Shown here: positions 1 through 64,000 of the stretch, piece by piece
How the letters are laid out: each line of letters starts with the position of its first letter
How positions within the stretch are numbered: position 1 is the stretch's first letter
NCBI RefSeq assembly: GCF_004322755.1
Contig: NZ_CP036401.1
Span: forward strand, 2,790,001 to 2,854,000
Reading direction: 5' to 3'
DNA: 64,000 nt
Source: Pseudoduganella albidiflava
GTDB taxonomy: Bacteria; Pseudomonadota; Gammaproteobacteria; Burkholderiales; Burkholderiaceae_D
Notes under the pieces: model-generated
Told to the model about the DNA's origin: nothing
What the model saw: the letters and a program-made list of their open reading frames with translations, nothing else
The model's database searches: none
Translations under genes and position numbers: made by a program

Positions 1-57
1 CCTGCCGAGGTTGTACAGGAATAGCTCCATGAAGACGTACAGTACGAATTCAAGCAT
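1..57 (-). CDS. 5' end of a small hydrophobic protein (partial)
   Basis: The first 19 codons of a minus-strand gene start at position 57 and run off the left edge. The ATG has a strong ribosome binding site (GGAGGAG, about 66-72 on the plus strand) at good spacing, which is why it is called despite its length. The visible part, MLEFVLYVFMELFLYNLGR, is hydrophobic and could be a membrane helix. The family cannot be named from 19 residues. It is divergent from the siderophore receptor that starts at 319. Confidence 0.5.
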   Translation of the reverse strand, partial: MLEFVLYVFMELFLYNLGR

Positions 58-262
58 GCCGCAACTCCTCCAGATGTCGTTCGCGTGCCGTGGGACCAGC
101 GTGCCCGCCGACGACCCCGTGACATTGCATTGACCGGCTTGCGGGCAGTGCGCCGGCACGCGCAGTGTACCGGCCCCGGCGCACCGATGGCAAGCGCCCC
201 CCGTCGGCGTGATCTCCGGCACGCGGTTGGAGCATGCACGGCGGTCCAGCCGCGGTGAATGG

Positions 263-291
263 TTGAGAATGATTCGTATTTACGATAAGAT
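263..291 (+). promoter_or_regulatory. Sigma-70 promoter overlapped by a Fur box
   Basis: TTGAGA (263-268) and TAAGAT (286-291) are separated by 17 bases. The stretch between them (264-283, TGAGAATGATTCGTATTTAC) resembles the Fur consensus GATAATGATAATCATTATC. Iron-loaded Fur would therefore block the promoter of the receptor that starts 28 bases downstream. Assigned by eye. Confidence 0.7.
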
Positions 292-318
292 ACTGATCTT
301 TTGACAACCTCGATCCCC

Positions 319-2409
319 ATGCGCACCGCTCTTCGCCCCCTCGCACTTCTCATCGCCGGGACGCTGCCCGCCGCCGCCAGCCTCGCGGAAACCGCAGCTG
401 CCACGTTGCCGACGGTCGTCGTCACCGCCGAGGGGGAGGGCAACGAACAGGTGGCGAAGCGCGGCCGCGCCGGGCTGCTGGGCGAGCGCGACGTGCTGGA
501 CCAGCCGTTCAGCATCGTGTCCTACACGGCGCAGCGCATGCGCGACCAGCAGGCCGTCACGCTGGCCGAAGTGCTGGGGGGCGATTCGTCGGCCCGCTTC
601 ACGGGCCAGATCGGCGGCGTGACCGATTCGTTCTTCCTACGCGGCTTCCCCGTCAACGAGGGCAACCTGAGCGAAGTAGCGCTCGACGGCGTGTACGGCG
701 TGTCGCCGAACTACCATCTGTTCACCGAATACCTGGAGCGCGTGGAGGTGCTGAAGGGCCCCGGCGCGCTGCTGTACGGGATGTCGCCGAACAGCGGCGT
801 GGGCGGCGTCGTCAACGCCGTGCCGAAGCGTTCGCTGCGCCACGACCTCACGCGGCTGACCTTCGACTACGCCTCCGATACCCAGTTCGGCACCGCGGTC
901 GACGTCAGCCGCCGGCAGGGCGACTTCGGCATCCGCTTCAACGCGCTGCACCGCCAGGGCGACACCCCGCTGGACAAGCAGGAGGCGCGCGCCGAAGTGG
1001 CCGCGCTGGCACTCGATTACCGAGGCCGGCGCCTGCGCGCCACGCTGGACCTGATCGGCCAGTACCGCAAGATCGATGCGCCCACCCGGCCGTTCCTCGT
1101 CAGCCCGGGGCTGCCGGTGCCGGCCGCGCCGGATGGCCGCCGCAACGTCACGCAGGAATGGGGCTGGTGGCGTTCGAGCGACGTGTCCACGCTCGGCCAC
1201 GTGGAATACGACCTGTCGGACCGGGTGACGGTCTTCGCCGATCTGGGCGCCGCGAAATCGGACGTCGGCCGGCTTTCCGAGCAGACGCCCACCATCCTGA
1301 ACGCGCAGGGCGACACGTCCGCCACGCCGACGCACTTCAAGTTCCAGATCAACCGCGCCGCGGCGGACGTGGGCTTGCGAGCCGCGCTGCGCACCGGGCA
1401 GGTCGAGCACGCGCTGGTGCTGATGGCGAACGCGTATCACGACCGCCTGGCCAATGCCAGCAACGCCGGGACCATTATCCGTTCCAGCATCTACGCACCG
1501 GTCGCGGTGGCGGCCCAGGCGGTGCCGGAACCGGCGCGCGTTCCCAAGCTGTCCGAGTCGACGCTGTCCAGCCTTGCCGTGGCCGATACGCTGGCCATGT
1601 TCGATGGCCGGCTGCAAGCCACGCTGGGCCTGCGCCGGCAAAGCGTGGAATCGGAGAACTTCCATGCCGCCACCGGCTTGCGCACGGCACGCTACGATGA
1701 AACCGCCGTCACGCCTCTGGCCGGCATCGTGTTCAAGGCCACGCCCCGGCTGTCGCTGTACGCCAACCACATCCAGGGCCTGAGCAAGGGCGATATCGCG
1801 CCCAACACGGCCAGCAACGCGGGGCAGGTGTTCGCGCCGTACAAGAGCCGCCAGGTCGAGATTGGCGCCAAGTCCGAGGCCGGCGGGCTGCTGGCCACGC
1901 TGGCCGTCTTCCAGATCACCAAGCCAAGCGGCCAGCTGTACGGCACCGTCTACAGTCCCGACAGCGAACAGCGCAACCGCGGGCTGGAACTGCACCTGTC
2001 GGGCAGCGTGGCGCCCGGCGTCCGGCTACTGGGCGGCGTGACGCTGATCGACGGGGAACTGACCCGTACCAACAACCCGGCCACGCTGGGCCGGCGCCCG
2101 CCGGGCGTGGCCAGGGCCATGGCGAACCTGGGCGGCGAATGGGACGCCGGCCCCGTCACGCTCACCGGCGCGCTCACTTACACGGGCAAGGAATACGTCG
2201 ACCAGGCGAATCTGCAATCGGTACCGTCGTGGACCCGGGTGGATCTGGGCGCGCGCTGCACGACGGTGGTGGCAGGACGGGCGGTGACCCTGCGCGCGGG
2301 CCTGATGAATGCGTTCGACAGGCGCTACTGGGGCGGCGTGGCCTCCTATGGCACGCTGTCGCAGGCGGCGCCGCGCACCGTGCAGCTGAGCGCCGCGATC
2401 GACCTCTGA
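319..2409 (+). CDS. TonB-dependent siderophore receptor
   Basis: This 696-residue outer-membrane receptor imports a ferric siderophore using TonB energy. It has a signal peptide (about 1-23, ending SLA), a TonB-box-like LPTVVVTAEG, and a plug domain with the typical VEVLKGPGALLYG segment followed by glycine- and valine-rich NxVPKR, then a 22-strand-type barrel. ATG 319 was preferred to the in-frame TTG at 301 because 301 would add six uncharged residues before a good signal peptide. The plug resembles the FhuE/FpvA/FoxA group, but the ligand cannot be read from sequence. The last residue is Leu, whereas most receptors of this kind end in Phe or Trp. A Fur box overlaps its promoter. The next gene is convergent. 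Confidence 0.9.
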   Translation: MRTALRPLALLIAGTLPAAASLAETAAATLPTVVVTAEGEGNEQVAKRGRAGLLGERDVLDQPFSIVSYTAQRMRDQQAVTLAEVLGGDSSARFTGQIGGVTDSFFLRGFPVNEGNLSEVALDGVYGVSPNYHLFTEYLERVEVLKGPGALLYGMSPNSGVGGVVNAVPKRSLRHDLTRLTFDYASDTQFGTAVDVSRRQGDFGIRFNALHRQGDTPLDKQEARAEVAALALDYRGRRLRATLDLIGQYRKIDAPTRPFLVSPGLPVPAAPDGRRNVTQEWGWWRSSDVSTLGHVEYDLSDRVTVFADLGAAKSDVGRLSEQTPTILNAQGDTSATPTHFKFQINRAAADVGLRAALRTGQVEHALVLMANAYHDRLANASNAGTIIRSSIYAPVAVAAQAVPEPARVPKLSESTLSSLAVADTLAMFDGRLQATLGLRRQSVESENFHAATGLRTARYDETAVTPLAGIVFKATPRLSLYANHIQGLSKGDIAPNTASNAGQVFAPYKSRQVEIGAKSEAGGLLATLAVFQITKPSGQLYGTVYSPDSEQRNRGLELHLSGSVAPGVRLLGGVTLIDGELTRTNNPATLGRRPPGVARAMANLGGEWDAGPVTLTGALTYTGKEYVDQANLQSVPSWTRVDLGARCTTVVAGRAVTLRAGLMNAFDRRYWGGVASYGTLSQAAPRTVQLSAAIDL

Positions 2410-2414
2410 GCGCC

Positions 2415-2433
2415 AGCGGTGCCGCGCACCGCT
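2415..2433. terminator. GC hairpin between convergent genes
   Basis: AGCGGTGC-CGC-GCACCGCT forms a perfect 8-bp stem directly after the receptor stop codon and just before the stop codon of the opposing gene at 2436. There is no T-run, so it may be a weak bidirectional terminator or an end-protecting hairpin. Confidence 0.4.
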
Positions 2434-2435
2434 CA

Positions 2436-4607
2436 CTAGCGACCGGGACTGCGCCCGCAGGCCAGCGTCGTGTCGGCCGGCGCGAACGCGTCGCCGCGCG
2501 GCGTGCCGGGCCGTTCCGCCGACCGGTCGATCCAGCCCAGCGCGCGCCGCCATTCGCGGGCCAGCAGGTCGCGCGGATCCCAGCGGCCGTCGCTGCACAG
2601 CACCGTCGCCATCCGCGTGCGGCTGGCCGCGTTCAGGAACCAGCTCATCGGCGGGTCGTCGTTCAGCAGGCCGGCGCCGAAGTGGCCGGGGCGCTTGCGG
2701 TCCGCTTCCGGGTAGCGCAGTTCGATCACCCGGCCGGCCGCGCAGCCGCCCAGCAGGCGGATGGTTTCCGCTTCCAGCGCGTGGGCGCGGGCGGTGCGTG
2801 TCTGGTACAGCGCGAACGCCGGCGCGCTCAGCTCCATGGCGATCGGCAGCTTGCGCGACCTGGGCTGCGGCTTCGGATCGCAGATCCATTGGGCGCTGCC
2901 GGCCGGATCGTTTTCGATGACGATGACGACGATGCGCCGCGCCAGCGCCTGCTGCGCCGGCGTGCCGCCCTGCAGCTTGCCAATCATCGCATTCAGCGCG
3001 GCCACGCCGGAATTCTCGAAGTACCCGCCGTCGACCACATAGTCCCACACCGTGCCGCCGTCCGCGTGGCGGATCGCCGCCGCCGGGCTGACATAGGTGA
3101 AGCGGGCGGAGTTGTGGATGGCGCCGGCGCGCGTCAGGCGCGCCGTGGCCAGCGTGCCGTCGAACACGTCGTAGGCATCGGTCGGCACGAAGTGCAGGTC
3201 CGACTGCACCACCAGCCGGCCATCGCCGACCGTGGTGGTATTGAAGATGGTGCGCGGCAGTACGCTCGGCGTGCTCTCCGCCGCGCGCAGCGGCTGCGTG
3301 AACCAGGATGCCTGCGCCGGGCTGTGGCGCCGCCAGTCGCGCGCCCAGGCTTCTTCCAGGCCGCGCGAGCGGTCGCAGGCGACGCAGGGCCACGGCAGGA
3401 AGCGAGCGATGGTGTCGCTGTACAGCATCTGCGCCACGGCCGGCGCGAGGAAGTCGCGGGCCAGGAAGTCGGTCGGGCGCGGCGCCAGCGGGCCGCTGCC
3501 ATCGGCCCCGGTCTCGCGCTCGGCCGCCAGCGCGGCCACGTAGGCGGCCAGCCCCAGGCTGCCGCCGGACACGCCGCTGACCGCATACACGTTGCGGGCG
3601 AATTCGCGGTCGCGCAGGCGCGCCTGGTTCTCCAGGTTGGTCAGCACCACGCCGGTCCAGAACGCGGCGCGCGAGGCGCCACCGGCGGCCGCGATCAGGT
3701 AGATCGGATCGTCGCCGCGTGGACCGCGGGCGGCATTCCACGCCTCCAGGTCTTCCGGGAAGGCGGGGCGGGCGCCACTGCCGGCCGGCACGCCGTCGCC
3801 CGCCACGAAGTGGTTTTCATTGAAGAACGACAGCACGAAGGCCAGCGCGAACGGCAGCAGCGCCAGCGACGGCCAGCCGCCGCTGCGTGGCCAGTAGGTC
3901 AGCACGACGCTGCCGAACAGTGTCCAGGAGCCGAGGGCGATCAGCACCAGCGCCGGCGAACCGATCGCGCGGGCGGCGGTTTCCCGGCCGACCACGGTGG
4001 CCAGCAGCACGCCGAAGGAAATCGCGAACATGGCCAGCACGGTTGCAATGGCGCCGCGACTGAGGCTGGCGAAGCGGGGGTAGGGATCGTCGTCGCGGCG
4101 CGACCAGCCGGCGTGCGCGGCCGGCAGGTGGCGCCGGAACACCACGAGCCCCAGGAAGGTGAAGGCCAGCGCCGCAGGCGCGACCCAGTAGCGCGGCGAA
4201 GGCGTGGCGAGCACGAAGAAGACCGTGATCGGCACCACCCCGAGCAGGCCCAGCACGCGGGGCAGCCAGCGCGCCGTGACATCGGCGAAGCGCTCCTCGA
4301 TACATGGCCGCAGGCGGTCGCGCGGGAAACGCTTGCCGAGCATGATGCGGGCGCAGTACCAGCTGGCGAAGGCCCAGTAGGCCAGGGCGGCGATGAACAG
4401 CGCATAGCTGGGCGAGGCCAGCGGATCGGCGGTGCCCGCGCCATCGGGCTCGCCGAAGGCCACCAGCGTCTCGCGCGCCTGTTCCAGGCCGAGCAGGATG
4501 GCGTTGCCCGCCAGCGTGGTCAGCACCGGATACAGGCACAGGTTCAGCGCACCGGCCAGGAAGGCGGTGCGGGTCAGGCGTGGCGAAGTCGTGGCATCGG
4601 CGGTCAT
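2436..4607 (-). CDS. Membrane-anchored patatin-like phospholipase
   Basis: This 723-residue protein has about the first 300 residues rich in hydrophobic segments, suggesting several transmembrane helices. A patatin-type acyl hydrolase domain follows: an oxyanion-loop GGASRAAFW, the nucleophile motif GVSGGS (Ser347) and the catalytic DGG (Asp526). The Ser-Asp dyad is intact, so it is predicted to hydrolyse phospholipid or another acyl ester at the inner membrane. The start at 4607 (MTADATTS) was chosen over an upstream extension with the codon use of non-coding DNA. It is larger than simple patatins because of the membrane part. It lies downstream of the galactosidase on the same strand, but a strong terminator separates them. 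The substrate is unknown. Confidence 0.8.
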   Translation of the reverse strand: MTADATTSPRLTRTAFLAGALNLCLYPVLTTLAGNAILLGLEQARETLVAFGEPDGAGTADPLASPSYALFIAALAYWAFASWYCARIMLGKRFPRDRLRPCIEERFADVTARWLPRVLGLLGVVPITVFFVLATPSPRYWVAPAALAFTFLGLVVFRRHLPAAHAGWSRRDDDPYPRFASLSRGAIATVLAMFAISFGVLLATVVGRETAARAIGSPALVLIALGSWTLFGSVVLTYWPRSGGWPSLALLPFALAFVLSFFNENHFVAGDGVPAGSGARPAFPEDLEAWNAARGPRGDDPIYLIAAAGGASRAAFWTGVVLTNLENQARLRDREFARNVYAVSGVSGGSLGLAAYVAALAAERETGADGSGPLAPRPTDFLARDFLAPAVAQMLYSDTIARFLPWPCVACDRSRGLEEAWARDWRRHSPAQASWFTQPLRAAESTPSVLPRTIFNTTTVGDGRLVVQSDLHFVPTDAYDVFDGTLATARLTRAGAIHNSARFTYVSPAAAIRHADGGTVWDYVVDGGYFENSGVAALNAMIGKLQGGTPAQQALARRIVVIVIENDPAGSAQWICDPKPQPRSRKLPIAMELSAPAFALYQTRTARAHALEAETIRLLGGCAAGRVIELRYPEADRKRPGHFGAGLLNDDPPMSWFLNAASRTRMATVLCSDGRWDPRDLLAREWRRALGWIDRSAERPGTPRGDAFAPADTTLACGRSPGR

Positions 4608-4672
4608 GGAAGTTCCCGCGGTGGTGTGGAGCACCGCGGGGCACAGCATGACAAAACGGGGCGGAAAACACA

Positions 4673-4697
4673 ACCGCGCCACCCAGCGTGGCGCGGT
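4673..4697 (-). terminator. Terminator of the beta-galactosidase gene
   Basis: ACCGCGCCAC-CCAGC-GTGGCGCGGT is a perfect 10-bp stem with a 5-base loop. On the minus strand it begins just after the galactosidase stop codon and is followed by a T-rich TTGTGTTTT, as in a rho-independent terminator. Confidence 0.7.
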
Positions 4698-4710
4698 CCT
4701 GCAAGCCGGT

Positions 4711-7458
4711 TCAGCGGCCCGTGCTGCGCAGCGCGACGGTGGCGGCTTGCAAGCCATCGGCCGTCACGCGCACCGTGATCGGCCCCCTGGCGCCGGGCTT
4801 GGCGCGCACGATGCCCAGCACCAGGCCGTTGAAGGCCGCGCGCTGCGGCGACTGGAACGACACGAAGCTGGTCGGGTCGCCGTTGTCGGTGGCGACCAGT
4901 TCGCCGGGGCCTTCGACCGTGAAGCGCACCGCATTGCTGGCGCGCGGCGCCGTCAGCCCGGCCTTGTCGGCCACGCGCACGGTGATGAACGACAGGTCCT
5001 TGCCGTCGCCGGCGATGGTGGCGCGGTCGGCGCTGGCCTGCAGCGCGGCGGGCGCGCCGGCCGTCTTCACGGACGAGCGGGCCCATTCCTTGCCCTCCCG
5101 GTAGGCCACCACCTCGATGGTGCCCGGTTCATAGGCGACGAAATCCCAGCGCAGGCGATAGGCGTACGGGGCCTTCTTCAGCCGGCCCTGCGACTTGCCG
5201 TTGACGAACAGCTCGGCCTCGTCGCCCGACGTGAACACGTGCACCGGCGTGATTTCGCCAACCCGGTCCGGCCACGTCCAGTGCGGCAGGATGTGCACCA
5301 TCGGCAGCTCCGGGCGCCAGCGCGCCTGGTACAGGTAGAAGCGGTCCTTCTTGAAGCCGGCCAGGTCGACGATGCCGGAATATGAACTGCGCGCGCCGTA
5401 GTATGGCGTGGGCTCGCCCAGGTAGTCGAAACCGGTCCAGACGAATTCGCCGGCCGTGTACGGGTTCTGGTCGAGCGAGGCGAAGGCGCGGTCGGCCGAG
5501 CTGCCGAAGTCCGCGGCGAACAGTTCATAGGCCGAGACCTGCTGCGTCTTCGGATCGCCGCCGGCGCCGGGACGTACCGCGGCGCTCAGCGCGCCCGGCA
5601 CCGGGAACTGGTACTCGCCGCGCGACGACAGGGCCGAGGCGCTTTCCGTGTGCAGGATCGCCTTGCCGGGGAATTTCTCGTGGAACGCCGGGAACTGGCC
5701 GGGCAGGGTGCGGATGCCGGTGCCCTGGTAGTTCAGGCTGATCACGTCCATCGTGGCCGGCAGCGGCATGTCCGGCTTGGCCCAGTTCATCGCCGTGGTG
5801 GCGGGGCGGCCATCCGGATCTTCCTCGTGCACGATGCCGACCAGCTTGCGGCCGATCGCCGCGCCATGCTCGCCGGTGTACTGCTCGCCCACCTCATTCC
5901 CCACGCTCCACATCACGATCGACGGATGGTTGCGGTCGCGCCGCAGCATCGAGCGCAGGTCCTGCTCGTGCCAGTCGGGGAAGATCAGGTGGAAGTCGAG
6001 CGGCGTCTTCTTGCGCTCCCATGAATCGAACACCTCGTTCTGCACCAGGATGCCCATGCGGTCGGTCAGGTCCAGCACCTGCGGGTCGGGCGGATTGTGG
6101 CTCATGCGCACTGCGTTGATGCCCATCTCCCGCATGATCTCCAGCTGGCGCTCGGCCGCGCGCACATTGAAGGCGGCGCCCAGCGCGCCCAGGTCGTGGT
6201 GGTTGTTCACGCCCCGGATCGGCACGTGCTCGCCGTTGACATACATGCCCTTGACGCCGTCGAAGCGCAGTTCGCGGATGCCGAACGGCGTTTCATAACG
6301 GTCCATCACGCGGCCGTTCTGGCGCACCGTGGTGACGGCCATGTAGCGGTTCGGCTTCTGGGTCGGCACCGGACCCCACAGGCGCGGGTTCTTCAGCGTG
6401 GTGTCGCCGGCCACCGTGGCGCTGGCGCCCGGCGCGACGGTCGTGGTGGGCGACACGACGGTGGCGACGGCCTTGCCGGTGATGCGCCCCTTGTCGTCCA
6501 GCGCATACAGTTCGGTGGTCACGTCGGCCGGGGCGGGCGCGCCGCCGGCATTGTCCAGCGTGACGTTCCATGCCACCTGCGCCGACTCCTTCGAGACTTT
6601 CGGCGTGCGCACCTGCACGCCCCACTGGCCCACGTGCAGCGGCGCGGTCTTCGTCAGCCATACGTTGCGGTACAGGCCCGCGCCGGGATACCAGCGCGCC
6701 GATTCCGGCGTGTTGTCGAGGCGGATCGCCAGCTGGTTGTCGCCCGGCTGGAGGTACTTCGTCAAGTCGATGCGGAACGAGTTGTAGCCGTAGGGCCAGC
6801 CGCCGGCCAGCCTGCCGTTAATCCAGACCGACGAATAGGCCATCGCGCCGTCGATGTCGAGGAAGACCGACTTGCCGGCGTCGGCGCCTGTCACGGTGAT
6901 CTTGTTGCGGTACCAGGCCGGGCCCCACGTCTTCAGGCGCCCCATGCCGCCATACGGACCGGTGGCGAGGAACGGGCCTTCGATGGCCCAGTCGTGTGGC
7001 AGTGTCACGGCGCGCCAGGCGCTGTCGTCGAAACCGGCTTTCGCATAGGGCGCATCGATGGCCGGCTCATTGGCCGGGCGCGCGTGGCGCTTCGCCGGGT
7101 CCTTGATGAAGGCGTTGCCGGTCGGGAGGATCCATGGTTTCAGCAGCGGCGCGTTGCCGCGCGCGATGCGCGCCGCTTCTTCCGGCATCGCATCGGCCAC
7201 CTTGCCGTCCGCCGATTCCTTCACTTCGGGGCGGATGTCGTACAGGTAGGGCGCCGAATTGCCGTCCGGGTCGCCCAGGTGGAACTTCCAGCCGTCGTTG
7301 AATGGAATGCGCTGGCGCGGCGACTGTTTGTCAGCCGCTTCCAGCGGTGCCGCCGTGGCGGTCATGACGGTGGCCGGCAGCGCGGCCAGGCACAGCGCCG
7401 CCAGCAACGGGCGTGCGAACCGGGCAGCCAGCGGCCGCCCATGGGGTACATGCTTCAC
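4711..7458 (-). CDS. Secreted GH2 beta-galactosidase
   Basis: This 915-residue glycoside hydrolase family 2 enzyme is predicted to release terminal beta-galactose (or a related sugar) outside the cytoplasm. The GTG at 7458 follows TTGGAGGATTC, a near-perfect ribosome binding site, and opens a basic then hydrophobic export signal (about 1-35). A galactose-binding-like domain, an Ig-like domain and a TIM barrel follow. The barrel shows GVNNHHDLG, RMSHNPP, the acid/base WSVGNEVGE (Glu522) and the nucleophile in LHTESAS (Glu605). The C-terminus carries the extra Ig-like modules (DUF4982 type) of Bacteroides- and Xanthomonas-type GH2 enzymes. A longer reading frame to 7647 has no ribosome binding site and unlikely composition. 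Beta-galactosidase is favoured over beta-glucuronidase, but specificity needs an assay. Confidence 0.88.
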   Translation of the reverse strand: MKHVPHGRPLAARFARPLLAALCLAALPATVMTATAAPLEAADKQSPRQRIPFNDGWKFHLGDPDGNSAPYLYDIRPEVKESADGKVADAMPEEAARIARGNAPLLKPWILPTGNAFIKDPAKRHARPANEPAIDAPYAKAGFDDSAWRAVTLPHDWAIEGPFLATGPYGGMGRLKTWGPAWYRNKITVTGADAGKSVFLDIDGAMAYSSVWINGRLAGGWPYGYNSFRIDLTKYLQPGDNQLAIRLDNTPESARWYPGAGLYRNVWLTKTAPLHVGQWGVQVRTPKVSKESAQVAWNVTLDNAGGAPAPADVTTELYALDDKGRITGKAVATVVSPTTTVAPGASATVAGDTTLKNPRLWGPVPTQKPNRYMAVTTVRQNGRVMDRYETPFGIRELRFDGVKGMYVNGEHVPIRGVNNHHDLGALGAAFNVRAAERQLEIMREMGINAVRMSHNPPDPQVLDLTDRMGILVQNEVFDSWERKKTPLDFHLIFPDWHEQDLRSMLRRDRNHPSIVMWSVGNEVGEQYTGEHGAAIGRKLVGIVHEEDPDGRPATTAMNWAKPDMPLPATMDVISLNYQGTGIRTLPGQFPAFHEKFPGKAILHTESASALSSRGEYQFPVPGALSAAVRPGAGGDPKTQQVSAYELFAADFGSSADRAFASLDQNPYTAGEFVWTGFDYLGEPTPYYGARSSYSGIVDLAGFKKDRFYLYQARWRPELPMVHILPHWTWPDRVGEITPVHVFTSGDEAELFVNGKSQGRLKKAPYAYRLRWDFVAYEPGTIEVVAYREGKEWARSSVKTAGAPAALQASADRATIAGDGKDLSFITVRVADKAGLTAPRASNAVRFTVEGPGELVATDNGDPTSFVSFQSPQRAAFNGLVLGIVRAKPGARGPITVRVTADGLQAATVALRSTGR

Positions 7459-7606
7459 GAATCCTCCAAGTTGTCTCGCTGCGCTGTCCGATGGGGCTTG
7501 GTAGCGTATATCAACGCCATCGCTCTCAGTCTTTGTGAGGCGCCGGTGCCATGATCCGCTTCCCCCGGCATTATCTTTGTTAGCGCAACCAACGGCCAGT
7601 GTAGGG

Positions 7607-7806
7607 ATATATGGGCAAGGAGTCAATTGGCGAAAAGTTTCCACCAACCGGGGTCAGACCCCGATTTGAGGAAATGTTTCCGAGAGCGGGGACCGTTCCC
7701 GATTCCATCGGCATATATGGGCAAGGAGTCAATTGGCGAAAAGTTTCCAAAAAATGGGGACTGTCCCCGATTCCAGGAAATGTTTCCAGAAAACGGGGTC
7801 TGACCC
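7607..7806. repeat. Tandem 106-bp repeat carrying palindromes with swapped cores
   Basis: A 37-bp segment (7607-7643, beginning ATATATGGGCAAGG) recurs exactly at 7713-7749, a period of 106 bases. In each unit it is followed, at the same distance, by a 13-bp palindrome and then by CGATT..GGAAATGTTTCC. The palindrome is GGGGTCAGACCCC in unit 1 (7650-7662) and GGGGACTGTCCCC in unit 2 (7756-7768). Each unit ends with a further palindrome (7688-7700 GGGGACCGTTCCC; 7795-7806 GGGGTCTGACCC). There is no credible gene here. It lies upstream of the galactosidase and the sulfur locus. Confidence 0.85.
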
Positions 7807-7827
7807 AAATGCCGTTTGGATAAGCCT

Positions 7828-7978
7828 ACCCCAAGTGCAAATGCCGGGGTCAGAGAGGAATGCTGGCATGCATGCCAGCATCGTTCCGCAGGCGCGAAGC
7901 AGGCTTCGCGAAGCCCCTGCTACACCCCGGCGGGTCTGACCCCAGCCCTTCGCCGTTGGGGTGAATGCACGCGCTTTC
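7828..7978. repeat. Composite hairpin element, long copy
   Basis: The outer parts (ACCCCAAGTGCAAATGCC... and ...CCCTTCGCCGTTGGGGTGAA, to GCGCTTTC) recur in inverted orientation at 62600-62679. This copy has 71 extra bases (7855-7925) placed between GGGGTCAGA and CCCGGCGGGTCTGACCCC. The extra segment holds a perfect 22-bp palindrome (7860-7881, ATGCTGGCATG and its complement) and a CGCGAAGC-AG-GCTTCGCG hairpin (7893-7910). No protein-coding signal is visible. It looks like a non-autonomous mobile or REP-like element. Confidence 0.75.
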
Positions 7979-8012
7979 AATGGGTTGGATAACGCTTAAC
8001 CAAGCGGCAATA

Positions 8013-8040
8013 AGGTCAGACCCCGATTTGCGGAAATGTT
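8013..8040. repeat. Solo palindrome fragment
   Basis: AAGGTCAGACCCCGATTTG followed by CGGAAATGTTTT repeats the core and right flank seen at 7650-7681. Its left arm has lost two bases. The rest of 7979-8196 shows no gene and no clear promoter apart from the ribosome binding site of the next gene. Confidence 0.6.
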
Positions 8041-8196
8041 TTGCGAGGGCATCGGTGCTTAGCAGTGCGGCTGCTTTGCTTATGACGAAACGCCGCATTA
8101 CCAACTGCGAAATGGTTCGTTTCGGTTCGCAAGGGGCGCTGGTACGCTGCATTGCGGCTGGGCATTGGGCCCGGTGATGACAGCGGAGAGCACCAA

Positions 8197-9594
8197 TTGA
8201 CGAAGCAAACTGCGAAGCGGATTCGCCTGAACGCCTTCAACATGAACTGCGTGGGCCATATCCACCACGGCCTGTGGAAGCATCCGCGCGACAATTCCGT
8301 CGACTACCGCAAGCCGGAATACTGGATCGAACTGGCGCAGTTGCTGGAGAAGGGCCTGTTCGACGCCGTGTTCCTGGCCGATATCGTTGGCGTCTATGAT
8401 GTGCTGGGCGACGGCATCGACGTCACGGCGCGCGAGGCGGTGCAGCTGCCCGTCAACGACCCCAGCTACGTGGTGCCGCTGATGGCGCAGGCGACGAAGC
8501 ACATCGGCTTCGGCGTGACCGCCAACCTCACGTACGAGCACCCGTACCTGTTCGCCCGCCGCTTCGCCACCCTCGATCACCTGACCAGCGGCCGCATCGG
8601 CTGGAACATCGTCACCGGATACCTCGACAGCGCGGCGCGCGGCGTGGGCTTGAAGCAGCAGCATGACCACGACGACCGCTACGACCGGGGCGACGACTTC
8701 ATGGACGCGTTCTACAAGCTGCTCGAAGGCAGCTGGGAAGACGGCGCCGTGCTGGCCGACCGCGAGCGCGGCGTCTATGCCGATCCGGCGAAGATCCACC
8801 GGGTCAGCCACGATGGCCCGTTCTACAAGATCGACAACGTCTACAACCTCACCGAACCGTCGCCGCAGCGCACACCGGTGCTGTACCAGGCGGGGGCGTC
8901 GAAGCGGGGCAACGCGTTTGCCGGCCGCCACGCCGAGTGCGTATTTACCGGTGGCCCGGACCGCGCCGCGCTGGCGAAGATCGTCTCGACGATCCGCGGC
9001 CAGGCGGTGGAGGCGGGCCGCGAGCGCGACGATGTCAAGATCCTCTCCGGCCTCACCGTGGTGGTCGATACCAATGAAAAGGCGGCGCGGGACAAGTTCG
9101 AGGAGTACCGCGCCTATTCCAGCCCGGAAGGCGCGCTGGCGCACATGGTCAGCGGCACCGGCGTGGACTTGAACCGCTTCGGCCTGGACGAGGAAATCAC
9201 CGAGGAAACGCTCGAAGCGCTGTATCCGGACCGCCTGCGCCGCGTCGGCGAAGCCCGTGCCGGCCGGTTCGCGGCGGGCACCACGCGCCGCAAGCTGCTC
9301 GAAGCGCGCCGTTTCGGCTCGCAGCAGCCTCCCGTGGTCGGCACGCCGTCGCAGGTGGCCGACGAGATCGAGCGGATCGTCGCCGAAACGGACCTCGACG
9401 GCTTCAACCTGACCCGCACCGTGGCGCCGGAAAGCTACCGCGACTTCATCGAACTGGTCATCCCCGAACTGCAAAACCGCGGCCTGTACAAGACCTCGTA
9501 CGAGGAAGGCACGCTGCGCGAAAAACTGTTCGGCGCCGGCCGCGCGCGCCTGCCCGGCAACCACCACGCAGCGAGGTTCCGCACATGGAAATGA
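8197..9594 (+). CDS. NtaA/SnaA/DmoA-type FMN-dependent monooxygenase
   Basis: This 465-residue flavin monooxygenase of the bacterial luciferase-like (LLM) class uses FMNH2 and O2 to attack small organosulfur or amine compounds. Family marks are the N-terminal LNAFNMNCVGHIHHGLW, FDAVFLADIVG, the long LTSGRIGWNIVTGYLDSAARGVG-type loop (GWNIVTGY visible) and a C-terminal TIM-barrel end. The length matches NtaA, SnaA, DszA and DmoA. The TTG at 8197 is preferred because GGAGAG sits six bases upstream; an earlier in-frame TTG at 8152 has no such site. It opens the plus-strand sulfur locus and overlaps the ABC ATPase gene by 10 bases. No flavin reductase partner lies in the window, so FMNH2 must come from elsewhere. 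The exact substrate is not inferable. Confidence 0.87.
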   Translation: MTKQTAKRIRLNAFNMNCVGHIHHGLWKHPRDNSVDYRKPEYWIELAQLLEKGLFDAVFLADIVGVYDVLGDGIDVTAREAVQLPVNDPSYVVPLMAQATKHIGFGVTANLTYEHPYLFARRFATLDHLTSGRIGWNIVTGYLDSAARGVGLKQQHDHDDRYDRGDDFMDAFYKLLEGSWEDGAVLADRERGVYADPAKIHRVSHDGPFYKIDNVYNLTEPSPQRTPVLYQAGASKRGNAFAGRHAECVFTGGPDRAALAKIVSTIRGQAVEAGRERDDVKILSGLTVVVDTNEKAARDKFEEYRAYSSPEGALAHMVSGTGVDLNRFGLDEEITEETLEALYPDRLRRVGEARAGRFAAGTTRRKLLEARRFGSQQPPVVGTPSQVADEIERIVAETDLDGFNLTRTVAPESYRDFIELVIPELQNRGLYKTSYEEGTLREKLFGAGRARLPGNHHAARFRTWK

Positions 9595-11342
9595 CGGCAC
9601 CCTGGCACCAGGCGGGTAACGACGCCGCGGCACCGCTGCTGCAGGTGCGCAAGCTCGACGTGTGGTATCCGAACGGCGCGGCGGTCCAGGGCTTCGACCT
9701 GGACGTACACCGCAAAGAAGTGGTGGCGCTGGTCGGCGAATCCGGCTGCGGCAAGTCGACGGCGGCCGGGGCGATCGCGGGCCTGCTGCCGCACCAGGCG
9801 CGCGTCGATGGCGCGATCCTGTTCGAAGGGCGTGACCTGCTGGCGGCCCCGGAGCGCGCCTTGCGCGACCTGCGCGGCAACGCGATCGGCATGATCTTCC
9901 AGGAGCCGATGACGTCGCTCAATCCGGTGCTGACGATCGGCACGCAGATCGAGGAAGTGCTGCGCCGCCATCGCAGGCTGGGCGCCGCGGCGGCCCGCGC
10001 CCGCGCCATCGAACTGCTTGACCTGGTGCGGATCCCGGAACCGCACCGGCGGGTCGACGACTACCCGCACCACCTCTCTGGCGGCCAGCGGCAGCGCGTG
10101 ATGATCGCCATCGCCGTCGCCTGCGAACCGCGCCTGCTGATCGCCGACGAACCCACCACCGCGCTGGACGTGACGATCCAGGCCCAGGTGCTGGAGCTGC
10201 TGGCCAGCCTGCGCCGGCAGCTGTCGATGTCGCTGCTGCTGATCACGCACGATCTCGCCGTTGTCGGCCAGTGGGCCGACCGGGTGGCCGTCATGCAGCA
10301 CGGCCGCAAGGTGGAAGAGGGCACGCGCGACGAGGTATTCTTCGCGCCACGCCACCGCTACAGCCAGGGCCTGCTGGAGTCTTCGCTGCACGTCGATGCC
10401 GATTGCCACTACAGCCGCGTGAAGCTGGCCGAGATCCGCCACGCCGTCGACGCGGCCGGCGAACGCAGCTTCAGCTTTACGGAGCAGGAGCGCCGCCAGC
10501 CGGCGTCGCGCCCGGCCGTCATCCACCAGCCGCCCGTGCTCGACGTCCGCAACCTGGTGGCGCAATACTCTTCCCGCTACGGCACCATTTCCGCCGTCAA
10601 GGATGTCTCGTTCCAGATCGGCCGGGGCGAAACCCTCGGCCTGGTCGGCGAATCGGGCTGCGGCAAGTCGACGCTGTCGAAGACCATCGTCGGCCTGAAC
10701 CGCGCCGTGGCCGGGCAGGTGATCCTCGACGGCACCGATATCGCGCCGCTCACCGGCCGTGCGCTACGCCCGCACCGCGCCAACGTGCAGATGGTGTTCC
10801 AGGATCCGTACGCGTCGTTGAATCCGCGCCTGCGCATCGGCGACGCGCTGGACGAAGTGCTGGTGGTGCAGAAGGTGCGCGACCGGAACGAGCGGCAGCG
10901 CCGGGTCGCGGCGATGCTCGATGCCGTCGGCTTGCCATCCTCCGCCGCGCGCCGCTATCCGCACGAGTTCTCCGGCGGCCAGCGGCAGCGCATCGGCATC
11001 GCCCGCGCGCTGATCCTGCGCCCGAAGCTGCTGATCTGCGACGAACCGGTGTCCGCGCTGGATGTGTCGGTGCGCGCCCAGATCCTCAACCTGTTCGTCG
11101 ACCTGAAGCACGAGTTCGGGCTGTCGTACCTGTTCATCTCGCACGACCTGTCGGTGATCAACTACATCGCCGACCGCGTGATGGTGATGCGGAAGGGCGA
11201 AGCGGTGGAAACGCTGCCGCGCGACGAACTGTTTACCAGTGCGCAGCATCCCTATACCCGCACGCTGATCGCCGCGACGCCGGCCTGGCCCGAGCCGCCG
11301 GCGATTCCGCTGGTCGAGGCGCTGGCCGTCCGCATCGCCTGA
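9585..11342 (+). CDS. ABC importer ATPase with two fused nucleotide-binding domains (Opp/Dpp/Gsi type)
   Basis: This 585-residue protein carries both ATPase domains of an oligopeptide-type importer in one chain. Two Walker A motifs read GESGCGKST (about residues 53 and 356). The signatures are LSGGQRQRV and FSGGQRQRI, and the Walker B motifs are LLIADEP and LLICDEP. A linker near 290-310 joins the halves, and each half has the DppD/OppD-type C-terminal extension. Its ATG overlaps the end of the monooxygenase gene, indicating translational coupling. With the two permease genes and the binding protein at 14603 it makes a complete importer. Linkage to the monooxygenase and SfnB genes suggests an organosulfur substrate rather than peptides (inference). 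Confidence 0.92.
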
Positions 11343-11366
11343 GAATATCGATATGAGAACATCCCC

Positions 11367-12353
11367 ATGAGAGCCTATATCCAGCGCAGGCTGCTGCAAT
11401 TCGTGCCCGTCATCCTGGGCATCTGCATCCTCAATTTCATCCTGATCCAGGCCGCGCCGGGCGACCTGGCCGAAGTGGTGGCCGCCGAGTCGGCCCAGGT
11501 CGAGGGCGCCATCGTCGAAGACCAGGTGGCGCAGCTGCGCACCTCGTTCGGCCTGGACGCGCCGCTGCACATGCAGCTGCTGGCCTACCTGGGCCGCCTG
11601 TTCACGTTCGACCTGGGGTACTCGCACCGCTTCGGCGCCCCGGTGGCCGAACTGATCGGCGACCGGGTCGGCGCCACCGCGCTGCTCGGGCTGACCAGCC
11701 TCGCACTGGCCGTGGTGATCGGCGTGGTGCTCGGCGTGCTGTGCGCGCGCTGGCGCAATGGCCGGCTGGACCGCGCCGTGTCCGCGCTGATGGCGCTGTG
11801 CTACTCGGTGCCGGTGTTCTGGCTGGCCCTGATGATGGTGGTGCTGTTCGGCGTCACGCTGCAATGGTTCCCCATCGACGGCATGCGCGAGGTGGGCATC
11901 GAGGCGCAGGGGCGCTGGAGCGAGGCGCGCGACGTGCTGTGGCACCTGGTGCTGCCGGCCACCACGCTGGCGGTCTACTCGATCGCCGTGTACGCCCGCT
12001 TCACCCGCGCATCGATGGTCGACGCGCTGCAGGAAGACTATATCCGCACGGCGCGCTCGAAAGGCCTGTCGGAGCCGGTGGTGGTGTTCCGCCACGCGCT
12101 GCGCAACGCCATCCTGCCGGTGCTGACCCTGATCGCCGGCCACTTCGGCGAACTGCTGGCCGGCAGCATCGTCATCGAGACGGTGTTCTCGTGGCCCGGC
12201 CTGGGCAAGCTGACCTACGACGCGGTGGTCAACCGCGACACCAACCTGCTGCTGTCGATGCTGTTCCTCAGCTCCCTGCTGGTGATGGCCACCAGCCTGC
12301 TGCTGGACATCCTGTACGCCGCGCTGGACCCCCGCATCGAGTTGCGCAAATGA
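11367..12353 (+). CDS. ABC importer permease, DppB type
   Basis: This 328-residue inner-membrane permease has the OppB/DppB pattern. It has an N-terminal helix (YIQRRLLQFVPVILGICIL), a periplasmic domain, five further helices and the EAA loop (RTARSKGLSEPVVVFRHALRN) that contacts the ATPase. Its ATG overlaps the stop of a five-codon reading frame (11353-11370, ATG..TGA) in the ATGA fashion. It ends inside the start of the next permease gene (ATGA at 12350). It forms the channel with the DppC-type partner. Confidence 0.93.
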   Translation: MRAYIQRRLLQFVPVILGICILNFILIQAAPGDLAEVVAAESAQVEGAIVEDQVAQLRTSFGLDAPLHMQLLAYLGRLFTFDLGYSHRFGAPVAELIGDRVGATALLGLTSLALAVVIGVVLGVLCARWRNGRLDRAVSALMALCYSVPVFWLALMMVVLFGVTLQWFPIDGMREVGIEAQGRWSEARDVLWHLVLPATTLAVYSIAVYARFTRASMVDALQEDYIRTARSKGLSEPVVVFRHALRNAILPVLTLIAGHFGELLAGSIVIETVFSWPGLGKLTYDAVVNRDTNLLLSMLFLSSLLVMATSLLLDILYAALDPRIELRK

Positions 12354-13171
12354 GCCGAACAATGAAGATTCCCCTTTCCGCCGCCGCCGGCCTGGCGATC
12401 CTGCTGCTGGTGCTGTTCGCCGCGCTGGGCGCGCCGGTATTCTTCCCGGGCGATCCGCACGACATGGTCGCCACGCCGTACCTGTGGCCGGGCCAGGACT
12501 GGGCCCACCCGCTGGGCTCGGACCTGATGGGCCGCGACATCGCCACCGGGCTGGCGCACGGCGCCCGCGTCTCGCTGCTGGTCGGCGCGTCGTCGGCCGG
12601 CCTGACGCTGCTGATCGGCGTGGTGGTGGGCACCCTGGCCGGCTACTGCGGCGGCTGGGCCGACAATGCGCTGATGCGGGTGACGGACTTCTTCCAGATC
12701 GTCCCCCGCTTCCTGCTGGCGATCATCCTGGTGGCCGTGCTGGAACCGTCGATCTGGGTGGTCGTGCTGGCGCTGGGCGTCACGTCATGGGTGCATACCG
12801 CCCGCGTGGTGCGCGCCGAGGTGCTGCGGCTGCGCAATCGCGAGTACGTTCAGGCCGGGCTGGCGGCGGGGATGAGCCATGCCCGCATCATCCTGCGGCA
12901 CATCCTGCCGAATGCGCTGACACCGATCATCGTCAGCACCTCGATCGTGGTGGCCGGCTGCATCCTGCTGGAATCGAGCCTGTCGTTCCTCGGCCTGGGC
13001 GATCCGAACGCGCTGAGCTGGGGCGCCATGATCGGCACCGGCCGCGAGGCGATCCGCACGGGCTGGTACATGATCGCGATCCCCGGCGCCGCCACGATGC
13101 TGACGGTGTGGGCCCTGAACGTGCTGGGCGACGCGCTGAACGATTATTTCAACCCGAAACTGCGTAACTGA
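12350..13171 (+). CDS. ABC importer permease, DppC type
   Basis: This 273-residue second permease has the OppC/DppC pattern: an N-terminal helix, HPLGSDLMGRDI (the typical periplasmic loop entry), five more helices and the EAA loop (VQAGLAAGMSHARIILRHIL). The ATG at 12350 overlaps the upstream stop codon (ATGA), which supports it over the in-frame ATG at 12362. The stop codon lies inside a pentanucleotide repeat that fills the gap to the next gene. Confidence 0.92.
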   Translation: MSRTMKIPLSAAAGLAILLLVLFAALGAPVFFPGDPHDMVATPYLWPGQDWAHPLGSDLMGRDIATGLAHGARVSLLVGASSAGLTLLIGVVVGTLAGYCGGWADNALMRVTDFFQIVPRFLLAIILVAVLEPSIWVVVLALGVTSWVHTARVVRAEVLRLRNREYVQAGLAAGMSHARIILRHILPNALTPIIVSTSIVVAGCILLESSLSFLGLGDPNALSWGAMIGTGREAIRTGWYMIAIPGAATMLTVWALNVLGDALNDYFNPKLRN

Positions 13172-13215
13172 ACTGAACTGAACTGAGCTGAACTGAACTT
13201 GACTTGACTGGACTG
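13166..13215 (+). repeat. Degenerate pentanucleotide tandem repeat (AACTG)n
   Basis: About ten 5-base units: four perfect AACTG, then AGCTG, AACTG and drifting AACTT, GACTT and GACTG units. It starts in the last codons of the DppC-type gene (its TGA is inside the repeat) and ends nine bases before the ATG of the SfnB-like gene. It occupies the place where a ribosome binding site would be, and no Shine-Dalgarno sequence is visible there. Confidence 0.85.
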
Positions 13216-13223
13216 GACCCACG

Positions 13224-14591
13224 ATGAGCACTGAAGCATTGAACAAGCTGCCGACCACGGTAGCGAAGAGCACCGAACAATCCGGCGGGCACGCCTCGAT
13301 CACCGCGATCGGCCAGGGCCGCGTGCACGTGATACGCGACGACGCCGAAGCGATCGACGTGGCCACGGCGCTGGCTGCCGCCTTCGCGCCCGGCGCCGCA
13401 CTGCGCGACCGCGAGCGCCGCCTGCCGGTGGCCGAACTGCGCCAGCTGCGCCTGAGCGGGCTGTGGGGCATCACGGTGCCGCGCGAGTATGGCGGCGCCG
13501 GGGTCTCGTACGCCACGCTGGCCAGGGTGTTCGCCATCCTGTCCGCGGCGGACGGCTCGATCGGCCAGATCCCGCAGAACCATTACTTCATCCTCGAGAT
13601 CATCCGGCATGAGGGCAGCGAGGCGCAGAAACAGTTCTTCTTCGAGCGCGTGCTGGCCGGCGACCATTTCGGCAATGCGCTGGTGGAACCGGACGTGCGC
13701 CGGCCGGAAGACCGCAAGGTCAGCCTGCGCCGCGACGGCGAGGGTTACCGGGTCGACGTCCGCAAGTACTATTCGACCGGCGCGCTGTTCGCGGACTGGG
13801 TACCGGTAGCGGTGGCTGACGAGGAAAAGCGCCACTTCCTGGCAATCTACCCCCGCACGGCCGAGGGATTGCGCGTCGTCGACGACTGGGCGTCGTTCGG
13901 CCAGCGCACCACGGCGAGCGGCACGGTCATCGCCGACAACGCGTACCTGAAGCCGGAATGGCTGGTGCCCCATTCGGTCAATGCCGACCACGTGAAGCCG
14001 GTCGGGCCGGTCGGCCAGATCATGCATGCCGGGATCGACACCGGTATTGCCCGCGCCGCCTTCGAGGCCACGGTGGCCTTCATCCGCCAGCGCAATCCGA
14101 AGGCGGACGATGCGCCGGCCGAGGCGGTGTGGGAAGAAGACCAGCTGAGCATCCGCGAGATCGGCGACCTGGCCGTTTCCCTGCATGGTACCGAGGCGCT
14201 TCTGGACCGGGCCGGCCTGCTGATCGACAGAGCTTACGCATCGGACCTGGCGGCCGACTGGACCCGCGCCGCGATCGCCGTCTCGGAAGTACGCGCGGCC
14301 AGCACGCACAGCGCGCTGCTGATCACCAATAAACTGTTCGAGCTGGCGGGCACGCGCTCCACGGCACCCGATCATGGCCTGGACCGGCTGTGGCGGGACG
14401 CCCGCACCCACACGCTGCACGATCCCGTGCGCTGGCGCCTGTTCGATGTCGGTAATTACTATGTGAACGACAAGGTGCCGCTGCGCCGGCCGAAGTGGGC
14501 CGAGCAGCCGAACCAGCCGAAGGCCATGCCGGAAGGGCCGGAACCGCTGACGGGCGAGCCGCCGCAGCCCCGGCTCGCGGCAGGACTGTGA
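13224..14591 (+). CDS. SfnB/DszC-like flavin oxidoreductase
   Basis: This 455-residue protein has the acyl-CoA dehydrogenase fold and belongs to the group named after SfnB (sulfur acquisition) and DszC. It likely uses reduced flavin in oxidative cleavage of organosulfur compounds rather than acting on acyl-CoA. Supporting stretches are LWGITVPREYGGAGVSYATL, a flavin-site region with KYYSTGALFADWVPV, and DDWASFGQRTTASGT in the beta-barrel domain; the last two are typical of this group. The C-terminal helical domain has RDARTHTLHDPVRWR. The start follows the repeat at 13166-13215 and has no clear ribosome binding site. A paralogue lies at 24604. Its place between the permease and binding-protein genes argues for a role in the same pathway. 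Confidence 0.88.
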   Translation: MSTEALNKLPTTVAKSTEQSGGHASITAIGQGRVHVIRDDAEAIDVATALAAAFAPGAALRDRERRLPVAELRQLRLSGLWGITVPREYGGAGVSYATLARVFAILSAADGSIGQIPQNHYFILEIIRHEGSEAQKQFFFERVLAGDHFGNALVEPDVRRPEDRKVSLRRDGEGYRVDVRKYYSTGALFADWVPVAVADEEKRHFLAIYPRTAEGLRVVDDWASFGQRTTASGTVIADNAYLKPEWLVPHSVNADHVKPVGPVGQIMHAGIDTGIARAAFEATVAFIRQRNPKADDAPAEAVWEEDQLSIREIGDLAVSLHGTEALLDRAGLLIDRAYASDLAADWTRAAIAVSEVRAASTHSALLITNKLFELAGTRSTAPDHGLDRLWRDARTHTLHDPVRWRLFDVGNYYVNDKVPLRRPKWAEQPNQPKAMPEGPEPLTGEPPQPRLAAGL

Positions 14592-14602
14592 GGAGGGCGC
14601 CG

Positions 14603-16228
14603 ATGCCTCGAACCGACAACCCTGTTTTCGCCGCGCTGGCCGATCCGTCGCGCCGCCGCCTGTTCCGGTTCGGCGGCGCCGCGCTGGCCGCCGGCATGTT
14701 CCCCGGCGCTGCCCTGGCCGCGCCGGAGACGCCCGTGCGCGGCGGCACGCTGGTGGCGATCGCCTTCCCCGAACCGGCCACGCTGGCCACGCACCTGAAC
14801 GGCGCCAATCCGATCTCGCTGGTTACGTCGAAGATCTACGACCGCCTGTTCGTCGAAGGCAACCAGCATGAGCTGCTGCCGCGCCTGGGCCTTTCCGCCG
14901 AACAGTCGGCCGACGGCCTGGACATCACGATCAGGCTGCGCAAGGGTGTCAAGTGGCACGACGGGCATCCGTTCGATGCCGGCGACGTGAAGTTCTCGAT
15001 CGAGAAGATCTGGCCGCTGCAGTTCTCCACCATCACCAACGCGGTCGCCCGGGTGACGGCGCCCGACGCGCACACGATCGTGCTGCGGCTGAAGGAGACG
15101 TGGCCGATCCTGATGCGCTACCTGGGCCAGAGCGCCGGGCAGATCCTGCCGCAGCACCTGTACGAAGGCACCGATATCGTCACCAACCCGCACAACAACA
15201 GGCCGGTGGGAACGGGCCCGTTCCGCTTCAAGGAATGGCAGCGCGGCAGCCACATCGTCCTGGAACGCAATCCGGACTACTACATCGCCGGCCAGCCCTA
15301 CCTCGACCGCATCGTCTGGAAGGTGATCAACGATTCGGCCAGCCGCGCCGCCGCGCTGGAAACCGGCGCGGCGCATTTCGCCGCGCGCAATCCCATCACG
15401 TTCAGCGACGTCGCGCGGCTGAAAGGCCACCGCGACCTGGTGATCGACACGAAGCAGTACGAACCGAATTCGTACTGGCTGGAGTTCAACCTGCGCGATC
15501 CGCTGGTCGGCAAGCTGGCGGTGCGCCAGGCCATCGCCCATGCGATCGACCGCGCGGCACTGGTGAAGACCGTGTGGGGTGGCTTCGGCGCGCCGCTCGA
15601 TGCGCCGGTGCCATCCGGCGTGGCGGAGTATTTCACGAAGGACGTGCCGAAGTATCCGTTCGACCCGAAGCGCGCCGAACAGCTGCTGGATGCGGCCGGC
15701 TTTCCGCGCCAGGCGGGCGGCTGGCGCTTCAAGCTGACCCACGACTTCATCCCGTTCGGCGACGACTACCGGCGCACCGGCGAATTCGTGCGGCAGGCGC
15801 TGCGCAAGGTCGGCATCGATGCTTCGCTCGGCGGCAAGGATCTGTCGACGTGGACGCGCGACGTGTTCACCGACCGCAAGTTCCAGGTGATCAGCACGTG
15901 GGGCGGCTGGTCGCGCGATCCCCAGGCCAGCCTGGACGTGCGCTTCGGCCAGCGCGGCGACCGGCGCGGCGTCCCGTGGAGCAAGGTGTCCGGCTACAGC
16001 AACAAGGAAATCGATGCGCTGCTGGAACCCACCCGCTCCGGGGCCGATCCGGCCCTGCGCAAGGTGAACTACAAGCGCGTCCAGCAGATCGTGCAGGCCG
16101 AACTTCCGGTGCTGCCGCTGCTCGAAGTGTATTTTTTCTCGGTGTACAACCGGCGTTTGCGGAACGCGGGCGAACTCCCGTACCCGACACGCAACAACTT
16201 CGCCAACGTGTGGCTGGCGAAGGCATGA
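14603..16228 (+). CDS. Family 5 solute-binding protein with Tat-like signal
   Basis: This 541-residue periplasmic binding protein of the DppA/OppA family (SBP_bac_5) captures the substrate of the importer encoded at 9585-13171. The ATG at 14603 follows AGGAGGG. The N-terminus has SRRRLFRFGG (residues 16-25), a twin-arginine-like motif, then a hydrophobic stretch ending near ALAA about residue 40. It may therefore be exported folded, possibly with a bound cofactor or ligand (inference). Family marks are VRGGTLVAI, KWHDGHPFDAGDVKFSIEKI and PVGTGPFRFKEW. The family is broad: members bind peptides, nickel, glutathione or opines. The genetic setting points to an organosulfur compound. Confidence 0.9.
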   Translation: MPRTDNPVFAALADPSRRRLFRFGGAALAAGMFPGAALAAPETPVRGGTLVAIAFPEPATLATHLNGANPISLVTSKIYDRLFVEGNQHELLPRLGLSAEQSADGLDITIRLRKGVKWHDGHPFDAGDVKFSIEKIWPLQFSTITNAVARVTAPDAHTIVLRLKETWPILMRYLGQSAGQILPQHLYEGTDIVTNPHNNRPVGTGPFRFKEWQRGSHIVLERNPDYYIAGQPYLDRIVWKVINDSASRAAALETGAAHFAARNPITFSDVARLKGHRDLVIDTKQYEPNSYWLEFNLRDPLVGKLAVRQAIAHAIDRAALVKTVWGGFGAPLDAPVPSGVAEYFTKDVPKYPFDPKRAEQLLDAAGFPRQAGGWRFKLTHDFIPFGDDYRRTGEFVRQALRKVGIDASLGGKDLSTWTRDVFTDRKFQVISTWGGWSRDPQASLDVRFGQRGDRRGVPWSKVSGYSNKEIDALLEPTRSGADPALRKVNYKRVQQIVQAELPVLPLLEVYFFSVYNRRLRNAGELPYPTRNNFANVWLAKA

Positions 16229-16262
16229 CCATGACAATCAAGCACAGGGTACAAGGACAGCA

Positions 16263-17273
16263 ATGAGCGACTACAACCAACTGGGGCGCAGCGGACTGCG
16301 CGTTTCCCCGCTGTGCCTCGGCACGATGATGTTCGGGGGCGCCACGGGAGAAACCGAGGCCCGCGCCATCATCGACGATGCGCATGAACACGGCATCAAC
16401 TTCATCGACACGGCCGACGTGTACAACGGCGGCGAATCGGAACGCGTGGTCGGCCGCGCCATCGCCACGCGGCGCGACAAGTGGGTGCTGGCGACCAAGG
16501 TCGGGCACAAGGCCGGCGACGGGCCGAACCAGTCGGGCCTGTCGCGCGGCCGCGTGCTGCACGCGGCCGAACAAAGCCTGGCGCGCCTGGGCACGGACTA
16601 TATCGACATCTATTACCTGCATCGCCCCGATGCGCTGACACCACTGGAAGAAACCTTGCGCGCCCTGGGCGACCTGCTCGCCCGGGGCAAGATCCGCTAC
16701 TACGGGCTGTCCAATTTCCAGGGCTGGCAGATCGCCGAGGTGGCGCACCTGGCGCGGCAGCTGGGCATCGCCGGCCCCGTCGTCACGCAGCCTTACTACA
16801 ACGCGGCAAACCGGATGCCGGAAGTGGAACACCTGCCTGCCGCCGCCCATTTCGGCCTGGGCGTGGTGCCTTACAGCCCGCTGGCGCGCGGCGTGCTGAC
16901 GGGGAAATACCGTCCCGGCGCGGCGCCGGAAGAGGGCAGCCGTATCGCCCGCAACGATACGCGCGCCTTGCAGACCGAGTGGCGGCCGGAGTCGCTGGCG
17001 CTGGCCCAGGCCATCGGCGAAGCGGCGCAGGCGCGCGGCATCACGACCGCCGAATTCGCGTTTGCCTGGGTATTGAACAACCGGCTTGTGTCGTCCGTGA
17101 TCGGCGGCCCGCGCACGCTCGACCAGTGGCGCAACTACCGCGCGGCGCTGCGCTACCGTTTCACCGCCGAGGATGAAGCACTGTTCGACCGGCTGGTGCC
17201 GCCCGGGCATCCCAGCACGCCCGGCTACACCGACCCGGCCTATCCGGTGACGGGCCGGGTGGCGCGGGCATGA
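16263..17273 (+). CDS. Aldo/keto reductase
   Basis: This 336-residue NADPH-dependent oxidoreductase with a TIM barrel has the full catalytic tetrad: Asp49 and Tyr54 (FIDTADVYNGG), Lys79 (ATKVGHKAG) and His120 (YYLHRPD). It resembles the YajO/Tas-like or potassium-channel-beta-like AKR subgroup. It could reduce an aldehyde or ketone released when the monooxygenases cleave a carbon-sulfur bond (inference from position). AAGGAC precedes the ATG. Its stop overlaps the start of the ABC exporter gene (ATGA), so it is probably co-translated with it. Confidence 0.9.
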   Translation: MSDYNQLGRSGLRVSPLCLGTMMFGGATGETEARAIIDDAHEHGINFIDTADVYNGGESERVVGRAIATRRDKWVLATKVGHKAGDGPNQSGLSRGRVLHAAEQSLARLGTDYIDIYYLHRPDALTPLEETLRALGDLLARGKIRYYGLSNFQGWQIAEVAHLARQLGIAGPVVTQPYYNAANRMPEVEHLPAAAHFGLGVVPYSPLARGVLTGKYRPGAAPEEGSRIARNDTRALQTEWRPESLALAQAIGEAAQARGITTAEFAFAWVLNNRLVSSVIGGPRTLDQWRNYRAALRYRFTAEDEALFDRLVPPGHPSTPGYTDPAYPVTGRVARA

Positions 17274-19192
17274 CGGCGGCGGCACCCGAACCTTCCACGC
17301 CGCCGCAGTTTGCCGAATACGTCGACATCCACGCGATGCCCCGCGTGCTGGGGCGCCTGCTCCGGCTGGCGCTGCGGCATCCGTGGCGCTGCGCCGCCGC
17401 GGTGGCATGCGCGCTCGGCGCGGCGGTCTTCAACCTGGTCATGCCCCGGCTGCTGGGCCGGGCCGTCGACCAGGCGGGTCACCTTGGTGGCGCAACCCTG
17501 GCCGATGCCGGACAGGCGCTGACCTGGACGGCACTGCTCATCGTGGCGGCATGCGCCATCCGCGGCACGCTGACCGGCCTGCAGGGCTATTGCGGGGAAA
17601 CCCTGTCGCAGCGCGTGGCCTACGACCTGCGGCTGGCGTTCTTCGACAAGCTGCAGCAACTGTCGTTCGGTTATCACGACCGCATCCACACGGGCGACCT
17701 GATCGCCCCTGGCATGCTGGACCTGGAAGGCGTGCGCGCCTTTTTTGAATTCGGCGTGCTGCGCGCCATCACCCTGGCGCTGCTGCTGGGCGTCGGTTCG
17801 TGGCGGCTGCTCAGTGTCGATGCCAGCCTCGGCGTGCTGGCGCTGTCCTTCGTGCCGTTCGTGCTGGCCATCGCGGCGGGTGCCGCCGTGCGGCTGCGCG
17901 CCAGCTGGCAACGCCTGCAGAAGATGATGGCCGAGCTCACGCTGCGGATGGAAGAAAACCTGCAGGGCGTGCGGGTGGTGCGCGCCTTTCATTCGAGCCT
18001 GGCCGAACTGGCGCGTTTCGACGAGATCTCCCGGCGCGCGCTGCGGCTGTCGAACGCCCGCATCACCGAGCGGATGGGGTCGATCAGCCTGATGACGTTC
18101 TTTTATTACGTGTCGCTGGCGCTGGTGTTGTGGGTCGGCGGCCGGCGCGTGGCCACGGGCGAACTCACGGTCGGCGCGCTGACCGAGTTCCTCACCTTCA
18201 TCACGATCCTGCAGCAGCCGCTGCGCCAGGTCGGCATGGTGGTCAATTCGAGCGCGCGCGCCACCGGATCCGGCGCGCGGCTGTTCGAGGTGCTCGACGC
18301 GGTGCCGGAGATCGCCGACCGCGCCGGCGCGGCGGACCTGCCGGCGGGGCCGAAGACGCTGCGCTTCGAGAACGTCGGCTTCCGCTACGTGGCGGGCGGC
18401 CGGGAGGTGCTGCGCGACGTCAGTTTTACCGTCGCGCCGGGGCAGGTGCTCGGCATCGTCGGTGCCCCCGGCAGCGGCAAGTCGACCATCGCGCACCTGG
18501 TGTCGCGCTTCTACGATGCCGGCGTCGGCCGGGTCACGCTGGGCGGGCGCGACGTGCGCGACGTCTCGCTGGCCTCGCTGCGCCGCGAAGTGGCGCTGGT
18601 CCAGCAAGAGAACTTCCTGTTCGATACGTCGGTGCACGACAACGTGGCTTATGCATCGCCTGACGCCAGCGCGGCGACCGTGACGGCCGCCGCGGGCATC
18701 GCGCAGATCCACGACCATGTCGCGCGGCTGCCGCATGGCTATGCCACGCGCGTCGGCGAACGGGGCGCGGCACTGTCCGGCGGCCAGCGCCAGCGGATGA
18801 CGATTGCCCGCGCGCTGGTCGGCAACCCGTCGGTGGTCGTGCTGGACGATTCCACCGCCGCCATCGACCCCGTCACCGAGGCCAGGGTGCGCGAGGCGCT
18901 GCGCGAAGCCTGCCGGGACGCGGCCACCGTGATCATCGCACACCGCCTCGGCGCACTGCGCCATGCCGATCACATCATCGTGCTCGATGGCGGCGCGATC
19001 GTCGAGCGGGGCGATCATGCGTCGCTGCTGGCTGCCGGCGGCCGTTATGCCGAGCTGTGGGCGCTGCAGCACCGCACGGCGCGCGACGGCCTGGACGGGG
19101 CTCGGAACGACCGACGGTATGACAGCAAATACGACAGGCAGCACGACGGCGCGGCGGAAATGGACGAACCATTGGCGGGAGTGGGCACATGA
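17270..19192 (+). CDS. ABC exporter half-transporter with degenerate catalytic Walker B
   Basis: This 640-residue protein has a six-helix ABC membrane domain (about 30-330) fused to an ATPase domain. It has Walker A GAPGSGKST (about 399) and a canonical LSGGQ signature. In the Walker B (VVVLDDSTAAID, about 523) the catalytic glutamate is replaced by aspartate. The partner encoded next has the reverse defect, as in heterodimeric exporters such as TM287/288. The last ~40 residues are an unusual charged tail rich in Asp, Arg and Tyr. It may export a by-product, a toxic intermediate or a lipid; the substrate is not inferable. It overlaps both neighbouring genes by ATGA. Confidence 0.88.
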   Translation: MTAAAPEPSTPPQFAEYVDIHAMPRVLGRLLRLALRHPWRCAAAVACALGAAVFNLVMPRLLGRAVDQAGHLGGATLADAGQALTWTALLIVAACAIRGTLTGLQGYCGETLSQRVAYDLRLAFFDKLQQLSFGYHDRIHTGDLIAPGMLDLEGVRAFFEFGVLRAITLALLLGVGSWRLLSVDASLGVLALSFVPFVLAIAAGAAVRLRASWQRLQKMMAELTLRMEENLQGVRVVRAFHSSLAELARFDEISRRALRLSNARITERMGSISLMTFFYYVSLALVLWVGGRRVATGELTVGALTEFLTFITILQQPLRQVGMVVNSSARATGSGARLFEVLDAVPEIADRAGAADLPAGPKTLRFENVGFRYVAGGREVLRDVSFTVAPGQVLGIVGAPGSGKSTIAHLVSRFYDAGVGRVTLGGRDVRDVSLASLRREVALVQQENFLFDTSVHDNVAYASPDASAATVTAAAGIAQIHDHVARLPHGYATRVGERGAALSGGQRQRMTIARALVGNPSVVVLDDSTAAIDPVTEARVREALREACRDAATVIIAHRLGALRHADHIIVLDGGAIVERGDHASLLAAGGRYAELWALQHRTARDGLDGARNDRRYDSKYDRQHDGAAEMDEPLAGVGT

Positions 19193-21003
19193 GCGCTTTC
19201 GTGAATGACGACGCGCGCGGGCAGGAGGAGGAAGTCTTCGCCCGCTTCGACCGCAGCGTGACGGCGCGGCTGTGGCAATTCATGCACGGCCACCGCGCCA
19301 TGCTGGCAGTGGTGGTGGTGCTCGTGCTGCTGTACACCGTGGTGCAGGTGCTGATCCCGGTCGCCATCCGGCACGCGGTCGACAGCGCGCTGGGGCGGTC
19401 GGTGCATGCCTTCGACACGGTGCTGGCGGCGTTCGCGCTGCTGGTCGCGGTGAACGCGGTATTGACCTTCTTCCAGGAATGGCTGGCGGCGCGGCTGGCG
19501 CAGCGGGTGATCTTCGACCTGCGCCGGGCCATGTTCGCCCACCTGCAGCGCGTGTCGCTGGCCATCCTCGACCAGACACATGTCGGCCGGCTGATGGCGC
19601 GGCTGCAGGGCGACGTCAACGCGCTGCAGGAATTCATGGAAACCTCCGTCACGGCGCTGGGCGAGCTGTTCCTGCTGGCGGGGCTGGTGATCCTGCTGCT
19701 GGCGATGGACTTCCAGCTTGGCCTGCTGACGCTGGGCGTGGTGCCGGCGCTGCTGGTGCTGCGGCATGCCTGGCTGCCCTGGGCGAAACGGGTGTTCGCG
19801 CGGTCGCGCGAGGCGTCTTCCTCGGTCAACGCGGCGCTCGCGGAAAACATCAACGGCATCCGCACCGTGCAGGAAAACCGGCGCGAAGCCGTCAACCTGC
19901 GGCGCTACGAGCAGCGGGCACGCGAAAACCTGGAAGCGCAGACCGGTTCCTCGCTGGTGTCGCAAGTGATGATGCCGGCCGTCGACGTGCTGACGGGACT
20001 GGCGATGGCCGTGGTGGTCGTGGTCGGCGGGCGGGCGGTGCTGGCCGGCCAGCAGGACGTCGGTGTCATGCTGGCCTTCATCTTCTGCGTGCAGCGCTGT
20101 TTCGACCCGATCCGCACGCTGGCCATGCAATACACGGTGATGCAGCGGGCCATGGCGTCCGGCCAGCGCATCATCGAGGTGCTGGAAGTGCCCGTTACGC
20201 TGGAAGACCGCCCGGATGCCGCGGCGTGGACGGATGCACCGCCGTCGGTGGCGTTCGAGCACGTGACGTTCGGCTACCGGCCCGGCCAGCCGGTGCTGCA
20301 TGACCTGAACCTGCGGATCGCGCCGTACCAGACCGTGGCCCTGGTCGGGCCGACCGGCTCCGGCAAGACCAGCATCGCCGCGCTGGTGCACCGCTTCTAC
20401 GACGCCTGGCAGGGCACGGTCGCGGTGGGCGGGCGCGACGTGCGCGAACTGGCGCTCGATTCGCTGGGCCGGCACGTCGGCATGGTGCTGCAGGAGCCGT
20501 TCCTGTTCAGCGGCAGCGTGGCCGACAACGTTGCCTACGGCCTGGCGGGCGCCACGCGCGAGCAGGTGATCGATGCCTGCAAGGCGGTGCATGCGCACGG
20601 CTTCATCGCCGCGCTGCCGCAGGGCTACGACACGCAGCTGGGCCAGCGCGGGCGCAACCTGTCGGTCGGCCAGCGGCAACTGCTCAGCTTTGCGCGCGCG
20701 CTGCTGGCGTCGCCGAAGATCCTGATCCTGGACGAAGCCACCGCCAACATCGACAGTTTCACGGAGCAGGAAATCGGACGCGCGCTGAACGTGCTGCGCC
20801 AGGGCCGCACGACGATCATCATCGCCCACCGGCTGGCCACCATCCGCGACGCCGACCTGATCGTGGTGCTGGACGGCGGCCGCATCGTCGAGCAGGGCAA
20901 CCACCGGCAACTGCTGGCGCGCGACGGCATGTACGCGGCGCTGCACCGCAGCAGCAGTGCGTCCTTCGACGACCTGGTGCCGGGCGCCCGTTCCGTGCCG
21001 TGA
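19189..21003 (+). CDS. ABC exporter half-transporter, partner subunit with LSVGQ signature
   Basis: This 604-residue second half of the exporter has a membrane domain (about 40-330) and an ATPase domain with Walker A GPTGSGKTS (about 387). Its Walker B is intact (ILILDEATANID, catalytic Glu present), but the signature is altered to LSVGQRQ. Together with the upstream subunit this leaves one fully canonical ATP site (this Walker A/B plus the partner LSGGQ) and one degenerate site. The start overlaps the upstream stop (ATGA). The gene ends the plus-strand series; palindromic repeats and a convergent CysB-like gene follow. Confidence 0.88.
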   Translation: MSAFVNDDARGQEEEVFARFDRSVTARLWQFMHGHRAMLAVVVVLVLLYTVVQVLIPVAIRHAVDSALGRSVHAFDTVLAAFALLVAVNAVLTFFQEWLAARLAQRVIFDLRRAMFAHLQRVSLAILDQTHVGRLMARLQGDVNALQEFMETSVTALGELFLLAGLVILLLAMDFQLGLLTLGVVPALLVLRHAWLPWAKRVFARSREASSSVNAALAENINGIRTVQENRREAVNLRRYEQRARENLEAQTGSSLVSQVMMPAVDVLTGLAMAVVVVVGGRAVLAGQQDVGVMLAFIFCVQRCFDPIRTLAMQYTVMQRAMASGQRIIEVLEVPVTLEDRPDAAAWTDAPPSVAFEHVTFGYRPGQPVLHDLNLRIAPYQTVALVGPTGSGKTSIAALVHRFYDAWQGTVAVGGRDVRELALDSLGRHVGMVLQEPFLFSGSVADNVAYGLAGATREQVIDACKAVHAHGFIAALPQGYDTQLGQRGRNLSVGQRQLLSFARALLASPKILILDEATANIDSFTEQEIGRALNVLRQGRTTIIIAHRLATIRDADLIVVLDGGRIVEQGNHRQLLARDGMYAALHRSSSASFDDLVPGARSVP

Positions 21004-21038
21004 GCTGCGCCCGATGCGGACGATGGCATTGGCGTACT

Positions 21039-21072
21039 GGTGTCGGACACCGGCTTCCCGGTGTCGGACACC
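21039..21072. repeat. Two GGTGTCGGACACC palindromes
   Basis: GGTGTCGGACACC occurs at 21039-21051 and again at 21060-21072, separated by GGCTTCCC, between two convergent genes. The same 13-mer occurs four times at 27475-27577. In the opposite reading it is AACC-GGTGTCCGACACC, matching the frame of the other palindromes in the window. It could also act as an RNA hairpin behind the exporter gene. Confidence 0.8.
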
Positions 21073-21153
21073 GGTTGTTCCAGGAAGCGGGTGCAGGCTG
21101 TTGAAATCCAGTATCCGACAGCAAGGGGTTTCAATCCCCCGGTGAGCGCCTGG

Positions 21154-22059
21154 CTACTGCGGCGCCACCTGCAGCCCCGGCGCGAACATGTCGATGAAGC
21201 GGTAGGCAAAGCTGGGCAGGAACACGCCGTTGCGCACGCCCAGCATCGTCGTGCACGAGCCGAACAGTTCGCCGTCCGTCTCCAGCACGTGCAGGCCGGA
21301 CTGCGCCAGGTCGTCGAGCGCCATCTCGGCCACGATGCCGATGCCCAGGCCGCGCCGCACGTAGGTCTTGATCACGTCGGCATCCATCGCCGTCAGCCGA
21401 AGGTCGGGCACCAGGCCGCCTTGCCGGAACGCCGCGTCGACGCACTTGCGGCCGGTGAACTGTTCGTTGTAGGTGATCAGCGGATGGGCGGCGATGTCGG
21501 CCAGCGTGACCGGCGTGCGCGCCAGCAGCGGATGGCCGGCCGGCACCACCACGCGGTGGCTCCACGTGAAGCAGGGGAATGCCCGCACGGCGGACGCCGC
21601 ATCCAGGGCCTCGGAGGCGATGCCGATGTCGGCGTCGCCTTCGCTGACCATCGCGGCGATCTGGCGCGGCGTGCCCTGGTGCAGTTCCAGCGTGACCTTC
21701 GGATAGGCGCGGTTGAATTCCTCGACCACTTTCGGCAGCGTATAGCGCGCCTGCGTGTGCGTGGCGGCGATCACCAGGCGGCCGCTGTCCACGCCCGCAT
21801 ACTGGCTGGCATAGCGGCGCAGGTTTTCCGTCTCCTGCAGGATGCGGCCGACGATCTGCACGGCGCCGTCGCCGGCACGCGTCAGCGCCGTCAGGCGCTT
21901 GCCGGAACGGACGAACAGTTCGATGCCCAGTTCATCCTCCAGGTCCTTGATCTGCTTGCTCACGCCCGACTGCGACGTGTACAGCACGGCCGCCACCTCC
22001 GTCAGGTTCAGGTTGTTGCGCACGGCTTCGCGCACGAAGCGCAGCTGCTGGAAATTCAT
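21154..22059 (-). CDS. CysB-like LysR-type regulator
   Basis: This 301-residue LysR-family regulator is most like CysB and Cbl, which activate sulfur-scavenging genes when sulfate and cysteine are scarce. The N-terminal winged helix-turn-helix reads MNFQQLRFVREAVRNNLNLT and SQSGVSKQIKDLEDELGIELF, which is very CysB-like. The effector domain includes TATHTQARY-type residues (ATHTQARYTLPKVV), the Thr-rich loop that in CysB binds sulfate or N-acetylserine. It is divergent from the TonB receptor at 22301 and convergent with the exporter. It probably controls the surrounding locus (inference). Confidence 0.9.
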   Translation of the reverse strand: MNFQQLRFVREAVRNNLNLTEVAAVLYTSQSGVSKQIKDLEDELGIELFVRSGKRLTALTRAGDGAVQIVGRILQETENLRRYASQYAGVDSGRLVIAATHTQARYTLPKVVEEFNRAYPKVTLELHQGTPRQIAAMVSEGDADIGIASEALDAASAVRAFPCFTWSHRVVVPAGHPLLARTPVTLADIAAHPLITYNEQFTGRKCVDAAFRQGGLVPDLRLTAMDADVIKTYVRRGLGIGIVAEMALDDLAQSGLHVLETDGELFGSCTTMLGVRNGVFLPSFAYRFIDMFAPGLQVAPQ

Positions 22060-22300
22060 CGGTCCCTCCGGTCACTATCACGCCACCATGATAGTTATCC
22101 ATGCGCGAATGACAACGAAGCGTTCCGAATATGGATATCGAAAACGTGCACGGCTGCTTTGCAAAGCGGTGCGGGGGCGCCGATCCATATATCGCCGATG
22201 CTCATATCGATTCCACTTTTGATTGTTTGTGCAACGCGGCACGGTTCGGTAACTTGCGATCCACCATTCCCATCGCATCCATCGAAAGAGAGAACCGCAC
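22060..22300. promoter_or_regulatory. Divergent control region of the CysB-like gene and the TonB receptor
   Basis: These 241 bases are visibly more AT-rich than the flanking genes. An inverted repeat TATCCAT (22096-22102) and ATGGATA (22131-22137), 35 bases apart centre to centre, is a candidate site for the LysR-type regulator. Further AT-rich patches (ATCCATATATCG near 22180, ATATCGATTCC near 22205) could hold the receptor promoter. No Fur box is seen, which sets this receptor apart from the iron receptors in the window. Confidence 0.5.
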
Positions 22301-24592
22301 GTGTACCAGGCAGAGTCGAATACCCAGAAAAAGAACCGGAACAACAGAGGCCGCGGTGCGCTGACCGCCAGCGCCGCGGCGGCGGCGGCGCTGTGCGCCA
22401 TGCTGGCACCGGCGCACGCGGCATCGGTCGCCGCGGCCGTCGCCGCCGTGGAGGCGGCACCCGCGCTGGCCGTCGCCATGGCGGAGCAGGCCGAGGTGGC
22501 GGGGGCCGCGGCGGCCGCGAGTGCGGCGGCGGAAGCTGAATCCGGCATCGCGATGGCCGGTACCGTGCACGTCGCCGGCAAAGCCCTGAACGGCGCCGAC
22601 CGCGCCAGGCTGCGGCTGGACGAGGTACCGGGCGGCGTCAGCGTCGTCAGCCAGGAGCGCGTGGAGCGGGGTCGCGTGTTCACCAACGAAGACGTGCTGG
22701 CCTTCCAGCCGGGCGTGTATGCCCAGGCGGCCGGCGGCACTGACGGCATCAAGATCTCGATCCGCGGCTCGGCCATCAACCGCGGCACCAATTTCTTCCG
22801 CTCCGGCACGCTGTTCCTGTTCGACGGCCTTCCCGTCACGGGGCCGGGCGGCACGCCGTATGAACTGTTCGAGCCGCTCGGCCTGTCGCGCACCGAGATC
22901 CTGCGCGGCGCCAACGCGTTCGACGCGGGCGCGCTGATGCTGGGCGGCGCGATCAACTACGTGACGCGCACCGGCCGCGATGCCGCGCCCTTCGAGGTGC
23001 GCGTGGAGGCCGGCAGCTTCGGCTACAAGAAAGTGGCCGTCAGTTCGGGCCGCGTGATCGGCGACTGGGATTACTACGTGGCCGGCATCGCCTCGGAGCG
23101 GGACGGCTACCAGACACTGTCGCAGGGCGAGTCGCGCGGCTTCATCGGCAACCTCGGCTACAGGATCGCCCCGAACCTGGACACGCGCTTCTACTTCCGC
23201 TACCGGAAGACCGATAACTGGCAACCGGGCGCGCTGACCGTGGCGCAGGTGGAACAGGACCCGCGCCAGGCCAACCCGGTCGCCGTGGCGCAGAACGCGC
23301 ACCGCAACCAGCCCGGTTCGCGCTGGCTGGCCAACAAGACCACCTGGACCATCGACGACGCTTCGTCGCTGGAAGTGGGCCTGGTGGTGCACGACTACCC
23401 GATCGACCAGCAACTGGCCGTCAATGTCGGCAGCTGGGGCTTCGCCGACACCTCGTTCTCGCTGCAGTACGCGCGCCGCGATACGCTGTTCGGCAAACGC
23501 AGCGAAACCAGGGTGGGCGCCTTGTCGACCAGTCACCTGAACCATGGCTGGCTCGATACGCGGGTACGCATCCCGGCGGCGGCCACCGCCGCGCTGCCGG
23601 TCGGCACGCTGATCCGCCGCGCCGAGTACGATGGCGAAGACCACGTGCTCCATGCCGGCAACGACCTGGAAGTGGCGCCCAGCCTGTGGCTGACGACCGG
23701 CGTTTCCGCCATCAAGACCAAGCGCTATACGGAAGTGGTGTATCCGGTCACGAGCGAACCGTACCGCCGCAGCACCACGGCGCTGGCGCCGCGCGCCGGC
23801 CTGCGCTACACCTTCGACAACGAGATCCAGGTGTTCGGCAATGTCAGCCGCTCGGTCGAGCCGCCGAACTCGTGGGCCTTCCTGACCATCCCGCCCACCT
23901 TCACGTCCGGCCCCGCCACCGGCCTGTCGCGGCGCGGCCTGGACCTGAAGGACCAGAAGGCCAACAGCGTCGAACTGGGCACGCGCGGGCGCGCCTTCGA
24001 CTCGAACTGGAGCCTGTCGGTGTACCGCGCGCTGGTGAAGAACGAGCTGCTGTCGGTCGAGGTGATCCCCGCCTCGGCGACGTCGGCGGCGATCACGGCC
24101 GAGTCGAACGCCACGCCCACGGTCCACCAGGGCATCGAGGCGGGGCTCGAATCGCAGCTGTGGGAGGGCGGCGCGGCGGGCCGGCTGTCGGCGCGCCAGT
24201 CGTTCACGCTGAACGACTTCTATTTCCGCAACGATGCCCGCTTCGGTCGCAACACGCTGCCGGGGATCCCGAAACGCTTCTACCAGGGCGAACTGCAGTA
24301 CGAGCACCCGGGCGGCTTCTACGGCGGACTGTCGGTGCAGGCGGCGTCGCGGATCGACGTCGACTACGCCAACTCGTTCCGCACCCATGGCTACGGCATC
24401 GTCAACGCCAGCGTCGGCTACGACCATCCGCGCGACGGCTGGAAGGTGTTCGTCGACCTGCGCAACCTGGCCGACAAGCACTACGTATCGAGCGTGGCGC
24501 CGGCCTACAACGACGCGGGCACCGACCAGCGCCGTTCGGCGCCCGGCGAAGGCTTCGGCGTGTACGCCGGCATCCAGTACGCATTCCGCTGA
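22301..24592 (+). CDS. TonB-dependent receptor of the sulfur locus
   Basis: This 763-residue outer-membrane receptor starts with GTG at 22301 after AAAGAGAGAA. The N-terminus is basic then unusually alanine-rich (export signal ending near AHA, about residue 40, followed by about 45 further Ala-rich residues). The plug shows LDEVPGGVSVVSQE, FQPGVYAQAAGGTDGIKISIRGS and TEILRGANAFDAGALMLGGAINYVTRTG; these resemble FecA/PupB-like plugs without an N-terminal signalling domain. A barrel of about 550 residues follows. It has no Fur box and sits beside a CysB-like gene and upstream of an SfnB-like gene, so it probably imports a sulfur compound or sulfonated ligand (inference). The end (IQYAFR) is close to the usual aromatic end. 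Confidence 0.87.
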   Translation: MYQAESNTQKKNRNNRGRGALTASAAAAAALCAMLAPAHAASVAAAVAAVEAAPALAVAMAEQAEVAGAAAAASAAAEAESGIAMAGTVHVAGKALNGADRARLRLDEVPGGVSVVSQERVERGRVFTNEDVLAFQPGVYAQAAGGTDGIKISIRGSAINRGTNFFRSGTLFLFDGLPVTGPGGTPYELFEPLGLSRTEILRGANAFDAGALMLGGAINYVTRTGRDAAPFEVRVEAGSFGYKKVAVSSGRVIGDWDYYVAGIASERDGYQTLSQGESRGFIGNLGYRIAPNLDTRFYFRYRKTDNWQPGALTVAQVEQDPRQANPVAVAQNAHRNQPGSRWLANKTTWTIDDASSLEVGLVVHDYPIDQQLAVNVGSWGFADTSFSLQYARRDTLFGKRSETRVGALSTSHLNHGWLDTRVRIPAAATAALPVGTLIRRAEYDGEDHVLHAGNDLEVAPSLWLTTGVSAIKTKRYTEVVYPVTSEPYRRSTTALAPRAGLRYTFDNEIQVFGNVSRSVEPPNSWAFLTIPPTFTSGPATGLSRRGLDLKDQKANSVELGTRGRAFDSNWSLSVYRALVKNELLSVEVIPASATSAAITAESNATPTVHQGIEAGLESQLWEGGAAGRLSARQSFTLNDFYFRNDARFGRNTLPGIPKRFYQGELQYEHPGGFYGGLSVQAASRIDVDYANSFRTHGYGIVNASVGYDHPRDGWKVFVDLRNLADKHYVSSVAPAYNDAGTDQRRSAPGEGFGVYAGIQYAFR

Positions 24593-24603
24593 ACGGAGAA
24601 ACC

Positions 24604-25857
24604 ATGAGCGACATCCACGCATCTTTCCATCCGGCGGCATACCGGCCGGAGCCGGCTCCAACGGCCGTCGAATGGACCACCGAGGCCTTGCGGGAGCGCT
24701 TCCGGCCGGTGTTCGAGCGCATCGCGGCGGGCGCCGTCGAGCGCGAGCAGCAGCGCCGCCTGCCGTTCGACGAAGTACGGCTGCTGCGCGAAGCGGGCTT
24801 CGGCGCGCTGCGCATCCCCAGCAGTTACGGCGGCCTGGGCGCGACACTGCCGCAGTTCTTCACGCTGCTGCTGGACCTGGCGACCGCCGATTCGAATATC
24901 TCGCACCTGCTGCGCGGTCACTTCTCCTTCCTGGAAAGCCGGTTGAACCACGAGGACGAAGCCACCCGCGCGTTCTGGTTCCCCAAGGTGGCCGACGGTG
25001 CGCTGATCGGCTACGCGATGGCCGAGCAGTCCGCCAGCACAACGATCGGCACCACCATCGTCCGCGATGGCGACGGCTGGCTGCTGAACGGGAAGAAGTT
25101 CTACAGCACCGGCACGATCTATGCCGACTGGATCGTGGCGACCGCGAAGGATGGCGAGCAACTGGCCAGCATCGCCTTTCCCGCCACCTTGCCGGGCGTG
25201 ACCCGCCTGGACGACTGGGACGGTTTCGGGCAGCGCATGACCGGCAGCGGCACCACGGTGTTCGACAACGTGCGGCTGCGCGATGACCACGTGGTGCGGC
25301 GCTTCGACGGCACGGTGCCGGCCTCGTACAACAAGGCCTTCCTGCAACTGGTGCTGCTGACCAGCATGGCCGGGGCGGCCCGCGCCGGGCTGCGCGAGGC
25401 GATCGCCTTCGTGCAGCGCAAGACCCGCGCCTTCGATGTGCCGGGCGAATCGAGCCCGCGCGAGGATCCGCTGGTGCAGCGCGTGGTCGGGCGGATCGCC
25501 AGCCTGTCGTATGCGGCCGACAGCATCGTCGCCACGGTCGCGCGCACGCTGGAGGACACCTGGCAGCGCGCCCGTGCCGGCAGCGCGGACGATGCGCTGT
25601 ATGCCGCCGTCGAGATCGAGGCCTTCCAGGCGCAGCAAGTGGTGATCGACCTGGTGCTGCAAGCCAGCACGCTGCTGTTCGACGTGGGCGGCGCATCGGC
25701 CACCAGCGAGGCGCGGCGGCTCGACCGTCACTGGCGCAACGCGCGCACGGCCGCGTCGCACAACCCGGCGATTTTCCGCGAACGGATGATCGGCGACTAC
25801 TGGCTCAACGGCACGGTACCGCCGCGCATGCCGGCTGCCGAGCCGGCACGGAACTGA
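24604..25857 (+). CDS. Second SfnB/DszC-like flavin oxidoreductase
   Basis: This 417-residue acyl-CoA-dehydrogenase-fold protein follows the receptor by 11 bases, with GGAG before the ATG. It shares with the 13224 protein the order of marks: RIPSSYGGLGATLPQFFTLL, KKFYSTGTIYADWIVATA, RLDDWDGFGQRMTGSGTTVF and a C-terminal HWRNARTAASHNPAIFR. It is therefore in the same DszC/SfnB-like group and probably uses FMNH2 and oxygen on an organosulfur compound. It is shorter than its paralogue at both ends and clearly diverged, so this is not a recent duplication. It is likely co-transcribed with the receptor. Confidence 0.87.
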   Translation: MSDIHASFHPAAYRPEPAPTAVEWTTEALRERFRPVFERIAAGAVEREQQRRLPFDEVRLLREAGFGALRIPSSYGGLGATLPQFFTLLLDLATADSNISHLLRGHFSFLESRLNHEDEATRAFWFPKVADGALIGYAMAEQSASTTIGTTIVRDGDGWLLNGKKFYSTGTIYADWIVATAKDGEQLASIAFPATLPGVTRLDDWDGFGQRMTGSGTTVFDNVRLRDDHVVRRFDGTVPASYNKAFLQLVLLTSMAGAARAGLREAIAFVQRKTRAFDVPGESSPREDPLVQRVVGRIASLSYAADSIVATVARTLEDTWQRARAGSADDALYAAVEIEAFQAQQVVIDLVLQASTLLFDVGGASATSEARRLDRHWRNARTAASHNPAIFRERMIGDYWLNGTVPPRMPAAEPARN

Positions 25858-26003
25858 CGGCCGGGCCGTTACCGGGAGGCAGCGGTTACAATCGATGACA
25901 GTTTTTTATCTGCCAGACGCTACCATGTTGAATACATCGCGGCGGGCGCTATCGGCGCCTGTCCGGGGCCGCTTCCGTCATTCAACAATTAAAAGGCTGG
26001 CAG

Positions 26004-26435
26004 ATGATTCCTTTCCTGTGCTTCCACCTGGCACCGCAGTTCTACTTCCCGTTCAGCGGCGCCGTGTCGCAAGCCATCGATCCCGACATTACCTGGTTCC
26101 AGAACGTGATCCGGCCCGGCGCCGGCAACGCGCGCATCGAACGGCGCGCGTTCGAGGAAGTGGCATCGTACGGCAAGCAGCTCGGGCTGATCACCGAGGT
26201 TCTGCTGGAGCAGGCAACGCGTGCCGATGGTGAAGATTCCGAAGCGGTGCGCAAGCTGCGCGCCATGCAGTTGCAGATCGAGGGCATCAAGGCCCAGGAG
26301 TACGGACTCGCCGACCAGGCCCTGGTCGCGCGGGTGATCCAGGCTTTGCGGAACGGCGGCCCCGAGCTCGCCGTACTCGCAAGGCAGACGGTGCCGGCGA
26401 TCGAACCGGGACCCCAACCAGTGGAGCAGCCATGA
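26004..26435 (+). CDS. Hypothetical protein, first gene of a two-gene unit
   Basis: No family is recognised in this 143-residue protein. AAAGG lies upstream of the ATG at 26004, and its codon use matches real genes here. The N-terminus is hydrophobic and aromatic (MIPFLCFHLAPQFYFPF), then RPGAGNARIERRAFEEVASYG. A helical middle (about 55-115) has charged residues spaced as in a coiled coil (AVRKLRAMQLQIEGIKAQE). The end is proline-rich. There is no clear export signal. The stop overlaps the next start (ATGATGA), so the two are probably translated together. Confidence 0.65.
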   Translation: MIPFLCFHLAPQFYFPFSGAVSQAIDPDITWFQNVIRPGAGNARIERRAFEEVASYGKQLGLITEVLLEQATRADGEDSEAVRKLRAMQLQIEGIKAQEYGLADQALVARVIQALRNGGPELAVLARQTVPAIEPGPQPVEQP

Positions 26436-26680
26436 TGAAGCGTCAAGCAAGAAGAAACAGCGATATGGAAGCCGTCGTGCGGCAGGGCCTGGTGGTCGAT
26501 GCCCAGCGCGGCTCGGCGAACGCCTGGGTGTACATGGCGGCGCAAGGCGTGCCGCGCAGCGTGATCACGCGCGTGCTGTCGGCGCCGGACAACCGCCGCG
26601 ATGGCGACCGTTTCGCCGTGGAGTCGGCGCGGTTCCCGATGCCGGCGGTGCGAACGCGGGCGCCGCGGCATGCGCACTGA
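26432..26680 (+). CDS. Small hypothetical protein with GVPR..RVLSAP motif
   Basis: This 82-residue basic protein starts in an ATGATGA overlap with the upstream gene and has GGAG ten bases before the ATG. Its centre, YMAAQGVPRSVITRVLSAP, then RRDGDR, matches a second small protein at 58271 (FMQRAGVPREIALRVLCAP, then RHGERRR). The shared segment looks like two short helices separated by GVPR, about the size of a DNA- or RNA-binding helix pair (inference). The function is unknown. A strong terminator follows. Confidence 0.7.
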   Translation: MMKRQARRNSDMEAVVRQGLVVDAQRGSANAWVYMAAQGVPRSVITRVLSAPDNRRDGDRFAVESARFPMPAVRTRAPRHAH

Positions 26681-26697
26681 CGGGACACCGGTAAAAC

Positions 26698-26724
26698 AAA
26701 AGCCTCCGCGAGCGGAGGCTTTTT
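26698..26724. terminator. Bidirectional rho-independent terminator
   Basis: AGCCTCCGC-GA-GCGGAGGCT is a perfect 9-bp stem flanked by AAAA on the left and TTTT on the right, so it can end transcription from both sides. It serves the plus-strand gene ending at 26680 and the minus-strand small gene ending at 26744. Confidence 0.85.
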
Positions 26725-26743
26725 CATTTGCGGCGGCGGCTGA

Positions 26744-26890
26744 TTACAGCGGCGGCAGCGGGCCGTTCACGTACGGCGCGCCAGCCAGTTCGATGGCGCG
26801 GCGGAGTTCGGCGAGGAAAGCGGAAACCAGGCGGGAAAAGCCCGAAGTTTCGTTGGCGGCTTCGAAGCGCGGTGCGGTGGTGGTCGTCAT
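26744..26890 (-). CDS. Twin small protein 1 with GAPYVNGPLPPL tail
   Basis: This 48-residue gene on the minus strand belongs to no known family. AGGAG sits seven bases before the ATG at 26890; another ATG at 26896 is too close to it. The product has a Thr/Ala-rich start (MTTTTAPRFEAANE), a probable amphipathic helix (RLVSAFLAELRRAIELA) and the tail GAPYVNGPLPPL. The tail and half of the helix recur in the gene at 27133. It has its own promoter and terminator. There is no signal peptide and no cysteine. Possible roles are a secreted or processed peptide, a peptide signal, or a small regulatory protein bound through its C-terminus (all inference). Confidence 0.75.
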   Translation of the reverse strand: MTTTTAPRFEAANETSGFSRLVSAFLAELRRAIELAGAPYVNGPLPPL

Positions 26891-26929
26891 GGTCATGCTC
26901 CTGAATGCGTTTGCGTTGGCGATGGTTGA

Positions 26930-26959
26930 ATCTTACGCGCCGTCCAGATATAGATCCAA
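26930..26959 (-). promoter_or_regulatory. Sigma-70 promoter of twin small gene 1
   Basis: Read on the minus strand: -35 TTGGAT (26959-26954), 18-base spacer, -10 TAAGAT (26935-26930). The start codon is 40 bases further on. The paralogous gene has the same arrangement at the same distance. On the plus strand the blocks ATATAGATCCAATT (26948-26961) and GCGATGG..GAAT..TACG (from 26919) are shared with that copy. Confidence 0.7.
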
Positions 26960-27079
26960 TTTTGATTTCCCATGCCGGCGATAAGATTTGCGTATATCTA
27001 CTGGAAATCCGTCATCACTGTTGCGTTAGGTAAATATACGTTTTGCTTATTTCTGTCGGGGTGATAAATTTCTGCCAAG

Positions 27080-27107
27080 AAAAAAGCCAGGGTAGTGGCC
27101 CTGGCTT
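27080..27107 (-). terminator. Terminator of twin small gene 2
   Basis: On the minus strand the stem AGCCAGGG / CCCTGGCT with a 6-base loop is followed by TTTTTT, a standard rho-independent terminator. It stands 26 bases past the stop codon of the gene at 27133 and separates it from the first twin gene. The two are therefore independent transcription units. Confidence 0.85.
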
Positions 27108-27132
27108 TCCACGGACTTCCTGTCGGGCAGTC

Positions 27133-27285
27133 TTACAGCGGCGGCAGCGGGCCGTTCAGGTAAGGCGCGCCGTATTGCTTGATGGCGTTGCGGAGGAAGG
27201 CAAGCACGCTGCGGACCGCGCGGGCAATGGCGGAGCCGGACTGGCGTTCGTTGGCGGCGGGGGAGGCGGTGATCGTGGCGTTCAT
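27133..27285 (-). CDS. Twin small protein 2 with GAPYLNGPLPPL tail
   Basis: This 50-residue paralogue of the gene at 26744 is encoded on the same strand. The C-terminal halves align without gaps: VLAFLRNAIKQYGAPYLNGPLPPL here against FLAELRRAIELAGAPYVNGPLPPL there (shown in part: LAFLRNAIKQ against LAELRRAIEL, then GAPYxNGPLPPL). The N-terminus is Ala/Ser/Asn-rich and diverged. The ribosome binding site is weak (GAGAA). The change pattern (substitutions at Y/A, L/V, K/E while the tail is fixed) looks like selection on a protein rather than chance. No function can be assigned. Confidence 0.75.
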   Translation of the reverse strand: MNATITASPAANERQSGSAIARAVRSVLAFLRNAIKQYGAPYLNGPLPPL

Positions 27286-27323
27286 GGCGGTTCTCGATGT
27301 CGTTGGCGTTATGCGATGGACGA

Positions 27324-27353
27324 ATGGTACGGTCTCGATAAATATAAGACCAA
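27324..27353 (-). promoter_or_regulatory. Sigma-70 promoter of twin small gene 2
   Basis: Minus strand: -35 TTGGTC (27353-27348), 18-base spacer, -10 TACCAT (27329-27324), 39 bases before the ATG. Its plus-strand blocks ATATAAGACCAATT (27342-27355) and GCGATGG..GAAT..TACG (from 27313) match the first twin promoter with nearly the same spacing. Confidence 0.65.
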
Positions 27354-27474
27354 TTACGAGTTTGGATGTTGGCTATCTTGATCGTGAATAACACCCGATG
27401 TGCGAGAAGCGAACCTGTGATCAATAGCGAATGCGTTCAATGGCTTCCGCATTTCAGTTAGCGGTCGCATAGCT

Positions 27475-27577
27475 GGTGTCGGACACCACCGGTGTCGGAC
27501 ACCGGTTCTTGTTCGCATGTTGCTGACTTCGGTCTGGAAAACCGGTGTCCGACACCGAAAAGCCGGTGTCCGACACC
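27475..27577. repeat. Four palindromes in two head-to-head pairs
   Basis: GGTGTCGGACACC occurs at 27475-27487 and 27491-27503, and its complement-orientation form GGTGTCCGACACC at 27544-27556 and 27565-27577. The whole 103-base stretch is a large inverted repeat able to fold on itself, with a 40-base centre. The flanks AAAACC and AAAAGCC repeat. No gene overlaps it. The rest of 27286-27668 holds only the twin-gene promoter. Confidence 0.85.
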
Positions 27578-27668
27578 AGCGGCACTGCAGCTGTCGGCAA
27601 TATCGACGTCCGCTTTACGCAGCGGCATTCGAGCCTGTCACCGGCTGTCCCCGCCCAACGCCGGACAG

Positions 27669-29243
27669 TTACCGCTTGCCCAGCAACTCCACCAGCCCGT
27701 CCCCCAGGCTGCCGCGCCAGTGGTACCAGTCGTGCCCGGCGGCGAATTCGCGGTAGGCCACCTGGTACCCCTTGGCGCGCAAGACGTCGCGCAGGTGCCG
27801 CGTGGTGTCGAGGATGCCGGGCGAGCCGGCGCGGCCGGTTTCGTACAGGCCCGCTTCGAGCAGGAAGCGCACCGGCACGGCGGGCGCGCCGGCGAATTCG
27901 CGTGTCAGCCATTCGGGTTCCTCTCGGCCGGGCGACCACCAGAACGAGCCGGACTGGCTGTACACGTTGCCGAACAGCTCGGGATGCCGCAAGCCGGCGT
28001 GGGCAGCGGCCAGGCCGCCGTAGCTGGCGCCGCCGATGACGGTCTTCGCCGCCTCCGCGTACACGCCCCGCGCCCGCGCCCACGGCATCAGTTCCGTGGC
28101 CAGGAAGCGGGCGAAAGCCGGGTTCGGCGGCAATTCCGCGCCGCGCGATTCGGCACTGGGGTTGGCGACCAGGATGCCCGCGGTCCGCGGCAGCGCGCCG
28201 CTGCCGGCCAGGTTGTCGAGGATGACCGATGCCGGTACTTCATTGGCCAGATTCTCGGCATCGAACAGCACCACCAGCGCATTGCCGGCCGCGCCGGGCT
28301 GCCAGCCGGCCGGGCGGTACAGTACGATGTCGCGCTCGTTGCCCAGTTCCCGGCTGGCCAGCCGCAGCGTTTCCACCGTACCGGGGGCGATGCCGGGACG
28401 CGGTTCGACCCACGCCTGCGGCGGCGCGGCCGGCAGTTCCAGCACCGAATTGCCATCGAAGCGGTCCAGCGGCTTCACGGGAAAACTGCGCGGATTGAGG
28501 GGATCGCGCTGCGCCGTCGCCAGGATCGCGCGGCGGCGCTGGGACGGCATGCCGTCGAAGTCCGGCACGTCGGGCGCCAGCCGGTACGACAGCCGCGTGC
28601 TGGCCGGCACCCGGTAGCTGCGGTACCAGACATCGCTGTCGCCCAGCCGCGCCATCGCATCGTGGTCGGACGACGGCGCGCCCAGGATGCGCACGTTGGC
28701 GACGGCGCCGCGCCACAGGAACGTCAGCAGGACTTCATCTTTCTCCAGTGCGGGAACCACGCCCGCCGTTTCGACCAGCGGCCCGCCGCCGGCCGCCGCC
28801 TCGGCCCAGAAGGCTTCGGTGCCGCCGCCGCCGGCCAGCGTTTCCCGCAGGGCGCGCAGCCGCGGGCTGTCCGGCAGCACGGGCGGTGCCACCTGCGCCG
28901 CGCGGGGCACTTGCCGCGTCAACTGGAGTTCGTAGGAGCCCGCGACCGGGGCGCGCACGTCCAGCGTGTATGGCCCGCGGTCGCCGGCGATGAACATGAA
29001 GTCCTGCTCGTCGCGCCGGCCCTTGGCCAGGATGCGGGCGCGCTGGCCGTCGCGGTCGAGCAGCACCAGGCGCATGCCCTGGCCCGCCAGCAGGCCCTGC
29101 ACGAAGTCGCCGGGCGCCAGTTGCACCGGATGTTCGCGGTGGGTCTGCGCGGCCAGCGTGCCGGTGAAGCGGGGCAGGCCGGCGGCCGCCAGCGCCGAAG
29201 AGTACAGCGTTGCCAGCATGGCGATAGCGAGGAAGCGCCGCAT
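27669..29243 (-). CDS. Periplasmic Fes/PfeE-like siderophore esterase
   Basis: This 524-residue alpha/beta hydrolase of the enterochelin-esterase family has an N-terminal signal peptide (MRRFLAIAMLATLYSSALAA), so it works in the periplasm like PfeE/IroE rather than in the cytoplasm like Fes. After a beta-sandwich N-terminal part with the typical WYRSYRVP region comes the hydrolase domain: RDIVLYRPAGW, nucleophile GGASYGG and the catalytic His in AAGHDWYHW. It should cleave a ferric catecholate ester to release iron. Its ATG overlaps the stop codon of the receptor gene (TGATG), so the two are translationally coupled and probably handle the same siderophore. Confidence 0.87.
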   Translation of the reverse strand: MRRFLAIAMLATLYSSALAAAGLPRFTGTLAAQTHREHPVQLAPGDFVQGLLAGQGMRLVLLDRDGQRARILAKGRRDEQDFMFIAGDRGPYTLDVRAPVAGSYELQLTRQVPRAAQVAPPVLPDSPRLRALRETLAGGGGTEAFWAEAAAGGGPLVETAGVVPALEKDEVLLTFLWRGAVANVRILGAPSSDHDAMARLGDSDVWYRSYRVPASTRLSYRLAPDVPDFDGMPSQRRRAILATAQRDPLNPRSFPVKPLDRFDGNSVLELPAAPPQAWVEPRPGIAPGTVETLRLASRELGNERDIVLYRPAGWQPGAAGNALVVLFDAENLANEVPASVILDNLAGSGALPRTAGILVANPSAESRGAELPPNPAFARFLATELMPWARARGVYAEAAKTVIGGASYGGLAAAHAGLRHPELFGNVYSQSGSFWWSPGREEPEWLTREFAGAPAVPVRFLLEAGLYETGRAGSPGILDTTRHLRDVLRAKGYQVAYREFAAGHDWYHWRGSLGDGLVELLGKR

Positions 29244-31312
29244 CAGAACCTCGCCAGCAGCGACAGGAACAGCCGGCGGCCTTCCTCGTTGAAGTCGGCC
29301 GAGACGTCGCGCTGCGTGCCCCGGTCGGCCACGTTCAGCACGCCGGCGCTGACGGTGTACTGGCCGGCCCGGAACGCCGCCGACAGGTCGGCCACCGTAT
29401 AGCCACCCTTGCGCAGCATGTTCACGCCGCTGGCGGGCACGTTCAGGTATTGCTCGCCGATGTAGCGCGCCGTGGCGGACGTGCTCCACGCGTCGGCCGG
29501 ACGCCAGTCGAGCGACACGTTGGCGTTCATGCGCGGCCGGTAGACCAGCGGCAGGTCCTTCGCACCGCTGGTGTTCTTCGTGTCGGTGTAGGTGTAGTTG
29601 ACGCGGCCCGTCACTGTGTCCGTCAGCGTGGCGCGCAGGCTGGCCTCGATGCCGCGGGTGCGCACGCTGGCGATGTTCTGGTAGGCGAACACCGGCCGGC
29701 CATCCGGCAGGAAGCCCTTGAAGTTCGCATAGGACGGGGCCAGCGCGCGGTCCGACGTGCGGCTGGTGATGTCGATCATGTCGCGCAGCTTGTTGTGGAA
29801 GGCGGTCACGCCGCCGGCCAGGCGGCCCTGTTCGTACAGGATGCCCAGTTCCTTGCTGGTACTGGTTTCCGGCTTCAGGTCGGGACTGCCGATGATGTAG
29901 CAGCCCACGGTGGCGCTGCCGCACGATACCGAACCCCAGTTGCTGGACCCCTGCAGCAGTGTCGGCGCACGGAAGGCCCGCGCCCAGCCAGCCTTGACGG
30001 TCCACTGCGGCGCCGCGTGCCACACCGCGTAGGCACGCGGGCTGTGGTGGCCGCCGAAGTTCTCGTGGTGGTCGTAGCGGTCGCCCAGCGTCACGCGCAC
30101 GTCGCCCGGCAGCACGATCTCGTCCTCGATGAACAGCGCTTCCTGCCGGACCGCGATGTTCGGATCGGCGCGGTAGCCCGGCGTGCCGGGCAGGCCGGTC
30201 ACGTTGGCGGGATCGTGCAGCTTCTCGCGGCGCGCTTCGCCGCCCACCGTCAGCGTGTGGCCGGCCGATTCCCAGGGCAGCACCAGCTTGCCGTTGACCG
30301 TGTCGTTGCGGGCTTCGTTCGGGTTCTTCTGGCCGGTGACGGTGCCGACCAGGTTCTGCGTCTTGTCCAGGTTGATCGACAGGTCGGAGCGGCCGAAGCC
30401 GTAGCGGCCCGAGTGGCTCAGCGAGCTGGCATCGCGTTCCAGGATGAAGCCGCCGTGGTCGCGCCGGCTGGTGTCGTGGCCCAGCTTCACTTCATGGCCC
30501 GCGGCGGGCAGCCAGGACAGCAGGGCGCTGTACTGCCGGTTGGCGATCAGCGGCATGCCGGCCTGCGCCACGCCATTGACCGGCGCATTCACCTGGCCGT
30601 CGCCATCGCGCTTGTCGTAGCCGGCCGACACCCGTAGGCCCAGCACGTCCGGGATCAGCGGACCGCTGGCGCTGACGCTGGCCGAGCGGGTATCGCCGGC
30701 GGCGTCGTCGCGCGGCGCCACGGCATCGAGTTTCACGGTGCCGCGCCAGGTCTTGCCGACCTTTTTCGTGATGATGTTGACCACGCCGCCGATCGCATCG
30801 GAGCCATACAGCGACGACATCGGCCCGCGCACCACCTCGATGCGCTCGATCTCCGTGGTGGGCACCCAGCCCGTATCGTAGTCGTTGCCGCGGAAGCTGG
30901 CGCTGGTGGAGTTGACGCGCTTGCCGTCGACCAGGAACAGCGTATAGGCGGCGCCCAGCCCGCGCAGCTGCACGCCGGGCACCAGGTTGCCGCCGCGCGA
31001 CAGCGACACGCCTTCGATAGTGCCGAGCAGCTCGGCCACTTCCAGGACCGGGCGCTTCTCGATGTCGGCACGGGTCAGCACGGAAATGCTGGCCGGGGCG
31101 TCGCGCACGGCCTGCTCGTGGGCCGATGCCGTGACCACGACGGTGGGCAGGGCTTCGGCTTCCTGGGCCTGGGCGCCGCACGCGGCGATGAGCGCGAGAC
31201 TGGCGGGCAAGGTCGTGACCAGGGCGCGGGCGAGGGCGGGAGCGAGGGCGGGAGCGAGGGTGCTGGAGACGGCGCCAGCCAGCGGCCGGCGGCGAAGGAC
31301 TGCGGATTTCAT
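29243..31312 (-). CDS. TonB-dependent catecholate siderophore receptor (FepA/PfeA type)
   Basis: This 689-residue outer-membrane receptor begins at ATG 31312 after GGGGAAG; an ATG at 31324 has no binding site. A long hydrophobic signal with a repeated Leu-Ala-Pro-Ala stretch ends near AQAQ. Then come the TonB box (LPTVVVTAS), plug marks (RDAPASISVLTRADIEKRP, GVQLRGLGAAYTLFLVDGKRV) and the FepA-like VRGPMSSLYGSDAIGGVVNIITKK. The barrel ends in ARF. The plug is close to FepA/BfeA/PirA, which bind ferric enterobactin and similar catecholates. A Fur box lies just upstream, an esterase gene is coupled downstream and an AraC-type regulator is divergent. This is a complete uptake module. Confidence 0.92.
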   Translation of the reverse strand: MKSAVLRRRPLAGAVSSTLAPALAPALARALVTTLPASLALIAACGAQAQEAEALPTVVVTASAHEQAVRDAPASISVLTRADIEKRPVLEVAELLGTIEGVSLSRGGNLVPGVQLRGLGAAYTLFLVDGKRVNSTSASFRGNDYDTGWVPTTEIERIEVVRGPMSSLYGSDAIGGVVNIITKKVGKTWRGTVKLDAVAPRDDAAGDTRSASVSASGPLIPDVLGLRVSAGYDKRDGDGQVNAPVNGVAQAGMPLIANRQYSALLSWLPAAGHEVKLGHDTSRRDHGGFILERDASSLSHSGRYGFGRSDLSINLDKTQNLVGTVTGQKNPNEARNDTVNGKLVLPWESAGHTLTVGGEARREKLHDPANVTGLPGTPGYRADPNIAVRQEALFIEDEIVLPGDVRVTLGDRYDHHENFGGHHSPRAYAVWHAAPQWTVKAGWARAFRAPTLLQGSSNWGSVSCGSATVGCYIIGSPDLKPETSTSKELGILYEQGRLAGGVTAFHNKLRDMIDITSRTSDRALAPSYANFKGFLPDGRPVFAYQNIASVRTRGIEASLRATLTDTVTGRVNYTYTDTKNTSGAKDLPLVYRPRMNANVSLDWRPADAWSTSATARYIGEQYLNVPASGVNMLRKGGYTVADLSAAFRAGQYTVSAGVLNVADRGTQRDVSADFNEEGRRLFLSLLARF

Positions 31313-31324
31313 GGACTTCCCCAT

Positions 31325-31344
31325 TTGAGAATGATTCTTATTTG
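31325..31344. promoter_or_regulatory. Fur box between receptor and AraC regulator
   Basis: TTGAGAATGATTCTTATTTG matches much of the Fur consensus and lies 12-32 bases upstream of the receptor ATG on the minus strand. On the other side it is about 60 bases before the AraC-type gene, so it can control both. Confidence 0.75.
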
Positions 31345-31402
31345 CGAAAAACGGGAATTGTGGCAGACTATTGCAAAAGGGATATTTGTTAAAAATAAGA
31401 AT

Positions 31403-32560
31403 ATGTTTGAGCCGGAAAAGAAATTGGCGGGTACGCGCCATCCATGCGGGAGCACGCGCTACGTGACGCGGGCCGACCTGGTCCGCAGTGCCGGACTGCT
31501 GGGAGCGGCCTACACCTTCAACGACAGCGCGCCCGCCGACGAGCAGGTGCTGCACGGCCAGTTCGACACGCTGCAACTGCGGCCCGGCCTGATCCTGCAC
31601 GCGGCCTGCGTGCGCGACCTGCGCACCATGGACACCAGCAACCAGCTGGATCCGGCCGTGAAGATCGTGCTGCTGGTCGACGGTGCCACCGACCTGTCGT
31701 TCGGCCATCACCGCTTCCAGCTGGGGCCACGCTCCGCCGATCCGGCCCAGCGGGCCAGCGGGGCGCTGGTCAACCTGGCCGAGGAAGACCTGTTCGCGCG
31801 GCGCTGGCAGGCCGGCCGCACCGAACGCAAGGTCAGCCTGACGCTGACGCCGGAGTGGATCGAAGAGGGCGGACTGGCGGCGCACGGCGACCACGCCGCG
31901 CTGCGCGCCTTCTGCCGCGAACACCTGGCGCGGCAGCCCTGGACGCCGTCCGCACGGGCCCGTGACCTGGCGCGGGCCATCCTCGAACCGGCATCGTTCG
32001 AGCCGGGCCTGCACCGGCTGCGGCTGGAAGCGCGCTGCCTCGAGCTGGCGGCCGAAGCGCTGGCGGCGGTCGGCGAGCACATGCCCGGCACGCCCGCGCT
32101 GCGCGAGATCGACCGGCGGCGCCTGCGCCGGCTCGATGAACTGCTGCATGCGGCGGCCAGCGACGCCTTGCCGACCATGCCGGCAGTTCCGGCCCACGCG
32201 CCACCGCCGGCCGGCCTGCCGGCGCCCGTTGCGTCGGTGCCCGTGCCTTGCATGCCGGCGCTGTCCATGCCGGAGTTGTCCATGGCCGGGATTGCGCGCG
32301 CCATCGGCACCAATCCCGTATCCCTGCAGGCACTGACGCGGCGCGCCTGGGGCTGCTCGGTGTTCGAGCGCCTGCGCATGCTGCGGCTGGAGCGGGCGCA
32401 CGACGTGCTGCTGCGCGGTGGCAGCGTGGCCGAAGCGGCCGCGGTGGCGGGATATTCGGCGGCCACCAACTTCGCCACCGCCTACCGGCGCCGCTATGGC
32501 TGCACGCCGCGGCAGGCGGCCAGCGGGCGCGCGGCATCACCTGTTGCAAACGTTGAGTGA
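31403..32560 (+). CDS. AraC-family regulator of siderophore uptake
   Basis: This 385-residue regulator has a C-terminal double helix-turn-helix: MAGIARAIGTNPVSLQALTRRAWG, ERLRMLRLERAHDVLL and VAEAAAVAGYSAATNFATAYRRRYG. The N-terminal domain (about 20-230) would bind the ferric siderophore, as in PchR. ATG 31403 follows an AT-rich leader (AAAATAAGAAT) and a weak binding site. It is divergent from the catecholate receptor across a Fur box. A linker of about 50 residues rich in Pro, Ala and Met (PAVPAHAPPPAGLPAPV...) joins the domains and is unusually long. Confidence 0.87.
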   Translation: MFEPEKKLAGTRHPCGSTRYVTRADLVRSAGLLGAAYTFNDSAPADEQVLHGQFDTLQLRPGLILHAACVRDLRTMDTSNQLDPAVKIVLLVDGATDLSFGHHRFQLGPRSADPAQRASGALVNLAEEDLFARRWQAGRTERKVSLTLTPEWIEEGGLAAHGDHAALRAFCREHLARQPWTPSARARDLARAILEPASFEPGLHRLRLEARCLELAAEALAAVGEHMPGTPALREIDRRRLRRLDELLHAAASDALPTMPAVPAHAPPPAGLPAPVASVPVPCMPALSMPELSMAGIARAIGTNPVSLQALTRRAWGCSVFERLRMLRLERAHDVLLRGGSVAEAAAVAGYSAATNFATAYRRRYGCTPRQAASGRAASPVANVE

Positions 32561-32719
32561 TCGTTCCGACCCGGCCGTGGCGCGCAGTCCTACGTGCCGG
32601 TAAGGGCAGGGCTTATAAAAAAACATCCGGGACCGGCCTACCATGGCGGCTCCTTCAAGCGAACTGCATCACCAGGTCGCATGAAGGATCTGAATGTTCA
32701 ACTCAACAAGGAGATCATC

Positions 32720-33124
32720 ATGGCAGCCGATCGTTCGAACAACAACAATCCTCAAGGCAACAACCAGCACACGCAAAACCGTGGCAACAGCCAGTCGGGC
32801 AACGGCGGCAACAGCCAGTCCGGCACCAGCAACCGCGGCTTCGCATCGATGGATCCGCAGCGCCAGCGTGAAATCGCCTCGGAAGGCGGCCGTGCCGCCC
32901 ACGCTTCGGGCAACGCCCACGAGTTCACGTCGGAAGAAGCACGCCGCGCCGGCCAGATGAGCCACAAGAACGACGGCAACCGCCAGAGCTCCTCGAGCGG
33001 CAACAGCCAGTCGGGCAACCGTGGCAACAGCCAGTCCGGTAACCAGGGTGGCCGCGGCACGCAGGGCGGCTCGCCGGAACAGCACGCCGCCGCCGGCCGC
33101 CAGAGCCACAAGAACGACCGCTGA
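32720..33124 (+). CDS. KGG/YciG-type stress protein
   Basis: This 134-residue, highly hydrophilic protein is rich in Asn, Gln, Ser and Gly. Two copies of the stress-induced KGG-type motif are visible: MDPQRQREIASEGGRAAHASG with FTSEEARRAGQMSHKN, and GGSPEQHAAAGRQSHKN. Between them GNSQSGN is repeated at least five times; this is low-complexity and probably disordered. AAGGAG precedes the ATG. Relatives (YciG, GsiB, Con-10) accumulate in starvation and desiccation, and a protective role is inferred. A short AT-rich TTATAAAAAAAC at about 32612 may be its -10 region. Confidence 0.85.
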   Translation: MAADRSNNNNPQGNNQHTQNRGNSQSGNGGNSQSGTSNRGFASMDPQRQREIASEGGRAAHASGNAHEFTSEEARRAGQMSHKNDGNRQSSSSGNSQSGNRGNSQSGNQGGRGTQGGSPEQHAAAGRQSHKNDR

Positions 33125-33190
33125 TCCGCAAGCTGGCCACAAGTTGGTCGATAAGTGGCCAATGAGTTGGCCAGTAAGCCGGTCATCCGG

Positions 33191-33215
33191 AAGCCGCCCG
33201 CCAGGCGGCTTTTTT
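33191..33215 (+). terminator. Rho-independent terminator after the KGG gene
   Basis: AAGCCGCC-CGCCA-GGCGGCTT is a perfect 8-bp stem followed by TTTTT. The remaining bases to 33439 show no gene; they hold the upstream region of the aldose dehydrogenase. Confidence 0.85.
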
Positions 33216-33439
33216 GCATCCGGACTGCGCGTGTTTTTGATGGCTGGAAAGAGCGGAATTTGAGGGGCAATATTGCGTCAGGCAAACGCAGCGAAAACTC
33301 GACACTTTGCGCACACGACAGCAGAGCGTGCTTGTGTGACTAGCGGTAGTGGAGCATGATTTTCCAGCATTCGCGCCACCCATCAGTTCCTGGTTTTCCT
33401 TGTTTTCCCCCGATTGCCACATCCAAGACGGAGACCGCC

Positions 33440-34855
33440 ATGACCAGCAGACCGATTCGCCCGCTGTCCCTTGCACCTTCCATCGCCGTTGTTTGCGCTA
33501 CCACGACCTTTGCCGCCACCCTCGCCGCCACCCTCGCCGCACCCGCCGCGCTGGCCCAGAACACCCCGCTCGCCGATCCGATACCAGGCACGCTGCCCGC
33601 CAGCGCCGTCAGCGTGGCGTTCCGTCCGCTGCTGGCGGGCCTGACGGCGCCCGTCGCCGGCGCGGTGGCACCGGGCGAACCGAACTTCCTGTATATCGTG
33701 GACCAGGTCGGCAAGATCGTGAAGGCGCCGGTGCAGGGCGCCGTGTCCAAGGGCTCGTCGGCCCTGTTCCTCGACGTCGCCAGCCGGCTCGTGCCGCTGA
33801 ACGAGCGCGATGAACGTGGCTTGCTGGGGCTGGCCTTCCACCCGGATTACGCGGCCAATGGCCGCTTCTACCTGTATACGTCGGAGCCGGCGCTGGGCAC
33901 GGCGGACTTTTCCACGCTGCCGGCCGGCACGGCGCCGGCCTACCATAACGTGGTGTCCGAATGGCGCGTGGCCAATCCGGGCAGCGCCAGCCCGGTCGTC
34001 GATCCGGGCAGCGCGCGCGTGCTGATGCGCATCGCCAAGCTGCAGGGCAACCATAACGGCGGCGCGCTGGCCTTCGGGCCCGACCGCATGCTCTACATCT
34101 CGCTCGGCGATGGCGGTGGCGGCGACGACCAGGGGCCCGGCCACGCGCCGGAAGGCAACGGCCAGAGCCTGGCGCCGGGCAATGTGCTGGGCAAGATCCT
34201 GCGCATCGATCCGCTGGGCAGCAATGCCGCCAACGGCGCCTACGGCATCCCGGCCGACAATCCGTTCGTGGCCCGCGACGGCGCAGACGAAATCTTCGCA
34301 TATGGCTTGCGCAATCCGTTCCGCATGGCCTTCGATGGCGAAGGCCGGCTGTGGGCCGGCGACGTGGGGCAGGGCGCGATCGAGGAAGTCAACATCATCG
34401 TTTCCGGTGGCAACTACGGCTGGCGCATCAAGGAAGGCAGCTTCCTGTTCGACGCCAACGGCAGTGCCCCGGGCTTTATCCACACGGCCAGCCCCGGCGC
34501 CCCGGCCAACCTGGTCGATCCGCTGGCCGAATACGATCACTCCGACGGGGTCGGGCAACCGACGCTGCGCCGCGCGGTCATCGGCGGCTATGTCTACACG
34601 GGCTCCTCGATCCCGCAACTGAGCGGCCAGTACGTGTTCGCCGATTATGTCGGCGACGACGGCACGGGCAAGCTGATGACGCTCGGCGTGCGCAACCAGG
34701 TCGAGCGGCTGATCGCGCCGAAACGCGACCCGCTCGGCATGCCGGTGCTGGGCATGGCGCAGGATACCGCCGGCGAGCTGTACGTGCTGGGCAACGCCAC
34801 CGGCACCACGCGGGGCAATACCGGCGTGGTGCTGCGCATCGCTCCCCAGCGCTGA
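33440..34855 (+). CDS. Secreted PQQ-dependent aldose/sorbosone dehydrogenase
   Basis: This 471-residue soluble six-bladed beta-propeller sugar dehydrogenase (GSDH family) oxidises aldoses with PQQ. It has a signal peptide (about 1-35, ending ALAQ), then the family blocks ERGLLGLAFHPDYAANGRFYLY, the active-site region GNHNGGALAFGPDRMLYISLGDGGG (in parts), GKILRIDPLG, YGLRNPFRMAFD and NYGWRIKEGS. It resembles YliI/Asd more than the Acinetobacter sGDH. ACGGAGA precedes the ATG at 33440; an upstream ATG at 33356 would break the signal peptide. No PQQ-synthesis genes are in the window. The enzyme would feed electrons to the respiratory chain from the periplasm. Confidence 0.87.
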   Translation: MTSRPIRPLSLAPSIAVVCATTTFAATLAATLAAPAALAQNTPLADPIPGTLPASAVSVAFRPLLAGLTAPVAGAVAPGEPNFLYIVDQVGKIVKAPVQGAVSKGSSALFLDVASRLVPLNERDERGLLGLAFHPDYAANGRFYLYTSEPALGTADFSTLPAGTAPAYHNVVSEWRVANPGSASPVVDPGSARVLMRIAKLQGNHNGGALAFGPDRMLYISLGDGGGGDDQGPGHAPEGNGQSLAPGNVLGKILRIDPLGSNAANGAYGIPADNPFVARDGADEIFAYGLRNPFRMAFDGEGRLWAGDVGQGAIEEVNIIVSGGNYGWRIKEGSFLFDANGSAPGFIHTASPGAPANLVDPLAEYDHSDGVGQPTLRRAVIGGYVYTGSSIPQLSGQYVFADYVGDDGTGKLMTLGVRNQVERLIAPKRDPLGMPVLGMAQDTAGELYVLGNATGTTRGNTGVVLRIAPQR

Positions 34856-34864
34856 CGGCGCGGC

Positions 34865-34896
34865 GGGGCCCATGCCGGCCATCCGGCACGGGCCCC
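34865..34896 (+). terminator. Long GC hairpin after the aldose dehydrogenase
   Basis: GGGGCCCATGCCGG-CCAT-CCGGCACGGGCCCC pairs over 13 of 14 positions and starts ten bases after the stop codon. There is no T-run. It may end transcription or protect the mRNA end. Confidence 0.5.
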
Positions 34897-34970
34897 GTGC
34901 CCCGATCCGCGGCGCGCCTGCCGCGGCTTTGCTACACTCCCGCCTTTTGCCTTCGCACGAGGTGTTCCCC

Positions 34971-35858
34971 ATGCCGTCATCCAGCATGCCGCCATCCCCC
35001 ACGCCGTCATCCCGTTCTTCGTCATCTGACCCGTCGTCATCTCCCGAACTGCGCGCCTGGGCGCTGCGCTGCCTGCTCGACACCGACCCGGTCGCGAAAA
35101 CTGGCGAAGTGGCCCGCATGGCGGCCGCGTGGGCCGCCGGCGCCTGCGCCCTCGACGCCGGCGCCGCGCTGGCCGATTCGCCGGCGATCCCGGGGCGGCC
35201 GGCACGGCCCGAGCTGGTCTCGCCGGCCAGCGTGGGCCGCCGCTCGATGGCCACCGCGGAAGGGCGCGCGATGCTGATCCACGCGCTGGCCCACATCGAA
35301 TTCAATGCCGTCAACCTGGCGCTCGACGCGCTGTGGCGCTTCCCCGGCATGCCCGAGCAGTACTACGCCGACTGGCTGCGCGTGGCGAACGAGGAAGCCA
35401 CTCACTACCGGCTGCTGGCTGCCCACCTGGCCACGCTGGGGCACGCGTACGGCGACTTCCCGGGCCACGACAGCCTGTGGGAAATGGTGCACAAGACGCG
35501 CGGCGACATCACGGCCAGGATGGCGCTGGTGCCGCGCACCCTGGAAGCGCGCGGGCTGGACGCGGTGCCGCCGATGCGCGCCAAGCTGGCGCAGGCGGGC
35601 GACCTGGCCGCGGCGGAAATCCTCGACATCATCCTGCGCGACGAGGTGGGCCACGTGGAGATCGGCAACCGCTGGTACCGCTGGCTGTGCGAAGGGCAGG
35701 GGCTGGAACCCTATGGCACCTACGACGAGCTGGTGGAGAAGTACCGGGCCCCGGTGCTGAAAGGCCCCTTCAACCTGGAGGCGCGGCGCCGGGCCGGCTT
35801 CACGGAGGAGGAGATGGCGCGTTTCGCGGCGCTGTCCGGCGCCCGGACGAAGGAATAG
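34971..35858 (+). CDS. DUF455 ferritin-like protein
   Basis: This 295-residue protein of the DUF455 family (often listed as rhodanese- or ferritin-related) shows a carboxylate-bridged four-helix pattern: AHIEFNAVNLALDALWRFP, ANEEATHYRLLAAHL and LRDEVGHVEIGNRWYRWL. The Glu and His residues of these helices would hold two metal ions. About 25 residues at the start are Ser/Pro-rich from a repeated CGTCATC in the DNA (34976-35042) and are probably disordered; translation may begin further in. A role in oxidative or metal stress is possible but untested. The next gene is convergent. Confidence 0.82.
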   Translation: MPSSSMPPSPTPSSRSSSSDPSSSPELRAWALRCLLDTDPVAKTGEVARMAAAWAAGACALDAGAALADSPAIPGRPARPELVSPASVGRRSMATAEGRAMLIHALAHIEFNAVNLALDALWRFPGMPEQYYADWLRVANEEATHYRLLAAHLATLGHAYGDFPGHDSLWEMVHKTRGDITARMALVPRTLEARGLDAVPPMRAKLAQAGDLAAAEILDIILRDEVGHVEIGNRWYRWLCEGQGLEPYGTYDELVEKYRAPVLKGPFNLEARRRAGFTEEEMARFAALSGARTKE

Positions 35859-35893
35859 CGGCCGGGGCGCGCCGGCGGCCCGGCGCCATGCGC

Positions 35894-38575
35894 TCAGTGC
35901 ATCGCCGCCTGCCGCCGCCGGATCTCGTGCTGCACGCCCACCGCGTCGAGCGGCGAGGCGATGTAATACCCCTGCAGCTCGTCGCACTGCAGGCGCGCCA
36001 GCAAGTCGGCCTGTTCGGGCCGCTCGACGCCTTCCGCCACCACCTTCATCCCCAGCGCGTGGGCCATGGTGATGATGGCGGTGAACAGGATTTCCCCCTG
36101 GCCGTCGCCGCCCAGCCGGTGGGTAAACGACTTGTCGACCTTCAGCAAGTCGAAATCGAGCTGCTGCAGCATCGACAGCGACGAGTAGCCGGTGCCGAAA
36201 TCGTCGACCAGCAGGCGGATGCCCAGCGCGTGCATGGCCTGCAGCCGCTCGGACGTGCGCACCGGGTCGCGGATCATGGTCGATTCGGTCAGCTCGATCT
36301 CCACCCGGTCGGCGGGAATGCCGTGCCGCTCCAGCGACTGCAGGAACAGGGCATGCATGTCGCGCTCGTTGAACTGCCGGCTCGAGACATTGATCGACAC
36401 CGGTACCGGCGCGCAGCCGTCGCGCGTCCAGGCGGCGATCTGGGCGCACACGCTGTCCACCACCAGCTCGCCCAGCGGCACGATCATGCCGGTTTCCTCG
36501 GCCAGCGGGATGAATTCGTCCGGATACAGCAGGCCGGCGGTGGGATGGTTCCAGCGCACCAGTGCTTCCAGGCTGGCGACGCGCTGCGTGGCGGCTTCCA
36601 CGCGCACCTGGTAATGCATCACGAATTCGTTGCCGGCGATGGCGGCCTGCAGCTCCCGCTCGCGCTGCTTGCGCTGCCGCATCGCTCCGTAGAATGCCGG
36701 GTCGAAGAACTGGTAGCCGTTCTTGCCGCGCGTTTTCACTTCGTACATGGCGATGTCGGCGTGGCGCAGCAGCGTGTCGACATCGTGCGCATCGCCGGGG
36801 CACATGCTGATGCCGACCGAGGCGCCGACGCTGGCGGTGCCCGCGCCGATCGCGATGCCGGCGTGGAAGGCCTGCAGCACGCGCGCCGCCACCTGCGCCG
36901 CCTCGCCGGTGCCGTTCAGGTTTTCCAGGATCACGATGAATTCGTCGCCGCCCAGCCGCGCCACATGGTCGCCCGGGCGCACCGCGACTTTCAGGCGGCG
37001 CGCCACGATGCGCAGCAGTTCGTCCCCCGCGGCGTGGCCGAAGGTGTCGTTGACAGCCTTGAAGCCGTCCAGGTCGATGAACAGCACCGCCAGCAGCCTG
37101 CCGCCGGCCTGCGCGCGGGCCACCGCCTCGGGCAGGCACTTGCCCACCCAGGCGCGGTTCGGCAGGCCGGTGAGCACATCCTCGAAGTTCTTGCGTTCCA
37201 GGTTCGACAGGTGGGCCCGTTCCAGCGTCACGTCGCGCAGCGTCACGGCCAGCACGTCGCCGGAGCGCCGCACCTTGACGCGCACGCAGGTGGTCTCGCC
37301 GCCGAACGTCGATTCGATGTCGCCTTCGGCGCTGCCTTGCTCCATTGCCTGCGCCAGCAGCGCCACGGCCGGTTCGACGGGAATTTCGCGGCTCAGCGCG
37401 GAAACCCGCTTGCCGATCAGCGCCTCGCGCGTGCTGTGCGACAGCGCCGCGCCCTGTTCGTTGCAGTCGATCGTGACATAGTCGACGATCCGCCCGCCCG
37501 CGCCGAACACCGGCGCCGTGATGAAGAAACCCTCGGTACTGGCCTCGGTGGCCTTGCGGTAGGCATCCTGCGCCACGGTCAGCCGGTAGCGCTGCAGCGC
37601 GAGGCGGCCGGACAGCGCCATGCCCACCAGCACGAAGATCAGCAGCGCGACCGAGGCGCCGACGGCGGTCTGGCGCGAGGCCCGCTCGCGCTCGCGCACC
37701 AGGGCCAGCGCATGCGGCTGGTCGGCCCCGGCCAGCACCATCAGCGGGAACCCCTCCACCGCCTGCCAGCCCACGTAGCGGCCGACCCCGTCGCCGAATT
37801 CGGCGCCGCGGACGAAGGCGCTGCCGCTGCTGCTGGTCAGCGCCTGCTGCAGCGGCGGCGGCAGCAGCTGGATGCGGCGGAACGCCTCGCCCAGCTTGAA
37901 GGCGCGCACCGTGCCGTCGCTGCCCACGGCGGCCAGGAAGCCGTGGCTGCCCAGGTGGCCGTCATCGTAGTCCGCGATCAGGTTGGCGGGATCGATCGAC
38001 ACCACGGCCACGCCGGCGAATTCGCCGTCCCGGTCGAGCAGCTTGCGGGAGAAACGCACCATGTAGCGCATGCGGGTCCGGTCGGGCAGCGGCATGCCGA
38101 TGAACATGTCGTCCGCGGCGCGCAACTGCTGGGAAGCGAAGAAGGGCAGCTCGGCCACCCGGGCCAGCTCGTCGGCGGCCCACAGGCCGTTCGCATTGGT
38201 CATGCGCAGCCGCGCGTCCGCGTCGAACACGCTGATGCGCAGCGGCATGCCGGCCGGATCGGCCATCTTGCCGAACTGGTCGAGCTTCATGGCGCCATCC
38301 AGCGCCTGCCACTGTACGCGGATCATCGTCAGCACCTGGTCGATCATGCCCAGGTTGGCCCGCGACTGCGCAGCGCCATCCTGGGCGACCTTCAGCGTGG
38401 CGGCCAGCACCTGGAGCTCGGCGGCGGCCAGTTCGCGGTTGAAGTTGTTGAGCAGGAACAGCCAGGAGGCACCGGCGATCAGCAGCCCGGCCACCGGCCA
38501 CAGCAGGATGAACACCAGGTAGGGGCGCAGGGCCGCCCAAGGGGGCGGGCGCAAGCTGGCGAACCTGAAGGGCAT
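35894..38575 (-). CDS. Membrane GGDEF-EAL cyclic-di-GMP protein
   Basis: This protein of about 893 residues makes and/or breaks cyclic-di-GMP. It has a transmembrane helix (about 18-40), a periplasmic dCACHE-like sensor, a second helix near 320 (SVALLIFVLVGMALSG), a PAS-like region, and a GGDEF domain with an intact RLGGDEF (about 541). The EAL domain has EALVRW (about 669), INVSSRQF, ELTES, VDDFGTGYSSLS, LKVDKSF and EGVERPEQ. Both active sites look complete, so it may be bifunctional, with direction set by the sensor. The start at 38575 is a choice; 38620 is also possible and neither has a strong binding site. It is monocistronic. Confidence 0.9.
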   Translation of the reverse strand: MPFRFASLRPPPWAALRPYLVFILLWPVAGLLIAGASWLFLLNNFNRELAAAELQVLAATLKVAQDGAAQSRANLGMIDQVLTMIRVQWQALDGAMKLDQFGKMADPAGMPLRISVFDADARLRMTNANGLWAADELARVAELPFFASQQLRAADDMFIGMPLPDRTRMRYMVRFSRKLLDRDGEFAGVAVVSIDPANLIADYDDGHLGSHGFLAAVGSDGTVRAFKLGEAFRRIQLLPPPLQQALTSSSGSAFVRGAEFGDGVGRYVGWQAVEGFPLMVLAGADQPHALALVRERERASRQTAVGASVALLIFVLVGMALSGRLALQRYRLTVAQDAYRKATEASTEGFFITAPVFGAGGRIVDYVTIDCNEQGAALSHSTREALIGKRVSALSREIPVEPAVALLAQAMEQGSAEGDIESTFGGETTCVRVKVRRSGDVLAVTLRDVTLERAHLSNLERKNFEDVLTGLPNRAWVGKCLPEAVARAQAGGRLLAVLFIDLDGFKAVNDTFGHAAGDELLRIVARRLKVAVRPGDHVARLGGDEFIVILENLNGTGEAAQVAARVLQAFHAGIAIGAGTASVGASVGISMCPGDAHDVDTLLRHADIAMYEVKTRGKNGYQFFDPAFYGAMRQRKQRERELQAAIAGNEFVMHYQVRVEAATQRVASLEALVRWNHPTAGLLYPDEFIPLAEETGMIVPLGELVVDSVCAQIAAWTRDGCAPVPVSINVSSRQFNERDMHALFLQSLERHGIPADRVEIELTESTMIRDPVRTSERLQAMHALGIRLLVDDFGTGYSSLSMLQQLDFDLLKVDKSFTHRLGGDGQGEILFTAIITMAHALGMKVVAEGVERPEQADLLARLQCDELQGYYIASPLDAVGVQHEIRRRQAAMH

Positions 38576-38846
38576 GGTAAGTCCGGGAAAGAAGGCGGCC
38601 GCGGGATACGCTGGCGCCATGAAAGCCGATATTCATCGGAGGATACACCTGTTGGCCCGGCCGCACGGCCGCGCATTGTGCCGAACGCAACAATATCGGC
38701 GCCGCGGCGGCCGAAGTGCAGGCGCGGATGACAACGCCATGGCCGAGATATCATGAATTGATATAGCGGCCATCATTTATGGAATTGGTCAATCGACAAG
38801 TCGCGCCCTACGATACCTCCTTTGCTTCTCCGACAAAGGAACCTTC

Positions 38847-40145
38847 GTGGCCGGCCCAATCACTTCCGCAGGCGCGACACTGGATGGACAGGCGCCGTCG
38901 CCTGCCAGCTACAAGTCGGCGCTCTCGCTGCTCGCGAGCCTGTTCTTCATCTGGGGCTTCATCACCGTCATCAACAACACGCTGCTGCCGCACCTGCGCA
39001 GCGTTTTCGAGCTCAGCTATACACAGACGACGCTGATCGAATCAGTCTGGTTCATCGCCTATTTCGTCGCGTCGATCCCGTCGGCGCGGCTGATCGAGCG
39101 GGTCGGCTACAAGAAGGCGATGGTGGTCGGCCTGTGCATCATGGCCGCCGGCGCGCTGGGCATGATTCCGGCGGCGCGGCTGCCGTCGTACGCCGTGACG
39201 CTGGTCGCGCTGTTCGTGATCGCCTGCGGCATCACGCTGCTGCAGGTGGCGGCCAATCCCTACGTGGCCGTGGTGGGCCCGCCGCAGACGGCATCGGCGC
39301 GCCTGAACCTGGTGCAGGCCTTCAATTCGCTGGGCACCATGTTCGCGCCGCTGTTCGGCGGCTACCTGATCCTGGGCCGCTCCACCAGCGGCACCGCCGA
39401 GGCGGGACAGGTGCTGACCCAGGCCGAGCGCCTGGCCGATGCGCAGGCCGTGCAGCTGCCCTACCTGATCGTGGCGGCCGTGCTGGTGCTGCTGGCCGTG
39501 ATCATCGCGCGCTACCCGCTGCCGGCGATGACGTCGCGCCGCGTGTCGAAGGAAGAGCGTGGTGCGCATTCGCTGTGGAAGCACCGCAACCTGGTGTTCG
39601 GCATCCCGGCCATCTTCATCTACCTGATCGCCGAGATCGGCGTGGCCAACCTGTTCATCAACTTCGTGTCGCAGCCGGACATCGGCAACCTGACACACGA
39701 GGGCGCCTCGCATTACCTGTTCCTGCTGTGGGGCGGCATGATGGTGGGCCGCTTCGCCGGCAGCGTGCTGATGCGCTCGATCTCGGCCGAGCGCGTGCTG
39801 GCCGGCGCCGCCATCGGCGCCTTCATCGTGATGCTGGTGGCCACCTTCGCCTCCGGCCCGACCGCGATGTGGGCGCTGGTCGCCGTCGGCCTGTTCCACT
39901 CAGTGATGTTCCCCACCATCTTCACGCTGGGGATCCGCGGCCTGGGGCCGCTGACCGAGGAAGGCGCCGGCCTGCTGATCATGGCGATCGCCGGTGGCGC
40001 CCTCGTCGTCGTGCAGGGCTGGCTGGCCGACATCTACGGCCTGCAGATGTCGTTCCTGCTGACCGTGATGTGCGAGCTGTACATCCTGTTCTATGCCGCC
40101 TGGGGTGCCAAGCCCACCAACGCGTTCCCCGAAACGCAGCACTGA
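38847..40145 (+). CDS. FucP-like sugar/H+ symporter (MFS)
   Basis: This 432-residue major-facilitator protein with 12 predicted helices is of the fucose permease family. Marks are FFIWGFITVINNTLLPHL, AANPYVAVVGPPQTASARLNL (in parts), VQAFNSLGTMFAP and the central loop after helix 6. It would bring a hexose or deoxyhexose in with a proton. GTG 38847 is used because AAAGGA stands seven bases upstream. The upstream 38621-38846 is AT-richer (ATTGATATAG, CATCATTTATGG) and likely holds its promoter. No sugar-catabolic genes lie next to it. Confidence 0.88.
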   Translation: MAGPITSAGATLDGQAPSPASYKSALSLLASLFFIWGFITVINNTLLPHLRSVFELSYTQTTLIESVWFIAYFVASIPSARLIERVGYKKAMVVGLCIMAAGALGMIPAARLPSYAVTLVALFVIACGITLLQVAANPYVAVVGPPQTASARLNLVQAFNSLGTMFAPLFGGYLILGRSTSGTAEAGQVLTQAERLADAQAVQLPYLIVAAVLVLLAVIIARYPLPAMTSRRVSKEERGAHSLWKHRNLVFGIPAIFIYLIAEIGVANLFINFVSQPDIGNLTHEGASHYLFLLWGGMMVGRFAGSVLMRSISAERVLAGAAIGAFIVMLVATFASGPTAMWALVAVGLFHSVMFPTIFTLGIRGLGPLTEEGAGLLIMAIAGGALVVVQGWLADIYGLQMSFLLTVMCELYILFYAAWGAKPTNAFPETQH

Positions 40146-40155
40146 GAAGCCCTCC

Positions 40156-40177
40156 GCCGGCGGCGCCCGCCGCCGGC
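40156..40177 (+). terminator. GC hairpin after the sugar transporter
   Basis: GCCGGCGG-CGCCCG-CCGCCGGC is an 8-bp perfect stem, 11 bases past the stop codon, without a T-run. Confidence 0.35.
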
Positions 40178-40279
40178 ATGTCGCCGCAGCCTTCCCGAGG
40201 CTGCGCGATGTCCGCAATGCCCCCGAACGCCCGTAGGCACCAGCGCCGGCCCCTGCTTTGCCACATCCGCTGCCACATC

Positions 40280-40320
40280 TTGACAAACTTTTCCGCTCGT
40301 AAATGAGTATCATTCTCATT
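40280..40320 (+). promoter_or_regulatory. -35 element and Fur box of the receptor at 40376
   Basis: TTGACA (40280-40285) is a perfect -35 hexamer. The Fur box AATGAGTATCATTCTCATT (40302-40320) covers the place of the -10 and has near-perfect dyad symmetry (AATGAG/CTCATT). It is the best Fur box in the window. Confidence 0.85.
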
Positions 40321-40375
40321 TGCTGCTGTTGAGCAGTACATCGTCAACAAGAACAAACAGGAAAAGTACGGAACC

Positions 40376-42436
40376 ATGCGCTGTCAAGAAAAGATCGAAC
40401 AACGATTTGCCAGGAAACCCATCGCCCTTGCCATCCCCCTGCTGTTCGCCGGCGCGAACGCGCTTGCGCAGCATGCCACCGAGCAGCAGCTGGCAACGGT
40501 CGTCGTGACCGCTTCCGGCTACGAGCAGAATATCCGCGATGCCGCCGCATCGATCACGGTCATTACCGGCAGCGAGATCGCGAAGCGGTCGTACACGGAC
40601 CTGGCCGACGTGCTGAAGTTCGTGCCGGGCGTGGCGGTGCAGGGCAGCGGTACCGAGCAATCCATTTCGATCCGCGGCATGGGCAATGCCTATACGCTGT
40701 TCCTGATCGATGGCCGCCCGGCGCAGGGCGGCGACACGTTCGAGTTCAACGGCGGCGGCCGGGGCCAGCAGATTTCCTTCATGCCGCCGCTCGACATGAT
40801 CGAGCGCGTCGAGGTGATCCGCGGCCCGGCATCGGGGCTGTACGGTTCCGACGCGATGGGCGGCGTGATCAACATCATCACGAAGAAAGTCTCGAACACG
40901 TGGAAGGGCGGTGTCACGGCCGAATACCTGCATCCCGACGGCGGCAACGACGTCAACGGCGAAGCGTACAACACGAGCTTCATCCTCAACGGCCCGCTGG
41001 TCGACGACGTGCTGGGCATCCAGCTGTCGGGCGGCTTCCGCGGCACCAACGAGGGCAGCGTCGTGCAGTTCGGCGACACGTCCACCGGCGACGCCGACTA
41101 CAAGCAGCGCAACATCGGCGCCAAGGTCACCTGGAAGGCGGACGGCCGCAATACGCTGACGGCCGGCGGCAGCCGCACCGACACCGACCGCTGGCGCAAT
41201 CCGGGCCGCTCGCTGGCCAGCACGGCGGCGGCCAGCTACCAGGGCTCGGCCAAGGACAACCTGTTCGTGGCGCACGACGGCCGCTACGGCAAGTTCTCGA
41301 CGAGCACCTACCTGAACTACGATTCGGCCAGCAATCCGACCACGCGCACCAGCGCCCCCAGCGGCGTGGCGCGCGGCATCGACTTCGACACGCTGACGCT
41401 GAACAGCCAGGGTACCTGGCAGCCGGGCGCCGCGCACACGCTGACCGGCGGCTTCACCTACAAGAACGAGCAACTCGAGGATGGCGCCACCAGCGCCGTC
41501 AACGTGTACAACATTGCGAACGATGCGTTTGTCTCGATGGAGCGTTACCAGCTCTCCGCGTTCGCGGAAGACGAATGGCGGCTGCGCGAGAACCTGGCAC
41601 TGACCGCCAGTGCCCGCTACGACTACAACGAGCAGTATGGCGGCCAGTGGAGCCCGAAAGCCTACCTGGTGTACCGGGCCAGCGAAGCGCTGACCGTCAA
41701 GGGTGGCGCCATCACCGGCTACAAGGCGCCGTCGCTGCGCAACGCTGCCCCCGATTTCTCCGCCACGTCGATGGGCGGCGTCAGCATCGGCAACCCGGAC
41801 CTGAAACCGGAAACCATCGTCAGCGTCGAATTCGGCGTCGACTACGAACGCAGCGACCTGGGACTGAAAGCCAGCGCCGTGGTCTACCGGACCGATTTCG
41901 ACGACAAGATCACGCGCTCGGCCGACTTCCTGTGCCTGCCCAACGTGGTGTGTCACTACGGCGGCCTCGAATATCCAGCCCACCAGTACGGCTACAAGCA
42001 GACAATCAACGTGGACAAGGCGCGCATCCACGGCGCGGAGCTGGCGCTGGACTACCGTTTCACCGGCAGCCTGTCGGTGCGCGCCAACTACACGCTGACC
42101 GATTCCGAGCAGCTGACGGGCGCCAGCCGGGGCAGCCCGCTGAACGACCAGCCGAAGCACGCCGCCAACCTGGGCCTGAACTACGATCATTCGCGCGGCA
42201 CCAGCTTGTGGGCACAGGCCGCCTATACCGGCAAGTTCATCAGCACAGACCTGGCGACGGGGGCCTCCACCTCGCAAAGCTACACGCTGGTCGACATGGG
42301 CGTGGTGCACCGGCTGAAGCGGAACCTGGCGCTGAAGTTCGGCATCTACAACCTGGCCAACAGGCAGGTCGCCAACAGTTCGAACGGCTACGTCGATGGG
42401 CGCCGCTATTCGACGGCGCTGAACTACACGTTCTGA
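40376..42436 (+). CDS. TonB-dependent siderophore receptor, FepA-like
   Basis: This 686-residue outer-membrane receptor has a signal peptide ending ALAQ (about 31), a TonB box (LATVVVTAS), and a plug with NIRDAAASITVITGSEI, SIRGMGNAYTLFLIDGRP and VIRGPASGLYGSDAMGGVINIITKK. The barrel ends in the canonical YTF. The plug is of the FepA/CirA group and about 40% like the 31312 receptor by eye, but the two are not recent duplicates. A cysteine pair in one loop (CLPNVVCHYGG) is a feature of catecholate or colicin-type receptors. It is under a strong Fur box. A methyltransferase gene follows after 79 bases. Confidence 0.92.
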   Translation: MRCQEKIEQRFARKPIALAIPLLFAGANALAQHATEQQLATVVVTASGYEQNIRDAAASITVITGSEIAKRSYTDLADVLKFVPGVAVQGSGTEQSISIRGMGNAYTLFLIDGRPAQGGDTFEFNGGGRGQQISFMPPLDMIERVEVIRGPASGLYGSDAMGGVINIITKKVSNTWKGGVTAEYLHPDGGNDVNGEAYNTSFILNGPLVDDVLGIQLSGGFRGTNEGSVVQFGDTSTGDADYKQRNIGAKVTWKADGRNTLTAGGSRTDTDRWRNPGRSLASTAAASYQGSAKDNLFVAHDGRYGKFSTSTYLNYDSASNPTTRTSAPSGVARGIDFDTLTLNSQGTWQPGAAHTLTGGFTYKNEQLEDGATSAVNVYNIANDAFVSMERYQLSAFAEDEWRLRENLALTASARYDYNEQYGGQWSPKAYLVYRASEALTVKGGAITGYKAPSLRNAAPDFSATSMGGVSIGNPDLKPETIVSVEFGVDYERSDLGLKASAVVYRTDFDDKITRSADFLCLPNVVCHYGGLEYPAHQYGYKQTINVDKARIHGAELALDYRFTGSLSVRANYTLTDSEQLTGASRGSPLNDQPKHAANLGLNYDHSRGTSLWAQAAYTGKFISTDLATGASTSQSYTLVDMGVVHRLKRNLALKFGIYNLANRQVANSSNGYVDGRRYSTALNYTF

Positions 42437-42515
42437 GTGACACATTCCGGCCCGCCGGGATGCGCTGGAAGCGCTTGCCCGGCCGGCGTTTCCAGCTTTT
42501 TTATTCTTCGACACC

Positions 42516-43856
42516 ATGCAGAAGAAAAACGGCTACGTCGTCGACAGCGTCTATCCTTCCTACTTCTATCCGGACACGCAGCCCCTGTGGCTGTCGACCA
42601 TTGCCCGCCTGCGTGGGATTCGCGGCCCCGACCTGGAACGACCCTGGCGTTACTGCGAACTGGGCTGCGGCACGGGCTTCAATGCCATCGTCGCCGCCGC
42701 GCTCAATCCGCACGCGGAAGTCGTCGGGATCGATTTCAACCCGCATCACATCGACATCGCACGGGCGATGGCGCGCGACATGGGCGTGGCGAACGTTGCC
42801 TTCCAGTGCCGCGATTTCCAGCAGTTCGCGCATGAAAACAAGGCCGGATTCGACATCATCGACTGCCATGGCGTGTGGTCCTGGGTATCGCCCGGCGTGC
42901 AACGGAGCATCCTCGAGATCGTGGCCAGGCACCTGCGGCCAAAGGGGCTGTTCTGCCTGCACTACATGTGCCACCCGGGTTCGACGCCGATGATCCCGGT
43001 CCACCACCTGCTGCGCGGGCTGGCCCGCCCCGGGCCCGGCGGGTCGAGGGCGGCGGTCGCCGAGGGCCTGCGCGCGATCGACCAGCTGCTGTCGGCCGGC
43101 CTGTTCGACGACCAGCCGCGCCTGCGGGACCGGCTGTCCACGCTGAAAAACGCCGATGCCGATCACCTGGCGCACGACCTGCTCGGCGATTTCTGGAGCG
43201 TCCACAACGCCGGCGACATCCACTGGCTGGCGGCGCAGGCGGGCGTGTCGTTCATCGGCTCGTCGGAAGTGTTCTACAACACCGATTCCGCCATCTGCAT
43301 TCCGGACGACATGCGGCCCCTGTTGCGGCAGGACGCGCCGCCGGCATTGGTGGAGACGCTGAAGGACATGGCGAGCGGCCGGCCGCACCGTTCCGACGTA
43401 TTCCAGAAGAACGCCTCGGCACCCACTGCCGGTGAACGCCTGGCGGCGCTGGAGTCGATGGACTTCATCGCCAGGGGGGATGCGCCGGACGGCGACCTGT
43501 CGACGATCGGAACGCCACTGGGGCCGATGGCCATTACCGACGGCACGTTCCGGGCCATGGCAGACCTGGCGCGCCGCGGCGGCACGCTGTCGTTCGGCGA
43601 GCTGGCCGCCGCCGCTGGACCAGCCGGCGCGATCGACAAGACCGTCCAGGCCATCGCGATGTTGCTGCACGCCGGCATTCTCGTCCCGGCGCAGAAGGAT
43701 CACCTGAAAGCCGGGCCTGCGGCGATTGCAAACATCAATGCGCTGCTGGCAGCGCGGAACGTGGCGCTGCGGCTCGACAGGGATGGCGCGAACGCCTGCT
43801 TCCTGCCCCGAACGGAAGTCTCAGGAGTGCCGGCACGCCCCGTCAAAAATACTTGA
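42516..43856 (+). CDS. SAM-dependent methyltransferase with regulatory domain
   Basis: This 446-residue class I methyltransferase has motif I as CELGCGTGFNAIVAAAL (about 47-63), the acidic VVGIDFNPHHIDIA and a later DCHGVWSWV. A second domain of the MethyTransf_Reg type (about 215-300) and a winged-helix-like C-terminus (LARRGGTLSFGELAAAAG) follow. The substrate is unknown. The gene lies 79 bases past the Fur-controlled receptor on the same strand without a visible terminator, so it could be iron-regulated. Its last 14 bases overlap the 3' end of the convergent gene. Confidence 0.82.
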   Translation: MQKKNGYVVDSVYPSYFYPDTQPLWLSTIARLRGIRGPDLERPWRYCELGCGTGFNAIVAAALNPHAEVVGIDFNPHHIDIARAMARDMGVANVAFQCRDFQQFAHENKAGFDIIDCHGVWSWVSPGVQRSILEIVARHLRPKGLFCLHYMCHPGSTPMIPVHHLLRGLARPGPGGSRAAVAEGLRAIDQLLSAGLFDDQPRLRDRLSTLKNADADHLAHDLLGDFWSVHNAGDIHWLAAQAGVSFIGSSEVFYNTDSAICIPDDMRPLLRQDAPPALVETLKDMASGRPHRSDVFQKNASAPTAGERLAALESMDFIARGDAPDGDLSTIGTPLGPMAITDGTFRAMADLARRGGTLSFGELAAAAGPAGAIDKTVQAIAMLLHAGILVPAQKDHLKAGPAAIANINALLAARNVALRLDRDGANACFLPRTEVSGVPARPVKNT

Positions 43857-44964
43857 CCCACGCCTTGCCGCTGCTGCGCTTGTACTGGCCGAACCAGCGT
43901 GTCGGCCAGTACAGCGCCACCGCCAGCAACGCGCTTGCCAGCCACACCTGCCAGACGTGATCGAGGTCGGCGCGCGGCACGTCCAGCACGAAGGCGGCGA
44001 TCCGCTGCAGCACCAGCAGCGCGTACAGGTGCAGCAGGTAGTAGAACATCGGGGCGCCGCCGAACACGGCGGCGATGCCGCTCCACCGCATCGGCCGCTC
44101 GACGAGCGCCAGCACGATGACTCCCACGCCCAGCGTGAGGAGGATGAAATCCAGCGACGGCGGATACTTCGTGAAATTGACGAATGACATCGCGGTCCGC
44201 AGCGGGTCGGCGTGCGCGGTCCATGGCACCGGTTCGCCATACCCGTTCAGGCCGCGCAGCACGGCCAGCAGCACGAGGCAGGCGGCGCCGATGCCGAGCA
44301 GCCGGCGGCGCCGCAGCGCGGGCGACATGGCGCGCGCGTACAGGGGGCCGGCCGCATAGCCGAGCAGGATCACGCCGACCCAGGCCAGCAGCGGATAGCT
44401 GATCTTTACCCGCAGCGGGCCGTCGAGCAGGAAGCCGCGCTGTTCGAGGATGGTCCATGCCGCCGCGGCCAGCGTCGCCGGCTCAGGCGCGAACGACAGC
44501 GCATCGTGGCCGGCCACGATGGCCGCGCCCAGCACGCCGAGCAGGGCCAGCGGCAGCTTGTGCAGCAGCGCGAGCGCCAGCATCGCCAGCCCGATCGCCC
44601 AGATCACCTGCAGGTACAGCGTCGACGGCGCGAGCGAGCCGGTCCAGGCGAAGTTGACGACGGTGAGTTCCAGACCGACCAGGAGCAATCCGCGTTTGGC
44701 GAGGAAGCGGGTGGCATCGCGCGGGCCGGACGGCGGGTTGGCATACAGCCAGGCCGCCAGGCCGGTGAGGAAGACGAACATCGGCGCGCAGAAATGCGCG
44801 GCGATGCGCGAGAAGAACAGCGCCGGGTCCGTCGCCGCGACGTCCATCGGGTCGCCCACCTGGTGCTGCAGGAGGAAGGTCTCGCGTACGTGGTCGACCG
44901 TCATCAGCAGCATGACGATGCCGCGCGCGATGTCGATCGAGGCGATGCGGTGCGAATGATTCAA
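43843..44964 (-). CDS. DUF1624 membrane protein (heparan-alpha-glucosaminide acetyltransferase-like)
   Basis: This 373-residue integral membrane protein has about ten predicted helices. The N-terminus RIASIDIARGIVMLLMTVDHVRE carries the conserved Asp-His pair of DUF1624/YeiB-like acyltransferases, followed by FCAPMFVFLTGLAAWLY. Related proteins transfer acyl groups from the cytoplasm to a sugar outside, but the activity of this subgroup is unproven. It lies ten bases after the stop codon of the TonB receptor on the same strand only in the sense of a neighbour: this gene is downstream of 44975. It could be co-transcribed with it. Confidence 0.8.
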   Translation of the reverse strand: MNHSHRIASIDIARGIVMLLMTVDHVRETFLLQHQVGDPMDVAATDPALFFSRIAAHFCAPMFVFLTGLAAWLYANPPSGPRDATRFLAKRGLLLVGLELTVVNFAWTGSLAPSTLYLQVIWAIGLAMLALALLHKLPLALLGVLGAAIVAGHDALSFAPEPATLAAAAWTILEQRGFLLDGPLRVKISYPLLAWVGVILLGYAAGPLYARAMSPALRRRRLLGIGAACLVLLAVLRGLNGYGEPVPWTAHADPLRTAMSFVNFTKYPPSLDFILLTLGVGVIVLALVERPMRWSGIAAVFGGAPMFYYLLHLYALLVLQRIAAFVLDVPRADLDHVWQVWLASALLAVALYWPTRWFGQYKRSSGKAWVKYF

Positions 44965-44974
44965 GCGTCTATCC

Positions 44975-47062
44975 TCAGAATACGTATGTGGCGGTCAGGG
45001 AGGCGGTGCGGGTGCTGCCAGGGGCGACCCACAGCCGGCTGTAGGAGCTGGCGTAATAGCGACGGTCGAACAGGTTATCGACGTTGACGGCCAGCTTCAA
45101 CCGCGGCGCCGGGCGCCAGGTCGCCAGCAACCGCGCGGTGGTGTACCCGGGCAGCACGAAGCCGGAGGAAGTCGCCACGTCGCCACGGCGCTCGCCCACA
45201 TACGACAGTCCGCCGCCGATGCTGGCCACCGCGTTGCCCACCACCAGCAGCACATTGCCGCTGTGCCGCGCCACGTTGGGCAGGCGGCTGCCGGTGGGGA
45301 TGGCCGCGTCGCCGCGGGTGACCTGCGCATCGGTGTACGCATAGGCACCGGACAGGCGCACGCCGCGCGCCAGTTCGCCGGACACGTCGAGCTCGACACC
45401 CTGGCTGGCCACCTCGCCGGCGGCGATCGCGAAATCGGTGTTGGCGGGGTTCGTCGTCAGCACGTTTTCCTTGTCGATGCGGTACAGCGCCAGCGTGCCG
45501 GTGAGGCCGCCGCGGGTTTCCGCCTTCGCGCCCAGTTCATACGCGATGCTGCGCTCGGCGGGGAACGCCTGGTTGTCGACGCTGATGCCGCTGTTGGGGC
45601 GGAAGCCGCGCGCCGCGCTGGCGTACAGGGACAACGCGCCGGTCGGCTGCCAGACGATGCCGGCGCGCGGGCTGGTGGCCGACAGCGCCTGCGCGTTGAC
45701 GGCCGCCGTGCGGTGGTTGATCACGGTTTGCCGGTAGCGGTCGTGCCGCACGCCGAGCAGCATCTTCCATTGCTCGCCCAGGGTCAGCTGGTCCTGCGCG
45801 TAGACGGCATGGGCGCGCTGGTGTTCCAGCGTATCGACCGACACGGCCAGCGGAGCGGCCGTGCCGCCATGGACGGGCGCATACAGGTCGATCGCGTACG
45901 GGTTCGCGGTCGAAGGATTGCGGCGCAGCTGGAGGCGGGTGTCGTCGAACTTGTACGCGTCCACGCCGACCAGCAGCGCATGCCGCATGCCGAAGACGCT
46001 GGCGCTGCCCAGCAGCTCGGCGCGCACCGAGCGGTCGGTGGCGGACCAGTCGCGGAAGCGCCGCTGGCGCCGCAGGGTATGGCCGTCCGGCAGCACGTCG
46101 TTGGCTTCCGTCGAATAGCCGGCCAGCGAGCTGTCGCGGTAGGCGGCGCCGCCCTGCAGCGACCAGCCATTGCCCAGGCCATGCTGGACGAACACCTGGT
46201 GGCCCAGCGACTTCACGGTGATCGGACCATCGGCCGGTTCGCCGAGGAAGCTCTCCACCGGTACCTCGGGGCGGCCATCCGGCACCGGGATGCCGCGGTC
46301 GAACGGCGAGCGCTGGCGCGATGCTTCCACTTCGTAGGATACGGTGGTGTCCGGCCCGGCCAGCCACAGCAGCGATGGCGCAAGGTAGTCGCGGTCCGTG
46401 TGCAGGCCGCGGAAATTGCCGCCGCCCTGGTGCGCGGCATTCAGGCGGTAGGCCACCGTCTGCGACAACGGCCCGGTAAGGTCGGCGGCCACGCGACGTG
46501 TCGCATGGCTGGCCACCCCGGCTTCCAGCGAATAGCGTGGCGAGAAGCGGGGCTTCTTCGTGAGGATGTTGACGGTGCCGCCCGGCTCGCCGCGGCCATA
46601 CAGCGCCGACGCCGGACCTTTCAGGACCTCGACCGCCTGGGTGCCGGCGATGTCGCGCAGCCCGTTGTAGCCGCGGCTGGCGGAAAAGCCGTTGACCATG
46701 TAGTCGGAACCGAAATTGGGGTCCCCGGTGAAGCCGCGCATCGCGTAGCTGTCCCACAGGCCACCGAGGTCGCTCTGGCGGGCGATGCCGCTGGCCAGGT
46801 CCAGCGCGCCGGCCAGCGAGGTCACGCCGGCGTCCTGCAGCAGCTCGCCCGTCAGGGTGCGCACGCTTTGCGGCAAGTCCTTCGGCAGGGCATCCGTCTT
46901 GGTGGCGCCGGCCACGGCCAGCGTGCGGTAGCCGCCGCGCTGGCCCTCGATGACGACGGTACCGGCATCGGCGGCAAGGGAAGAAGAATGCGGCAGCGCG
47001 GTCGCGGCCAGGGCGGCGGCCAGCGCCAGCCGCCGTTTCGTGGAATCTGTGTGGTGGTTCAT
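44975..47062 (-). CDS. TonB-dependent siderophore receptor, FhuA/FpvA type
   Basis: This 695-residue outer-membrane receptor has AGGAA before ATG 47062. The signal peptide ends near LAADA (about 30). The plug has DALPKDLPQSVRTLTGELLQDAG, NFGSDYMVNGFSASRGY and VLKGPASALYGRGEPGGTVNILTKKP, the pattern of hydroxamate-type receptors (FhuA, FoxA, FpvA). The barrel ends TATYVF. The ligand is not certain. It follows the small His/Cys-rich gene at 47165-47515 by 102 bases, probably in one Fur-controlled operon that may continue into the DUF1624 gene. Confidence 0.9.
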   Translation of the reverse strand: MNHHTDSTKRRLALAAALAATALPHSSSLAADAGTVVIEGQRGGYRTLAVAGATKTDALPKDLPQSVRTLTGELLQDAGVTSLAGALDLASGIARQSDLGGLWDSYAMRGFTGDPNFGSDYMVNGFSASRGYNGLRDIAGTQAVEVLKGPASALYGRGEPGGTVNILTKKPRFSPRYSLEAGVASHATRRVAADLTGPLSQTVAYRLNAAHQGGGNFRGLHTDRDYLAPSLLWLAGPDTTVSYEVEASRQRSPFDRGIPVPDGRPEVPVESFLGEPADGPITVKSLGHQVFVQHGLGNGWSLQGGAAYRDSSLAGYSTEANDVLPDGHTLRRQRRFRDWSATDRSVRAELLGSASVFGMRHALLVGVDAYKFDDTRLQLRRNPSTANPYAIDLYAPVHGGTAAPLAVSVDTLEHQRAHAVYAQDQLTLGEQWKMLLGVRHDRYRQTVINHRTAAVNAQALSATSPRAGIVWQPTGALSLYASAARGFRPNSGISVDNQAFPAERSIAYELGAKAETRGGLTGTLALYRIDKENVLTTNPANTDFAIAAGEVASQGVELDVSGELARGVRLSGAYAYTDAQVTRGDAAIPTGSRLPNVARHSGNVLLVVGNAVASIGGGLSYVGERRGDVATSSGFVLPGYTTARLLATWRPAPRLKLAVNVDNLFDRRYYASSYSRLWVAPGSTRTASLTATYVF

Positions 47063-47164
47063 GGTGTTCCTGTCACCCGGGATGACGGCGCGCGCGGGCG
47101 CGCACGGCCAGCCGGGCGTGTCGACGGTGGGAGCCGCGCGGCGCAAGTGAGCGCGCGGCCGGTA

Positions 47165-47515
47165 TCAGCGGGAGGACAGGAACGGCGGCGGTGCCTGGGC
47201 TGGCGGCAGCAGGTGGTCGGCTGCCGGCGCGGCCGATGCAACGCGTGCGAGCGGCGGCAGCATCCCCAGCAGCGTCCATCCGGGCGACGCCGCTTCGGGC
47301 GGTGCGCCGGGCGGCGCCGTATCCGGATGGGCATGCAGCGCGCAAGCCACGCAATGCTGCGACTTGGCGGCCAGTTCGTGGTCGTGGTGCGCGGCCGCGG
47401 CGAACAGCTGCACCAGCAGGATGATGCCGGCCAGCGCGGCAATGAACGGGACCGCCCACGCCGCGAGCCGGCCGCGCGTGGCGCGGCGGTATCGGAAGCG
47501 GGGGCGGTCGGTCAT
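47165..47515 (-). CDS. Small membrane protein with His/Cys motif, iron-linked
   Basis: This 116-residue protein has a basic start, one hydrophobic helix (AAWAVPFIAALAGIILLVQLF) and then AAAHHDHELAAKSQHCVACALHAH, a cluster of five His and two Cys in about 24 residues that could bind a metal. A Pro/Ala-rich tail follows. It resembles DUF2946-like small proteins often found next to TonB receptors, though the match is not firm. A Fur-like box is directly upstream and a siderophore receptor directly downstream. A role as periplasmic metal-binding accessory is inferred. Confidence 0.7.
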   Translation of the reverse strand: MTDRPRFRYRRATRGRLAAWAVPFIAALAGIILLVQLFAAAAHHDHELAAKSQHCVACALHAHPDTAPPGAPPEAASPGWTLLGMLPPLARVASAAPAADHLLPPAQAPPPFLSSR

Positions 47516-47517
47516 CG

Positions 47518-47537
47518 AAATGAGAATGAATTATCAG
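47518..47537 (-). promoter_or_regulatory. Fur-like box upstream of the small His/Cys protein
   Basis: AAATGAGAATGAATTATCAG resembles the Fur consensus and ends two bases before the start codon at 47515, so it would act on the mRNA start region. It replaces a recognisable ribosome binding site. Confidence 0.65.
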
Positions 47538-47620
47538 GAGCACGGGATTGTACCCCATGGCGCTCCCGCCACCAAGCGGCCACCAGGCCGCACCCGGGCC
47601 GCGGCGGTGGGACCCGCGTC

Positions 47621-48244
47621 TCAGTGCGCGAGATCGACGATGCCGCGCCGCACGGCCTCGCGCAGTACCTCGGTGCGGCAGGAGGCGCCCATCTTGGCCA
47701 TGATGTTCTTCACGTGGTACTTGACGGTGCCGGGCGCGATGCCGGCCGCCCGGGCGATCAGCTTGTTCGACAGGCCCTGCGCCAGGAAACGCAGCACGTC
47801 GAGCTCGCGGCCCGTCAGAGCATCGTTGTCCAGGCGCGCGGCGAGGCGGGTGGCCACGTCCGGCGGCACGTAGCGGCGCCCGGCCACCACCGCCTGCAGG
47901 CATTCGGCCAGCTGGCTTTCCGGCGCATCCTTCAGCAGGTAGGCGCGGGCGCCGGCGTGCAGGGCGCGGTAGACGTGCTCCTCGCCGTCGGAGCCGGACA
48001 CCATCACCACCCGCGCCTCCGGGTGGAATTCGCGGATCGCGTGCAGCGCCTCCAGGCCGCCGACGCGCGGCATCATCAGGTCCATCAGCACCACGTCGGG
48101 GCGCATGCGGCGGTACAGGTCGATGGCTTCGGCGCCATCGGCCGCTTCGGCGGTGACGGCGTAGCCGGGCTGGCGGGATACCACGCCGGCCATGCCGAGG
48201 CGTACCAGGGGGTGGTCGTCGACCAGCATCACGGATATGGACAT
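47621..48244 (-). CDS. NarL/FixJ-type response regulator
   Basis: This 207-residue regulator has a receiver domain (MSISVMLVDDHPLVRLGM, phospho-acceptor Asp in VVLMDLMMP, Lys in YLLKDAP) and a LuxR-type helix-turn-helix (LTGRELDVLRFLAQGLSNKLIARAAGIAPGTVKYH in parts). ATG 48244 has AGGAG six bases upstream and starts one base after the kinase stop codon (TGAcATG), so it is coupled to it. Partner of the kinase at 48246. Confidence 0.92.
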   Translation of the reverse strand: MSISVMLVDDHPLVRLGMAGVVSRQPGYAVTAEAADGAEAIDLYRRMRPDVVLMDLMMPRVGGLEALHAIREFHPEARVVMVSGSDGEEHVYRALHAGARAYLLKDAPESQLAECLQAVVAGRRYVPPDVATRLAARLDNDALTGRELDVLRFLAQGLSNKLIARAAGIAPGTVKYHVKNIMAKMGASCRTEVLREAVRRGIVDLAH

Positions 48245-48245
48245 G

Positions 48246-49118
48246 TCATTCTCCTGCGTCGAGTGGAAGGGAAAGGTGGACGGTCGTGCCGCGCCCGGGC
48301 GCGCTGTCGACCTGCAGGGCGGCGCCGGCCAGCGCCGCCCGTTCATGCATGCCGCCGATGCCGAAGCCGGCGCGGGGCAAATGGGGATCGAAGCCTTTGC
48401 CATCGTCGCGCACCTGCACCTGCACGCGGCCGGCCCGGACACGCAGGCGGCAGGAAACCGTGCGGGCGCGCGCGTGCTTGACGGCGTTGCCGACCGCTTC
48501 GCGAACGATCATCGCCACCTGTTCGCAGGCCGCGGGCGGCAGCACGGCATCGTCGTCGAGCTGCAGGCGCAGGCGGGTGCCGCGGTTACCGTTTGCCAGC
48601 GGCTGGGTGTCCAGCGCCGCGCGGATGGTGGCGCCCAGGCTGGCGGAACGCTGCCGCTGCGGCGCCGTGGCGCGCAGCCGCCGCACGAAATCGCGGGCGC
48701 TGGCCAGGCCCTGCTCGGCGGCCAGCATCGCCGTGGCCAGGCAGGCCGCCACTTGCGCCGGATCGCCGCTGCCGCTGGCGGCGCGCAGTTGCAGCAGCAC
48801 GGCGGTGAGGTCCTGGAGCACGATGTCGTGCACGTCGCGGGCGCAGCGCAGGCGCTCTTCCGCGCGCAGCGCCTCGTGCCGTTCATGCAGCGCCTCGTGC
48901 CGTTCATGCAGCGCCTCGTGCCTGTCGTGCAATGCCTCGTGCTGGTCGGCCGGCGTTTCGTGGCGGTGCGGCACCGGCGTCGCGGCGCGGGGGATCGTCA
49001 GCTGTCTCATGGCGAACTCGTTGGCTGGGAGTTGATCGGTGATGCCGGCGGCCTCGTTGCCCGTGCCGCCGTTCATCGTGGATACAGCATAGGGCGGCGC
49101 GCCGGCGGCGGAAATCAT
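48246..49118 (-). CDS. Cytosolic NarX/DegS-type histidine kinase with heptad repeat
   Basis: This 290-residue kinase has a HisKA_3 dimer domain (ARDVHDIVLQDLTAVLLQL, phospho-acceptor His in DVHD) and an HATPase domain (IVREAVGNAVKHA, RDDGKGFDP, GFGIGGMHERAALAG). There is no transmembrane segment and no recognised sensor domain. Before the kinase core is a seven-residue repeat (HEALHER) of about four units that should form a coiled coil. The start codon overlaps the stop of the receiver gene upstream (ATGA), which supports start 49118; internal Met residues would also be possible. It probably receives its signal from a partner protein, perhaps the receiver-only protein. Confidence 0.85.
   Translation of the reverse strand: MISAAGAPPYAVSTMNGGTGNEAAGITDQLPANEFAMRQLTIPRAATPVPHRHETPADQHEALHDRHEALHERHEALHERHEALRAEERLRCARDVHDIVLQDLTAVLLQLRAASGSGDPAQVAACLATAMLAAEQGLASARDFVRRLRATAPQRQRSASLGATIRAALDTQPLANGNRGTRLRLQLDDDAVLPPAACEQVAMIVREAVGNAVKHARARTVSCRLRVRAGRVQVQVRDDGKGFDPHLPRAGFGIGGMHERAALAGAALQVDSAPGRGTTVHLSLPLDAGE
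48869..48952. repeat. 21-bp in-frame tandem repeat in the kinase gene
   Basis: Four 21-base units (48869-48889 and 48890-48910 identical, 48911-48931 and 48932-48952 diverged) encode the HEALHER heptad. Copy number can change without breaking the frame and would lengthen or shorten the coiled coil by two turns. Confidence 0.9.
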
Positions 49119-49501
49119 ACGTGGGTATGATCGGGGCCGGTCGCCAGCGCGCGCTCGATGCAGCCGATCAGCGCATCGGCGCGGAACGGCTTGCCGAGCA
49201 CGCAGGCGGCACCGGCCTGGGTGGCGCGGCCCTTCACGGCATCCTGCAGGAACGCGGTGATGACGATGAACGGCACCTGGTCGGCGCGGCCGCGCAGCAG
49301 CTCGAGCAACTCGATGCCGCTGATGCCGGGCATCTGCAGGTCGGAGATCACCAGGTCCGCCGCGCAGCCGGCCGCGAGGAATTCCTCGGCCGACGCGAAC
49401 AGCCGGGCGCGCAGGCCCAGCGAGCGTACCAGGCTGCTGACAGCCGTACGCACCGACGCATCGTCGTCGACGATGCAGACTTCCTGATCTGAAAGGGACA
49501 C
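49115..49501 (-). CDS. Stand-alone receiver-domain protein
   Basis: This 128-residue receiver has the FixJ/NtrC-like set of residues: VCIVDDDASVR, phospho-acceptor Asp in LVISDLQMPG, Thr in FIVITAF and Lys in VLGKPF. There is no output domain, so it works by phosphotransfer or protein contact, as CheY- and DivK-like proteins do. Its stop overlaps the kinase start (ATGA). Order on the minus strand: receiver, kinase, NarL-type regulator. It ends with DHTHV, encoded by the same 16 bases that also stand in its own upstream region. Confidence 0.87.
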   Translation of the reverse strand: MSLSDQEVCIVDDDASVRTAVSSLVRSLGLRARLFASAEEFLAAGCAADLVISDLQMPGISGIELLELLRGRADQVPFIVITAFLQDAVKGRATQAGAACVLGKPFRADALIGCIERALATGPDHTHV

Positions 49502-49556
49502 TTCGGCTCCTGGTGGTGCAATCGGCAGAAGCTTAGCGGGCGCGGCGGGGGAGGGG

Positions 49557-49572
49557 AATCATACGTGGGTAT
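49557..49572 (-). promoter_or_regulatory. 16-bp element repeated upstream and at the end of the receiver gene
   Basis: ATACCCACGTATGATT (minus strand) stands 56-71 bases upstream of the receiver start and again, exactly, at 49128-49113 over its stop codon and the kinase start. TACCCAC is one base off the NarL heptamer TACYYMT. It may be the binding site of the NarL-type regulator encoded downstream (inference). Confidence 0.5.
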
Positions 49573-49601
49573 AGCGCCTCGGCGAACCATGAGGCAAAAG
49601 C

Positions 49602-49845
49602 GGTGACAGGCTCCGATTATGTTTCCGAAACCGGTGACAGGCTCCGATTATTTCGAAAGTGGTTCCGAAACGCGATAGCGGCGTGTCCAAGGCGCTCGAA
49701 AGAGTAAAACGTTCCGCGGAGGGAAGACGTTCGCGAAAGTGAAAACGTAAACAGGTACGGGTTTCCGAAAGAAGAGAAGGTTTCAAACATAATCGGAGCC
49801 TGTCACCGGTTTTTTTCACCGGTTTCATAATCGGAGCCTGTGACC
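49602..49845. repeat. Palindrome array: two direct and two inverted 13-mers around a spacer
   Basis: GGTGACAGGCTCC occurs at 49602-49614 and 49633-49645. Its complement GGAGCCTGTCACC is at 49795-49807, and a variant GGAGCCTGTGACC at 49833-49845. All four keep the frame AAACC or AAAGC on one side and GATTAT on the other. The 150-base spacer is AT-richer and full of TTCCGAAA, TTCGAAA and AACGTT-like dyads. No convincing gene overlaps this gap (49502-49876). Confidence 0.85.
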
Positions 49846-49876
49846 GGTTTCCGGATGTCGCGGATGTGCAGGGGCG

Positions 49877-50482
49877 TCAGCGTAGGTCCAGGGCCTCGGC
49901 CATGCGCACGAGGTCGGCGAACGTCTTCGCCTGCATCTTCTTCATGGCCTGGCCGCGGTGGATCTTGACGGTGATTTCGCTGGTGCCCACCTCGGCGGCG
50001 ATCTGCTTGTTCATCAGCCCGCGCGCGGCGAGCGCCATGATCTCCCGTTCGCGCGGTGTCAGCGTCTGGTAGCGCTGGCGCAGCCCGGCAAGGGTGGCGT
50101 GTTCGGTGCGGTCGGCGGCGTCGCGGGCCAGGGCCTGGTTGACGGCGTCGAGCAATTCCTCCACGCGCACCGGCTTGGCGAGGAAGTCGACGGCGCCGGC
50201 CTTCATCGCGCGCACCGACATCGGGATATCGCCGAACCCGGTCATGAAGACGACCGGCAGCGCGCAGCCCTGCGACTTCAGCTCGGCGTGCAGGTCCATG
50301 CCGCTGTGCCCGCCCAGGCGTACGTCTAGCAGCAGGCAGCTGTTGCGGTCGTCGCGGCAGTGTTCCATGAAGTCCGCGACGGAACCGAACGTGGCCACGT
50401 CCATGTCCGCCGAGCGCAACAGGCTCGACAGGGCCTCGCGCAGCGCCGCGTCGTCGTCGACGATGTAGACGAGCGGCTTCAT
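49877..50482 (-). CDS. FixJ-type response regulator
   Basis: This 201-residue regulator has a receiver domain (LVYIVDDDAALREAL, Asp in CLLLDVRL, Thr in VVFMTGFGD, Lys in DFLAKPVR) and a FixJ-like helix-turn-helix (LTPREREIMALAARGLMNKQ, then IAAEVGTSEITVKIHRGQ). The start at 50482 overlaps the stop of the kinase gene (ATGA). FixJ-type regulators act on sigma-70 promoters; the targets here are unknown. The gene ends next to a palindrome array. Confidence 0.92.
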   Translation of the reverse strand: MKPLVYIVDDDAALREALSSLLRSADMDVATFGSVADFMEHCRDDRNSCLLLDVRLGGHSGMDLHAELKSQGCALPVVFMTGFGDIPMSVRAMKAGAVDFLAKPVRVEELLDAVNQALARDAADRTEHATLAGLRQRYQTLTPREREIMALAARGLMNKQIAAEVGTSEITVKIHRGQAMKKMQAKTFADLVRMAEALDLR

Positions 50483-51549
50483 GCGGCGGCCTGCCGGGAG
50501 CACGGCAGCGTGACTTCCAGCGTCGCGCCGGGGCCGCCGGGCACGGCCGCGATGCGCCCGCCATGCGCCTCGACGATGGAGCGGCAGATCGGCAGGCCCA
50601 TGCCCATGCCGTCCGGCTTGGTGCTGTAGAACGGCTCGAACAGCCGGCCGCACTGGTCGTCGGGGATGCCCGGGCCCTGGTCGGTGACGGCGATGCGCAC
50701 GCCGTCGCCATGGGTGGATGGAAGCGCCGCCGCGACGAGACGCAGCGTGCCGCCGCGCGGCTCCATGGCCTGCATGCCGTTCATCAGCAGGTTGATCAGC
50801 ACCTGCTGCAGCTGCACCCGGTCGCCGGCGACGGGCGGCAGGCCGTCCGCCACCTCGACGACCAGCGTGGCGCCATGGCTGGCCAGTTCGCGCTGCAGCA
50901 GCGCCGCGCAATCGTGGATGATGCCGGGCAGGTCGACCGGCGCGAACGTGGCCTCGCCTTTCTGTGCCAGCGCGCGGATGCGGCGAATGACTTCGCTGGC
51001 GCGGCAGGTGTCGGCCAGCATACGTTGCAGCGCATGTTCGACTTCCTGCGGGTCGGGTTGCTGGCGGCGCAGCCAGCGCAGTGCCGCTTCGCCATTGGCG
51101 GAGATGGCGGCCAGCGGCTGGTTCACCTCGTGGGCGATGGACGCCGCCAGTTCGCCCAGCGTCGTGACCCGCGTCACGTGCGCCAGCTGCATGCGCGACA
51201 GCCGCAGCGATTCCTCGCGTTGCAGCAGGCGGGCGGTGGCTTGCGCGCCGGCGTGGGCCAGGTAGCCGCTGATGCCGATCGCCGCGAGGCTGACGGCGCA
51301 GCGCGCCAGCGAAGAATTGACGACGCCGAACCAGCTGGTGACCAAATGCGCGGTGGCCGTCAGCACCAGGCACAGGGCCGTCACCGCCAGCACGCGCGTG
51401 GGCCAGACGTGGACGGTGGCCAGGACCACGACCACGTACATGACGGCGATCGCGCTGTCCATCGAGGTCAACGCATCGAGCGCGAAAATCGCGGCTGTCA
51501 GCAGCACGATGGCCGCCTTCAGCAGGGCGGAGCGCAGGGTACCGGGCAT
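50479..51549 (-). CDS. Membrane histidine kinase, FixL/DctB-like
   Basis: This 356-residue kinase has four or five N-terminal helices (about 5-110) and no PAS domain. Next come a coiled segment and a HisKA domain (TTLGELAASIAHEVNQPLAA, phospho-His). The HATPase domain reads VLINLLMNGMQAM, VTDQGPGIPD and GMGMGLPICRSIVEAHGG. The short multi-helix sensor suggests a membrane or redox signal. It is translated together with the FixJ-type regulator. Start 51549 has no strong ribosome binding site, but upstream residues have no coding character. 51550-51767 holds no gene. Confidence 0.88.
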   Translation of the reverse strand: MPGTLRSALLKAAIVLLTAAIFALDALTSMDSAIAVMYVVVVLATVHVWPTRVLAVTALCLVLTATAHLVTSWFGVVNSSLARCAVSLAAIGISGYLAHAGAQATARLLQREESLRLSRMQLAHVTRVTTLGELAASIAHEVNQPLAAISANGEAALRWLRRQQPDPQEVEHALQRMLADTCRASEVIRRIRALAQKGEATFAPVDLPGIIHDCAALLQRELASHGATLVVEVADGLPPVAGDRVQLQQVLINLLMNGMQAMEPRGGTLRLVAAALPSTHGDGVRIAVTDQGPGIPDDQCGRLFEPFYSTKPDGMGMGLPICRSIVEAHGGRIAAVPGGPGATLEVTLPCSRQAAA

Positions 51550-51767
51550 GGCAAGGCAATCACTGGTTGTTGGTTGCCGGCAGTATATGACGGGTGGTCG
51601 CCGGGCCGGCCATTCCTGCCGGCGGCCTCCCACCAAAGAGAGAGGCCGGCATGGCGGGATAGGGGTAGGGAAGGGATAAAGCCCGCTTCAACCCGGGACA
51701 AATCCGTGAGGACCCATCGAATTGCCCGGTTATCGCTTGGCCAGATGGGGCAGGCGAGGGGCAGGGA

Positions 51768-54407
51768 TCAGTACACGTCGCGCCGGATCCGTCCTTCGGC
51801 CGCCAGCAGTTCCACCGTGTCGCGGCCCAGCAGGTCGGCCAGCGCGGCATCGACGCCGCCAGCCATGCCCTGCAGGCTGCCGCAGATGAACAGCACGGCG
51901 CCATCGCCGATCCAGGCGCGCAGCAGGCCGGCGCGGGCTCGGAGGCGGTCCTGCACGTAGCCTTCGCCATCGCGCGAAAACACCAGGTCGAGTTCCGGCA
52001 GGAAGCCGGTGGCGGCCCAGCCCTGCACTTCGCGCGCGCACAGGCTGTCGAAAGCACGCTGGCGTTCGCCGAACACCAGCCAGTTGCGCTGGCGGCCGGC
52101 GGCCACGCGGGCGCGCAGGTGGCCGCGCAGCCCGGCCAGCCCGGAGCCGTTGCCGATGTAAATGCAGGGCACGTCGGCGTCGACCGGGGCGAAGCCGGGA
52201 TTGGCCAGCAGCCGTGCGCGCACCGCGGTACCCGGCGCCGCATGTGCCGTCAGCCAGCCCGACGCAAGCCCCAGGCCCTGTTCATGGCGCACTTGCCGTA
52301 CCAGCAATTCCACCGCGCCATCGGCGGGCAGCGAGGCGATCGAATAGCGGCGCGGTGCCAGCGGCTTCAGCACCGCGGCGCACGCCCCGGCCGAAGCGAA
52401 GCGGTGGTCCGCATCGGGCAGTTCGCTGGTGGCCAGCAAGCCGGCCAGCGTGTGCTCGCCGACGACGGCCCGGCCATCCAGCCCGGACTGAGCCAGCCAC
52501 GCCTGCACCACCGTGTCGGCATGGCGCGCTTCGAGCTCGAGCAGAGCGCCGGGCAGCCAGCCGGCCGTCGCGGCGTCCCCGTCCGGCTCCAGCCGCACTT
52601 CATGCAGCGGTGCGCCCAGGCTGCCGGGGTTCAGCAGGGTGCGTGACGCCAGGGTCCAGCTTTGCCATGGCGCGCCGGCGCCGGCGGCCACCTCGGCCAG
52701 CGGCGCGGCGCCCAGGCAGGCCAGCGCCGCCGACCAGCGCGCCACCGCGGCTTCGTCGCCATTGTCCACTTCGACCGGCGCGAACAGGCGCGTGGCGCCC
52801 AGCGCCGCCAGGCGGTCGTCCAGCGCGCGGCCGAAGCCGCAGAAGCGCGCGTAGGCGCTGTCGCCCAGGGCCAGCACGGCGTAGCGCAAACCCGGCAGGC
52901 GGTCGTCCCGTTCGGCCAGCAGGCGGGCGAAGCGGCGCGCGCCATCCGGCGGTTCGCCTTCGCCATAGCTGCTGGCGACGAACAGCGCTTCGCCGTAGCC
53001 GGCCAGGTCGCGCGGCGCCAGCGTGGCCACGGCCCGCACGTCGGCCGGCGTACCGGAGGAGCGCAATGCCGCCGCGGTGCGCAGCGCGAGACTTTCGGCC
53101 TGGCCCGTCTGGCTGGCGTAGGCGACCAGCACCGGCGCGACGGCCGCCATGGCCAGCGGGCCGGCCGCCCCGTCGATCGCCTGCAGGCGGGCGCGTTCGG
53201 TGCGCGCCGCGCGTGCCTGGCGGCGGCGCTTCAGGTACAGCATCCAGCCCGTCACGGCAAAACCGGGCAGGGCCAGGCTGGCCAGCATCATGGCGATCTG
53301 CCCGGGCAGGCCGAAGTAGGTGCCGATGTGGAGCGGATAGAGCGTGGTCAGGGCGCGCGCGCCGGCGGACTTCGCCGCATACGGTTCATGCTTCACCAGC
53401 GTGCCGTCCGGCGCGATCGTCATGGCGCCGCGCGCGCGGGGATGGGGCGCGTCGGCGGCCAGCCAGGCTACCTGGATCGGGTCGTTGGGCTTGTCGGTGA
53501 AGCGCAGGAAGGCCATCTGCCAGCCCGGCGCGGTGCCGACGAAGGTGTTCCAGGCCGGCGCCAGGTCGACCGGCATGGTTTTGGCGCGCTGCCCGCCCGG
53601 CATCCTGGACGACGCCTTGGCGGGCGCCTCGCGCGGCGGGCGCTTCACGCCGGCCCAGCCATCGACCGTGCTGCGCACCACGTCGAACGCCCAGTAGGCG
53701 CCGGTCAGCGTGAAGACCAGGTAGGCGACCAGCGCCCAGGTCCCGGCCACCGCGTGCAGCGCCCACAGGAACGAGCGGCCTTTCAGGCGCGTGTCGAACG
53801 TCAGCCAGGTGCGCCAGTTGCGCGCATTGCGGGGCCAGCGCAGGTACAGGCCGGACAGCGCCAGGCCGAGCAGGCACAGCGCCAGCGTGCCCGTGACCGG
53901 CTTGCCCGTCTCGCGCTCCAACAGCAGCCAGCGGTGCAGGAATTCGATCCATTCGAATGCCGCCTCGCCGGCCAGGTGCGGCTGCAACGCGCCTGTATAG
54001 GGATGCACGTACACCGATTCGCCGCGCGGCTGGCCCGGCAGCGCCGCCAGGCCGACGCGGGCCGCGGTGCCCGGTGCCGAGTACACGATCACGGAGGCGA
54101 CGCGCCGCTCCGGGTGGGCGGCACGGACCGCCTCGGCCACCTGCTGGGGCGCCAGGGCCGGCGCATTCTGCGCGGGCACGTGGCGCACGCCCGGGTTGGC
54201 CAGGTCCAGCATTTCTTCCTTGAACACCAGCAGGGCGCCGCTCAGGCCGATCACGACCAGCACCGTGCCGGCCGTGATGCCGACGAACCAGTGCAGCTGG
54301 AACCAGGCCTGCTTCCAGGTCGGCAGGGTCCAGCGGCGGGAAGCGATGGGTTGGGAAGCGGCAGGGCTGGCAGGGGTGACGCCGGCGGGCAGGGAATCGC
54401 GTTTCAT
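51768..54407 (-). CDS. PepSY membrane protein fused to flavodoxin/NADPH reductase
   Basis: This 879-residue fusion has residues 30-395 as a PepSY_TM unit with four main helices (QLHWFVGITAGTVLVVIGLSGALL, HRWLLLERETGKPVTGTLAL, LHAVAGTWALVAYLVFTLTG in parts). A flavodoxin domain is at about 424-560 (AYASQTGQAE, SSYGEGEPP, LGDSAYARFCGFG). A ferredoxin-NADP-reductase part follows, with FAD site RRYSIASLP (about 686) and NADPH site YIGNGSGLAGL (about 745). It should pass electrons from NADPH through FMN and FAD to the membrane and probably reduce a ferric siderophore in the periplasm. A Fur box lies upstream. Confidence 0.9.
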   Translation of the reverse strand: MKRDSLPAGVTPASPAASQPIASRRWTLPTWKQAWFQLHWFVGITAGTVLVVIGLSGALLVFKEEMLDLANPGVRHVPAQNAPALAPQQVAEAVRAAHPERRVASVIVYSAPGTAARVGLAALPGQPRGESVYVHPYTGALQPHLAGEAAFEWIEFLHRWLLLERETGKPVTGTLALCLLGLALSGLYLRWPRNARNWRTWLTFDTRLKGRSFLWALHAVAGTWALVAYLVFTLTGAYWAFDVVRSTVDGWAGVKRPPREAPAKASSRMPGGQRAKTMPVDLAPAWNTFVGTAPGWQMAFLRFTDKPNDPIQVAWLAADAPHPRARGAMTIAPDGTLVKHEPYAAKSAGARALTTLYPLHIGTYFGLPGQIAMMLASLALPGFAVTGWMLYLKRRRQARAARTERARLQAIDGAAGPLAMAAVAPVLVAYASQTGQAESLALRTAAALRSSGTPADVRAVATLAPRDLAGYGEALFVASSYGEGEPPDGARRFARLLAERDDRLPGLRYAVLALGDSAYARFCGFGRALDDRLAALGATRLFAPVEVDNGDEAAVARWSAALACLGAAPLAEVAAGAGAPWQSWTLASRTLLNPGSLGAPLHEVRLEPDGDAATAGWLPGALLELEARHADTVVQAWLAQSGLDGRAVVGEHTLAGLLATSELPDADHRFASAGACAAVLKPLAPRRYSIASLPADGAVELLVRQVRHEQGLGLASGWLTAHAAPGTAVRARLLANPGFAPVDADVPCIYIGNGSGLAGLRGHLRARVAAGRQRNWLVFGERQRAFDSLCAREVQGWAATGFLPELDLVFSRDGEGYVQDRLRARAGLLRAWIGDGAVLFICGSLQGMAGGVDAALADLLGRDTVELLAAEGRIRRDVY

Positions 54408-54497
54408 GATGGGCGCTTGACACGCCGCACCGGCAGGCGCGGGGCGCGGCGGTGGCGGCGGAGGTTCGGGTGACTGGCATTATAGGCGCAATCGCCA

Positions 54498-54516
54498 GTA
54501 ATGAGAATCATTCCGG
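54498..54516 (-). promoter_or_regulatory. Fur box of the PepSY reductase
   Basis: GTAATGAGAATCATTCCGG contains the good half-sites AATGAGAATCATT. It lies about 92 bases before the reductase start, in a gap where the opposite-facing 3' end of the next gene also lies. Confidence 0.7.
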
Positions 54517-54591
54517 ACAGGGGCCTCGACGCCGCGTTGCCGTTGCACGCGCCTGATTTCCACTGTCATGCGCTGCGCCGCACCTTCCCGG

Positions 54592-55038
54592 TCACGGCGC
54601 CGGCAGGGTGTAGCGCAGCGTATAGAAATGCTGCTTGCCGGCGATATCGATGGTGGCGCTGCCGGCGATGCCGGCCAGTTCGCCGGTGCCCGACCCGGGC
54701 GCGATCGCGATCGACAGATCCTGGCGCCCGCCGTGCATGGTGCCCGAGTGCTGCATCACGAAGCTGCCGCGGCGCCCGCCCAGGGTGCCCGTGAAGCGCT
54801 CCAGCGCGACATAGCCGGCCGAACCGCTGGCCGGCGCGCCGGCCGTCAGCATCTCGCCCTCGCTGGTGCCGGACAGCGCGCCCTGGAAGGTCTTCGTGAA
54901 CCGCATGCGCCCCCGTGTATCGTCCGGCGCGGTGCGTGCTTCCGGCACGGGCGTGATCGTCACGTCGAAGGTTCCTTTCACCTCGGCCGGGCTGGCGGCC
55001 TGGCCGGCGGCGAGCGCGAGGGCGGCAATGGTATGCAT
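54592..55038 (-). CDS. Secreted DUF3224 protein
   Basis: This 148-residue protein starts at ATG 55038 after GGGAGAA. It has a short export signal (MHTIAALALAAGQAA), then a small beta-barrel of the DUF3224 type: GTFDVTITP, MRFTKTFQGALSGTSEGEML, RRGSFVMQHSGTM and ELAGIAGSATIDI. The fold is like allene-oxide-cyclase or lipocalin barrels and probably binds a small hydrophobic molecule; no enzyme activity is established for the family. It is divergent from the AraC-type gene at 55094, a pairing that suggests control by it. Confidence 0.8.
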   Translation of the reverse strand: MHTIAALALAAGQAASPAEVKGTFDVTITPVPEARTAPDDTRGRMRFTKTFQGALSGTSEGEMLTAGAPASGSAGYVALERFTGTLGGRRGSFVMQHSGTMHGGRQDLSIAIAPGSGTGELAGIAGSATIDIAGKQHFYTLRYTLPAP

Positions 55039-55093
55039 GGGGTTCTCCCTGGTTGATAATGGCGCCACTTTAGCAAGCGCGGACGGAGGCGGA

Positions 55094-55930
55094 TTGGAAA
55101 AAAACGACATCGGACCTGGCATGCCGGACGGTACCCCGAAGGGCATCCTCGACCCGCGGGCGATGGCGCGCCGCTTCGCCCTGCGGCGCCACCCGCCGCC
55201 GCCAGCCCTGGCGCCGTTCGTCGAGTACCTGTGGGTGGTCGAATGGGACCTGGGCGGCGCGCCGGCCCAGGTGCAGCGCGTGCTGCCGTATCCGCACGCG
55301 CACCTCGTGTTCGAGAGCGGGGCCAGCGCGCTGCACGGCATCGTGCGCGGACCGTTCGACAAGGTCCTGGCGGGCAGCGGGCGTGCCGTGGGCGTGCGTT
55401 TCCGCGCCGGCGGCCAGCGCCCGTGGTGGACCGGCGCCGCCGCGTCGCTCACCGGCCGGATCGTGCCGCTGGCGGAGCTGTCCGGCATCGATGGCGCCGC
55501 CGCCGAACGGCAGGTGCTGGGCGCGGCCGACGATGCCGGCGTGATCGGCGCGGTCCATGCCTTGCTGGCGCCGGCCGCCGCAATGGCCCGGCCGGATCCG
55601 CGCGCGGCGCTGGCGCAGCAGGCCCTCGACGCGGCCGCGGCGCAGCACGGGCCGGGGTCCGTGGCCATGCTGGCGGCCGCCGTCGGCCTGCCCGAGCGGG
55701 GGCTGCAGCGGCTGTTCCGCGACCAGGTCGGCGTGCCGCCGAAATGGGTGGTGCAGCGCTACCGGTTGCAGGAGGCCGCGGCGCTGCTGGCAGGACCCGC
55801 CTGCCCGGATCTCGCCGGCCTGGCGCAGCGACTGGGCTTCTTCGACCAGGCCCACCTGACCCGTGCGTTTACCGCGCTGGTGGGCCGCTCGCCACTGGCG
55901 TATTGGAAGGGACAGATGGCGGGCGCGTGA
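55094..55930 (+). CDS. AraC-type regulator (DUF6597-like sensor)
   Basis: This 278-residue regulator has an N-terminal domain with LAPFVEYLWVVEWDL and PYPHAHLVFESG (the DUF6597-like cupin part of many AraC-like proteins). The C-terminal helix-turn-helix has VAMLAAAVGLPERGLQRLFRDQVGVPPK (in parts) and LAQRLGFFDQAHLTRAFTALVGRSP. The TTG at 55094 has GGAGG four bases upstream; an ATG at 55121 is the alternative. Only 55 bases separate it from the divergent DUF3224 gene, its likely target. Confidence 0.82.
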   Translation: MEKNDIGPGMPDGTPKGILDPRAMARRFALRRHPPPPALAPFVEYLWVVEWDLGGAPAQVQRVLPYPHAHLVFESGASALHGIVRGPFDKVLAGSGRAVGVRFRAGGQRPWWTGAAASLTGRIVPLAELSGIDGAAAERQVLGAADDAGVIGAVHALLAPAAAMARPDPRAALAQQALDAAAAQHGPGSVAMLAAAVGLPERGLQRLFRDQVGVPPKWVVQRYRLQEAAALLAGPACPDLAGLAQRLGFFDQAHLTRAFTALVGRSPLAYWKGQMAGA

Positions 55931-55987
55931 CGGTGCGGCCGGTATTCGCCCGTTATAATCGGCCTTTTCCTTGGCCGGGCCCGACCC

Positions 55988-58186
55988 ATGCACGATCGCC
56001 GCGGCATTACCCTCAGCCTGCGCCATCTGCTGTTACTGCTGACGGCGATCGGCTTCCTGCCGCTGGCGCTGCTCGGCACCTGGGGCCTGATGGCGGCCGC
56101 CGACGTGCAGCAGCGCGAGCAGGACCGTTCGATGCTCGAACTGGCGCGGGCGCTGTCGTCGGCCGTCGACGCCGAGCATGACGGCGCCGCCGCGGTGCTG
56201 GGCGGCATTGCCAACTCCCCGGCCGTGCGCACCGGGGACCTGCGTGCCTTCCATGAACTGGCCACGCAGCACGCCGCGGCGCAAGCCCAGTGGCTCGGCG
56301 TGATCCTGGCCGATGCGGCGGGGCGCTCGGTGTTCCGCACCATGGCGCCGTTCGGCGCGGCGCCGGCACCCGTGGCCGACCCTGCCAGCCTGGCCCGCGC
56401 GGCCGCCGGCGATGCACCCGTGGCCGGTGGCGTGATGCGCGGCGCCGGCGGCCGTGCCGCTTTCCCCGTGCGGCTGCCCATCGACCTGCCCCGCGGCCGG
56501 TTCGTGCTGTCCGCCGTCATCGCGCCTGACCGTATCGTCAACGTGATCCGGCGCCAGCGCGCGCCGGACGACTGGGTGATCGCCGTGATGGACCGCGACG
56601 GCCGCCGCGTGGCCCGTTCGCGCGAGCACGAGCGCTACCTGGGCGGCCTGGCCAGCCCCGGGCTGCAGCGCCTGATGCGTTCCGCGCGGGAGGGCACCGG
56701 CGATTCGCGCACCATCGAGGATGTGCCCGTGCGTACCGCGTTCACCACCTCGTCGCGCTGGGGCTGGACGGTGGTCGTCAGCGCGCCGACCGCGTCGCTG
56801 CGCTCGCCCGTGCTGCGTGGTGCCGTCGTGTACGCGGCGGGCCTGGCGCTGACGCTGGCCGCCTGCATCGGGCTGGCGTCGCTGCTGTCGCGCCGCATCG
56901 TGCGCCGCATCGACAGCCTGGTGCAGGGCGCCGCCGCGCTCGGTGCCGGCGCGCCGGTGGCGGTGGAGCCGTCACGGGTGCGCGAGATCGGACAGATGGG
57001 CCAGGCATTGGCCGCCGCGGCCGCCGCGCGCGACCGGCACGAACGGGAACGTTCGGACCTGCTGGCCTCCCTCGAGCGGGCCGTGGCGTCGCAGGAGGCG
57101 GCGCTGGCCGAGGCGCGCGAAGCCGGCCGCGCCAAGGATGAATTCCTGGCGGTGCTGGGGCACGAACTGCGCAATCCGCTCAGCCCGATCGTGGCATCGC
57201 TGGACTTGATGGACTTGCGCGGCGAGATGGGCGCGCAGCGCGAGCGCGCCGTGCTGCGGCGCCAGGTGGCGCACCTGAAGCGGCTGGTGGACGACTTGCT
57301 GGACGTATCGCGCATCGCGTCGGGCAAGCTGGAGCTGGACTTGCGGCCGGTCGACCTGGCCGATATCGCGCGGCAGGCCGCCGCCGCCGCCGCCGGCCTG
57401 CGCGTGACAGTGCAGGCGCCGCCGTCGCTGTGGGTGGCCGGCGACGACAGCCGGCTGGCCCAGGTTCTGGGCAACCTGCTGTCGAACGCCGGCCGTTTCG
57501 GCGGCGGGGAAGCGGCCATCACGCTGGCTCAGGCAATTGTGGGGGACCGGCCGATGGCGCGGCTGGCCGTCAGCGACCGCGGCGCCGGCATGGCGCCGGA
57601 CCTGCTGGCGCGGGTGTTCGAGCCGTTCTACCAGGCGCCCCAGCAACTGGCGCGCCGCACCGGCGGCCTGGGGCTGGGCCTGGCCATCGTGCGCAAGATC
57701 GTCGAGCTGCATGGCGGCCAGGTGGCGGCGCACAGCCCCGGCCCCGGGCTGGGCAGCACGTTCGAGGTGCTGCTGCCGCTGGCGCAACCGGGCCTGGCGC
57801 CCGTCGAGGCGCCGCACGTGCCGGTACCGCAGGGGCTGCGCGTGCTGCTGGTCGACGACAACGAGGATGCCGCGCGTTCCAGTGCGCTGATGCTGCGCCA
57901 TATCGGGCTCGATGTGCAGGTCGCCCATACCGCGCACGAGGCGCTGGCGGCGTATGGCGACGGGCCGGTGGATGCCGCGCTGCTCGACATCGGGTTGCCG
58001 GACATGGATGGCTATGCGCTGGCGATGGCCTTGCGCGCGGCGGCGGACGGGCGCGCCCTGCGGCTGGTGGCCCTGACCGGCTATGGCCGCAAGGGCGACG
58101 TGGCGCGTGCCGCGGCGGCGGGCTTCGACCTGCATCTGACGAAACCGGCATCGCTGGAGGACTTGCGGCGCGCGCTGGCCGCATGA
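55988..58186 (+). CDS. Hybrid histidine kinase with receiver
   Basis: This 732-residue kinase has a transmembrane helix (about 12-34), a periplasmic dCACHE-like sensor, a second helix (about 278-300) and a HAMP-like region. A HisKA domain follows (FLAVLGHELRNPLSPI, phospho-His about 391), then an HATPase domain (VLGNLLSNAGRF, SDRGAGMAP, GGLGLGLAIVRKIVELHGG) and a C-terminal receiver (LLVDDNEDAARSS, Asp about 667 in ALLDIGLPDMDG, LTGYG, LTKPAS). There is no output domain, so it needs a separate phosphotransfer partner, or the receiver dampens the kinase. It is monocistronic. Confidence 0.9.
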   Translation: MHDRRGITLSLRHLLLLLTAIGFLPLALLGTWGLMAAADVQQREQDRSMLELARALSSAVDAEHDGAAAVLGGIANSPAVRTGDLRAFHELATQHAAAQAQWLGVILADAAGRSVFRTMAPFGAAPAPVADPASLARAAAGDAPVAGGVMRGAGGRAAFPVRLPIDLPRGRFVLSAVIAPDRIVNVIRRQRAPDDWVIAVMDRDGRRVARSREHERYLGGLASPGLQRLMRSAREGTGDSRTIEDVPVRTAFTTSSRWGWTVVVSAPTASLRSPVLRGAVVYAAGLALTLAACIGLASLLSRRIVRRIDSLVQGAAALGAGAPVAVEPSRVREIGQMGQALAAAAAARDRHERERSDLLASLERAVASQEAALAEAREAGRAKDEFLAVLGHELRNPLSPIVASLDLMDLRGEMGAQRERAVLRRQVAHLKRLVDDLLDVSRIASGKLELDLRPVDLADIARQAAAAAAGLRVTVQAPPSLWVAGDDSRLAQVLGNLLSNAGRFGGGEAAITLAQAIVGDRPMARLAVSDRGAGMAPDLLARVFEPFYQAPQQLARRTGGLGLGLAIVRKIVELHGGQVAAHSPGPGLGSTFEVLLPLAQPGLAPVEAPHVPVPQGLRVLLVDDNEDAARSSALMLRHIGLDVQVAHTAHEALAAYGDGPVDAALLDIGLPDMDGYALAMALRAAADGRALRLVALTGYGRKGDVARAAAAGFDLHLTKPASLEDLRRALAA

Positions 58187-58270
58187 TGCTTGAAATAAAG
58201 ACAAGATCGTGCGCGCCATGCCACCCTCGCTTGGTGTAGCATTTATGGTTTCTTCAACAGGATCGGCATC

Positions 58271-58477
58271 ATGGCGGAACGGGGCACGACGAGGTCGCGC
58301 GCTGACGCAACGACGGCAGCGTGCGTGGAAGATGCATTGAAAATTGTCGAGGCGGACGGCATCCATCCGGCGCTGGAGTTCATGCAGCGCGCCGGCGTGC
58401 CCCGCGAGATCGCCTTGCGGGTGCTGTGCGCGCCGCAATTCCACCGGCATGGCGAACGCCGCCGCAACCCCCGCTGA
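58271..58477 (+). CDS. Small hypothetical protein, GVPR..RVL family
   Basis: This 68-residue basic protein is related to the one at 26432: EFMQRAGVPREIALRVLCAP followed by RHGERRR. The two are about half identical over some 35 residues. AGGAT stands before the ATG. The region upstream (58190-58260) is AT-richer, with TTGAAA and TTTATGG, and may hold a promoter. The function is unknown. Confidence 0.65.
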   Translation: MAERGTTRSRADATTAACVEDALKIVEADGIHPALEFMQRAGVPREIALRVLCAPQFHRHGERRRNPR

Positions 58478-58645
58478 GCCGGTCAGCCGGTCTTGTTTGC
58501 CTCCCGACCTTGTTTCCCCCTCGAATCTAGGCGTGATCCTACGCCGGACTGGATCGCGCTCCGACTGCGATAGCCGGACCGCCGGCCTACAATGGCCTCG
58601 GCTCGCGTGGTGCGGGTCCTCGCAACCTGTATCGAGGAGTAGCTG

Positions 58646-58894
58646 ATGGCAACGATGAATACCGGCTCGGCCGACGTGGTCGCGCACAAGGCTATGAATG
58701 CCGTGGACTGGATCGCGATGGTGCTGCTGATCGTGGGCGGCTTGAACTGGGGGCTGGTCGGCCTGTTCCAGTTCGACCTGGTCGCCGCGATCTTCGGTGA
58801 ACAGACCACCGCCTCGCGCATCGTGTATGCGCTGGTGGGCCTGTCCGCGCTGTACGGGATCTACCTGGCGGCGAAGAAGCTGCCGAATCACTGA
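58646..58894 (+). CDS. DUF378 small membrane protein
   Basis: This 82-residue protein has two predicted helices, AMVLLIVGGLNWGLVGLFQF and VYALVGLSALYGIYLAA. The GGLNWGLVG stretch is the mark of DUF378 (YuzA-like). It sits in the inner membrane; its role is unknown. GAGGAG precedes the ATG. A clear terminator follows. Confidence 0.87.
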   Translation: MATMNTGSADVVAHKAMNAVDWIAMVLLIVGGLNWGLVGLFQFDLVAAIFGEQTTASRIVYALVGLSALYGIYLAAKKLPNH

Positions 58895-58923
58895 ACGTTC
58901 CCGATCGAACCGTCCAGTAGAGC

Positions 58924-58962
58924 GCCGGGGCCGCGGCTTGTCGCCACCCCGGCTTTTGTTTG
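58924..58962 (+). terminator. Rho-independent terminator after the DUF378 gene
   Basis: GCCGGGG and CCCCGGC pair around a 16-base loop and are followed by TTTTGTTTG. Confidence 0.75.
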
Positions 58963-59297
58963 TCCGCCGCCTTTGCTCAGCTTTTGGTCCGCCTGTGCTC
59001 CGCTGGTGCGCTGCCTGTCCTCTGCCTGTCGTCTGCCTGTCGTCTGATTGCCCCTGATTGCCCCCTGTTTGTTCGCCACTCCCGGCTTTTCCGCCTGATC
59101 TGTTCTCCCTCCCGTCCGATTTCCCCGGCTCTGCCGTAGCGGCGAATTCCAAGCAAGCATAGTTGGAATGGTTCGTTCTGTTCCGTTATCGGTCCATCTA
59201 TATTGGCGGCGCGGCCATGCACCGCGCCGGGGCCGGTCTCCGCCGCCCGGTGCCGCTGCCCGCCGCATCTTGCCGCGCAATTCCCGATGGACGAAAC
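58963..59297. other. Gene-free stretch upstream of the sigma factor
   Basis: No gene is supported here. The left part has a short imperfect repeat of CTGCCTGTCGTC (59017-59045). The right part, from about 59150, is AT-richer (AGCATAGTTGGAATGG, CCATCTATATTGG) and probably holds the promoter of the ECF sigma gene. A possible extension of the sigma reading frame back to 59163 has no ribosome binding site. Confidence 0.5.
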
Positions 59298-59819
59298 ATG
59301 AACGCCGCACCCCGACACAGCAATTCCCTGGCGCTGCGCAACGAATGGCTCAGCAGTGAATTCAGGCGCAGCTACGGCTGGCTGACGGCCACCGTACACC
59401 GGCTGGTCGGTTCCCGCAACGATGCGGAAGACCTGGCCGCCTCCACCTTCACCGAGCTGGCCGCGCTCGACGAAGTTGGCCATGTCAGGCAGCCGCGCGC
59501 GCTGCTGACGACGATCGCGCGCCGCCTCACCTATGAATTCTGGCGCCGCCGCGACCTGGAGCGGGCCTGGCTGGCCGAGCTGGCGCAGCGCCCGGAAGGC
59601 CATGGCGCATCGGCCGAGGAAGTCTGCATGACGGTCGAGGAAATCGTGCGCATCGATGCGGCGCTGGCCACGCTGTCGGCGAAGGCGCGCGAAGCGTTCA
59701 TCCTCAGCCAGTTCGAGGAACTGGGCTATGCCGAGATCGCGGTGCGCCTCGGCGTTTCGACCAGCATGGTGCGCAAGTACGTGGCCCAGGCGCTGGCCGC
59801 CTGCTGGCCCGCGGCGTGA
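59298..59819 (+). CDS. FecI-type ECF sigma factor
   Basis: This 173-residue sigma factor has region 2 as FRRSYGWLTATVHRLVGSRNDAEDLAAST and RARLLTTIARRL-like residues (RALLTTIARRLTYEFWRRRD). Region 4 has LATLSAKAREAFILSQFEELGYAEIAVRLGVSTSMVRKYVAQAL in parts. It resembles FecI/PupI/FpvI, which respond to a signal from an outer-membrane receptor via FecR. The anti-sigma gene starts eight bases after its stop and the matching transducer receptor is at 62783. Confidence 0.9.
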   Translation: MNAAPRHSNSLALRNEWLSSEFRRSYGWLTATVHRLVGSRNDAEDLAASTFTELAALDEVGHVRQPRALLTTIARRLTYEFWRRRDLERAWLAELAQRPEGHGASAEEVCMTVEEIVRIDAALATLSAKAREAFILSQFEELGYAEIAVRLGVSTSMVRKYVAQALAACWPAA

Positions 59820-59826
59820 GCGCGGC

Positions 59827-60756
59827 ATGAGTGTCGATCAACGCAGCGGGGCCGAGCGGGCAGCCATCGAGTGGGAAGTGCGGTTGCGCGAGCCGGCGAC
59901 GGACGAGCGCGCGCTGCGGGCGTTCCGCAAGTGGCATGACGGCGCGCCGGAGCATGCGGCGGCATGGGCATCGCTGCAGCGGCGGCTCGGCCTGATGGGC
60001 GGGCGCAGTGGCAGCGGCGGCGGCATCGCGGTGGCGCGCGCACTGCGCCATCCCGTGGAAGAGCGCCGCCGCGCGCTGCGCGCCGCGTTCGGTACGGCGG
60101 TGCTGGCCATTTCCGGGACCGGCGGCTGGAAGCTGGCGCATGAACTGGGTTACGACGCCACGTGGCGCAGCGGCGTCGGCGAACACGGCGCGGCCACGCT
60201 GGCGGACGGCTCGGCGCTGCGCTTCGATGCCGCGTCGCGCATCGACCTCGGCACTGGGCGCGGCCCGATGCGCCTGCACCTGCGCCAGGGGCAACTGCTG
60301 GTGCGGGCGCGGCGCGCACTTACCGTGACGGTGGCCGGCGCCGACATCGATTGCGACGGCGCCGAGCTGTGCGCGGGCCGCCTGGGGCGGCGCGGCATCG
60401 TCGCCGTGCGCGGCGGCAGCGCCGTGCTGCGGGTACCCGGCGTGCGCGCCGTCGAGCTGGCGTCCGGCGACACGTTGACGTTCGATGGGGCAGGGGCACT
60501 GTCGTCGCCGCTGTCGTTCAACGCGGCCGCCGGCTGGACGCGCGGCATGCTGGTGGCCGACCGCCTGCCGCTGCCCGACCTGGCCGAAGCGTTCGGCCGC
60601 TACCACCGCGGCATCCTGCGCGTGTCCGGCGCGGCGGCCGGCCACGTCATCAGCGGCGTCTTCCGCCTGGCCGACCTGGACGGTGCGCTGCGGCAGATCG
60701 CCGGCGCGCTGCCGGTGCGCGTGAACCGTTATGGACTCCTGGCGATCATCGAATGA
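59827..60756 (+). CDS. FecR-type anti-sigma regulator
   Basis: This 309-residue protein has an N-terminal DUF4880 part (AIEWEVRLREPATDERALRAFRKWHDG), a weak hydrophobic segment (AVLAISGTGGWKLAHEL, about 85-100) and a periplasmic FecR domain (ATLADGSALRFDAASRID, VRGGSAVLRVPG). A C-terminal part (LPLPDLAEAFGRYHRGILRV) contacts the receptor signalling domain. It controls the sigma factor upstream. The membrane segment is less hydrophobic than in FecR. Confidence 0.88.
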   Translation: MSVDQRSGAERAAIEWEVRLREPATDERALRAFRKWHDGAPEHAAAWASLQRRLGLMGGRSGSGGGIAVARALRHPVEERRRALRAAFGTAVLAISGTGGWKLAHELGYDATWRSGVGEHGAATLADGSALRFDAASRIDLGTGRGPMRLHLRQGQLLVRARRALTVTVAGADIDCDGAELCAGRLGRRGIVAVRGGSAVLRVPGVRAVELASGDTLTFDGAGALSSPLSFNAAAGWTRGMLVADRLPLPDLAEAFGRYHRGILRVSGAAAGHVISGVFRLADLDGALRQIAGALPVRVNRYGLLAIIE

Positions 60757-60820
60757 TGCGACCAGCCTCGCGCGCGTCTTCGCCGTCCCGTTGCACAACC
60801 ATCCAACCAAAGGAACCTGC

Positions 60821-62509
60821 ATGCGTCCTCGCACCACCCATCTCCTGGCCGCCTTAATCCTGGCTTTCGGGGCAGCCGGCGCGGCCGTCGCGCAGGCCGG
60901 CCCGGCAGTCCCGACCTACCCGGCCAGCGACTATATCCAGCAAGCCCCCGGCCGCCCCGGCGGCGTGCTGGTGACCAGCGCATCGTACGAAGCCGGTTCC
61001 TTCGACATCCACAAGCTTCACGCGGGCAACCTGCTGTGGCAAAGCCGGCTGGTCTTCGACAGTCTGGTCTATCTGGACAGCGCAGGCGCCGCGATGCCAT
61101 GGCTGGCGAAGTCGTGGACGGTATCGCCCGATGGCCGCGTGGTCACTTTCCGGCTGCGCGAGGATGTGACGTTCAGCGATGGCACGCGTTTCGATGCGGA
61201 AGCGGTACGGATCAACTTCGAGCGGATCAAGAAACTCGGCACGCAATCGCGCATCGCGGCCGCCTATCTGTCGCCGTACGTGGAAGGGGTCGCAGTCGAT
61301 ACGTACACCTTCGAGGCAAGGCTCGACGCGCCGTACCCGGCGTTCCTGTCGTTTCTTGCCCAGACGTGGCTGGGCTTCATCTCGCCACGCCAGATCAGCG
61401 GCGATCCGGCCAGCATCGGCGAACGCCCGGTGGGCACCGGGCCGTTCGTGGTAACGGAGTACGCGCCGGGCAAGCGGGCCGTGCTGGCAAGGCGAGCCGA
61501 CTACGCGTGGGCGCCCGACTATCTCCGCCATGCGGGGCCCGCCTACCTGGACGGCATCGTCATCGAAGCCGTACCCGACGACGCGGCCCGCACCGCCAGC
61601 CTGCAGCAGGGCCGGCACCAGCTGACCTTCGAGGCGCCGCTGACGGATGGGCAGCGCTTGCGGGCCGATCCCGGTCTCGTGTTCTACAACAGGGTGCGGC
61701 CGGGGAGCCCGATGCGCAGCCTGGCATTCAACACCGCACGCTTCCCGTTCGACGATGTCCGCATCCGCCGCGCCGCGGCGATCGCCATCGACCGCGAGCG
61801 CGTGACGCGCGAGCTCAGCGCGGGAGAATTCATCGCGAAAGCCGATTACCTCGGCACCAACACGCCCGGGTATGTGGACACGTACCGGCATGTGCTGGCC
61901 TACGACCCGGCGGGCGCCGCGGCGTTGCTCGACCAGGCCGGCTGGACGGAACGGGACCGGGATGGCATCCGCAGCAAGGGTGGCCGGCGCCTGAGCGCGG
62001 AGCTGCTGACGACCGGCGACGAAAGAACGCCGCCCGCATCGGTGCTGGCCATCCAGTCCGGCCTGAAGGCGGTGGGCATCGAGCTGCGCCTGAAACCTGT
62101 CGCCGGGGCCGACCTGCCCGCCGCCGTGCGCGCGGGCGCCTACGATGCGCTGACCGGCGGCTGGTGGTCGGCGGCGACACCGGATGTCCTGTTCCTGCTG
62201 TATCACAGCAGCCAGACCGCCCGGCAGAACACCTTCGGGCAGGATACCGGCCGCATCGCCGATCCGGTACTGGACGACCTGCTGCTTCGCGCCCGCCGGT
62301 CCCGCGATGCGAACGAACGCGATGCGCTGTATCGCCAGGCGCAAAAGCTGCTGACGGAACTGGTGCCGGTCGTGCCGCTGCATGAAAGCCATCACCTGGT
62401 CGCCTACTCGCGGCAGCTGAAGGGCGTGCTGTTCGACACCACGCACAATACGCCGATCCTGACGGGGGCGTGGCTGGCGCCGGCGGAGGAGGTGGCAAAA
62501 GAGCGTTGA
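60821..62509 (+). CDS. Family 5 solute-binding protein
   Basis: This 562-residue periplasmic binding protein starts at ATG 60821 after AAAGGA and has a Sec signal (LLAALILAFGAAGAAVAQA). SBP_bac_5 marks are RPGGVLVTSASYEAGSFDIH, DVTFSDGTRFDAEAVRINFERI (in parts) and RPVGTGPFVVTEY. It differs from the protein at 14603, which has a Tat-like signal. No permease or ATPase gene is next to it. It lies between FecR and the transducer receptor, an unusual place, so it probably binds the ligand that the receptor brings into the periplasm (inference). Confidence 0.88.
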   Translation: MRPRTTHLLAALILAFGAAGAAVAQAGPAVPTYPASDYIQQAPGRPGGVLVTSASYEAGSFDIHKLHAGNLLWQSRLVFDSLVYLDSAGAAMPWLAKSWTVSPDGRVVTFRLREDVTFSDGTRFDAEAVRINFERIKKLGTQSRIAAAYLSPYVEGVAVDTYTFEARLDAPYPAFLSFLAQTWLGFISPRQISGDPASIGERPVGTGPFVVTEYAPGKRAVLARRADYAWAPDYLRHAGPAYLDGIVIEAVPDDAARTASLQQGRHQLTFEAPLTDGQRLRADPGLVFYNRVRPGSPMRSLAFNTARFPFDDVRIRRAAAIAIDRERVTRELSAGEFIAKADYLGTNTPGYVDTYRHVLAYDPAGAAALLDQAGWTERDRDGIRSKGGRRLSAELLTTGDERTPPASVLAIQSGLKAVGIELRLKPVAGADLPAAVRAGAYDALTGGWWSAATPDVLFLLYHSSQTARQNTFGQDTGRIADPVLDDLLLRARRSRDANERDALYRQAQKLLTELVPVVPLHESHHLVAYSRQLKGVLFDTTHNTPILTGAWLAPAEEVAKER

Positions 62510-62599
62510 TGGCGGGAGGCGATGCCGGCTATATCGCCGACGCGAAAAACGCTGGCGTCGCCACCGTAATGCCGTTCAGTTAAAGGTCGCCGGCTCATC

Positions 62600-62679
62600 G
62601 AAAGCGCATGCATTCACCCCAACAGCGAAGGGCTGGGGTCAGACCCGCCGGGTCTGACCCCGGCATTTGCACTTGGGGT
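62600..62679. repeat. Composite hairpin element, short copy
   Basis: Inverted copy of the element at 7828-7978 without the 71-base insert. Its centre is a perfect dyad: GGGGTCAGACCC (62635-62646), GCC, GGGTCTGACCCC (62650-62661). The outer ends GAAAGCGC and ACTTGGGGT match those of the long copy. The rest of 62510-62782 shows no gene. Confidence 0.8.
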
Positions 62680-62782
62680 GGGGTCATCTGAACAGCATTA
62701 GCGTCGTCGCCCCCTAATTTTTTTCGTGATTCCGCTGACGCTTTCCGCATCTCGCTGCACAAGGGGTATACCAACGACATTC

Positions 62783-64000
62783 ATGAGGTATCCCTTGCAC
62801 AAGCATTCCCTGACCCTGGCCGTGCTGGCCACGCTGCCCGCCTTGTTCAATCCCGCCTGCGCCCATGCCCAGGCATACGCCGACCGCCAGGATTACCGCC
62901 TGCCGGCGGCGCCGCTCGAACAGACCTTGCTGGCCATCGCCGCCGACACCGGCGTGGCGCTTGCCTATGACCCCCGCCTGCTGGGCAGCGCCCGTTCGGC
63001 CCCCGTGGTCGGCCGCTACAACGCCACCGAAGCCATCGCCCGCGCGCTCGACGGCAGCGGCTTCGAGCTGGCCTCCGGCGGCGGCGGGGCCCTGACGATC
63101 CGCCGCCGCGCCGTCCAGAAGCCGGAAGCCCCGGCCGCGCCGCAGTTCCTGAAGGTGTCGGCGCCCGCCGCACCGGCCATCGTCGCTGCGGCGGCGGCAC
63201 AGCCGGCCGCCATGGCCACCGTCACCGTCAGCGGCGCGCGCCAGGGCCGCGGCGGCGCCACCGGCGAAGATCCGCAGCGCACGCCCACCTCGTCCTACCG
63301 CATCGGCGGCGACGAACTCGACGAGCAGAATGTCACCACGCTGGAGGAGTTGCAGCAGCTGGTGCCGGGCCTGAACATCCAGAGCACCGACCCGTCCGAC
63401 ATGCAGATCACGATCCGCGGCGTCGGCGACGGCGGCGGGCAAGCCAGCGGCGACGCGAACATCGGCATGCCAAGCAGCGTGGCCGTCTACGTGGACGGTG
63501 TCTACCTGGCCCGGCCCGGCATGCTGTCGAGCCTTGGCGATATCGCCCAGGCCGAAGTGCTGAGCGGCGCCCAGGGCACCATGTTCGGCGCCAATGCCAC
63601 GGGCGGCATCGTCAACATCACGACGAAATCGCCGACCTTCGTGCCCGAGGCGGAGATCACGGTATCGGCCGGCCAGCATGGCTACCAGCGCGTGCGCGGC
63701 GTCGCGTCCGGCCCCTTGTCCGAGAACTGGGCTGGCCGGCTCAATGTCGTGCGCAGCGCTGGCGATGGCGCGGTGACCAACCTGCGCACCGGCAACCGGC
63801 TCAATGGCGGCTCGTCGAACGGCCTGCGCGGCCAGCTGCTGTATCGCGGCGGCGAGCGGTTCACGCTGCGCCTGTCCACCGACTACAGCAACGGCAACAG
63901 CGAGCCGACTTCCGTGCTGGTGGCCACGCACGCGGTCAACGGGCGCGATGGCTACCTGGCCCATTCGGCCGCGGCGGGCCACAACGTGGTGTTCGGCCCG
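62783..64000 (+). CDS. Transducer-type TonB-dependent receptor (partial, 3' end beyond window)
   Basis: The first 406 residues are visible. A signal peptide (about 1-32, ending AHAQA) is followed by an STN signalling domain (about 38-105: YRLPAAPLEQTLLAIAADTG, VVGRYNATEAIARALDGSGF). This is the part that touches FecR in signal-transducing receptors such as FecA and FpvA. A linker rich in Ala and Pro leads to the TonB box (MATVTVSGARQ) and plug (LEELQQLVPGLNIQS, ITIRGVG, VAVYVDGVYLARPGM, VLSGAQGTMFGANATGGIVNITTKSP). The ARPGM and VPGLNIQ marks are of the large CirA/oligosaccharide-type group rather than classical siderophore receptors. The ligand is unknown. It completes the sigma/FecR system upstream. 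Confidence 0.87.
   Translation, partial: MRYPLHKHSLTLAVLATLPALFNPACAHAQAYADRQDYRLPAAPLEQTLLAIAADTGVALAYDPRLLGSARSAPVVGRYNATEAIARALDGSGFELASGGGGALTIRRRAVQKPEAPAAPQFLKVSAPAAPAIVAAAAAQPAAMATVTVSGARQGRGGATGEDPQRTPTSSYRIGGDELDEQNVTTLEELQQLVPGLNIQSTDPSDMQITIRGVGDGGGQASGDANIGMPSSVAVYVDGVYLARPGMLSSLGDIAQAEVLSGAQGTMFGANATGGIVNITTKSPTFVPEAEITVSAGQHGYQRVRGVASGPLSENWAGRLNVVRSAGDGAVTNLRTGNRLNGGSSNGLRGQLLYRGGERFTLRLSTDYSNGNSEPTSVLVATHAVNGRDGYLAHSAAAGHNVVFGP

Follow-up and report, generated by a model that had tools for sequence, protein, structure and literature searches.

Twin microprotein genes of Pseudoduganella albidiflava, their two-box promoter element and a predicted LysR-type regulon shared with RF02278 small RNAs

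The twin genes and their protein family

The stretch of DNA analysed here, 64,000 nucleotides from the genome of Pseudoduganella albidiflava and referred to below as the window, harbours two small paralogous genes on the minus strand, which a preliminary description had already delimited and which we confirm as open reading frames of 48 and 50 residues plus stop. Gene 1 occupies 26744..26890 and encodes a protein with a variable head, a helix predicted for residues 12-36 and the tail GAPYVNGPLPPL; gene 2, its paralogue, occupies 27133..27285 and ends in the tail GAPYLNGPLPPL. An in-frame ATG at 26896 would extend gene 1 to 50 residues. Since the sequence AGGAG precedes position 26890 and the upstream ATG is absent from the near orthologues, translation of gene 1 is likely to start at 26890 rather than at 26896. 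In gene 2 the Shine-Dalgarno stretch is weak (GAGA). Direct reading of the sequence bears out that each twin possesses a promoter and a terminator of its own, as had been proposed. The core promoter of gene 1 (26930..26959, minus strand) comprises the -35 hexamer TTGGAT at 26954-26959 and the -10 hexamer TAAGAT at 26930-26935, that of gene 2 (27324..27353, minus strand) comprises TTGGTC at 27348-27353 and TACCAT at 27324-27329, the spacer measuring 18 nucleotides in both cases. The distance from the end of the -10 hexamer to the ATG amounts to 39 nt for gene 1 and 38 nt for gene 2. The terminator hairpins, read by eye on the minus strand 3' of the twins, are GC-rich with T runs and extend over 26695..26727 after gene 1 (AAAAGCCTCCGC/GCGGAGGCTTTT) and over 27078..27108 after gene 2 (AAAGCCAGGG/CCCTGGCTTTTTT), the former being usable by the convergent plus-strand genes as well.

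Two further observations concern the surroundings of the twins. Upstream of them, on the same strand, 27669-32401 contains an enterochelin-esterase-like gene together with the gene of a TonB receptor, and the end of an esterase gene adjoins the gene pair also in one other genome (G017, locus L011). Furthermore, at 27475-27577, just upstream of the promoter element of gene 2 described below, the near-palindrome GGTGTCGGACACC is present four times, twice in each orientation; the translations of open reading frames hint at similar repeats near 21040-21130.

We use GAPY as a working name for the unnamed family of the twins, whose members comprise 43-53 residues (about 48). Searching with phmmer yielded nine relatives at E ≤ 1e-12 (ranging from 1e-19 to 1e-12), and the single query P0001 retrieved members in 12/74 genomes of the genus, the own genome included. 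With an HMM built from 18 rows, matches were obtained in 53/392 genomes of the family Oxalobacteraceae; two of these, in G121 (genus g7; within a 323-codon frame) and in G008 (within a 644-codon frame containing a stop), were removed as chance matches inside long frames, which leaves members in 51/392 genomes, all belonging to two genera (g1 and g19). A third match in the own genome, located inside an 883-codon frame, was dropped. By means of a 40-row profile 87 proteins were found, the organisms named being Massilia, Duganella, Pseudoduganella and [Empedobacter] haloabium, with one entry from a compost metagenome. A search at the level of the order (399 genomes) revealed no credible member outside Oxalobacteraceae; seven genomes of other families gave matches (E 1e-4 to 8e-4), all of which lie inside frames of 160-746 codons. 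Neither Pfam nor NCBIfam models provide a name for the family. The matches to DUF1045 (2/40 members, E 0.003) and to nine other models (single members, 0.04-0.34) were taken as chance, and nothing in our analysis backs the designation "MarR regulator" which UniRef assigns to member P0015. The assumption that such genes are too small for gene callers holds in part only, as several members are already present in databases as hypothetical proteins.

Across 40 members, the residues near-invariant besides Met1 are Arg30, Glu34 and Gly37 within the consensus LRRAxELxGAPY, while both the head and the last five residues vary. Hence, the fixed C-terminal tail initially postulated is found among near relatives but not across the family. 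The tails of the twins are under purifying selection: for twin 1, summing the 10 pairs among five orthologues gives a pS of 0.172 and a pN of 0.055 for the last 24 codons (pN/pS 0.32), compared with 0.351 and 0.140 for the head, and for twin 2, likewise in five orthologues, the last 24 codons give 0.323 and 0.084 (pN/pS 0.26), all these figures being sums over pairs which are not independent of one another. In the sole pair of twin 2 orthologues of equal length (L002 versus L021) the ratio for the head is 0.97, and therefore the head appears little constrained. The lengths of the twin 2 orthologues (46, 48, 50 and 52 residues) differ by whole codons so that the frame is kept. Judged from these patterns of substitution, the GAPY reading frame is maintained as protein-coding, above all over the C-terminal half. 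The existence of relatives and the retained frame thus support the earlier proposal of a real duplicated small-protein family with kept regulation, and the excess of synonymous over nonsynonymous change is in accordance with it. AlphaFold2 predicts a single helix of residues 12-36 at low confidence (mean pLDDT 70, pTM 0.37).

It might be argued that the twin transcripts act as RNAs whose reading frame is incidental, as in the transcripts of the small RNA family RF02278 considered below. They do possess an sRNA-type promoter together with a terminator of their own, and the Shine-Dalgarno sequence is weak or absent in three members, gene 2 among them. As called by script, a Shine-Dalgarno-like 4-mer is absent from 9/41 GAPY starts; six of these nine have a later ATG provided with such a sequence, the remaining three being L002 (gene 2), L013 and L080. 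The predominance of synonymous change in the tail codons, the whole-codon length changes of twin 2 and the recovery of members with differing tails by a protein HMM speak against this explanation, as does the Rfam search, which returned nothing above the gathering score for the two GAPY loci of the own genome. We therefore attribute very little probability to it. Independently of this, the GAPY member of G009 (L013, near position 1500) has ATC in place of the start ATG, which indicates a decayed gene or an unusual start. A function as ribosome-arrest leader was rejected as each reading frame is followed by a terminator instead of a gene.

The preliminary description had further suspected a secreted or processed peptide. 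If the twins were precursors of a signalling peptide with the tail as its mature part, the conservation of the tail among near relatives would be readily understood, and a separate, secreted-looking family of genus g19 does have the same promoter. None of the 40 members, however, contains a hydrophobic stretch (0/40 above 1.6; the highest Kyte-Doolittle mean over 15 residues is 1.35), the residue at the would-be double-glycine site is variable (A 23, R 4, K 4, E 3, Q 2, D 2, G 1, S 1) and the last five residues are unconserved across the family. In addition, we looked for a conserved gene neighbourhood at 36 loci of about 3 kb. The most widespread cluster of adjacent reading frames comprised 5/36 loci, which are orthologous positions; apart from such positions no neighbour recurs, and neither export nor maturation genes were found nearby. 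On these grounds a signalling-peptide precursor is very unlikely and a secreted pheromone is not supported by the sequences, a leader of another type still being conceivable.

The promoter element and the genes behind it

The sequence blocks which the twins had been noted to share upstream belong to an element of 70 bp that precedes both genes and is composed of two tandem T-N11-A boxes and the -35/-10 core. In gene 1 the element (26930..26999, minus strand, as for all positions given here) scores 79.6 bits; its box 1 (ATACGCAAATCTTAT, 26981..26995) is centred at about -65 from the predicted start, and its box 2 (ATGGGAAATCAAAAT, 26959..26973) lies 22 bp downstream and extends into the -35 hexamer by its first base. 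In gene 2 the element (27324..27393, 56.9 bits) contains box 1 at 27375..27389 (ATTCACGATCAAGAT) and box 2 at 27353..27367 (ATCCAAACTCGTAAT). Scanning both strands of the whole window with the corresponding weight matrix, we found only the two twin promoters at -5 bits or above, both of which belong to the 93 training rows of the matrix. Both elements are likewise present at locus L024 of Pseudoduganella umbonata CECT 7753. In a reversed control the top score was 7.5 over 346,166 positions.

The training rows derive from 126 promoters, for which the -35/-10 core served as the sole basis of alignment; collapsing those at least 75% identical reduced them to 93 (53 of GAPY genes, 25 of sRNAs, 11 of membrane protein genes and 4 of secreted peptide genes). 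In the remaining genomes of the genus, the sRNA promoters had been found via the core pattern and are thus subject to a selection caveat; those of the own genome, as well as the copies read for the comparison with the LysR gene below, were found via RF02278. The T-N11-A motif of box 1 (columns 50/62) is present in 93/93 promoters, compared with 0-25/93 for other registers, and that of box 2 (with A84), 22 bp downstream, is again present in 93/93. The dinucleotides A49-T50, A62-T63 and A71-T72, all outside the letters used for alignment, also occur in 93/93, the commonest half sites being ATTC (38) and GAAT (26). LysR-type regulators possess a recognition site near -65 and an activation site reaching the -35 region, T-N11-A being their signature. 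The pair of boxes with centres at about -65 and -43, assuming a predicted transcription start 6-7 nt after the -10 hexamer, therefore corresponds to the layout of a LysR-type operator.

An alternative sigma factor recognising the element as its promoter could account for conserved blocks at a fixed spacing to the -10 hexamer over 93 promoters. The -10 hexamer, however, is a plain TANNNT, and the invariant upstream letters form two T-N11-A dyads reaching to about -72. Moreover, in the element-bearing copies L326 and L345 the TTGG of the -35 hexamer is gone, both boxes being retained. We consider this possibility hardly probable at all and retain the reading as a LysR-type operator. That the element travels as part of a mobile cassette was rejected as well, since the 45 columns upstream of it hold almost no information.

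All GAPY members first read have the upstream block, albeit strongly degraded in L065 and L080. The core was found at no fewer than 15/20 positions in 20/20 of the weaker members from the list of the 18-row HMM, 4/20 of which had already appeared in the scan with a longer pattern. This longer pattern matched in 69 of the 74 genomes of the genus (reversed control 2), and an exact search for AAATTGGNNTTATATCT in the 392 genomes of the family located 23 sites, distributed over 20 genomes, as against 2 in the reversed control. With a short pattern, no separation was achieved in the own genome (55 sites versus 54 in the reversed control).

Four main classes are encountered behind the sites: the GAPY genes; a gene which diverges from a LysR gene and encodes a membrane protein of about 66-106 residues; a second unnamed peptide family, in the sister genus g19 (L090, L092, L093, L095, L096, L098, L101, L104; 68-70 residues, MN.AKNM..., with a signal-like start and the end VVGKRLTAAQKAK or similar); and RF02278-type sRNAs, i.e. 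short transcripts with CTGTCTCC, TCTCCTCC and a terminator. Among the places read in the own genome, the 11 predicted sites comprise eight at RF02278 copies, the site between the LysR and membrane protein genes (6918310) and those of the twins. We would like to add that the element is also present, with 62 bits, before a 70-residue protein of G021 (MNTNANALRPL..., L150:1065-1134) which is unlike GAPY. Genes of a periplasmic sugar-binding protein (L105, L140, L141; 12-15 bits only) and the gene at L142 (no site at or above 0 bits) were rejected as members of the regulon. The promoter at L105 contains the dyad AAATATC/GATATTT, and the sugar-binding-protein promoters are probably under a different regulator.

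RF02278 small RNAs and the divergent LysR gene

RF02278 (Betaproteobacteria toxic small RNA) is the Rfam family of double-hairpin sRNAs which includes ncS03, ncS05, ncS27 and ncS62 as well as bdhR1, with S17 being related. In PMC5688073 these sRNAs are described as possessing CU-rich stretches complementary to ribosome-binding sites, over-expression of ncS27 as slowing growth of Burkholderia cenocepacia, and an upstream motif as common to three of the four homologues of that species; the regulator of sRNA accumulation is there called unknown. The element-borne sRNAs found here match this family: 15/17 loci from other genomes score above the gathering score of the covariance model (50 bits), L147 and L149 falling below. 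The own genome contains nine places at E ≤ 1e-5 (22 at E ≤ 10), four above and five below the gathering score. Both boxes precede eight of these nine strong copies, the one at 7431203 being devoid of them. Altogether, the upstream region was read at 14 RF02278-like places of the own genome, five of them weaker matches, and eight entered the promoter set. Within Burkholderiales RF02278 is found in 76/150 genomes at E ≤ 1e-5; at RF02278 loci outside Oxalobacteraceae the element was detected in 0/28, the last four scored peaking at 3.7 (L193).

The LysR gene divergent from the membrane protein gene starts, in the own genome, at G000:C1:6918274 on the minus strand. Its product is best matched by the models of BsrA (224.5 bits) and LeuO (156.9 bits). 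As it misses both curated cut-offs (480 and 262, respectively), we file it under neither name. The best PDB match is 1uth (DntR). At E ≤ 1e-90 the LysR protein is present in 104/126 genomes and 34/44 genera of the family. The element is located on the divergent side of the gene at 28/30 of the best-matching loci (41-75 bits); outside g1, where none belonged to the training set, it stands beside the LysR gene in 22/24 of those loci. In 24 further genera, each represented by one genome, it was found in 22/24 at 31-77 bits, and on the other strand 0/24 exceeded 10; this comparison might have weakened the case for the LysR gene but did not. Counting g27 (L318), g18 (L083) and g26 (L082), the element accompanies the LysR gene in 30/34 LysR-bearing genera. 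A good site is missing in g2 (L268), g10 (L273) and g44 (L401); the site in g8 (L380) scores low yet contains both boxes, its -10 hexamer being one base nearer. Two genomes of g11, whose LysR is 59-60% identical, have the element beside the gene in one case, and their single RF02278 copy is without the element. The start of the LysR gene lies as near as 31 bp to the core, and a divergent operator beside the regulator gene is the usual autoregulatory layout of LysR-type regulators.

The LysR gene also co-occurs with the sRNAs. Among 35 chosen genomes, 16/18 of those lacking LysR possess no or one RF02278 copy (the exceptions being G110 with five and G118 with three), compared with 2-12 copies in the 15 genomes whose LysR is at least 70% identical and one in each of the two g11 genomes. 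The element is present at 14/18 copies in LysR-bearing genomes, at 0/9 copies where LysR is lacking (nine genomes from seven genera) and at 0/2 copies in g11. Counted per genome, at least one element-bearing RF02278 copy occurs in 16/16 genomes with LysR versus 2/11 without (Fisher p 1.2e-5, which overstates the case, the genomes being related and hence not independent of one another). This table omits the g11 pair and the own genome, with which the LysR-bearing genomes read amount to 17. Counted per genus, with the own genus included, the figures are 15/15 versus 2/9 (p 1e-4). Many copies stand behind other promoters: across nine LysR-bearing genomes, 26/58 copies exceed 10 bits, four of the five copies having been read in G134 and two of the four in G170.

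These numbers bear on the question of whether another LysR-type regulator might act on the same regulon through the same boxes, the divergent LysR gene merely being the neighbour of one more target. The own genome indeed offers 107 first-look candidates for the LysR query. Furthermore, G110 (95% complete; element at 3/5 copies) and G118 (89% complete; 1/3) possess the element, yet no LysR orthologue was detected in either of them with the threshold set to E ≤ 1e-40, the best match in G110 being 37% identical. These two genomes, whose congeners do have the LysR gene, might be accounted for by an assembly gap or by another regulator. Against a mere neighbourhood stand the recurrence of the element in the divergent region in most LysR-bearing genera, its closeness to the LysR start and the co-occurrence with element-bearing sRNAs given above. 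We thus consider control by another LysR-type regulator unlikely and regard the divergent LysR gene as the most plausible candidate.

Two observations concern RF02278 copies without the element. At L329, L340, L343, L346, L364 and L370 they have a second upstream motif, approximately ACCGTATTTTTACGGTATTGC.CCGCACCAT, pointing to a possible second regulator of RF02278 sRNAs. At L318 (G099) and L323 (G075) the divergent side of the LysR gene contains element-less copies at a distance of about 0.6-1.5 kb; an element directly beside the LysR gene stands nearer to it than these copies.

The predicted circuit and related systems

Taken together, we consider it quite probable that the twins encode soluble microproteins of a LysR-switched regulon which also comprises RF02278 sRNAs. 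The GAPY twins would represent one protein arm of this regulon. Its regulator, most likely the product of the LysR gene divergent from the gene of the ~95-residue membrane protein, would bind, probably as a tetramer, to the two T-N11-A boxes 22 bp apart and act from there on a sigma-70 type promoter. In the presence of an inducer, the CU-rich, anti-Shine-Dalgarno RF02278 sRNAs would hold down the translation of uptake and metabolic genes. The GAPY proteins, consisting of a helix and a variable, often proline-rich C-terminal tail, may take part in this response as protein partners. While the family, the purifying selection on the tail, the element with the genes behind it and its tie to the LysR gene emerge from the computations, the binding of LysR, the direction of its control, the targets of the sRNAs in these organisms and the partners of the microproteins are predictions.

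The circuit resembles the regulon of VtlR/LsrB, in which trans-acting sRNAs and small-protein genes, each with a promoter of its own but a common box, are activated by one LysR-type regulator. According to PMC7486931 and PMC12595884, the direct targets that VtlR of Rhizobiales activates comprise, in Agrobacterium, an AbcR sRNA and the gene of a small protein and, in Brucella, AbcR2 and three DUF1127 proteins (Brucella melitensis); the latter source adds that restored VtlR targets did not restore virulence (PMC12595884). In contrast to the circuit described here, the VtlR regulon belongs to a different bacterial class, and the sRNA of our regulon is RF02278. No DUF1127 match is found among the 40 GAPY members at E ≤ 1 with the Pfam model, and the VtlR box GCAT-N3-TG-N3-T occurs in 4/93 promoters (0.48 in shuffles) compared with 93/93 for T-N11-A. 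By analogy, the Oxalobacteraceae circuit may work like the VtlR regulon with unrelated parts, VtlR having been compared by description, and we do not file it as one.

A second parallel is provided by CcaF1 of Rhodobacter sphaeroides, a DUF1127 protein which helps to mature four homologous sRNAs (cited in PMC12501420). The likeness consists in a small protein paired with multi-copy sRNAs; the difference is that CcaF1 and its sRNAs share one operon, while the genes studied here have separate promoters and, as stated, lack a DUF1127 match. DUF1127 proteins are moreover described in the same text as binding the PhoR kinase (PMC12501420). Against this background it is conceivable, though rather doubtful, that Betaproteobacteria independently built a LysR-controlled pairing of multi-copy CU-rich sRNAs with proteins of about 50 residues, in which GAPY proteins would be dedicated partners of RF02278 sRNAs or of their targets. 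They might then act as maturation factor, chaperone adaptor or kinase brake, and the variable tail might set the choice of partner for each paralogue.

Among the matches listed from open-licence literature, the portions available contain no report of the element, the regulator or the GAPY family. The predicted operator, the candidate regulator and the list of co-regulated microproteins make the question of how the sRNAs are regulated testable in Oxalobacteraceae. At the same time, the unnamed GAPY family gains a functional setting. The circuit would likely constitute an instance of convergence in which a single LysR switch couples sRNAs to microproteins, comparable to VtlR/AbcR/DUF1127 and CcaF1 of Alphaproteobacteria.
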